Of a DNA stretch of 32,262 nucleotides, positions 1 to 32,262 are shown one piece after another. Each line of letters opens with the position of its first letter. Position 1 is the stretch's first letter. The notes beneath the pieces are model-generated. The model saw nothing but the letters and a program-made list of their open reading frames with translations, was not told the origin of the DNA and made no database searches. A program made the position numbers and the translations under genes. Source of the stretch: Fidelibacterota bacterium (GTDB taxonomy: Bacteria; Fidelibacterota; UBA8477); NCBI GenBank assembly GCA_021734065.1, contig JAIPJQ010000016.1:1-32262 (forward strand), written 5' to 3'.

Positions 1-79
1 GATATAAATCTGATCATGGATTACCGAATACAACACATATATATAAAAGGTGTCCATTGTAATTAGGTACTAAACTGAA

Positions 80-100
80 GAGGCTGGAATTACCAGCCTC
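80..100 (-). terminator. Hairpin terminator behind tRNA-Asn
   Basis: A perfect 8-bp stem (GAGGCTGG pairing with CCAGCCTC) closes a 5-base loop and lies 8 bases past the end of the tRNA on the minus strand. The stem is followed on that strand by TTCAGTTT, a weak T-rich tail. Position and symmetry support an intrinsic terminator for the single-gene tRNA transcript; the short tail leaves some doubt. Confidence 0.7.
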
Positions 101-108
101 AATAATTG

Positions 109-180
109 CTCCGGAGGAGAGACTCGAACTCCCAACCTAGTGGTTAACAGCCACCCGCTCTACCATTGAGCTACTCCGGA
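109..180 (-). tRNA. tRNA-Asn (anticodon GTT)
   Basis: The minus strand folds into a complete 72-base cloverleaf. A 7-bp acceptor stem TCCGGAG/CTCCGGA has discriminator base G. The D arm carries AGCTCAATGGTAGAGC, the anticodon loop CTGTTAA holds GTT, and the T arm contains TTCGAGT. The anticodon reads AAC and AAU codons, so this is tRNA-Asn. The 3' CCA is not encoded (CAA follows the discriminator), so it must be added by a nucleotidyltransferase. The gene stands alone between its own promoter and a hairpin. Confidence 0.96.
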
Positions 181-214
181 TCGATCATGCGCTTGATTTG
201 AAAAAAGCGGCGCA

Positions 215-243
215 AATATAGACCCACGCACTGCACCTGTCAA
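215..243 (-). promoter_or_regulatory. Sigma70-type promoter of tRNA-Asn
   Basis: On the minus strand a perfect -35 box TTGACA (243-238) is followed by a 17-base spacer and the -10 box TATATT (220-215). The expected start is near 208, giving a leader of about 28 bases before the tRNA. A GC-rich stretch (GCGCCGC) follows the -10 box, as is common for stable-RNA promoters under stringent control. The sequence also matches the Bacteroidetes layout TTTG-N20-TAnnTTTG. Confidence 0.8.
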
Positions 244-264
244 ATGAAAAACATTTTGCCCTGT

Positions 265-756
265 TTAGAGTTCGTCAAATGCCTTTTTCAACCGATCATA
301 AGTCTCAGTCAGTCCCTGAACCATTACCTTGGTGTGGCCGGTGACGGGCATGAAATTGGTATCACCCGCCCAGCGGGGGACAATATGGAAATGGAGATGT
401 TCCGCGATTCCTGCCCCGGCGATTTTCCCTTGATTCACACCCATGTTAAATCCCTCCGCCCGCATGGTTTTCCGTAAAATTCCAACGGTTTTCTGCACCA
501 GCGCCATCACCTCCGTAAGCGTTTCCAGCGGGAGCTTCTCCAGTGAATCCACATGCTCATAAGGCGCGATCATCAGGTGACCATTGTTGTAGGGGTAGAG
601 GTTCATTAGGATGAATGCATGTTCTCCCCGGTAGAGGACAAGGTTCCTACGGTCATCCTCGTTCGGTTGGCATTTATCACAAAAAATGCATCCCTGATCC
701 TCAGCTTTATCTGAAAGGATGTATTCCATTCGCCAGGGAGCCCAGAGTTTATCCAA
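265..756 (-). CDS. HIT-family nucleotide hydrolase/phosphorylase
   Basis: This 163-residue cytosolic protein belongs to the histidine-triad superfamily, whose members cleave or phosphorolyse nucleotide substrates such as Ap4A or AMP-lysine/aminoacyl adenylates. The triad HLHFHIV is at residues 120-126, with the central His as the family's nucleophile. The substrate-loop signature YNNGHLMI is near residues 56-63, and a CIFC pair at 23-26 suggests the zinc-binding subgroup. The start is a TTG codon at 756: the conserved N-terminal LWAPWRMEYI lies just after it, GAGG sits six bases upstream, and no in-frame ATG precedes it. Length is normal for the family. The precise substrate cannot be told from sequence. 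It follows the EF-G-like gene on the same strand after about 110 bases of repeat DNA. Confidence 0.93.
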   Translation of the reverse strand: MDKLWAPWRMEYILSDKAEDQGCIFCDKCQPNEDDRRNLVLYRGEHAFILMNLYPYNNGHLMIAPYEHVDSLEKLPLETLTEVMALVQKTVGILRKTMRAEGFNMGVNQGKIAGAGIAEHLHFHIVPRWAGDTNFMPVTGHTKVMVQGLTETYDRLKKAFDEL

Positions 757-785
757 TTGAACCTCGTATTGTTTAAATGCGCCGG

Positions 786-848
786 GTAGCGCCCTTCGAC
801 CCCGCTACGCTCCGGTTCGCCTCGGGCAGGCGAAGCTCAGGGAGACGC
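786..848. repeat. GC-rich double-hairpin intergenic repeat
   Basis: The gap between the HIT and EF-G-like genes is filled by a compact inverted-repeat unit. GTAGCG (786-791) pairs with CGCTAC (803-808), and TTCGCC (816-821) pairs with GGCGAA (829-834). The flanks CCCTTCGAC and GAAGCTCAGGGAG are also partly complementary. Read on the minus strand it begins CCCTGAGCTTCG, a phrase that recurs in weaker form at 26188-26205. It looks like a REP-type extragenic element; a terminator role for the EF-G-like gene is possible, but there is no T-tract. Confidence 0.55.
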
Positions 849-868
849 CACCCGGACCAGTTTGCGGA

Positions 869-2938
869 TTATTCTTCTTCTCTTGCGGCTTTGGTGGCAG
901 CAATGATCTTCTGTTCTTCGTCCCGGGGGACTTCTTCGTAATGGCTGAATTTCTGCCGGTGAGAAGCTTTTCCCTGGGTGATGGAACGCAGCACCGTGGA
1001 GTATTTGTACAAATTAGCCAGCGGTACTTTGGCTTTTAATACCTGAAAATGGCCATCGGTATCCATGCCTCCGATGCGTCCCCGTCGGGCGGTAATATCA
1101 CCCATCACATCGCCCATGAATTCCTCAGGAACCGATACCTCAATATCAAAAATCGGTTCCAGCAGACAGGGCTTTGCCTGGAGGAAAGCCTCTTTGAATG
1201 CCGCTTTTCCGGCGATCTGAAAGGCAATGTCCTTGGAGTCCACCGGATGCATTTTGCCATCATAAAAAACAGCTTTCACATCCACCACCGGGTAACCAGC
1301 CAGTGGGCCGTTCTGAGCCATGGCTTTCACACCTTTTTCCACTGAAGGTACGAACCCGCGGTCCACATTCTGACCCACCAAAGTCTCTTCGAAGACCAGG
1401 CCTTCACCACGCGGCAACGATTCTACCCGCATCCACACTTCAGCAAACTGACCGGCACCGCCGCTCTGTTTTTTATGACGATATTTGGATTCACTGCTAC
1501 CCTTAATGGTCTCACGATAGGCGATTTTCGGCTCCACCATGAGTACATCGACTTTGTAGCGGTCTTTCAGTTTGTTGAAGGCGATTTGCAACTGCAATTC
1601 ACCCTGACCACTGATAATGGTCTGTCCCAATTCCGGATCCACTTCATAGAAGAAGGTGGGGTCTTCATCGTGGAGCATCACCAATCCGGCACTGATTTTT
1701 TCCTCTTCGCCCTTGGCCTTGGCTACAATCGCGGCCTGGATGTTTGGCGGGGGATATTCCACCGGTTTGATCACCATGGGTGATTTGGGGTGGGAGAGGG
1801 TGTCGCCGGTGTGTGTGTCTTTCAGCTTAACCGTGGCACCAATATCACCGGCCATGAGAGCGCTGATCTCGTGACGATCATGGCCATTGACGATATAAAT
1901 ATGCCCCAGGCGCTCTGTGGTGTTCCGGGATTTATTTACCAGGTCCATATTGCTTACTACTTTTCCGGAATAGACCCGGAAAAAACTCAATTCACCCACA
2001 TGAGCTTCACTGGAGGTTTTGAAAACATAAGCAGCGCAATTGCCGTTCTCATCGCAGGTCAGCTCGGTATCTTCCTCGGTAACTTCCGGCAGGACTTCAG
2101 CTGGTGCGGGTACATATTTTTCAAAAATTTCCAACAGGCGGGTCACGCCCGTCATGGCAGCAGCAGCGGTACAAAATACGGGGAAGATCTGTTTATGGAT
2201 AATGCCATCCCGCAATCCGGCCCGCAGGTCATCTTCACTTAATGAACCCTCTTCAAAGTATTTTTCCATGAGGCTGTCATCGGTCTCGGCTACCTGTTCC
2301 ACCAGTTCCAGATGGAGTTGGTCCACTTCGTCTGTCAGATCGGCGGGAATATCTTCCTGGGTATATTTCCCGGATTTTGTGTCGAATACCAGCACTTTTT
2401 TGCGAATAATATCGGCAATTTTATGAAAACCAACACCTTCCCCGATGGGGATTTGAAGCAAGGTCACATGATTGCCAAAACTTGTTTTCAGCTCATCGAA
2501 CGCGCCCCGAAAATTCACATGCTCTTTATCCAGCATGTTAATTACAAAAATTCGGGGAATCTTGAATTGTTCACAGAAGTTCCACATCACCTCCGTGCCC
2601 ATTTCCAGTCCGGATGTACCGCTCACGGAGATCAGTCCCACATCAGCCACCCGGACAGCACTCAGGGCATCACCGACAAAATCAGAAGCGCCGGGAGCGT
2701 CTAAAATATTGAATTTGGAACTGTTCCACTCCACGGTGAGCAGGGAGGTGCTGATGGAATGTTGTCGCTCAATTTCCGCTGCCAGGTAATCAGATTTGGT
2801 ATTGCCTTCATTCACATTGCCCAACCGGGTGGTTGCGCCGGTGGCATACAGCATCGCCTCCACCAGTGTGGTTTTACCGGTGGCAGCGTGGCCTACAATG
2901 GCAATGTTACGGATATCCTTTACATGATACTCTTTCAT
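869..2938 (-). CDS. EF-G-like translational GTPase (EF-G2 type)
   Basis: This 689-residue protein has EF-G domain order: GTP-binding domain (1-280), beta-barrel domain II (about 300-385), domain III (about 395-470) and domains IV-V to the end. It belongs to the EF-G-like paralogue family rather than the canonical ribosomal translocase. The P-loop is GHAATGKT (16-23) instead of GHIDAGKT. Switch I carries RQHSIST instead of RGITI. The switch II motif is DAPGASDF (80-87), so the catalytic His of DTPGHVDF is Ala. The guanine-specificity motif NKxD reads NMLD. The ATG at 2938 has a strong GAGGAGGAAGG ribosome binding site. The role of this family is not settled; ribosome binding with slow or absent GTP hydrolysis is the inference. 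It is the first gene of its transcript, 250 bases after the phosphatase gene. Confidence 0.88.
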   Translation of the reverse strand: MKEYHVKDIRNIAIVGHAATGKTTLVEAMLYATGATTRLGNVNEGNTKSDYLAAEIERQHSISTSLLTVEWNSSKFNILDAPGASDFVGDALSAVRVADVGLISVSGTSGLEMGTEVMWNFCEQFKIPRIFVINMLDKEHVNFRGAFDELKTSFGNHVTLLQIPIGEGVGFHKIADIIRKKVLVFDTKSGKYTQEDIPADLTDEVDQLHLELVEQVAETDDSLMEKYFEEGSLSEDDLRAGLRDGIIHKQIFPVFCTAAAAMTGVTRLLEIFEKYVPAPAEVLPEVTEEDTELTCDENGNCAAYVFKTSSEAHVGELSFFRVYSGKVVSNMDLVNKSRNTTERLGHIYIVNGHDRHEISALMAGDIGATVKLKDTHTGDTLSHPKSPMVIKPVEYPPPNIQAAIVAKAKGEEEKISAGLVMLHDEDPTFFYEVDPELGQTIISGQGELQLQIAFNKLKDRYKVDVLMVEPKIAYRETIKGSSESKYRHKKQSGGAGQFAEVWMRVESLPRGEGLVFEETLVGQNVDRGFVPSVEKGVKAMAQNGPLAGYPVVDVKAVFYDGKMHPVDSKDIAFQIAGKAAFKEAFLQAKPCLLEPIFDIEVSVPEEFMGDVMGDITARRGRIGGMDTDGHFQVLKAKVPLANLYKYSTVLRSITQGKASHRQKFSHYEEVPRDEEQKIIAATKAAREEE

Positions 2939-3081
2939 GACCTTCCTCCTCGTGGAACAGGTTTTGGTGATATTTTATCAGTTTGAATGATTGAGAGGGG
3001 AGCTACTATGGATAATAAAATCAGCATATTGTATGACTGCATTGGCGCGTAAATCTATTGACAGACCCCGCGCCCCCGCAG

Positions 3082-3123
3082 GGACAACTGGCGTTTTCGC
3101 CCCGGTTTGAACCGGAGCTGTCC
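3082..3123. other. Possible three-way-junction structure upstream of EF-G-like gene
   Basis: Within the 250-base gap, GGACA (3082-3086) pairs with TGTCC (3119-3123). The enclosed sequence forms two complete hairpins: GGCG-TTTT-CGCC (3090-3101) and CCGGTT-TG-AACCGG (3102-3115). Together they make a compact three-way junction on either strand. It could belong to the leader of the EF-G-like gene or to the 3' end of the phosphatase transcript. No T-tract follows, so it is not a standard terminator. Confidence 0.35.
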
Positions 3124-3188
3124 TCCTCTATTATCAATCACGGTTTGCATGGCGGTCATATTCATTCAAAAATCATTCCGAAATCTTA

Positions 3189-5132
3189 TCAATTACTCCC
3201 GGGCTGATATCGCGCCAGAATCAGGGTCACATCATCCTTCAGGAGATTGCTCTTGGTGAACTGATAGATCCGCTCCAGGAGGGTTGAGCCGATGACATCC
3301 ACCGCGGAAGCCAGGTTTTCCTGCACGCAGTCGATCACACCCTGTTCGTCAAACAATTGGCGCGAGGGATCAATGGCCTCGGTGGCGCCGTCCGTGTACA
3401 GCACGATTAAATCTTCTTTCATGAGCGCCACTTCCGCCACCGGGTAATCCGCATTTTTATCCGCACCCAGGATAGGCCCGCCCACCTCCAGGCGATCCCA
3501 GGTTCCGTCCCGGTGGAATATCATGGGAGGGGGATGTCCCGCATTCACATAATTCAAAACCCCGCGCTCCAGGTCCACTCTGCTGAGGAAAAAGGTGATC
3601 TCGCGGCTCACCTCCAGATTTTCCGTGAGCTGCCGGTTCAATACCTGCATCACCTCACCCAGTATTTTGCTGGATTTAATCTCACTCTGGTAGGCGGCGT
3701 AAAAGTTCGACATGAGCAGCGCGCCGGGAATGCCTTTTCCCACCACATCGCCAATGGCCAGGAGGAATTTCTGGTCACTTTCGGATTTCAGGTCATAAAA
3801 ATCACCGCTGATCTGCATGGAGGGGACGAACTGAAGGTTAAATTCCATCTCTGGATGGTTGGGCAGATCGCCCGGCAGGAGGGAGCGCTGGATTTGTTCC
3901 GCCCGGTCCATATCTTCGCCGAAACGATTTTCGATCATACGGGAATGCAGGTCAAGATTCTCCATGGCGACACCAGATTGTGTGGCGATGGTTTCCAAAA
4001 ATTGCTGATCCTCCAGCGTGAAGGCGGCGATACGGTTGGATTCCAGATTCACTGCGCCCCAGCAACTATTGCCCGCCACAATGGGTACGCACAATTCGGA
4101 GCGGGTTTCGTTGCGACCCGAAATGTAGGATTTGTCCTTACGAATATCCCGGGCCAGGAAGGGCTTCCGCGTGGCGATACATTTACCCACAATGCCCCGT
4201 CCGATTTTCAATTTTAACGGATTGAGTCGTCGCCGGTCGTACCCGCGCTGAATGAACTTATCAATGGTCACCTCATCTTTTGCCGTGAGAAACACACCAC
4301 AGGCATCGAAGGGCATGACCCGATCCAGTTGATCCAGAATGGTATTGAACAATGCGGCCTGGCTGGCGGAGGAATTCATCCGCTCGCTGATGGTGGCCAG
4401 GATATTCTTCTTATCCGCCTCCATTTCCAGTCGATAAGCCAGTTTCTTCACATCCAGCGTCACCGCGATCTGGTCAATGGTTTGGGGAAACGCGGCACCC
4501 AACCGCCGGGTAAGCATTTCATTGGGAATGCGATTCACCAGGATAAATCCGGTCAGAAGTCCCTGGGTGCGCAGGGGAATGGCGTAGCGGAAGAGCTTGA
4601 AGCTCTGGTAGCTCATGGCAGAGTCAGACTGGTCATCCAGGGCCAGATCTTCGATGCTGTAATTCACCGGTATGATGTAATTTTTATCTTCCCGCAGCGT
4701 CACCGGCAGCGGGTGATCCAATTCGCACTGAATCCCTTCCAATACAATGGGCGCGGGGGCGGTGGCAGCTTCAATGCGATACACACTGCCCTGTTTAACG
4801 AAAATGGCCATGACATCAATATTGAAAATGTCCAACAGCGCTTCTTTTATCTCTGCCAGCATTGCCTGGTAGGTCTCCGCCTCCCGTACATGGCTTACCA
4901 ATTGGCGCAGCCGCTGGTGGCGGTCGAAATAACTGGGTGCCAGAATCCTCAGAACCGATTTGACCACGCCGGACTGCAGGGTACGGAAAACCACCACGAT
5001 GCCCGTGGACTGGACGATCAGCGCCCAGATCATGTGCTGGTCAAATCCGATAACACCATGCACCAATGCCGTCCAGACTGACAGGATAATGACCAGGATG
5101 AAACCGGATACGATTTGCTCAGTCCAGCGCAT
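3189..5132 (-). CDS. Membrane GAF-domain PP2C/SpoIIE-type phosphatase (RsbU-like)
   Basis: With the ATG at 5132 this is a 647-residue signalling protein. Two hydrophobic segments (about residues 6-30 and 37-54) anchor it. A poorly conserved sensor region follows, then a GAF domain (about 245-390, FDACGVFL to GVAMENLDL) and a C-terminal SpoIIE/PP2C phosphatase (about 415-645). The phosphatase carries SGDFYD, GDVVGKGIPGALL, NAGHPPP, YTDGATEA and DDVTLIL, so the metal-binding Asp residues are kept. Such enzymes dephosphorylate anti-anti-sigma (STAS) proteins in partner-switching pathways; no partner gene lies in this window. A longer frame to 5219 exists but begins with TTG and overlaps the upstream gene by 101 bases, so 5132 is preferred. 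It overlaps the end of the 100-residue gene by 14 bases, implying translational coupling. Confidence 0.88.
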   Translation of the reverse strand: MRWTEQIVSGFILVIILSVWTALVHGVIGFDQHMIWALIVQSTGIVVVFRTLQSGVVKSVLRILAPSYFDRHQRLRQLVSHVREAETYQAMLAEIKEALLDIFNIDVMAIFVKQGSVYRIEAATAPAPIVLEGIQCELDHPLPVTLREDKNYIIPVNYSIEDLALDDQSDSAMSYQSFKLFRYAIPLRTQGLLTGFILVNRIPNEMLTRRLGAAFPQTIDQIAVTLDVKKLAYRLEMEADKKNILATISERMNSSASQAALFNTILDQLDRVMPFDACGVFLTAKDEVTIDKFIQRGYDRRRLNPLKLKIGRGIVGKCIATRKPFLARDIRKDKSYISGRNETRSELCVPIVAGNSCWGAVNLESNRIAAFTLEDQQFLETIATQSGVAMENLDLHSRMIENRFGEDMDRAEQIQRSLLPGDLPNHPEMEFNLQFVPSMQISGDFYDLKSESDQKFLLAIGDVVGKGIPGALLMSNFYAAYQSEIKSSKILGEVMQVLNRQLTENLEVSREITFFLSRVDLERGVLNYVNAGHPPPMIFHRDGTWDRLEVGGPILGADKNADYPVAEVALMKEDLIVLYTDGATEAIDPSRQLFDEQGVIDCVQENLASAVDVIGSTLLERIYQFTKSNLLKDDVTLILARYQPGSN

Positions 5133-5421
5133 GATTATCCATAGCCTCCCGGCGCTCGTTCTCGGCGCGGATATCGTCCAACATTTTGCGCACTTCCGGC
5201 AGCAGGTAATGACTTTCAATCAGTTTCGGGTCCATTTCCGCGAAAACCCGGGCGAAGGCGTAGTTCTGGTGGTTTAAGGGCGCGGCAGCGTTGATGATGA
5301 TCTGCTTGTCACGATCCACCCGACAGGCACCACCGCGGAAATCACCTTTTTCGTAGCGTACCGTGTAGCCCATTTTTTCGGCCAGCGCTTCAAAAGCAGT
5401 TTTGATTGCGTCCGGTTTCAC
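5119..5421 (-). CDS. Conserved small protein of unknown function
   Basis: I do not recognise this 100-residue, soluble, charged protein. It starts with GTG two bases after the manC stop and ends inside the phosphatase gene, so all three are likely cotranslated. The middle holds GDFRGGACRVDRDKQIIIN, which looks like two beta strands with a glycine turn. The last third is helical and rich in Glu and Arg. No catalytic motif, signal peptide or membrane segment is visible. Its fixed place between a sugar nucleotide enzyme and a sensor phosphatase suggests it is a real gene, possibly a regulator or partner of one neighbour; that is inference. Confidence 0.75.
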   Translation of the reverse strand: MKPDAIKTAFEALAEKMGYTVRYEKGDFRGGACRVDRDKQIIINAAAPLNHQNYAFARVFAEMDPKLIESHYLLPEVRKMLDDIRAENERREAMDNHALD

Positions 5422-5423
5422 GG

Positions 5424-6494
5424 TCAGAGCAATTCCTCTCGATTTTGTCGATCCAGTTCGTCCACCACATGCTTCACATCTTCCGAATCACCACGCCGCA
5501 CGATCATGAGCGCGTCCGGTGTATCAATGACGATGAGTCCGTCGATTCCCACCAGGGATACGGCGCGATTTCCCGTCAGAACCAGGTTGTTGGAGCTATC
5601 GCGCATGAGCACATCGCCCTGGACTACATTGCCATTGTCATCCTTGCGGCTGATTTCATAAACCGCGTCCCAGGAGCCTACATCATTCCAAGGATAATCC
5701 ACCTTGACCACCCACACATTGTCCGCTTTTTCCATAATGCCGTAATCCACCGACTCACTGCGCAGGGTCGCCCATTCGATGGTGAGGACCGATTCAAATG
5801 CTTTGTTTCCCATTGCTTCCCGTATGTTCTTCAGGCTGTCGTACAGCTCGGGGATATATTTTTCAATGGCGTCCAAAATGGCCGGGGTGGTCCAGACAAA
5901 CATGCCGCTGTTCCACAGAAAATCGCCGCTTTTCAGAAATGCCCGGGCAGTCTCCGGATTGGGCTTTTCTGCGAAGGTTTTCACCGGGAAGGCGGATTTC
6001 ACCTGATGGTTGGCGTCGCTGAATTGAATATAGCCGTACCCGGTGGCCGGACGGGTGGGAACCACACCGAAGGTGATGAGGCCATAGGTCTCTTGCGCCA
6101 CCGCGATCCCTTCGTGCAGGTAGTTCACAAATTTCTCCGTGTCACCCACCAGATGGTCGGCGGGAAATACACCCATCACCGCGTTTTTGTCCCGATTGTG
6201 GACATACACGGCTGCCAGCCCGATGGCCGGCGCTGTATTTTTCCCCGCTGGTTCGATAATGATATTCTCTTCCGGTAGTTCGGGAATCTCTTCCCTAATC
6301 CCTTCTTCCTGTTCCGAATTGGTCACGATCAGAATTCGTCCAATGTCGGTTAAATGTTTTAATCGCTCAACCGTGAGCCGCAACATACTCTGTTCATCCG
6401 TAATATTGAGCAATTGTTTAGGGTGTTTTTTGCGGCTTTGGGGCCAGAAACGCTTGCCGACGCCACCGGCCATAATCACAGCATAAAACGACAT
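5424..6494 (-). CDS. manC: Mannose-1-phosphate guanylyltransferase
   Basis: This cytosolic enzyme of 356 residues would join mannose-1-phosphate and GTP to GDP-mannose, the donor for mannosylated glycans and the precursor of GDP-fucose and GDP-rhamnose. The nucleotidyltransferase signature AGGVGKRFWPQSRKKHPKQ lies at residues 9-27. EPAGKNTAPAIGLA (GTP/sugar binding), GYGYIQ, FAEKP and WNSGMF follow in family order. It has only the transferase domain; the C-terminal isomerase domain of bifunctional enzymes is absent. The ATG at 6494 fits the GAGGGG ribosome binding site 5 bases upstream better than a GTG at 6500. A 161-base gap separates it from dapF, so it may have its own start of transcription. 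Confidence 0.93.
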   Translation of the reverse strand: MSFYAVIMAGGVGKRFWPQSRKKHPKQLLNITDEQSMLRLTVERLKHLTDIGRILIVTNSEQEEGIREEIPELPEENIIIEPAGKNTAPAIGLAAVYVHNRDKNAVMGVFPADHLVGDTEKFVNYLHEGIAVAQETYGLITFGVVPTRPATGYGYIQFSDANHQVKSAFPVKTFAEKPNPETARAFLKSGDFLWNSGMFVWTTPAILDAIEKYIPELYDSLKNIREAMGNKAFESVLTIEWATLRSESVDYGIMEKADNVWVVKVDYPWNDVGSWDAVYEISRKDDNGNVVQGDVLMRDSSNNLVLTGNRAVSLVGIDGLIVIDTPDALMIVRRGDSEDVKHVVDELDRQNREELL

Positions 6495-6655
6495 AAGCAC
6501 CCCTCAATCTATTTTTTTAATCTGTTCATCCTGTTTGTAAAAGGACACGCCGTGTTTAGGTAACTTCAGGTGAGGTTCCGGGTGTATCCACGCAAGCGGG
6601 AATTTCTCTTCTTCGCCGGGTGACAGATTCCGTCGAAAGCTCTTGTTTTGACGGT

Positions 6656-7471
6656 TCAACTCGGGGAATCCTCAGTTTTTTCTGTCGAATGGCGTAACCT
6701 ATCCAATCCAGTCCGCCCTTCAAAGACCATTTCCACCGGACCGGTGAGCCAATAGCGATCATCCCGGTAGTCAACAGACAGTACGCCGCCGGGAAATTCC
6801 AGCGACACCGGCCAGCCCTGGGGGTGTGTGGTTGTGAGGTACAGCGCCACCGCGGTAGCGCCGGTTCCGCACGCCAGGGTCTCCGCATCCACACCACGCT
6901 CAAAGGTGCGTACCTTATGGACCTCCACACCTATTTCCAAAAAGTTGATATTTGCCCCCCGGGGGAATCGCTCTGACACGCGGCTCAGGGGGTAGCCCAT
7001 TTCGTTCACCGGCGTATCCGCCACCGAATCAACCGGAAGCACCAGATGGGGCACTCCTGTATTCATAAGTGCGGCTTTCTGTCCGTCAATCTCCACATCC
7101 TGTCGTTCCGGATTCACCAGAATCTCAATCCAGATGCCGCTGTCATCTATGCGATAGCCATGCGCACCATCATCAGCCAGAAATTGTCCTGTGCGTTGCG
7201 GAATGTCCAGCCGTTGGGCGAAAGCACACAGAGCCCGGGCGCCATTCCCGCACATCTCTCCCCGGGAGCCGTCGGCATTGAAATAAACCATCCGGTAATC
7301 ATATTCCGGATCACCTTCCAAGAGCAAGATACCATCGGCTCCGATACCGAAATGACGATCACACAATTTCCGGATCTGCCACGCCTTCAATTCCAGCAAT
7401 CCGGAGAGATTGTCCATGATGACAAAATCGTTACCCGCCGCGCTATATTTGAAAAAAGATAGCATAGGCAC
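6656..7471 (-). CDS. dapF: Diaminopimelate epimerase
   Basis: DapF converts LL-diaminopimelate to the meso form, the last-but-one step of lysine synthesis and the source of the peptidoglycan cross-linking residue. The 271-residue product has both halves of the pseudo-symmetric fold with the two catalytic cysteines, C74 in MCGNGAR and C201 in ACGTGATA. AAGNDF (11-16) and GADG (44-47) are also family markers. The usual MCGNGARC reads MCGNGARALC here, a small variation outside the catalytic Cys. The start may be GTG 7471 (GGAG 11 bases upstream, two bases after the previous stop) or ATG 7465. It is followed by about 160 bases without a gene. Confidence 0.95.
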   Translation of the reverse strand: MPMLSFFKYSAAGNDFVIMDNLSGLLELKAWQIRKLCDRHFGIGADGILLLEGDPEYDYRMVYFNADGSRGEMCGNGARALCAFAQRLDIPQRTGQFLADDGAHGYRIDDSGIWIEILVNPERQDVEIDGQKAALMNTGVPHLVLPVDSVADTPVNEMGYPLSRVSERFPRGANINFLEIGVEVHKVRTFERGVDAETLACGTGATAVALYLTTTHPQGWPVSLEFPGGVLSVDYRDDRYWLTGPVEMVFEGRTGLDRLRHSTEKTEDSPS

Positions 7472-7473
7472 AG

Positions 7474-9156
7474 TTATTTAATCTCCAAAAAATCCCAGAG
7501 CCCCACATCATAATCCCACCGCGCCCGAATGGGAAACATATCCGGAAATACCCAGAATGGTTCCGCTGCAGCGTGTACGGCAAAGCCACCGTGGTCGTAC
7601 TGTTGGTTGGAATTGATGTCCTGATAAGCCCACCCGGTGTACTCACCCGCGTACAGGTCCGGCACCGTCGTGGCAACACCCGAAGGAAGCACTGTTTCGG
7701 TTACACCCCGGGGACCTTGCAAAACCAATCTCAGGGTTTCCCCGGAATTTTGTGTGATGATCAATTGGCCCAGAGAATCGGGCGAGATGGTTCGCAATTT
7801 TCCGGAATACACACTGTCAGCCAGGGTTTCCTGCCGCCAGCCACGCACCGGTTTGGCTAAAAATTTCCATTGCAGATCCCTTCCCGCCGGTAGTAGCGAA
7901 TCCGGTGTGAAAACCGCCTGCATGGTGTGGGACAGTTTAACAGTCCCCGGAAGGTCCACTGTGTCCGGGCCGGTTGTTCTCAACGAAAAAAGACTATCCG
8001 GGAATTGGTTTACAGGCAGGGAAAACTGCATGGTAATGTGGCTCTCTGGTGTGGGCAATACAGTCGTTGCTCCATTTTCAAAACGCACAGCGAGTAGTTC
8101 CATCTCCACTGAGTCCCGGCGCGTTGCAGATTGAATCCCAAGCGTGTCACTGTTGAGTTGAGTGCCGGTGGTATCGGTGAACTGTTGCACCCACAGGGAA
8201 CTCTCTTCGGTGGTCAGCGGAATGGTACTATGGACCAAAATACTGTATTCATCTGTGGCCACCGGCGCGATACCCAGCAATTCAATGGGTTGGCCATTCA
8301 CCAGAATTTTCACATCCCGCGGTGTACGAATGGCTGCTACGGGTCGGTTGAAACGCAGTCGCAACAGGGTGGGTGAGAGGGCTCGGGCACCCAGCAGAGT
8401 GAGCTTTTCCGGTGGGAGCATGACCGGGCGAATTCGGATTTCCGTAATGGCTGAATCGGGCTGGGGATAAACCGTGGTAGAATGGGGTCGGCCGAAAAAA
8501 TCACCTGCATCCATTCTGCCATTCTGATTTTTATCCCAGTGATAGAACAGCATGTAGGGGCGCTCAACCAGATAGGGCAGGGTGAAATAACCGGAATCGC
8601 TGGGTTGAAAAACATATTCAGCATGGAATGAACGCAGACTATCCAGCGAACGGGTCGTATTTTCATACAACAATAAATCCCCTTTGCGACGCACATCTTT
8701 ATCACCCACCACCAGTCCGCCTAACACCCCATTGTCAATTCGATTTCCCGTGGAAAATGCCAGAATGAATGTGCCGTCCAGCCCGTTTTGACGCAGGTCG
8801 GTGGCCGTTTTATCCAATGTCACCAGATAGGTTTGATCCGCCCGTAACGGGGTATTGAATTTTATCTTCGCCTTCCGCCAACTGGTTTTGATCTCGAAAC
8901 CACCCTCCGGTTCAGGCGTCACCCGTACTGCGTGGCGAACCGAGGCTGGTACCATTTTTTCGCTGAAGACAAGATTCACGGTGGTGTTCGCAGGGACATT
9001 GGTTGCGGTCGGTTCAGGTAAGCTGAAAATCACAGCAGGTGGCGTGGTGTCCGGCGGACCGCCGGTGAGAGCACCTTCGCTGGCACAGCGGTACAATAAA
9101 CCCATTCCTAGAAATGTCGCAAGCGCCAGGAGTTGATGTTTATGTTGAATTTTCAT
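7474..9156 (-). CDS. Big_5 Ig-like lipoprotein
   Basis: This 560-residue exported protein starts with a signal peptide (LLALATFLGMGLL) followed by YRCASEGALTGGPPDTTPP. That Cys plus 'TGGPxDTTPP' arrangement is typical of a large FCB family of surface lipoproteins with an N-terminal bacterial Ig-like Big_5 domain (about residues 38-140, with FSEKM and TYLVTL). The rest is beta-rich with further Ig-like stretches, and DINSNQQYDHGGF near the end resembles a carbohydrate-binding or calcium loop. Arg directly before the Cys makes the lipobox atypical. The ATG at 9156 overlaps the sfsA stop as ATGA, so a longer frame reaching 9315 inside sfsA is rejected. The molecular role is unknown; outer-membrane or periplasmic scaffolding is inference. 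Confidence 0.85.
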   Translation of the reverse strand: MKIQHKHQLLALATFLGMGLLYRCASEGALTGGPPDTTPPAVIFSLPEPTATNVPANTTVNLVFSEKMVPASVRHAVRVTPEPEGGFEIKTSWRKAKIKFNTPLRADQTYLVTLDKTATDLRQNGLDGTFILAFSTGNRIDNGVLGGLVVGDKDVRRKGDLLLYENTTRSLDSLRSFHAEYVFQPSDSGYFTLPYLVERPYMLFYHWDKNQNGRMDAGDFFGRPHSTTVYPQPDSAITEIRIRPVMLPPEKLTLLGARALSPTLLRLRFNRPVAAIRTPRDVKILVNGQPIELLGIAPVATDEYSILVHSTIPLTTEESSLWVQQFTDTTGTQLNSDTLGIQSATRRDSVEMELLAVRFENGATTVLPTPESHITMQFSLPVNQFPDSLFSLRTTGPDTVDLPGTVKLSHTMQAVFTPDSLLPAGRDLQWKFLAKPVRGWRQETLADSVYSGKLRTISPDSLGQLIITQNSGETLRLVLQGPRGVTETVLPSGVATTVPDLYAGEYTGWAYQDINSNQQYDHGGFAVHAAAEPFWVFPDMFPIRARWDYDVGLWDFLEIK

Positions 9157-9887
9157 GAGAGTGACGCTACCGCTTCGGGTCTGTCCAGTATAATTGGCAG
9201 ACGCGTTTTCAGGGACATGCAGGCGGGTGTGATTTCTGCTGAGTACACCAGGATCTGTACACCTGCTTCCGGTGCATCTGCAAGTGTTTGGGCAAAGGCG
9301 GGATCCCGTTCCCATTGGGGCATAAACAGGGTGGCATCGGATCGTTGGACAATGAAGAGTACCGACACCGCGTATCCTTCTCCGTGCATTTCACCCAAAT
9401 GCTCCACATGCCGCCGTCCCCGGGCGGTTACCGCGTCGGGAAATTTGGCCACACCCTTTTCCACCAGTGTTACCGATTTTACCTCCAGAAGCATTTTCTG
9501 AGTCCCTTTTCCCAGCAAAAAATCAAACCGGGAATGACCCACCTGGTACTCGGGTCGAATGACGGTCCAGTCCGCAAGTTCCGGGATGAGATGATTGTCC
9601 AGACAAAATCGGGTAAACCGGTTGGGCAGATTGGAATTGATGGAAATCAACTGCTGGCCCTGATACACCATTACCAGGGCAAATTTGGTTTTGCGCTTGG
9701 AACCATTCTTAGGCTCCACCAGCACTTTGGCGCCGGGGATGAGCAATTCTTTCAACCGTCCCGGATCAGGCAGGTGCGCCCAAACCGTTTTGCCTTTTAT
9801 GCGCACTTTTGCCAGAAAGCGATTGGGACGGGCGATGAATGCACCCTCCAGGAGCGGTCCGGGAATGCGCATGCGGGGCATGGTCAT
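9153..9887 (-). CDS. sfsA: SfsA family DNA/RNA nuclease-like protein
   Basis: The 244-residue product matches the SfsA family, named after sugar fermentation stimulation in E. coli and carrying a PD-(D/E)XK nuclease-like fold after an OB-like N-terminal domain. The N-terminal part shows FIARPNRFLA and AHLPDPGRL, the latter being a family signature. The core has SRFDFLL followed by LLEVKSVTL, giving the D...ExK active-site pattern, and FPDAVTARGRRHVEHL. The ATG at 9887 overlaps the tgt stop codon as ATGA and has GGAGG at good spacing. The open frame continues upstream to 10217 only within tgt and is not used. It is cotranslated with tgt and the Big_5 lipoprotein gene. Confidence 0.93.
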   Translation of the reverse strand: MTMPRMRIPGPLLEGAFIARPNRFLAKVRIKGKTVWAHLPDPGRLKELLIPGAKVLVEPKNGSKRKTKFALVMVYQGQQLISINSNLPNRFTRFCLDNHLIPELADWTVIRPEYQVGHSRFDFLLGKGTQKMLLEVKSVTLVEKGVAKFPDAVTARGRRHVEHLGEMHGEGYAVSVLFIVQRSDATLFMPQWERDPAFAQTLADAPEAGVQILVYSAEITPACMSLKTRLPIILDRPEAVASLS

Positions 9888-11026
9888 GGGTTCACCTCCG
9901 CCGGAGAGGCCGTGTACCGCGATAAAAATTGTCGTTTCCAGCCAGCGAAATTTCCCTCCAAAATGGCCTGGCGCATGGTTGCCATGAGGTCGTGGTAGAA
10001 ATGAATATTGTGCAGCGACGCCAATCGCAGAACCAGTACCTCGTTGGCATTGAACAAATGTCTTAAATAGGCACGGGAAAAATTTTGACAGGTGTAGCAA
10101 CCGCATTCGTCTGAAACGGGTTGGAAATCGGCTTTGTGCCGTCCGGCCTTCACATGTAGCGGTCCGTCCCAGGTGAATAAAATACCGTGGCGTGCATTGC
10201 GAGTTGGCAGGACGCAATCAAACATATCCACGCCCAGGCTCACCGCCTCCACCAAATCCTCCGGTTTTCCCACGCCCATGAGATAGCGGGGTTGGTTTTC
10301 CGGGAGTAATTCCGCCACCAGATCCGTCATTTCAAACATGGCTGATTTGGGCTCGCCCACACTGAGGCCGCCGATGGCAAAACCGTCAAATTCCATTGCC
10401 GCAATGGCTTCCACACTTTGCAGACGGAGGTCAGGATAGGTGCTACCCTGGACAATTCCAAACAGGTGTTGCTGGTAGCCGTAAGCGTCATCACCCCTAC
10501 GAAATGCTTTCAAGCTCCCAGCTTCCCAGGCATGGGTTCGCTTTAATGATTCCACCACCTCCTCCCGGGTGGCCGGCCAGGGTGTGCATTCATCAAATGC
10601 CATACAGATATCAGCACCCAGATCGCGTTGGATCTGTATGCTAATCTCCGGTGAAAGGGTGTGGAGTGATCCGTCCAGGTGGGAGTGGAAGGTCACTCTA
10701 TCCGCTCCGATCTTATTCAATTCACCCAGACTGAACACCTGATACCCGCCCGAATCAGTGAGCATGGGATTCTCCCAATTGATAAAACGGTGCAGACCAC
10801 CGGCCTGGCGGATGATATCCATTCCGGGACGCAGATAGAGGTGGTAAGTGTTTCCCAGAATAATTTGGGCTTTCGTGGCAATTAAATCGTCAGGTGAGAG
10901 CGCTTTCACCGATCCGGCGGTTCCCACGGGCATAAAAACGGGTGTGAAAATATCACCGTGGGTGGTAACCATTTTGCCCGCCCGCGCCCGTGTGGCTGAA
11001 TCGGTGTGAAGGTCTAAAATTTCCAA
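9884..11026 (-). CDS. tgt: tRNA-guanine transglycosylase (queuine tRNA-ribosyltransferase)
   Basis: Tgt exchanges guanine 34 of tRNAs for Asn, Asp, His and Tyr with preQ1, the first tRNA-bound step of queuosine synthesis. The 380-residue product has the general-base Asp in TDSGGYQVFSL (D91), the nucleophile Asp in FDCVLPTRNARHG (D270), and the zinc site C308-x-C310-xx-C313 with H339. Length is normal. The reading frame starts with TTG at 11026; no in-frame ATG exists upstream and the family N-terminal TRARAGKMVTTHG would be lost with the first internal ATG. The ribosome binding site is weak. It shares the window with tRNA-Asn(GTT), one of the enzyme's expected substrates. Confidence 0.95.
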   Translation of the reverse strand: MEILDLHTDSATRARAGKMVTTHGDIFTPVFMPVGTAGSVKALSPDDLIATKAQIILGNTYHLYLRPGMDIIRQAGGLHRFINWENPMLTDSGGYQVFSLGELNKIGADRVTFHSHLDGSLHTLSPEISIQIQRDLGADICMAFDECTPWPATREEVVESLKRTHAWEAGSLKAFRRGDDAYGYQQHLFGIVQGSTYPDLRLQSVEAIAAMEFDGFAIGGLSVGEPKSAMFEMTDLVAELLPENQPRYLMGVGKPEDLVEAVSLGVDMFDCVLPTRNARHGILFTWDGPLHVKAGRHKADFQPVSDECGCYTCQNFSRAYLRHLFNANEVLVLRLASLHNIHFYHDLMATMRQAILEGNFAGWKRQFLSRYTASPAEVNP

Positions 11027-11136
11027 GATGTTAGATTCGATAGCTTCTGCTGCATGGTCCTGATTTCAATCCGAACCGAATGATAGGCGGGGGGACGCGA
11101 TTTCCAAAGCGGAACATGGCGACTGGCAGCATTTCG

Positions 11137-12489
11137 TTAGAACAGCGATTCCAGGGCTTCCGAAACCGTTCGTACCGCCACGATGTCTATCCCTTTCAAA
11201 TTGGCCAAATCCTTTTGATTGGCTTTGGGGCAGACGACGGTTTTGAAATCCAATTTCCGGGCTTCCATTAGCCGTTGTCGTAAATGGCTTACAGCCCGAA
11301 CCTCACCACCCAGCCCCACTTCGCCGATAATGACGGTCTGAGGGTTGATGGGGATATCTTTCAGGCTGGAAAGCACTGCCATGAGGATTCCCAGATCCAC
11401 TGCGGTCTCTTCCAGCTTCAGACCGCCCACCACATTCACGAACACATCCTGGGTTCCCATCCCAAAGCCCAACCGACGATCCAGAACCGCCAAAAGCATG
11501 GACAAACGCCGCAGATCATATCCCGTCACATTGCGTTGTGGATTCCCATATACGGCGGAGGAAACCAGCGCCTGCACTTCAACCAAAAAGGAGCGCGAGC
11601 CCTCCAGATGGCTGGTGATGGCGGTACCACTCACATTCTGGACCCGATTGCTGAGAAATAATTCGGAAGGATTCACCACTGGTGTTAATCCCCGGGTGAC
11701 CATCTCAAACACACCCAGCTCGTGGGTGGAACCGAACCGATTTTTCACAGCCCGGAGCATCCGAAATTGATTCTGACGGTCACCCTCCAGATAGAGGACG
11801 GTATCAACTACATGCTCCAGCATTTTCGGGCCGGCCAGGTAACCATCTTTGGTGATATGGCCCACCAGAATGATCACCGTGTGAGCGGATTTGGCGGCCC
11901 GCATGAGAATGTCCGCTGATTCCCGCACCTGGGTAATGCTTCCCGGGAGATTATCGCTGCGTTCGCTATAAGTGGTTTGAATGGAATCCACCACCACCGC
12001 GGCCGGTTTGTGCTTTTCAATGGCTGCCTGGATATTTTCCACAACCTGTTCATTGGCGAAGTGGAGATTTTGCTCCGCAGCACCCAGCCGATTGGCCCGG
12101 TCGGCTACCTGATGCAGACTCTCTTCGCCGGAGAAATAGAGTACCGACTTATTCGCGGCGGCCAGGAGTCCACAAATCTGCAGGAGCAGCGTGGATTTGC
12201 CTATTCCCGGCTGGCCACCCATGAGTACCAGACTGCCGGGCACGAAGCCTCCACCAATGACGCGATCAAATTCTTCCAATCCTGAGTTTATTCTTTGAAA
12301 GGTCTGCTGAGCGGATTCACTGAGCGATTTGAGTTGGTGTGGGGGGCTGGTTTTACTGGTGCGAGTCGCGGCGTGGGTACGCATTTCCATAATGCTCTCC
12401 CAGGCGCCGCACGCATCACATTTCCCCTGCCATCTGGCATACCGGGTGCCGCAGTGTTCGCATTCATAAACAATTTTTTGTTTCGGCAT
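11137..12489 (-). CDS. radA: DNA repair protein RadA
   Basis: RadA is a RecA-related hexameric ATPase that helps branch migration during recombinational repair. The 450-residue product has the N-terminal C4 zinc finger (CEHCG at 10-14, CDACG at 24-28) and Walker A GGQPGIGKST (91-100). Walker B VVVDSIQT follows near 166-173. The RadA-specific KNRFG motif is at 249-253, and a C-terminal Lon-protease-like domain without catalytic residues contains GGLKLEE, AVDLGI and GEVGLGGE. All hallmark motifs are intact. It lies 75 bases after the permease gene and 110 before tgt, so it probably belongs to the same minus-strand transcript. Confidence 0.97.
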   Translation of the reverse strand: MPKQKIVYECEHCGTRYARWQGKCDACGAWESIMEMRTHAATRTSKTSPPHQLKSLSESAQQTFQRINSGLEEFDRVIGGGFVPGSLVLMGGQPGIGKSTLLLQICGLLAAANKSVLYFSGEESLHQVADRANRLGAAEQNLHFANEQVVENIQAAIEKHKPAAVVVDSIQTTYSERSDNLPGSITQVRESADILMRAAKSAHTVIILVGHITKDGYLAGPKMLEHVVDTVLYLEGDRQNQFRMLRAVKNRFGSTHELGVFEMVTRGLTPVVNPSELFLSNRVQNVSGTAITSHLEGSRSFLVEVQALVSSAVYGNPQRNVTGYDLRRLSMLLAVLDRRLGFGMGTQDVFVNVVGGLKLEETAVDLGILMAVLSSLKDIPINPQTVIIGEVGLGGEVRAVSHLRQRLMEARKLDFKTVVCPKANQKDLANLKGIDIVAVRTVSEALESLF

Positions 12490-12564
12490 ATTGGGAATTT
12501 CTACCTGTCTCGTTTATAGGGATGCTTATGAACCGACTATCCGACCCCACCGGTTCCCGTGGAA

Positions 12565-13338
12565 TTAAAACAGGAGTGTAGCCAGGATATAATCATTGAT
12601 GAGAATGAGTGCTGACGAAATAACAAAAGCATCAATGGCTGCCCGGCCAACACCGCTGGCACCCCAACTGGCCCGCAAACCGATCCAGCAACTGATCACA
12701 CCAATGGAAATACCAAACATGGTGGCTTTAAACAATCCCGGATAAAAATCACTCCGCATATCAAAAACGGCCTGAAAACCATTAAAGAAGGTGCTGAAGT
12801 TCAGATTGAAAAAATATTTTGAGACGGCGAATCCGGAAAAAATTGCCACAAAATCAGCCCACATGGTGACCATGGGTACCATGATGATCATGGCAATCAC
12901 CCGGGGCGTCACCAGGTGTCTAATGGGATTCAATCCCATGGCTTCGATGGCGTCCACCTGCTCCGTGACCACCATGGTAGCCAGTTCGGCCGCGATACTG
13001 GAACCATTGCGGCCAGCCAAAACAAGCGCGGTAAGGACCGGGCCCAGCTCCATGAGAATACCACCCGCCACAATCTGTCCCAAAAAGCGCAAGGGCAGTG
13101 TCCCTTTCAGCTGATAAGCGCCCTGCCAGGCCGAAACCGCTCCGGCGAAGATGGCGATAATGGTCACCAGCGGCAGAGCCCGGACGCCCAGCCGATACAT
13201 TTGCTGGATGTACAAGACACGATCCGTATGGATATAGTGGAGATTACCCAGAGAGCGGCCGAACAGGACAAATGCCGAACCGGTGGATGATACGAGATCC
13301 AGCGTACCGCGACCGATCCATACCGTGAGCCGCTTCAT
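12565..13338 (-). CDS. mlaE: MlaE-type ABC transporter permease
   Basis: This 257-residue inner-membrane protein is the permease of an Mla-type lipid transporter, which moves phospholipids between inner and outer membranes. The hallmark stretch is intact: ELGPVLTALVLAGR, then IAAELATM, VTEQVDAIEAMG and NPIRHLVTPR at about residues 98-147. Four to five hydrophobic segments surround it. Mla loci normally place the ATPase (MlaF) and MCE protein (MlaD) beside the permease. Here the next gene is radA and the previous one is the peptidase/PD40 protein, whose stop lies 7 bases upstream. The partner subunits must be elsewhere. Confidence 0.93.
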   Translation of the reverse strand: MKRLTVWIGRGTLDLVSSTGSAFVLFGRSLGNLHYIHTDRVLYIQQMYRLGVRALPLVTIIAIFAGAVSAWQGAYQLKGTLPLRFLGQIVAGGILMELGPVLTALVLAGRNGSSIAAELATMVVTEQVDAIEAMGLNPIRHLVTPRVIAMIIMVPMVTMWADFVAIFSGFAVSKYFFNLNFSTFFNGFQAVFDMRSDFYPGLFKATMFGISIGVISCWIGLRASWGASGVGRAAIDAFVISSALILINDYILATLLF

Positions 13339-13345
13339 ACCTGCA

Positions 13346-16300
13346 TCAGAAATCTATCCCCAATGAGAATATGTGTTGGGGTTTTGAGAAGAGAGTGGCA
13401 TTTGATAAGTCATAAGCCAAATCATAGCGCATGATAAAATAACCCAGGTTAATTCGCATCCCAACACCTGTACTCAGGAAATCATTGGCGCCGGAGATAA
13501 GTTTATCGTGGACCCTGCCGTCAGTCTGACTGTTTTGCCAGGTCTTGGCGTAATCCATGTACACCAACCCACGAACATTGTTAAACATAATGGGTAGCGG
13601 CCATTTAAAAATGAGATACTGGATGAAGGGGAACCGGAATTCTGCATTAACCAAGGCATAATGCTGTCCCCATAGTTGGAAGTAATCAGCGCCCCGTACC
13701 GGGAAAACCCAACGGGAGAAATAGGAATCGGTATAATCGTAATTATCGGGGATGTTGCGATAGGCATACGCGCCATTGAGCCAATTGGATACACCGCCCA
13801 CATAGAAATTCTGGGGATGGGCACCGTAACTGCTGGCGCCGCTAAATCGGAACGCGAAGGAGTAGTCATTCCCAATTTTGAAATACCGCCGGGCGTCCAG
13901 GGAGAAGGTGGCAAATTCACGATCAGATGTGATGAAATTGGGCGAGAAAAGCGCTCCGGCGTTTATGCGCCACCCGTCAATGGGGTAGAAATAGCCGTAG
14001 AGGACATTATCGAAAATCCAGTTGAACTGGGGCAATATGGTAGAAATGGTTGAATCGGAGAGGGGCAGGTACTGGCCATAATCGTCGTAGATGTAATATT
14101 CCTGATTGATGTTGAACCAGGTCAGTCCCATTTCGGTGCGTTGAAATTTGCTGAACGGATGAGAAATCCCGGCAGAAATTCCGTAATTGCGCACCCGCAG
14201 GCTGGGCCAGGTCCACCAGTAGTCATCGGGAAAATGGAAAGCCAGCAAATGGTAATTGTTGCGTTTGGCCAGGTAGTCGTATCCCAATAATAAATCGGAG
14301 TTGGACAGGTTTTTATACAGCTCGAATCCGAATTGGATGCGATGATTCCCCAGGATATCGGAGAAGACCATGAGGGCATTCCCCTGAAAACCAAAAAAGT
14401 TATCGTAACCGGCCCGGGCATCCACCAGATCTATGGTGAATCGTGTTTTGTAGGGATGAACCAGATAAGCGCCGGTGCTGTCCTGGTAGGAGAGATTTTT
14501 ACCCAGAATGGAGTCAGTGCGCGTGGTATCGGTCGTCTGCATCCGGGTTTCAAACTGAGGACTGAAGATGTAGCTGCTGTAGGGATCGGTTTTGGCAATG
14601 CGTGTTTCCAATTGGGGAATGTCAGAATAGGTCACATCAATCTGCACATCTTCCCGCCTCAGGAAATTGGATAGATCCGGTTCGGGCAGTGCCGGCATGT
14701 CGAGTGGATTGCTGATTTCGTAAATATCCCAGCCGCCCTGTTCGTATCCGGCGAATACCAGTCGGGAATCATCATCACCCCAGCTCAGTTGAAACACGCC
14801 GGTTAACACATTGGTCATGGGGTATTCTTCACCGGATTCCAGATTGTAGAGATAGATGTTCCAGATACCGGAACGGTCGGAGGTATAGGCCAAAAAGGGT
14901 GCGGTAGAAGCAAATTCCGGAGAATCTTCATCCCTGGGTGTGTCGGTGATGCGGGTAATATCGCGAGTTTCCACATCGATGGTAAAAATATCCGTGTGCT
15001 GGTAGGGATGATTCAGAATGCGTACATCCGTACTCACGTCATCCGGGCGTGCTTCCGTGGGATTCAGATGATCGTTACGGTCGGAGACGAAGGCCAGGGT
15101 CTTCCCGTCCGGTGACCAGGCCGGGTCATTGTCCCGATAAAAGTCGGACGTTAACTGACGCAGTTCTTTGGTGTTCAAATCATAGATGTACAGATCAATG
15201 GCGCCTTTGTACAATCCGCTGAAAGCAATCTTATCCTCCACAGGTGACCAGGCCGCGGTGAAAATGCCATCGAGATTGGATTTGATGATCTTCTTTTTGT
15301 CGGTTTGGGTATCGTAAATGACCAACGCGTCATTATCACCGGCTTTGCTGGCGAATACCAGTTGGCGGCTGTCCGGTGACCAACTGATGCCGGGACTCAG
15401 CCATTTCAGTTCTTCCAGCTCAGGTGTGCGTTGACCGGAGACGATGCGTGTCACTTCGCGACCGTCCTCGGATGATATCAGGTAAATGTCTGCGTAGCCA
15501 CTCCGGTCCGAGAGGAATGCGATGCGACCGCCGTCAGGGGAGATCGCGGGACTCACATTGAAATAGTTCTCCAGTTCCACATGGTCGGTCATAGGACGGG
15601 CTATGTCTTTCAGAATGGAGCGGCCTTCAATATCGGGCCAGTATTCTTTGCGAACCCGGAAATGCCATTTTTCGGTCAAGCCCTCCAGATCCAACCCCAG
15701 GGTGTGCTTCATGGTTTTATCGATTGTCTTCTGACGGCGCAGCGTGTGAAAAATTTCCCCGATACGCTGGACGCCATAGGTTTCTCCGATAAACCGCAGA
15801 ACACTTTGGCCGCCTTTGTAAGCCATGTAATAATCCAATGCCCGAATGGGCGGGAGTTGTCCATTGATGGCGGCATCGCGAATGATCATGTCCGAATTGG
15901 AGTCCCAGTCCAGTGAGGAGTATTCGGCATAACCTTCACTAAGCCAGAGGGGCATCTCCACCCGCACCCGGCCGCTCACCAGTGACTGGACATTACCGCC
16001 GTAGAGCATGTCGTTTAAAACAGCGTGGGTCAGTTCGTGGTGCAGGACATGGCGAAATTGTTCATAACTGCCTTCGAAGGGTATGACCACACGGTTTTTG
16101 AAAAGCTCAGTGAATCCGCCGATCCCCTCGTAGAGATATTCAAGCGTCACATTGGTTTGTTGAAAATCGTTATGGGAGTTATAAATAATGATGGAAATGC
16201 GCTTGGTCAGCTCCCAATTCAATTGGTAAGCAATGGTATTGTAAGCACGTTCGCTGACGGTACCAGCGAATGAAGCCACATTTTTACCGCCCTTATAAAA

Positions 16301-16444
16301 ATACACATCAAAGTGCTCAGTCTGGATAAAGGACCAGTCCATTTCCTTATACTGAATTTTGTTTTTACCGAATTGTCCATGAGCAGGGCCGGCAAAAACC
16401 AGCATCAATGTGATGAGAGTGATGAGTGAATTCGATTTATACAT
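13346..16444 (-). CDS. Peptidase-like / PD40 (TolB-like) propeller / outer-membrane barrel protein
   Basis: This 1032-residue protein begins with a signal peptide (cleavage after AHG, about residue 23). Residues 30-270 look like a gluzincin metallopeptidase: HHELTHAV gives zinc ligands H136 and H140, and WLSEGYAEY supplies the third Glu ligand. Residues about 290-590 hold TolB/PD40 propeller repeats marked by ISPDGGRIAFLSDRSG, WSPDSRQLVFAS and WSPDGKTLAFVSDRND. From about 650 the sequence turns into amphipathic beta strands with many aromatics and ends in SLGIDF, the terminal-Phe pattern of BAM substrates, so the C-terminal third is probably a BamA-like outer-membrane barrel. It heads the long minus-strand transcript behind a clear promoter. 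The substrate of the peptidase part is unknown. Confidence 0.85.
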   Translation of the reverse strand: MYKSNSLITLITLMLVFAGPAHGQFGKNKIQYKEMDWSFIQTEHFDVYFYKGGKNVASFAGTVSERAYNTIAYQLNWELTKRISIIIYNSHNDFQQTNVTLEYLYEGIGGFTELFKNRVVIPFEGSYEQFRHVLHHELTHAVLNDMLYGGNVQSLVSGRVRVEMPLWLSEGYAEYSSLDWDSNSDMIIRDAAINGQLPPIRALDYYMAYKGGQSVLRFIGETYGVQRIGEIFHTLRRQKTIDKTMKHTLGLDLEGLTEKWHFRVRKEYWPDIEGRSILKDIARPMTDHVELENYFNVSPAISPDGGRIAFLSDRSGYADIYLISSEDGREVTRIVSGQRTPELEELKWLSPGISWSPDSRQLVFASKAGDNDALVIYDTQTDKKKIIKSNLDGIFTAAWSPVEDKIAFSGLYKGAIDLYIYDLNTKELRQLTSDFYRDNDPAWSPDGKTLAFVSDRNDHLNPTEARPDDVSTDVRILNHPYQHTDIFTIDVETRDITRITDTPRDEDSPEFASTAPFLAYTSDRSGIWNIYLYNLESGEEYPMTNVLTGVFQLSWGDDDSRLVFAGYEQGGWDIYEISNPLDMPALPEPDLSNFLRREDVQIDVTYSDIPQLETRIAKTDPYSSYIFSPQFETRMQTTDTTRTDSILGKNLSYQDSTGAYLVHPYKTRFTIDLVDARAGYDNFFGFQGNALMVFSDILGNHRIQFGFELYKNLSNSDLLLGYDYLAKRNNYHLLAFHFPDDYWWTWPSLRVRNYGISAGISHPFSKFQRTEMGLTWFNINQEYYIYDDYGQYLPLSDSTISTILPQFNWIFDNVLYGYFYPIDGWRINAGALFSPNFITSDREFATFSLDARRYFKIGNDYSFAFRFSGASSYGAHPQNFYVGGVSNWLNGAYAYRNIPDNYDYTDSYFSRWVFPVRGADYFQLWGQHYALVNAEFRFPFIQYLIFKWPLPIMFNNVRGLVYMDYAKTWQNSQTDGRVHDKLISGANDFLSTGVGMRINLGYFIMRYDLAYDLSNATLFSKPQHIFSLGIDF

Positions 16445-16488
16445 AGTACTGATTTTCGGATGTCATTTTGGGCTCATTGTGCCAAGTG

Positions 16489-16517
16489 AAAATAACGCCG
16501 GTCTGCCTGATTGTCAA
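16489..16517 (-). promoter_or_regulatory. Sigma70-type promoter of the long minus-strand operon
   Basis: On the minus strand TTGACA (16517-16512) is followed by a 17-base spacer and TATTTT (16494-16489). The start codon of the peptidase/PD40 gene lies 45 bases downstream. Box sequence and spacing equal those in front of the tRNA-Asn and BMC genes in this window. Confidence 0.7.
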
Positions 16518-16599
16518 TTTATTGACTCCTGTGGCCAGCACCAAGAACCGATTCTGAAATTGAATAATCCATCGGATTGTTCCCGGATTTGGATAAGAA

Positions 16600-16633
16600 G
16601 ATAAAATAAACAGCCCCTGATTTCAGGGGCTGT
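16600..16633 (-). terminator. Intrinsic terminator of the BMC gene
   Basis: An 11-bp perfect stem (ACAGCCCCTGA with TCAGGGGCTGT, 16610-16633) is followed on the minus strand by TTTATTTTATC. It begins about 25 bases after the BMC stop codon. Stem strength and U-rich tail make it a strong Rho-independent terminator that separates the BMC gene from the operon promoter just downstream. Confidence 0.9.
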
Positions 16634-16658
16634 GAATAAATGATTTCTGTTATCGAAA

Positions 16659-16979
16659 TTATTTTAAAGGCTTGGCTGTGGTTTTGGATCCGGACCCGCC
16701 ACCACCCGGTAAAATGGTTTCCACTTCCGAATGCGGACGAGGAATCACGTGCACCGAAACCAGTTCGCCAACCTTCTCGGCTGCTGCCGCACCCGCATCA
16801 GTTGCGGCTTTAACGGCGCCTACATCACCACGTACCATTACCGTGACAAAGCCACCACCCACATGTTCCTTACCAATTAGCCGAACATTGGCAGCTTTGA
16901 CCATGGCATCAGCTGCTTCAATCGACCCGACCAGTCCGCGGGTCTCTACCATTCCCAGCGCATCTAATGACGTAGCCAC
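16659..16979 (-). CDS. Bacterial microcompartment hexameric shell protein (BMC-H)
   Basis: The 106-residue protein is a single BMC domain closely resembling PduA/EutM/CcmK hexamer subunits that tile the shell of metabolosomes and carboxysomes. Residues 7-21 read [15 protein letters not shown]. The interface Lys is in DAMVKAANV, the pore loop is HVGGG (39-43), followed by [19 protein letters not shown] and HVIPRPH. The C-terminus has an extra flexible tail with [13 protein letters not shown]. It starts with GTG at 16979, six bases after GGAGG. It has its own promoter and terminator, and no other shell, aldehyde dehydrogenase or signature enzyme gene lies in the window. It is therefore an orphan shell gene here; its cargo locus may be elsewhere. 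Confidence 0.96.
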
Positions 16980-17032
16980 TTCGTTCCTCCAGTCCTTCGA
17001 AATTTTATCCTAATACCATCATTGTGAAGGTG

Positions 17033-17061
17033 ATTTTAACGATTCATCTACGAGTTGTCAA
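17033..17061 (-). promoter_or_regulatory. Near-consensus promoter of the BMC gene
   Basis: On the minus strand TTGACA (17061-17056), a 17-base spacer and TAAAAT (17038-17033) form a near-consensus sigma70 promoter. Transcription would start near 17026, giving a leader of about 47 bases before the GTG start. The strong boxes predict high basal expression, and no obvious operator palindrome overlaps them. Confidence 0.75.
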
Positions 17062-17156
17062 CCGAATTAAAAGCAGAAATGCAGGCAGCACCATTGCCTG
17101 AAACCGCCGATTTTGGCATGGCGTCGGTAATGGTGGGCGGTTAGTTTTATCCGCTT

Positions 17157-17918
17157 ATGGAAACCGCATATTTTCTCTCCGATGTCCATTTGAAATTTCA
17201 GGCGGATGAAACGGAAACCCTGCGTCGCAACGAATTATTCAGATTGATGGACCAGATCAAGGCTGAACAGGCGACCCTGTTTATCGTGGGTGACTGGTTC
17301 GATTTCTATTTCGAGTATCGCCATGTCATTACTGCCGGATATTTCCATGTCTTCATGAAGTTGGCTGAATTGCGCCAAAGTGGGGTGGTGATTCACTATG
17401 TGGCCGGCAATCACGACTACTGGCTGGGTAAATTTCTTTCCCGGGAGCTGGGGATTCAGATTCACCTGAAGCCGGTGACACTGAACTTTGGCGGAAAATC
17501 CTGGCATTTGATCCATGGTGATGGCTTGGCGGAAGATGACCGGGGCTATCGGATTCTGCGCAGATTTTTACGCCATCCTATTCTTACTACAGCCTTTAGC
17601 TGGTTGCACCCGGATGTGGGACACTGGCTGGCAAAATTCGTTTCCTACCAGTCGCGTACCCTGAACGCCGAAGCGGAATCGCAGCTGGAGAGCCGGGTTC
17701 AGGAAAACATAACCTACGCGCAGCGGGTATTCGCGGAGGGGGCAGATTATTTTATTACCGGGCATGTTCACTGGCCGCGGATTGAGCATTTTGGTGATAA
17801 GACCTTCCTGACCATCGGAGACTGGCTGGAGCATTTTTCCTACGGGTATTATGACGGAGCGAATCTGTTACTTAAACAATGGCAGGTTAAGTCCTTGCCA
17901 CAAAGGGAATTACCTTGA
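17157..17918 (+). CDS. UDP-2,3-diacylglucosamine pyrophosphatase-like phosphoesterase (LpxH-type)
   Basis: This 253-residue calcineurin-like metallophosphoesterase has all five metal-binding blocks: SDVHL (8-12), GDWFD (45-49), GNHDYW (84-89), HGDGL (120-124) and GHVHWP (202-207). The arrangement fits LpxH, which cleaves UDP-2,3-diacylglucosamine to lipid X in lipid A synthesis at the inner membrane face. The N-terminal YFLSDVHL and the insertion with Arg-rich RRFLRHP also fit. It supports a lipopolysaccharide-bearing outer membrane. It is divergent from the BMC gene, with a 177-base shared upstream region, and is followed after 95 bases by the HEAT lipoprotein gene. Another phosphoesterase of the same fold cannot be excluded. 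Confidence 0.85.
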   Translation: METAYFLSDVHLKFQADETETLRRNELFRLMDQIKAEQATLFIVGDWFDFYFEYRHVITAGYFHVFMKLAELRQSGVVIHYVAGNHDYWLGKFLSRELGIQIHLKPVTLNFGGKSWHLIHGDGLAEDDRGYRILRRFLRHPILTTAFSWLHPDVGHWLAKFVSYQSRTLNAEAESQLESRVQENITYAQRVFAEGADYFITGHVHWPRIEHFGDKTFLTIGDWLEHFSYGYYDGANLLLKQWQVKSLPQRELP

Positions 17919-18013
17919 CTTGAAACTTGAAAATGGATAAACTCAAAAAAGCATTTAAACCTCTGAACCGCGCTTTCCCTGTTAACGCAACAGGGGGAAT
18001 CGGAAGGATTCAT

Positions 18014-19111
18014 ATGGGCAGCAGATTTTTTCGGGGAGCATTGATTGGGGCATTTGCCGCCATTTTTCTTCTCTCATGTGCCGGCACCCCACCGGCTACG
18101 GTAGATGGCGTGAACCAAATGTACGACCGTTACCGGGATGGCAATAAAAAGGCGATGGTGAATTTAATCCAAATTTTTGAAGATCCTGCAGTGGGGAAAG
18201 CAGCGCGTCTGCAGGCTTTAAAATCCATCATTAACAGCACTGACCCCAATGGGCTGGTTGCCATTCGTAAAGCCCTGGAAGAAGGCAGTCTGAAGGACCA
18301 TGATCTGCTCATGGCGGCGGTTCAGGGATTAGCAGATAATCCGGGTCAGAAAGATGTGAATACAGTTGTCAGGGCGCTGGAGAAGTCCCGCCAGTACTAT
18401 GTAGATGAACGAGACATCATGCTGCGGGTCATTGAGAACCAGGCGGATGACCGGAGTGTTGCCGGTCTCCTGGCGTTGTATACCCACTCTGAGAATGACT
18501 TTAAAGCGTTTGAAGCGACAATGACACGGGTACTGGGAACCCTGGACGATGAGCGGGTTGTGCCGGTACTCATGGCCATCGCTTCCGACAAACGGGTTCC
18601 TCTGGACGTACGGAACAAAGCGATTACGCTCTTGGGAGGGAAAAATGATCCGGCCATCGGTAAATTACTGGCCCGGTTATTACAAGACCCGGCCAGTCAA
18701 ACGCAGATTCGGGATTTCGCGTTGGCTGCTACGGATGAATTGAAAGATGGACGGGTCATTCTGGCGCTGGTGGAAGCGTTACACAGTGAACAAGCGGCCT
18801 ATTTTACCATGGTGGATGCCATTACCCACTCTTTGCAGCGCTACAATGATCCCACCATTAAACCGGTTCTGCTGGCGGTAGCCACAGACGATATCTTCCC
18901 GGTACGGATTCGCAAACAGGCATTGCAGGGATTAAGCAATTACCCAGAGCAGGAGGTGGCGGAAGCACTGATTGTCATGCTGGAACAATCGGAGAATTTT
19001 GTGTTCTATCCGGAGATTAAATCTATTGTGGATGCGGTTGAAAGACCCCTCCTGATAGACCGGTTACAGCAGACTGCCCTGGCAGCACAGCGAAAGGCGG
19101 CAGCAGAATGA
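18014..19111 (+). CDS. HEAT-repeat lipoprotein
   Basis: With the ATG at 18014 the product has 365 residues: a lipoprotein signal peptide ending in FLLSC (Cys 22) and then an all-helical body made of degenerate HEAT/Armadillo-type repeats of about 30-40 residues. Repeat markers include AARLQALKSII, DVRNKAITLLGG, QIRDFALAATDEL and RIRKQALQGLSNY. Such solenoids bind other proteins; here it would sit on a membrane facing the periplasm. A longer frame starts at 17927, but GGAAGG six bases before 18014 and the lipobox position favour the shorter form. The last codon overlaps the next gene as ATGA, so the two are cotranslated and probably work together. Confidence 0.82.
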   Translation: MGSRFFRGALIGAFAAIFLLSCAGTPPATVDGVNQMYDRYRDGNKKAMVNLIQIFEDPAVGKAARLQALKSIINSTDPNGLVAIRKALEEGSLKDHDLLMAAVQGLADNPGQKDVNTVVRALEKSRQYYVDERDIMLRVIENQADDRSVAGLLALYTHSENDFKAFEATMTRVLGTLDDERVVPVLMAIASDKRVPLDVRNKAITLLGGKNDPAIGKLLARLLQDPASQTQIRDFALAATDELKDGRVILALVEALHSEQAAYFTMVDAITHSLQRYNDPTIKPVLLAVATDDIFPVRIRKQALQGLSNYPEQEVAEALIVMLEQSENFVFYPEIKSIVDAVERPLLIDRLQQTALAAQRKAAAE

Positions 19112-19959
19112 ATTCAAGTTTTACCTGGCGAGTTCGTTGTTCCACTCAACCGGTATCCGTCCTTTCCATGATCCTGATTTTTGCTATGGTGGCAACGCTT
19201 CACGGTCAAAAAGCAGATGAGCAGACCTTACGCAAACTGGATACACTCGTTGCGGAACCACAAACACCTGAAATGGTACCACAAGCTAAATCCGGCAACA
19301 AATTAGAGCAATTTTTTAAACCTGACTATGCCGGTGACGCTACCCCTCTGCAGGATAAAATTGATGACATGCAACGGAATCTGGATGAATTAAAACTGCG
19401 CATGGAGAAGGTGGAGAATCAAACTTCTATTAACCGGCTCCGACGGGAGATCAAGCGATTGACCCAGGGACCGGATGAAGTGAGTGAAATTACCCTGCAG
19501 AACGGAACCGTGGTGGTGGGCAAAATCATTGCGGAGAATTTAGACCGGATTATTGTGCAGACTCCCATCGGGCAGTTGACGCTGGATCGCACCACCATTA
19601 AAGGCATTAGCGAGCAGGAAAAGCCCCATGCCGTCGTCGAACTGGATGGCAGTTATGAAGAGCGTAACTATCCGGAGAAGCGAGCCTACACCGGGCAGCT
19701 GAACAACAAAGGGTTGCGTCGGGCAGATTTTGTGCGGGTGGTTTTTCGACTACACGATAGTAAGACTAATATCATTGCCCAGGATTCTACCTTCATTTCC
19801 GGGGAGCAGGTATCCTATCTCAGCGGTGTGGTAAGCGAGTCCGCATTATCACCCGGCCAGAAAGGTACTTTCTATCTCGAAGTTCTCTTGCCTTCCGGTG
19901 TAGATTCGCGTAACATATCCTACGTCACGTACAAGGTTCGATTTGACGAGTTTGACTAG
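19108..19959 (+). CDS. Secreted coiled-coil protein with small beta domain, unknown function
   Basis: This 283-residue protein overlaps the HEAT lipoprotein stop by ATGA. It has a hydrophobic export signal (LSMILIFAMVATLHGQ), possibly with the true start at the Met at 19168. A low-complexity linker and a charged coiled coil (about 90-130, DKIDDMQRNLDELKLRMEKV) follow. Then comes a short beta region, ITLQNGTVVVGKIIAENLDR, that resembles an Sm-like barrel, and a C-terminal beta domain (about 170-283) reminiscent of FxLYD-type folds. No enzymatic motif is visible. The partner gene suggests a periplasmic complex with the HEAT protein. Confidence 0.75.
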   Translation: MNSSFTWRVRCSTQPVSVLSMILIFAMVATLHGQKADEQTLRKLDTLVAEPQTPEMVPQAKSGNKLEQFFKPDYAGDATPLQDKIDDMQRNLDELKLRMEKVENQTSINRLRREIKRLTQGPDEVSEITLQNGTVVVGKIIAENLDRIIVQTPIGQLTLDRTTIKGISEQEKPHAVVELDGSYEERNYPEKRAYTGQLNNKGLRRADFVRVVFRLHDSKTNIIAQDSTFISGEQVSYLSGVVSESALSPGQKGTFYLEVLLPSGVDSRNISYVTYKVRFDEFD

Positions 19960-20004
19960 TTGGTACGTGACTTTTTGACAAGGGCCTCTATACAACCCAC
20001 ATAA

Positions 20005-20045
20005 GCAAAGAGGGGACCCAACCTCACAGGGCCCCTCCTCTTTGC
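20005..20045 (+). terminator. Terminator of the lpxH/HEAT/coiled-coil transcript
   Basis: GCAAAGAGG (20005-20013) pairs with CCTCTTTGC (20037-20045), extended by GGACCC and GGGCCCC inside with a bulge. It lies 45 bases past the stop of the coiled-coil gene. The T-rich 3' side fits an intrinsic terminator for the plus strand, and the symmetry allows use on both strands. Confidence 0.6.
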
Positions 20046-20054
20046 TCATTGATC

Positions 20055-20086
20055 AGAAAGCGCTCCCTTAACCAGGAGCGCTTTCT
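20055..20086. terminator. Bidirectional hairpin terminator between convergent genes
   Basis: A perfect 12-bp stem (AGAAAGCGCTCC with GGAGCGCTTTCT) closes an 8-base loop in the gap between the plus-strand coiled-coil gene and the minus-strand TonB receptor gene. It lies 55 bases past the receptor stop and directly behind another hairpin. It probably stops transcription from both sides. Confidence 0.7.
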
Positions 20087-20140
20087 ATTTACCACAAAAT
20101 TTTTCTTGGTTTAATGGTTCAGGTCTGCCTCCGGTCAGAC

Positions 20141-22321
20141 TTAAAACTGGAAGTAGAAATTCACCGTTGGCAGGAAGGGCAGCAGGGCAAACTCCCGGTC
20201 CTCCTGAGAGGTGATTACCCGGGCTGTCGGCGGTAATGCGCCGGATTTTGAATTGGTGATGTTATAAACAGCCAGCGTTACCCGTCCGGAGATATTTTTC
20301 AATCGAAAATCGCGATAAAGCGCGGCATCCAATCGGTTATAGAGATCTCCCGTTTGTTCCTGGTTTGCTGCATCCAGATAGGGCTTACCGGAGGCCAGCT
20401 TGTAGCCCACCGAATAGCCCGCTTTTTCTGAAATATCGCCCTCAACTTCTATAAACAGCCGGTGCGTGCGGCTGGCTGGCGCTTTGAATTCAAAACCCGT
20501 GTTATCGGTCCAGATTTCCTGTCCCAACTGATAATGAACCAAACTGCTGAGCTTCTTCAGGCGGCGCTCGGCCACAATATCCAGTCCATAGCGTCGCCCG
20601 TTCTTCAGTTCCTGCAACCAATCGTCAAGTGTTGTCACATTTCCGGTCCAGAGTGCATCCGGCGTGGTGGGGTGGTCGATGACAGAGTAGAACAGATTCG
20701 CCTGCAGTTCATAACCAATCAAGGGCGTCCAGTTTGCACCTATACCCATGAGCCAATTTTGTGTTGGGACGATACTCTGGTCGTAGGGCAGGATGATATC
20801 CAGGATTGGTTGTTCAATAGTAGTCGGCAGCGAAATTTCAGCCAGCATGGCGGAGTATCTGCCAATGTGAGCGTTGAAGGCGTACACATTGCTGGGTTGC
20901 CAGATCATCTGCAACCGCGGATCCCAAAACATCCGGGATAATCCCGTGTTCAAGGTTGCCCTCAGTCCGGTCTCTGCTACCAGATGCCAGGGTAATGCGT
21001 GTCGGTAGCTGGCGTAGGTGACCACCAGCGTGGTAATGTCGGTATTGGCCAGGCTTGAATCGGCATAATTCAGCTTGGGAGAGAGCAATTGAGTGTGCAA
21101 GCCGGCCGTGATGGTGTTATTGGTGCCGGTGAAATACTCGCCCTCCACAAAACCGCCGTAGGTGATCAATTCATTGGCAAGGGCATTGGTGAGGGATTGG
21201 TTATTCCAGAGCGGTACTGAGTTTCCGCGCAAATAGCTGTAATATTTGGTCCGGTAAACGCTGCCATGCACCGCCAATTGGTGGGAGAAACGATGTTGAG
21301 CCCGGGCGGTCAGGACTCCATCATCCCAGAACGATTGGGCATAGACTGAGTCGGCATTGCCATACCAGTGTAATTTGTCATGGGAGGTAAGAAAACTGAG
21401 CGAAGCAGTGGTATTATCAGAGAAATCGAAGGTCACTTTGCCATTCAATTCGTAGAAATAATAGTCGGGTGTGGTGGTAGCCAATAGATCATTGGTGGGG
21501 AAATTCATCCGGGAATAGATGCTATCGAAATCAATCCGCCGTCCGCTCACATACCAGGAACCACCCAATGGATGCGGACCTGAAGTGGTGAGATTGCTCT
21601 CCAGCATTCCCAATTTCCCCTGCGCCTGGAATCCACTCCGATTGCCTTCGTTGAATACCAAATTGGTGAAATTGTTATTGGTGAAGCCCTGGCTGGCTTT
21701 ACCTCCCAGAACATAGTGCTGGATATATTTTGTGGCGTCCAGATTAAAGGGTTGGAATATGCCATAGAGATGACGGGTATTGTAGACCGGTACTTCATCC
21801 AGTGAATACTCAATATGATCATTGGTGGTACGCAGCCACTTGCGGGGCGGATTGAGGTTCACTGTATAGCCGGCCACCACGGGCAATGTGTCGGGTAACA
21901 GGCGAATCAGCGAATCCACCGGTGGTGTCTCTTTCAAACCGGGTTCGGGACGCACTTGCAGCAGTAGCGAATCTTCTACCAGGACTTCCTGCAGACCGAT
22001 GGTTTTGGGACGGAGATAGATGCGCAGCACTTCGTGTGATTCGCCCCGGAAATAGAGTCGCGTGCGATAGGTCTGGTAGCCGATATAACTCACCACCACA
22101 TCCAGCGAATCCCGTCGCATATTTCCCAGGTAAAAATAGCCGTCAATGTTGGAGCTGGCGCCCAGACGGGTTCCCATAATGACCAAATTTGCGAATGGTA
22201 GCGGTTCCTGAGTCCGGGCATCCCGAATAGTCCCGGAAATCGAGGTGATCTGCCCCCAGGCTGACCCCGTGATAACCAGCATTGCGGCAATAAAAATTCG
22301 CACTCCGTATTTATTTCTCAT
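20141..22321 (-). CDS. TonB-dependent receptor with CarboxypepD_reg-like domain
   Basis: This 726-residue outer-membrane protein starts with a signal peptide cleaved after SAWG (residue 23). Residues about 27-108 form a carboxypeptidase-regulatory-like beta sandwich, with ISGTIRDARTQEPLPFANL, GTRLGASSNIDGYFYL and VSYIGYQTY, as is usual for Bacteroidetes-type receptors. A plug-like region follows (about 140-230), then a strand-rich barrel ending in NFYFQF with the terminal Phe needed for BAM insertion. It is shorter than SusC proteins and no SusD partner is adjacent, so it belongs with other TonB receptors of unknown substrate. It is transcribed alone and ends at a double hairpin shared with the convergent operon. 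Confidence 0.92.
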   Translation of the reverse strand: MRNKYGVRIFIAAMLVITGSAWGQITSISGTIRDARTQEPLPFANLVIMGTRLGASSNIDGYFYLGNMRRDSLDVVVSYIGYQTYRTRLYFRGESHEVLRIYLRPKTIGLQEVLVEDSLLLQVRPEPGLKETPPVDSLIRLLPDTLPVVAGYTVNLNPPRKWLRTTNDHIEYSLDEVPVYNTRHLYGIFQPFNLDATKYIQHYVLGGKASQGFTNNNFTNLVFNEGNRSGFQAQGKLGMLESNLTTSGPHPLGGSWYVSGRRIDFDSIYSRMNFPTNDLLATTTPDYYFYELNGKVTFDFSDNTTASLSFLTSHDKLHWYGNADSVYAQSFWDDGVLTARAQHRFSHQLAVHGSVYRTKYYSYLRGNSVPLWNNQSLTNALANELITYGGFVEGEYFTGTNNTITAGLHTQLLSPKLNYADSSLANTDITTLVVTYASYRHALPWHLVAETGLRATLNTGLSRMFWDPRLQMIWQPSNVYAFNAHIGRYSAMLAEISLPTTIEQPILDIILPYDQSIVPTQNWLMGIGANWTPLIGYELQANLFYSVIDHPTTPDALWTGNVTTLDDWLQELKNGRRYGLDIVAERRLKKLSSLVHYQLGQEIWTDNTGFEFKAPASRTHRLFIEVEGDISEKAGYSVGYKLASGKPYLDAANQEQTGDLYNRLDAALYRDFRLKNISGRVTLAVYNITNSKSGALPPTARVITSQEDREFALLPFLPTVNFYFQF

Positions 22322-22448
22322 CTTGTCCTAATCCTTCCGGCTATTCAGCTTCTGCGCTTCTACGAAAGTTATTTATTGTGTGTTCCCGTCAATTCACTTC
22401 CATCTTTTCTCATAGTGTTTAATTTACAGCATCAAAAGGTGAAAAGAT

Positions 22449-23564
22449 ATGAGCGGTGTTACAATCATTCCGGTTCAGTCCCGGCGGGAAATCCGCCAAT
22501 TCATTGATGTTCCCTGTCGGTTATATGCAGGGGACCCCAATTGGGTACCCATTCTCGAGATGGAACAGAAGTCCTGGTTTAAGCCATCCCACGAATTTTA
22601 CAGCCATGGTGCTGCCCAGGCATTCGTCGCCATGCAGGATGACCAGCCGGTGGGACGGATTATGGCCATTCACGAAAAAATACGCGCCGAAAATCATGGC
22701 GGAAAATTGGGTGGCCTGGGTTTTTTCGAATCCACGGATGATCCCGATGTGGCAAAGGCCCTGTTCGATGCTGGTGAAGCCTGGTTACGCTCCCGTGGTT
22801 TGTCGCGCTGCCGGGGTCCTATCAGTCTTACGGAAAATGATCAGTACTGGGGATTGCTGGTTCATAATTTCAGCCAACCCTATTTGGGCATGAATTATAA
22901 CCCGCCTTATTACGAAAAATTATGGCTGGACCGGGGGTATGAATGTACTAAAAACATGCTCTCATTTGAGTTACCCTTAAACGGGACGATTCCGGACCGT
23001 CTGATACCTGTGGCGGAGCGGTTGAAGAAAAACGGGCATGTAACCGTTCGCACCCTGGAGATGAAACACATTCGGCGGGATGCGGAATTCATCCGCCAGA
23101 TTGTGAATAAGGGCTTTGTGGGCGTTGATGATCATATTGATGTTCCCCCGGAGATGATTGATTCCATGGTGAAGCAGTTAAAACCAATTGTGGATCCCGA
23201 TTTCGTTATCCTGGGATTTTATAATGGTGAACCGGCATCGTTTGTGTTGAGTCTGCCGGACTGGCATCTGGCATTCAAGCATGTGAAGGGGAAATCGGAC
23301 CCGCTGAGCCTGGTGCGTTTGTTATTGTATAAGAAAAAAATCAACCGTCTGCGCGTCTCTATTTTTGGAACCGTTCCCGAGTATCGCAACAAAGGGTTGG
23401 AAGCAGCTATCTTTGCCCACGGATACCAATTAGCGCGCCAGAAAGGGATCGTGGCGGCAGAAGCAGCCTGGACTGCTGACGATAATCATCTCATGAAGGC
23501 GGGCATTGAAGCAGCCGGGGGTAAGCATTATAAAACGCACCGTTGGTACGAGCGGGATATCTGA
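22449..23564 (+). CDS. GNAT-fold N-acetyltransferase-like protein (YghO-like)
   Basis: The 371-residue cytosolic protein resembles a conserved family with two GNAT-type halves. Its N-terminal signature includes FIDVPCRLYAGDPNWVP and the mid-region PVGRIMAIHEK. The second half has the acetyl-CoA loop area VPEYRNKGLEAAIFAHGYQLA (near 315-335), typical of motif A of acetyltransferases. The central ENDQYWGLLVHNF and MNYNPPYY motifs are also shared by this family. The acceptor is unknown. The ATG at 22449 has AAGGTGA upstream. It converges on the nitroreductase gene with five bases between the stop codons. Confidence 0.8.
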   Translation: MSGVTIIPVQSRREIRQFIDVPCRLYAGDPNWVPILEMEQKSWFKPSHEFYSHGAAQAFVAMQDDQPVGRIMAIHEKIRAENHGGKLGGLGFFESTDDPDVAKALFDAGEAWLRSRGLSRCRGPISLTENDQYWGLLVHNFSQPYLGMNYNPPYYEKLWLDRGYECTKNMLSFELPLNGTIPDRLIPVAERLKKNGHVTVRTLEMKHIRRDAEFIRQIVNKGFVGVDDHIDVPPEMIDSMVKQLKPIVDPDFVILGFYNGEPASFVLSLPDWHLAFKHVKGKSDPLSLVRLLLYKKKINRLRVSIFGTVPEYRNKGLEAAIFAHGYQLARQKGIVAAEAAWTADDNHLMKAGIEAAGGKHYKTHRWYERDI

Positions 23565-23569
23565 AATAC

Positions 23570-24196
23570 CTAAAAATCTTCGCTAAAATCTCCGCGAAAG
23601 TTGGCCATGGCTGACAGGGGGCGTCGTTCCCGGGCCTTGTATTCACTCTCAATTTGCCAATCTTTCAGATCCCCCGCGGAGTGGTAATGTCCCAGCGCCA
23701 GCATCACCGGAATCCGGTAGCCAGCCGGAATATTCAATCCTTCCCTTAAGACATCTTCCTCAAAACCGGCCATGGGATGAATGGCCAGTCCTTCCGCCGT
23801 TGCCTGATTCATGAGATTTGAAAGGGAGAGTCCCAACTCCAGCCCGGCCAACTCATTCGGCTTACCATCTTTTTCAAAGCTTTCCCGGTACAAAGCGATG
23901 ATCAGGCAGTCTGCCCGTTTCGCCCAGAAATTTCCCCGTTTTAATGCCTGCTCCGCCACCGGACGTGTTTCTGCGTGACGATCAATGAAAACATAACGCC
24001 AGGGCTGGTTGTTATTGGCCGAGGGTGCCCAGCGTGCCGCTTCCGCCACCGCCATCAATTTTTCTTCAGGAATCTGGCGTTCCGGATCAAACCCACGCGT
24101 ACTCCACCGGTTGGCCAAGGCATCCAGAATCGGTACACCGGTTTGGGCTTTTTTTACCTTTGGATCAGCCGGTTTCAAATCATCTGCGGTAATCAT
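23570..24196 (-). CDS. Nitroreductase-family FMN oxidoreductase
   Basis: This 208-residue protein has the nitroreductase fold, an FMN-dependent NAD(P)H oxidoreductase group that often works as a dimer. The N-terminal FMN-binding motif is clear: NRWSTRGFDPERQIPEEKL followed by AARWAPSANNNQPWRYVFI (about 28-72). Later blocks include LGLSLSNLMNQATAEGLAIHPMAGF and IPVMLALGHY. The native substrate is unknown; nitroaromatics, quinones or enones are typical for the family. It is separated from the upstream Nudix gene by a hairpin terminator, so it is probably transcribed alone. Confidence 0.92.
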   Translation of the reverse strand: MITADDLKPADPKVKKAQTGVPILDALANRWSTRGFDPERQIPEEKLMAVAEAARWAPSANNNQPWRYVFIDRHAETRPVAEQALKRGNFWAKRADCLIIALYRESFEKDGKPNELAGLELGLSLSNLMNQATAEGLAIHPMAGFEEDVLREGLNIPAGYRIPVMLALGHYHSAGDLKDWQIESEYKARERRPLSAMANFRGDFSEDF

Positions 24197-24244
24197 ATAA
24201 TTTATACCCCCTCACGAATTTTCAATGTTCAGTTGTAAGTAAGA

Positions 24245-24280
24245 GCAAGGTCCCGAAGGGAGGTTACACCGGATCCTTGC
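24245..24280 (-). terminator. Terminator behind the Nudix gene
   Basis: GCAAGGTCC (24245-24253) and GGATCCTTGC (24271-24280) form a stem with one bulged base. It begins a few bases past the Nudix stop on the minus strand and is followed by TCTTACTT. The modest tail makes it a probable rather than certain terminator. Confidence 0.55.
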
Positions 24281-24286
24281 AGTGCA

Positions 24287-24799
24287 TCAATTGGGATTGT
24301 GCCAGGCTACGGTATAACGCTGAAAACGCTTGTTCTCATAGTAAAAGACAGCGGAAAATATCCCGGGCTCATCCAACCATGGCAGAAAGATGCGATCTCC
24401 ACCCCAGAGTGGAACCTCCGCAATCTCCGATTCTGACAGCCAGGCTAAGTGTCCCTCCGGCGGGTCGGACAAGAGTGTGCCGGACCATTGCGTAGCTTTG
24501 AATAAAAACACAGACCAATCATTCTGGCCATCGAACAGTGGAAATAAAATATGTCCGCACAATTCAGGCTCTGCTATCCGCAAGCCGGATTCTTCTTCCA
24601 CCTCCCGGATGGCACAGGCTTCCGGTGATTCGCCCGGTTCAAATTTGCCACCCAGCCCGTTCCATTTTCCCGCGTGGTAATCATTCTCTTTTTTCACCCG
24701 GTGCAGCATGAGGGTCTTTTCACCATCACGCACATACACCAGTGTGGCCAGAATGGACTTGCGGTTGTCGGAAGTATGATTTTTCGATTGCATGGGCAT
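24287..24799 (-). CDS. Nudix hydrolase
   Basis: The 170-residue product is a Nudix pyrophosphohydrolase. The box GKFEPGESPEACAIREVEEESGL contains the metal-binding REVEEESGL core and follows WNGLGG. The N-terminal ILATLVYVRDGEKTLMLHRV and ENDYHAGKWN are typical of the MutT/8-oxo-dGTP branch. The native substrate could be an oxidised nucleotide or another NDP-X compound. The open frame extends to 24871 but begins with TTG inside the terminator-promoter region, so ATG 24799 (or 24793) is preferred. No strong ribosome binding site is seen, which leaves the start uncertain. It lies downstream of the marR terminator. Confidence 0.87.
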   Translation of the reverse strand: MPMQSKNHTSDNRKSILATLVYVRDGEKTLMLHRVKKENDYHAGKWNGLGGKFEPGESPEACAIREVEEESGLRIAEPELCGHILFPLFDGQNDWSVFLFKATQWSGTLLSDPPEGHLAWLSESEIAEVPLWGGDRIFLPWLDEPGIFSAVFYYENKRFQRYTVAWHNPN

Positions 24800-24865
24800 T
24801 AAAATAGGTGATGAGGACACTGAATCAAGCGCGCGGGAGAATGATTTTTCCAATAATCGATACGA

Positions 24866-24902
24866 AGTCAAAACAAAAAGGCGATACTTGCATACCGCCT
24901 TT
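24866..24902 (-). terminator. Intrinsic terminator of the marR gene
   Basis: On the minus strand AAAGGCG (24902-24896) and CGCCTTT (24883-24877) form a stem, with two more pairs inside. The tail TTTTTGTTTT follows. It lies 74 bases after the MarR stop codon. Stem plus long T-tract is a textbook Rho-independent terminator. Confidence 0.85.
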
Positions 24903-24975
24903 CTGGTACTTTACCCGATGCCAGGTATTTCATTCCCCCGACCTGACACCGGCAAAAGTTGGGACGGCCCTGAAG

Positions 24976-25452
24976 TTATCCTCCCACCGATTGAAATGGA
25001 AAATTCTTGTCCAGCCAGGTTTGCACGATGCCATGCATCAAAGAAATCCCCCGAATGATTTCGCGCCGATTGTCGGCATTGGTATAGGTCAGCATTTCCA
25101 AATGAATTTTGGTGTATTCATCCTGAAGCTTCTGAACCACTGCCCGTCCTTTGGTGGTAAGGCTGATGTTGGAGTAGCGGCGATCTTCGTTTGACTGAAC
25201 CCGCTTCACCAGGTCATTGGCCACCAGTCCGTCAATGATCCGGGTGAGCCGACTGGCCGATAGTTTCATTGACATGGCCAGATCATGGACTGAGTACACT
25301 GTGTCATAGTCCATAATTCGCAGACAACGAAATTCTGCTACCTTCAAATTGTGCTCTTTGGCAAACATTTTTTCTTTCACCTCACAGCAGCGCAATAAAT
25401 CAAATGTGAGATCGCTGACTGTGACGGCCTGTGCCCTTATTTCCTTATCCAT
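24976..25452 (-). CDS. MarR-family transcriptional regulator
   Basis: The 158-residue protein has the MarR winged-helix layout: dimerisation helices at both ends and a central DNA-binding part. EFRCLRIMDYDTVYSVHDLA leads into the recognition region MKLSASRLTRIIDGLVAN. The wing, VKRVQSNEDRRYSNISLTTKG (about 83-103), carries the DRR...LT-KG signature. The Cys pair CC at 22-23 may allow redox sensing, which is inference. ATG 25452 has GGAGG six bases upstream. It is divergent from the flavin-reductase-like gene with 198 bases between, so that gene and marR itself are its likely targets. Confidence 0.92.
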   Translation of the reverse strand: MDKEIRAQAVTVSDLTFDLLRCCEVKEKMFAKEHNLKVAEFRCLRIMDYDTVYSVHDLAMSMKLSASRLTRIIDGLVANDLVKRVQSNEDRRYSNISLTTKGRAVVQKLQDEYTKIHLEMLTYTNADNRREIIRGISLMHGIVQTWLDKNFPFQSVGG

Positions 25453-25650
25453 TGAAAGCCTCCGCGCTTAACGTTTCCCCCGTATAACCCAACCATCCCC
25501 GTGAAATCCGGGGCGGTCGTTTCGTTTGACTGAAATTGTCATCTATTTGCGATTGGCAGCATTTCATATTGGTTAATTATTATTGCAATCTTTGCGCCAA
25601 ATCGCTGAAAAAACACTGAAAATCGGAGGACAGTACCTTAGGTTACCCGC

Positions 25651-26157
25651 ATGCAGAAACAAGTACCCTACAGCGAAGTGAAACTGATGAAGTTCCCCGA
25701 ACCGGTGCATATCAGCATTATCCGGGACAAAAACGGCAAGTACAATCCCATCTCCATGGCATGGGCTATGTTCACCAGTATTGAACCACCCATGGTTGCG
25801 ATTTCCATCGGGCTTGAGCGCTATTCGTATCAGGCGATTGAGCATAGCGGTGAATTTGTGTTTGTCCTGCCCTCCGAATCCATGGGGGATTTGGTGGATT
25901 TTTTTGGGAATCATTCGGGTCGCGATTTGGACAAACTGGCTGAAGCGGGCGCCAGAACACAGCCGGCAACAAAAATTGATAATGTCCTGCTCGCGGACGC
26001 GGCTGCCAATTTTGAGTGCGTGGTAAAATCCAAAGTGCGCAGCGGGGATCACATGATCTATGCCGGTCTGGTGGTGGCCAGTCACATCAATACGGAACCG
26101 GCCAGCCGGCTTTTTTCAGTGGAGCACCGGGTGTTTGGTGGGGTTAAGCCTAAATGA
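25651..26157 (+). CDS. Flavin reductase-like FMN-binding protein
   Basis: The 168-residue protein matches the flavin-reductase-like split-barrel family, which binds FMN and supplies reduced flavin or reduces small substrates. Typical blocks are YNPISMAWAMFTSIEPPMVAI (about 31-51), which would hold the flavin phosphate, then SGEFVFVLPS, DFFGNHSGRDLDK and a C-terminal HMIYAGLVVASH. Being divergent from marR suggests it is controlled by that regulator. The ATG at 25651 has only a weak AGGT nearby; the stronger GGAGG at 25625 is too far. It ends opposite the convergent nucleoside phosphorylase gene. Confidence 0.88.
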   Translation: MQKQVPYSEVKLMKFPEPVHISIIRDKNGKYNPISMAWAMFTSIEPPMVAISIGLERYSYQAIEHSGEFVFVLPSESMGDLVDFFGNHSGRDLDKLAEAGARTQPATKIDNVLLADAAANFECVVKSKVRSGDHMIYAGLVVASHINTEPASRLFSVEHRVFGGVKPK

Positions 26158-26161
26158 TGTC

Positions 26162-26219
26162 GTTCAGCATATCAGCATAATTGTTTTCCTGAGCTTATTG
26201 AAGAGCAATTTTGCTGAAC
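26162..26219. repeat. Inverted repeat between convergent genes
   Basis: GTTCAGCA (26162-26169) pairs perfectly with TGCTGAAC (26212-26219), with further pairing of ATTG and CAAT inside. The loop contains CCTGAGCTTATTGAAG, a weak relative of the element at 786-848. It lies just past the flavin-reductase stop and just before the phosphorylase stop, so it may act as a shared terminator or be a remnant extragenic repeat. Confidence 0.5.
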
Positions 26220-26224
26220 TTTAA

Positions 26225-27529
26225 TCACCCAATCTTTTCATAAATCAGCTTTGGCGCATCAACCGGTTCATCGCCAATCTCAAAAACCTGCTCCATTTGT
26301 GACAATACCGAATCTAATGCCGGTTTTTTATTGGCGTGGATAGTCAGCAGGGGTTCACCGGTCTGAACCGGATCCCCCAATCGCTTATGAATCATAAATC
26401 CGGTGTCCGGGTCAATCACATCGGTGGTTTTCCGACGGCCGGCATCCAGCTCAATTCCTAAAAATCCCAGTTGCATGGTATCAACAGCCTGTAGCACACC
26501 GGATCGGCTTGCCGGAAAATCGACGACATGTGTTGCTCGTGAATGAGATTCCGGCTTTTCCAGCACACGGGTATCGCCACCATGGAGTCGAGCGGTGGTT
26601 ATGAATTTTTCCAATGCCACGCCGCTATCAATCACAGCCTGCTGCTTTTGTTGTGCAGCTTCCGAGGATAAACCGGGATCCGCCATCCGTAAAATTTCGT
26701 TCCCCAAAACAAGGGTGACGTCCATGAGGTCGGCCGGTCCTTCGCCCCCCAAACAGGCCAATGATTCCTCCACCTCCAGCCAGTTGCCGATTTTGCGTCC
26801 CAGTGGCTGATTCATGTCAGTGATCAGTGCGGAGGTCTGAATGCCATACAAATTCCCGATTGCCACCAGCGATTCGGCCAGGGCTTTGGAATCGTCATAG
26901 GTTTGCATGAAAGCACCCGAGCCGGTTTTCACATCCAACACCAGCCCCTGAATCCCCTCGGCGATTTTTTTACTCATGATACTGGCGGAGATGAGCGGAA
27001 TAGAGCGCACGGTGGCTGTCACATCCCGCAATGCGTAGAGCTTCTTATCTGCAGGGCAGATATTCCTGGTCTGACCAATGAGACTGACACCATTGGAAAG
27101 CACCATTTGCTGAAATTCATTCACTGACAGGTTCACATTAAACCCTGGGATAGACTCCAGCTTATCCAGCGTGCCGCCGGTGTGCCCCAATCCCCGACCG
27201 GAAATCATGGGAATTTTAATGTCCAATGCCGCCAAAACGGGCGCCAGGATGAGGGAAACCTTGTCGCCCACACCACCGGTGGAGTGTTTGTCTGCCACGA
27301 ATCCATCTGTTTTGGAAAAATCCAGCCGGTCACCCGATTCCAGCATCACTTTGGTAAGCGCCAGCATCTCCTCATTGGTCATGCCTTTGATGAAAATGGC
27401 CATGAGTAGCGCACTCATCTGGTAATCCGGGATGTCGTTTTTAGTATAGCCGTTCACGAAAAACGCGATCTCACCTGGAGTCAATTCCAGGCCGGTGGAC
27501 TTTTTTTCGATGATCTGGTAGGGCAGCAT
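26225..27529 (-). CDS. Pyrimidine-nucleoside (thymidine) phosphorylase
   Basis: This 434-residue cytosolic enzyme splits thymidine, deoxyuridine or uridine with phosphate into the base and (deoxy)ribose-1-phosphate. The family signature is complete: KHSTGGVGDK (81-90) for phosphate, SGRGLGHTGGTLDKLESIPG (110-129), the base-binding SKKIAEG region (186-192) and KTGSGAFM (201-208). The length equals Pdp/DeoA enzymes; sequence alone does not separate thymidine-specific DeoA from the broader Pdp. ATG 27529 follows AGAGG at about 10 bases. It stands alone, without deoB, deoC or cdd nearby. Its deoxyribose-1-phosphate product is a route to acetaldehyde. Confidence 0.95.
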   Translation of the reverse strand: MLPYQIIEKKSTGLELTPGEIAFFVNGYTKNDIPDYQMSALLMAIFIKGMTNEEMLALTKVMLESGDRLDFSKTDGFVADKHSTGGVGDKVSLILAPVLAALDIKIPMISGRGLGHTGGTLDKLESIPGFNVNLSVNEFQQMVLSNGVSLIGQTRNICPADKKLYALRDVTATVRSIPLISASIMSKKIAEGIQGLVLDVKTGSGAFMQTYDDSKALAESLVAIGNLYGIQTSALITDMNQPLGRKIGNWLEVEESLACLGGEGPADLMDVTLVLGNEILRMADPGLSSEAAQQKQQAVIDSGVALEKFITTARLHGGDTRVLEKPESHSRATHVVDFPASRSGVLQAVDTMQLGFLGIELDAGRRKTTDVIDPDTGFMIHKRLGDPVQTGEPLLTIHANKKPALDSVLSQMEQVFEIGDEPVDAPKLIYEKIG

Positions 27530-27591
27530 AATGATGTAACCTCTGTTTCTGATTTGGGTGGGTAATGTAAGGTGGGAGGATAGCAGGAATT

Positions 27592-27657
27592 AACCACGAA
27601 TTGCACGAAAATACACGTGTTAATAGACAACCACAGATTTCACGGATTTCACAAATC
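27592..27657. repeat. Degenerate CACRRATTT repeat cluster
   Basis: Short phased units recur here: CCACGAATTG, GCACGAAAAT, ACACGTG, then CCACAGATTT, CACGGATTT and CACAAAT. The units are 9-11 bases long. They do not code for protein in a convincing way. Confidence 0.5.
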
Positions 27658-27767
27658 AAAAAGCAGATAACCGCAAAATCGCAAAGTGAAACGCAACTGC
27701 GCAGAGAAATCCAGAAGTAGAAAAGCCTGCCCGGTGAAATGCGAAGGATGAGCAAATTTCAGTAGGG

Positions 27768-27799
27768 TAGGAAAGCAGGAAAGTAGAAAAGTAGGAAAG
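27768..27799. repeat. Four tandem copies of an 8-base repeat
   Basis: The units are TAGGAAAG, CAGGAAAG, TAGAAAAG and TAGGAAAG, contiguous and in phase. This is a simple microsatellite-like array that could vary in copy number by slippage. Confidence 0.7.
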
Positions 27800-28102
27800 G
27801 GGAGCTTCATCACCGATCATCGGTATGCCAACTATCTGGCCATGAATAATACCCATGTGAATCCACTTCCTCCGCCCCGAAGGTCTCCGTTGAAGGATCA
27901 ATTTTTGGACGGCGAGAAAAAAGAGATCCTGTGATTGTCTGTGGTCATCTGTGTGGACATGTCCGGACGAAGGCGGGTCTGTGACAAAGTGACTGCGGAG
28001 ATGCTTAATCAAGTTCAGCATGACGGTTCGTTCGCGATCTGCTTTTCAATTTCTCTTTCATCTTTCTCTTTCTTCTGTTTCATACTATCCCCAATTTACC
28101 CC

Positions 28103-28748
28103 CCCCATGGTTAACACGATATAATATAACTGAGAATAAATGTTTGCATCTTGCCATCAGAGACCCTAAACTCCCACCGGTTTTTAACCAGAATACAACG
28201 AGAAGATGAGTGGAACATAGATGCTGAAGAAGACTGATGCTGTTCTGTTTACACCGGGTTTACCGGTGCGCCGGATGGTACCACGATTATTTCCTATCGT
28301 CGTCCTGCTGATGAGTCTGATGACCGCCTGCCAGGAGCCGGAAAAACCCGAACCCTACCCCAACAGCAATTTGGTACTGGAAAAGCTGGATGTGAGTTGC
28401 ACCGAAGCCTGGCTGAAATTATCTCTGACCCGGACGGACTCAGGCGCTACTGATTCCATTCCCATTATCCTGACTCGGGATGGAGAGGCGATTCAACCCT
28501 TTGCCTTCACACCACCGGAGACGCTGGTCATGGATGCGGGACTCTATCCTTCTCAAAGCTACCAGTATCAGGCGCAGCGCCAGTCGGTACACGACAATAA
28601 GGTTATCAATTCCAGCAACACCCTCACCGTCACCACCCTGGACACCACCAGTCATGATTTCACCTGGACCATAGACACCCTGGGGAGTTACGGCAGTTAT
28701 TTGAATGATGTGGCCATTATTGATGAGAACAATATCTGGGCGGTGGGG
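28103..28748 (+). repeat. Duplicated block, copy 1 (leader plus N-terminal half)
   Basis: This block aligns with 29775-30417 with few mismatches and a single 3-base gap. It covers about 118 bases of upstream DNA and the first 176 codons of the lipoprotein gene. The last 53 bases before the ATG are identical. Identity ends sharply after the codons for NNIWAVG. Confidence 0.9.
28120..28125 (+). promoter_or_regulatory. Candidate -10 box of lipoprotein gene 1
   Basis: A consensus TATAAT lies within the conserved leader, about 95 bases before the start codon. No -35 match is found at the usual distance, so this is a candidate only. The same box is kept at 29792-29797 in the second copy. Confidence 0.35.
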
Positions 28749-29609
28749 GATGTACAGACTGACAGTGGGCGCTATAACCTGGCTAAATGGGATGGCAGCC
28801 GGTGGAATTTGAGCCTTTTTGGTGTCGCAGGGGTCTCGGGAGATGGTATTTTCGCATTTTCTGAAGGTGACGTGTGGATTACGACAGGGATTATTTATCA
28901 CTGGAATGATGGGCAGTGGGAGCGATACCACCTATGGGATATGGGTGTACTTGGACCCAATGATGGTGGTGTAACCCGTGTCTGGGGCTCCTCACCGGAG
29001 GATGATGTGTGGTTTGTGGGGAATGGCGGGAGTATTGTGCATTACGACGGGAGCGGGTTTGAGCGGATGGAGAGCGGGACGGAGGTGGATTTGCATGAGA
29101 TACATGGGACTGCCGACGGTGAGTATATCTTTTTCCAAGGCAAACACTGGCAGGGCTACCGGACCATCTTACTGCAACTTCACCATGGGATTATCAGTAA
29201 AATTTATGAATGTGAGACCATGAGTCCGGGTGAGAATGACTATGGCTATCTGTACAGCTCATACTTAAGTGGCTATGCCGTTATCTCCGCTACCACGGCC
29301 GGCGTGTGGCAATACAACTACATGACCGAGCAATCAGTGTTGATACCGGACGAGGTCACCGATTCCGGGGACCGGAATGTCCAAGTCATCATAGGCAACA
29401 ATACGATTGATTATATACTGGCCGGCAACTGGTGGAAATTAATTCATTTTAACGGAATCAGTTACCGTTATAATGACCAGATTGTTCAACTGATTGGTGA
29501 AGGCGGTTCCAAACTGAATGGCGGTGATATGCGTGGTAACTTGGCAGTCATTTGTGGGGATGTCTTTTGGTGGTCCCATGCTGCAGTAGCCTTCGGACGG
29601 CGACAGTAA
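28221..29609 (+). CDS. FN3-like/propeller lipoprotein, paralogue 1
   Basis: The 462-residue product has a long N-terminal region, a hydrophobic export signal (FPIVVLLMSLMTAC, lipobox Cys 37) and an FN3/Ig-like domain at about 48-143. A series of beta repeats follows, with motifs such as NNIWAVG, EGDVWI and DDVWFVGNGGSIVHYDGSGF, as in WD-like or Ycf48-like propellers. No catalytic residues are seen; a surface binding role is inference. A second Met at residue 20 would give a more usual signal length. The gene is followed 283 bases later by a paralogue. The two agree closely up to about residue 176 and again at residues 255-280, and differ elsewhere. Confidence 0.85.
   Translation: MLKKTDAVLFTPGLPVRRMVPRLFPIVVLLMSLMTACQEPEKPEPYPNSNLVLEKLDVSCTEAWLKLSLTRTDSGATDSIPIILTRDGEAIQPFAFTPPETLVMDAGLYPSQSYQYQAQRQSVHDNKVINSSNTLTVTTLDTTSHDFTWTIDTLGSYGSYLNDVAIIDENNIWAVGDVQTDSGRYNLAKWDGSRWNLSLFGVAGVSGDGIFAFSEGDVWITTGIIYHWNDGQWERYHLWDMGVLGPNDGGVTRVWGSSPEDDVWFVGNGGSIVHYDGSGFERMESGTEVDLHEIHGTADGEYIFFQGKHWQGYRTILLQLHHGIISKIYECETMSPGENDYGYLYSSYLSGYAVISATTAGVWQYNYMTEQSVLIPDEVTDSGDRNVQVIIGNNTIDYILAGNWWKLIHFNGISYRYNDQIVQLIGEGGSKLNGGDMRGNLAVICGDVFWWSHAAVAFGRRQ
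28981..29060 (+). repeat. Conserved island of the lipoprotein pair, copy 1
   Basis: This 80-base segment encodes WGSSPEDDVWFVGNGG and the following IVHYDGSGF. It matches 30641-30717 almost perfectly apart from one extra codon (GAT), although the sequences on both sides are unrelated. It is the second anchor of the mosaic pair. Confidence 0.85.
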
Positions 29610-29774
29610 ACCTTAAATAAAAAACTGAAGGGAGCGACTATGTCAGCTTGAATGAACGACTTCAAAAAGAAGTCCGATGGAAAGGCCGCGAAACCTGCGT
29701 CGCAATTCGATCCGGTGGTGTCAATGAAACGGTGTCCTCTCTTCCTTCTATTTTATAATAACGCTCGCTTACGC

Positions 29775-30417
29775 CCCCATGATTAACACAATATAATATA
29801 ACAGAGAATATATAGTTGCATCTTACCGGCAAAGACCTTAAACTCCCACCGGTTTTTAACCAGAATACAACGAGAAGATGAGTGGAACATAGATGCTGAA
29901 GAAGACTGATGCTGTTCTGTTTACACCGGGTTTACCGGTGCGCCGGATGGTACCACGATTAATTCCTATCGTCCTGCTGCTGAGTCTGATGACCACCTGC
30001 CAGGAGCCGGAAAAACCCGAGCCCTACCCCGACAGTGACCTGGTGCTGGAAAAGCTGGATGTCTCCTGCACGGAAGCCTGGCTGAGGCTGGTCCTGACAC
30101 AGACCGACTCAGGCGCTACTGATTCCATTCCCATTATCCTGACCCGGGATGGAGAGGCGATTCAACCCTTTGCCTTCACACCACCGGAGACGCTGGTCAT
30201 GGATGCGGGACTCTATCCTTCCCATAGCTACCAGTATCAGGTGCAGCGTCAGTCGGTTCACGATAATAAGATCATAGACTCCAGCAACACCCTCACGGTC
30301 ACGACGCTGGACACCACCAGTCATGATTTTACCTGGACCATTGACACGCTGGGGAATTACGGTAGTTATCTGAATGATGTGGCCATGATTGATGAAGATA
30401 ATATCTGGGCGGTGGGG
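29775..30417 (+). repeat. Duplicated block, copy 2 (leader plus N-terminal half)
   Basis: This copy matches 28103-28748 at a constant offset of 1672 bases, changing to 1669 after one deleted codon in the signal-peptide region. Mismatches are scattered and mostly silent or conservative in the coding part. The upstream 165 bases between the first gene's stop and this block show no gene. Confidence 0.9.
29792..29797 (+). promoter_or_regulatory. Candidate -10 box of lipoprotein gene 2
   Basis: TATAAT is preserved at the same place as in copy 1, about 95 bases before the start codon. There is no good -35 box. Confidence 0.35.
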
Positions 30418-31257
30418 ATGATTGAAACCGATTCAGGTTCCTACAATGCTGCGCATTGGGAAGGGGAAGAATGGGGGTTGGTAAGAATTGCTCCTCCTCC
30501 CTTTCTCTTTGCGCCTTTGACAAGTATCTATGCACTATCGGGTACCGATGTCTGGGTAGCTGGCACGGCACCAATGGAATTTGATGGTGAGATATGGAAT
30601 GCTAAACCAACATATCCCACCTCGGGCTGGATCAACGCCATCTGGGGCTCTTCGCCGGAGGATGTGTGGTTTGTGGGGAATGGTGGGAGTATTGTGCACT
30701 ACGACGGGAGCGGGTTTGTGGCAATAAATAATCTTACTGATTTGGACTTAGTCTCAATTACAGGTTCGGGATCCAATAATGTATGGGTTTCAGGAAATAA
30801 TCTTACTACCGGTGGCATCAATCAGATTTTATTGCATTTCGATGGACAAAACTGGGAGCAAGTACTGTACAACACTGTCACGAATATTCGAGTACCCAAT
30901 TATATCTCTGGATTCATTGCAGGGGTGTACATTGAATCACCTTTCAATATTCTGCTCTACACTCATTTAGGTTTTTACCGTGCATCTGTGAGTACACGAG
31001 GTGAAGCCGAATTTTTATGGAATACCAGTAATGATGGTACAGCCATTGAAGTGTTGATAGGAAATGATCGCAACGATCTATTTGCTGCAGGGAGTCATGC
31101 TCGGATTTGGCATTTCAATGGCAACAATTTTCGCGGTTACCCGGCTATTCCTGATGTTGGTACTATTAACGGGGGGGCAATAAATAGAAATTACGCTGTA
31201 TTTGTCGGTTCAACCTACTCAGATTATCACAGCTTCGTGATCAAAGGATACAGATAA
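29893..31257 (+). CDS. FN3-like/propeller lipoprotein, paralogue 2
   Basis: This 454-residue paralogue has the same N-terminus (signal, lipobox LMTTC with Cys 36, FN3-like domain) and the same central island WGSSPEDVWFVGNGG. Its variable parts are different: SGTDVWVAG, GSGSNNVWVSG, LLHFDGQNWEQ and RIWHFNGNNF show propeller-type repeats of about 40-50 residues. The gene's last third is more AT-rich than its 5' half. The stop codon lies within a short ACAG-ATAAACAGG-type intergenic repeat. Its role is unknown; membrane-attached binding protein is the best guess. Together with its neighbour it is one member of what looks like a multi-copy family. Confidence 0.85.
   Translation: MLKKTDAVLFTPGLPVRRMVPRLIPIVLLLSLMTTCQEPEKPEPYPDSDLVLEKLDVSCTEAWLRLVLTQTDSGATDSIPIILTRDGEAIQPFAFTPPETLVMDAGLYPSHSYQYQVQRQSVHDNKIIDSSNTLTVTTLDTTSHDFTWTIDTLGNYGSYLNDVAMIDEDNIWAVGMIETDSGSYNAAHWEGEEWGLVRIAPPPFLFAPLTSIYALSGTDVWVAGTAPMEFDGEIWNAKPTYPTSGWINAIWGSSPEDVWFVGNGGSIVHYDGSGFVAINNLTDLDLVSITGSGSNNVWVSGNNLTTGGINQILLHFDGQNWEQVLYNTVTNIRVPNYISGFIAGVYIESPFNILLYTHLGFYRASVSTRGEAEFLWNTSNDGTAIEVLIGNDRNDLFAAGSHARIWHFNGNNFRGYPAIPDVGTINGGAINRNYAVFVGSTYSDYHSFVIKGYR
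30641..30717 (+). repeat. Conserved island of the lipoprotein pair, copy 2
   Basis: This segment is nearly identical to 28981-29060 but lacks one GAT codon. The distance from the end of the shared N-terminal block is 223 bases here against 232 in copy 1, both kept in frame. Confidence 0.85.
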
Positions 31258-31274
31258 ACAGGATTAACTAAATA

Positions 31275-31319
31275 TGGCTGCCATCGTTCACATAAAAACC
31301 CACAGTACGGAGGCAGCCA
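31275..31319 (+). terminator. Inverted repeat after paralogue 2
   Basis: TGGCTGCC (31275-31282) pairs perfectly with GGCAGCCA (31312-31319) across a 29-base loop. It starts 17 bases past the stop codon. The large loop and missing T-tract make a terminator role uncertain. Confidence 0.35.
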
Positions 31320-31332
31320 AGACACTGCAATT

Positions 31333-31367
31333 AAGGCAACACCACCAATAATTTATCGGGTTGCCTT
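31333..31367 (+). promoter_or_regulatory. Inverted repeat just before the truncated secreted-protein gene
   Basis: AAGGCAAC (31333-31340) pairs with GTTGCCTT (31360-31367) across 19 bases. It ends about 10 bases before the AAGAGGG ribosome binding site of the next gene. It may be a terminator of upstream transcription or a leader hairpin. Confidence 0.35.
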
Positions 31368-31389
31368 GAAAAAGAAAGAGGGCAAGAAC

Positions 31390-32184
31390 ATGAAACATTT
31401 CACAAATATTTTAAACCTGGTTATTTCTTCATCAATATGGATCTTTTCTCCGAGTATAGGAATTTGCCAACAATACACAGGCTTTGTTCCCTTCAACCAA
31501 ACTGACTCCCCCTCATTCTCTAACACACGTACATTTGCCAATGCAGATTCATTGACGTATAAATCTGGTTTTGCAAAAGGATATACTATTGAGGTTCAGT
31601 TACACAAAAAAATGGACGAGCCATGGCTAGATCCAGCGTATAGGGTTGATATGAATAATGACGGAGATTGGGAAACAGGTTGGAGATCGAATGAATCAAC
31701 AGTCACTTTTGATTATCCGCCTGTTGATGCAGATGAATATGGAACCAGTACAATACACCTATATACTCGGCACTATGTCGACAATGATCCAGTATATAAC
31801 GATTACTATTTCGATGTTTTAACCATGCATACACCTGATTATGCTTTTGACACGGCAGCAGCAGATTTGATGGTTGGCTTTGTAAGCTCTGACGGCATCT
31901 TGGATAAACCGCTGGTCATTGTTGAAGGATTTGATTCATTCAATTCTATCTGGCCATCTTATTATTACTATTCACTACGTCACATGATATCAGACTATTT
32001 AAGTCCTGCAGGATATGACATTTTTATTATTAACTATGCTGATGGCTCGACATTTCTTCAGGATAACGCCATGGTTGTACTTGGGGCACTTGAAAAAATA
32101 GTGAGCCTAAATTGTCCCATTACCTGTCAGCGGGCACTTGAAACTGGGCCACTTGTGGGCACTTCAAAGTGGGCCACCCTTTGA
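31390..32184 (+). CDS. Secreted alpha/beta-hydrolase-like protein, truncated by an IS (probable pseudogene)
   Basis: The frame starts at ATG 31390 behind AAGAGGG and encodes a signal peptide (ILNLVISSSIWIFSPSIGIC) and a beta-rich N-terminal region. Then follows KPLVIVEGFDSF, with SPAGYDIFIINYADGSTFLQ. This last part resembles the first strands of a secreted hydrolase family in which a GxSxG serine motif comes some 30 residues later. That motif is missing: after VVLGALEKIVSLN the frame runs into the terminal repeats of a mobile element at about 32125, so the last 20 or so residues are IS-derived. The gene is thus broken. It is clearly more AT-rich than the conserved operons to the left, suggesting recent acquisition. 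Confidence 0.75.
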   Translation: MKHFTNILNLVISSSIWIFSPSIGICQQYTGFVPFNQTDSPSFSNTRTFANADSLTYKSGFAKGYTIEVQLHKKMDEPWLDPAYRVDMNNDGDWETGWRSNESTVTFDYPPVDADEYGTSTIHLYTRHYVDNDPVYNDYYFDVLTMHTPDYAFDTAAADLMVGFVSSDGILDKPLVIVEGFDSFNSIWPSYYYYSLRHMISDYLSPAGYDIFIINYADGSTFLQDNAMVVLGALEKIVSLNCPITCQRALETGPLVGTSKWATL

Positions 32185-32262
32185 GCGTAGTTTAGCTGTC
32201 TGATTTCTTCTTCTCCAACTTCTTTTCTTCGATATTCATTTCTCCTTTTGTGATGTTTCTAA
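32125..32262. mobile_element. End of an IS21-like insertion sequence (continues past the window)
   Basis: From TGTCAGCGGG at 32125 the sequence changes character and carries two direct copies of a 22-base unit (GGGCACTT...GGGCCAC, at 32132-32153 and 32157-32178, 25 bases apart). A TG terminus and repeated subterminal transposase-binding units are typical of IS21-family ends. A small frame on the minus strand ends at 32192. The element has interrupted the gene on its left; its other end lies outside the window, so the family call is tentative. Confidence 0.6.
32192..32262 (-). CDS. C-terminal fragment of an IS-encoded protein, possibly IstB
   Basis: Only the last 23 codons are in the window: a lysine- and glutamate-rich tail reading RNITKGEMNIEEKKLEKKK and ending in SDS. 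It enters from the right edge and stops 14 bases before the subterminal repeats, the place where the istB ATPase helper gene ends in IS21 elements. The identification rests on position and not on recognisable motifs. Confidence 0.35.
   Translation of the reverse strand, partial: RNITKGEMNIEEKKLEKKKSDS

Follow-up and report, generated by a model that had tools for sequence, protein, structure and literature searches.

Two adjacent genes in the window, the 32,262-nucleotide stretch of DNA that we analyzed, are mosaics in which variable cassettes alternate with constant segments; trees of different segments of the pair are incongruent, and in a related genome discrete cassettes have been replaced inside duplicated blocks. 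The pattern is likely best explained by homologous recombination that uses the constant segments as anchors and acts both among paralogs and between strains. The pair belongs to a multicopy family of propeller lipoproteins, so far unnamed, with members in Neomarinimicrobiota and neighbouring phyla.

Architecture of the gene pair

The window is contig C146 of G000, a 2.5-Mb MAG (82% complete, 170 contigs) which the names of its nearest relatives assign to Candidatus Neomarinimicrobiota and which also carries a third copy, cut by a contig end (C69), and a fourth without FN3 (C167). Genes 1 and 2 lie in tandem on the same strand, both with open reading frames, and consist of the following segments.

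28101..28220, + strand: constant leader 5′ of gene 1 (promoter/5′ UTR region), with 28168-28290 nearly identical to 29840-29962
28221..29609, + strand: gene 1 (P0001, 462 aa), lipoprotein with FN3 and seven-bladed propeller (ORF, AlphaFold model)
28221..28331, + strand: gene 1 signal peptide to the invariant lipobox Cys37 (lipobox SLMTAC)
28332..28748, + strand: gene 1 constant block of linker, FN3 (residues 51-138), closing strand and first half of blade 1 (alignment, fold)
28749..28980, + strand: gene 1 variable middle cassette, remainder of blade 1 plus blade 2 (amino-acid identity 28% to gene 2, 82% to G001:C16, 79% to G002:C50)
28981..29061, + strand: gene 1 island, constant blade 3 (alignment, fold model)
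29062..29609, + strand: gene 1 variable C cassette, blades 4-7 (amino-acid identity 25% to gene 2, 49% to G003:C56)
29773..29892, + strand: constant leader 5′ of gene 2 (alignment)
29893..31257, + strand: gene 2 (P0002, 454 aa), architecture as gene 1 (ORF, AlphaFold model)
29893..30417, + strand: gene 2 constant block of signal, FN3 and first half of blade 1 (alignment)
30418..30640, + strand: gene 2 variable middle cassette (segment identity)
30641..30718, + strand: gene 2 island, constant blade 3 (alignment, fold model)
30719..31257, + strand: gene 2 variable C cassette, blades 4-7 (amino-acid identity 48% to G076:C69, 25% to gene 1)

The leader, signal and FN3 are common to both genes over ~645 bp (28101-28748 and 29773-30417), at about 90% DNA identity by global alignment and 90.2% over 652 columns by blastn; local identity ranged from 75 to 100%, and identity over residues 45-176 was 88.7%. 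The 5′ identity broke off at the NIWAVG codons, and similarity over 28749-28980 and 30418-30640 was down to the level of unrelated coding sequences. The island (81 and 78 bp) again showed about 91% DNA identity, with one in-frame 3-bp indel, and its ungapped core matched at 64 of 71 positions compared to a maximum of 38 of 71 in codon-shuffled controls. Its 3′ edge was abrupt at GGGTTTG, and no DNA similarity between the genes was found beyond it. Protein identity was 92, 28, 81, and 25% for the N, middle, island, and C segments, respectively, and the reading frame was kept across every border in both genes. The original prediction, made from sequence alone, had described ~645 shared bases, full divergence, an island of ~80 bases and a second divergence, all in frame. 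Each of these elements held, but describing the 5′ block as almost unchanged slightly overstated its identity.

AlphaFold models calculated with a 17-sequence alignment gave an FN3 domain (residues 51-138) and a propeller for both proteins (mean pLDDT 84 and 80), with seven blades in each by our own count. These models back the FN3-like domain and propeller that had been predicted together with a lipoprotein signal; the lipobox Cys was invariant in the alignment of 17 family members, and the lipobox of gene 1 was assigned by eye. Mapped onto the fold, the constant block reaches into the second strand of blade 1, where it stops, and the island corresponds to blade 3; the variable segments form what is left of blade 1 together with blade 2, and then blades 4-7. 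Searches of Pfam, NCBIfam, and PADLOC gave no match to the family that was above cut-off or convincing, a sequence profile search of the PDB gave none at all, and a fold search returned only generic WD40-type and other propellers, without a functional hint. Rfam matches to the leader as an RNA element were at chance level only, and we found no literature on this lipoprotein family.

Two features flank the pair. The intergenic region 5′ of gene 1 (27590-28060) contains short sequences, such as ACCACAGATTTCACGGATTTCAC, that occur at several sites in the related genomes G001 and G002. An ORF of 272 aa with a signal peptide and no Pfam match lies 3′ of gene 2 (31366-32262) and is apparently truncated near its 3′ end by the repeat-like GGGCACTTGAAACTGGGCCACTTGTGGGCACTTCAAAGTGGGCCACC, which resembles an insertion-sequence terminus; the contig ends there, and no second copy was found in the assembly.

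Segment relatives and trees of the pair

The closest relative of gene 1 differed by segment, being gene 2 for the N segment, G001 and then G002 for the middle, and G003, which represents another family, for the C segment; the C segment of gene 2 was closest to G076. Trees of the N data supported a clade of the two window proteins, P1 and P2, at 99.9. The C data rejected this clade (AU p = 0.001, lnL 94.6 lower) and supported a clade of P2 with G076 at 96.5. On the N data, the AU test of the P2+G076 clade was not significant (p 0.121), and thus the N side of the incongruence depends on the support of 99.9 for P1+P2. These trees were quick and used a simple model. The original prediction that blades are swapped by recombination between fixed anchors is supported: exchange is inferred from incongruent trees in the window pair itself and is demonstrated in its relatives.

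Cassette replacement in a single-contig genome

Most relatives that carry the family are fragmented MAGs, and G036 is a single contig, with nine family copies at four places. A 3.6-kb duplicated block (L109:15028-18670 and L110:12875-16517) was ~99% identical, with 28 differences in about 3,395 columns excepting the middle cassette, and this 228-bp cassette was the sole part replaced. The first 144 bp of the L109 middle cassette were 99.3% identical to three further G036 genes, and the L110 counterpart was unique within G036. A second pair of twin blocks, of 2.3 kb (L110:8497-10843 and L112:7489-9834), was about 98.7% identical, with divergence starting at the end of the island; the C cassette of the L112 block was 95.5% identical to that of L109_6856. 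A 33-residue tail of the same C class as L112 and L109_6856 was found 3′ of the stop codon of the L110 twin gene, which therefore probably once ended like its L112 twin and later received a different C cassette. This was the only fossil tail among 138 genes, and we rejected such tails as a general signature.

Middle and C segments in G036 behave as discrete cassettes in new combinations, mostly at 95-100% DNA identity. L110_6510, L110_7995, and L112_9023 have the front, middle and island in common (97-99%) and three different C cassettes; L109_6856, L111_6322, and L112_9023 have a C class in common (85-96%) and different middles; and L109_15333 and L110_13180 have C segments at 99% and different middles. 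Because all four combinations of middle and C classes are present, either recombination or repeated convergence at the DNA level is needed.

Several other elements adjoin these copies. IS256 transposase copies (L110:11238-12473 and L109:13728-15028) are 99% identical and adjoin the 3.6-kb blocks, in opposite orientation relative to the neighbouring block; they may have aided block duplication. An element of 70-85 bp 5′ of a G036 copy (L110:14550-14635 and about 16970-17000) resembles REP/MITE-like interspersed repeats and is present at dozens of intergenic sites, in both orientations, in G036, G047, and G026. A DUF3160 protein with a T9SS sorting tail adjoins a G036 cluster (L110:3915-6362), and an FG-GAP protein with a T9SS tail (L110:14676-16442) was co-duplicated with a lipoprotein block.

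Probable exchange between species

The middle cassette of L110_13180 was identical at 227 of 228 positions to a cassette in G026, which belongs to the same genus as G036 but to another species. As a divergence baseline we used the rpoB locus, at which G036 and G026 are 89.2% identical; L112:12001-15209 was unsuitable, as genes there hardly match. At rpoB-level divergence, the probability of one or no mismatch in 228 positions is about 1e-10, with the caveat that the case was chosen post hoc. 3′ of this cassette, G026 has the beginning of a C cassette with 97% identity to another G036 class. Cassettes have thus probably been exchanged between species. Evidence for exchange comes from comparing loci and species, not from observation in real time, and includes neither a strain series nor reads.

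Distribution and generality

Family members were found in 59 of 245 genomes and 31 of 84 genera of Neomarinimicrobiota, often as multiple copies, and also in records named Ignavibacteria, Calditrichota, and Balneola; Gracilimonas mengyeensis (locus L087), which is in culture, likewise has the family. Copy numbers across Neomarinimicrobiota are lower bounds, with at most seven candidates scored per genome. Some members lack FN3 (L007:2-1111, which is G000:C167, and L119, L115, and L123) and have a lipobox followed by a short linker that is sometimes Cys-rich (CGEDSQECC), suggesting that FN3 itself is a dispensable or replaceable module.

Mean identities of the N, middle, island, and C segments were 64, 43, 64, and 25% within genomes and 34, 32, 50, and 21% between genomes. 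C-termini within a genome are thus barely closer to each other than those of distant members, whereas N-termini are far closer. The C identities of the 43 within-genome pairs whose N segments were at least 70% identical formed two peaks, with 38 pairs below 50%, none at 50-80%, and five at 80% or above. A position profile averaged over 11 genomes showed a fall, an island, and a second fall, as in the window pair; these pairs were preselected for low C identity, and the profile is informative only on the shape and position of borders. The leader and signal were 86-98% identical over 120-270 bp between genes of G036 and G235 whose N, middle, and C segments were all below about 45%, and 90-98% identical over 267-305 bp between genes of G121 with dissimilar middle and C segments. 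The leader and signal therefore behave as a separate module. The original prediction had not noticed this module, having assigned expression and export to the constant part as a whole.

A rival explanation starts from a simple tandem duplication, after which blades 1-2 and 4-7 would have diverged quickly, either because constraint was weak or through positive selection, while blade 3 stayed under strong constraint. In its favour, no other part of the propeller is as well conserved across the family as the island (between-genome mean 50% vs 21% for C), and constraint adds to the visibility of the island. However, C identities of close paralogs are two-peaked rather than graded, cassette classes at 95-100% DNA identity are common to genes that differ elsewhere, and the C data reject the P1+P2 clade and group P2 with G076. 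We consider this explanation very unlikely, and as a general account, duplication with a fast-evolving end is refuted by the 3.6-kb and 2.3-kb twin blocks of G036. A check for smooth divergence of other copies, or for C-termini at uniform distance, found neither.

Of 21 contigs terminating within family genes, nine stop just past the island (P about 5e-5 by simulation), and those starting within family genes mostly start in the constant N region (18 of 19). Such clustering is the assembly signature expected where a constant segment is linked to more than one variable segment, be it in one genome or among strains. It also raises the possibility of an assembly chimera, in which the front of one gene was misjoined to the tail of another at shared segments: G000 is incomplete and in 170 contigs, assemblers fail at shared segments, and many contigs end inside family genes. 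Against a chimera, the shared segments are ~10% divergent, sufficient to tell them apart; single-contig G036 shows the same mosaics; the middle class of gene 1 is also found with a close N relative in G002; and a misjoin would itself require shared fronts with several tails. This alternative is thus also very unlikely.

Mechanism and function

In the recombination model that we favour, each copy is a mosaic of five modules. The constant leader/signal and the constant FN3 come first, followed by two variable cassettes, one spanning the end of blade 1 and blade 2 and the other blades 4-7, with the constant blade 3 between them. These cassettes would pass among copies, and among strains or species, through gene conversion or homologous recombination with endpoints in the constant segments; intact paralogs and outside DNA would be the donors. 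We propose RecA-type recombination; this process or gene conversion among intact paralogs fits because breakpoints lie in constant homologous segments with flanks at 99%. A ComEC-type gene was present in seven of eight genomes searched, making DNA uptake plausible only. The predicted outcome is that lipoproteins with differing propeller faces share one expression and export apparatus.

A dedicated diversification system, with a specific recombinase, retroelement or silent cassette store and a programmed rate, would be a further alternative. Clean in-frame borders at conserved strands, many copies, and a leader conserved for expression favour it. Against it, no RVT_1 reverse transcriptase was found in either G000 (82% complete) or G036 (one contig), with positive controls; a profile search of G036 found no cassette array, its hits being nine intact copies, one tail fragment, and three short, distant relatives; the window has no strong inverted repeats; and no phase tracts were found. 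We judge a dedicated system very unlikely, on evidence that for recombinases extends only to selected G036 neighbours.

Specific mechanisms were also considered individually. A DGR was rejected, as neither of the two genomes (G000, G036) has the reverse transcriptase. Silent-cassette gene conversion of the vls/pilS type was rejected, as the G036 profile search gave no promoterless donor cassettes, and phase variation was rejected, as no repeat tracts were found, including in the leader. No shufflon-type inverted repeats were found at cassette borders in the window, only 22-nt arms of 77-82% identity far from the borders. A scan of selected G036 neighbours, which was not genome-wide, found no site-specific recombinase and the IS256 transposase.

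Homologous recombination remains our preferred mechanism. For the function, our inference rests on architecture: an FN3 stalk with a lipid anchor, holding out a propeller whose blades can be exchanged, points to a surface binding protein. Most likely, family members would be outer-surface binding proteins diversified for different ligands or for escape from phages or other recognising agents. Surface exposure is inferred from the lipobox and acidic N-terminus and remains a prediction only, because this N-terminus is no clean match to the published export signal (PMC5080379). The recombination enzymes, exchange rate, surface position, binding, selective agent, and present-day exchange are likewise inferences, and there are no binding data. 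Of the original prediction of a diversification system for surface-attached binding proteins, several elements are not established: exposure at the surface, binding of ligands, a dedicated system, and switching in a living population. A bolder reading, which we hold to be less likely than not, is a widespread combinatorial recognition repertoire in environmental bacteria, in which ancient blade cassettes would be reassorted at blade borders across copies, strains, and species into the binding faces of propeller lipoproteins, with diversity kept by selection from phages, predators or kin recognition.

Comparison with known systems

Surface proteins that vary combinatorially are known chiefly in pathogens facing host immunity; if an unnamed protein family of largely uncultured aquatic phyla showed the same pattern, it would follow that another selective force keeps it. 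Exchange of blade blocks in a fixed framework also shows that propellers tolerate such swaps, and the natural cassettes of the family offer defined material for testing ligand specificity.

Opa of pathogenic Neisseria has several intact loci, a constant framework with variable regions, and near-identical alleles at different loci (PMC13183285). Opa proteins are eight-stranded barrels with phase-variable repeats, and opa segments are reassorted among loci by recombination, a topic also treated elsewhere (PMC5020929). The window family shares the several intact paralogs per genome with a constant frame and variable segments and, in G036, the reassortment of variable segments between loci. It differs in consisting of lipid-anchored propellers, without a phase-variable leader repeat and in non-pathogenic hosts, and in the suggested interspecies exchange, which is little supported for gonococcal opa (PMC13183285).

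The vlsE system of Borrelia likewise replaces segments of a surface lipoprotein inside a constant frame (PMC2779866, PMC3585125), but in vls a single expressed gene is accompanied by an array of silent cassettes, and no such store was found in G036. Polymorphic toxins replace C-terminal cassettes through recombination (PMC3482391). They also leave old tips as orphans downstream, comparable to the one case at the L110 twin gene. In the window family, however, C cassettes are propeller blades rather than toxin domains, and middle cassettes are replaced as well.

The HNWD proteins of Podospora anserina (het-d/het-e/het-r) have a propeller as specificity domain, with repeat units swapped within and between paralogs (PMC1805685, PMC2873952). 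HNWD proteins are cytoplasmic STAND proteins with near-identical WD40 repeats in variable number, whereas blades in the window family are dissimilar, number seven in both models, and move between copies in multi-blade blocks; the window genes contain no tandem repeat array of the high-identity, variable-number HNWD type. The window family lacks features by which DGRs, silent-cassette systems, and HNWD repeats are defined. By analogy, it would work like Opa reassortment and, at the level of the propeller unit, somewhat like fungal HNWD.
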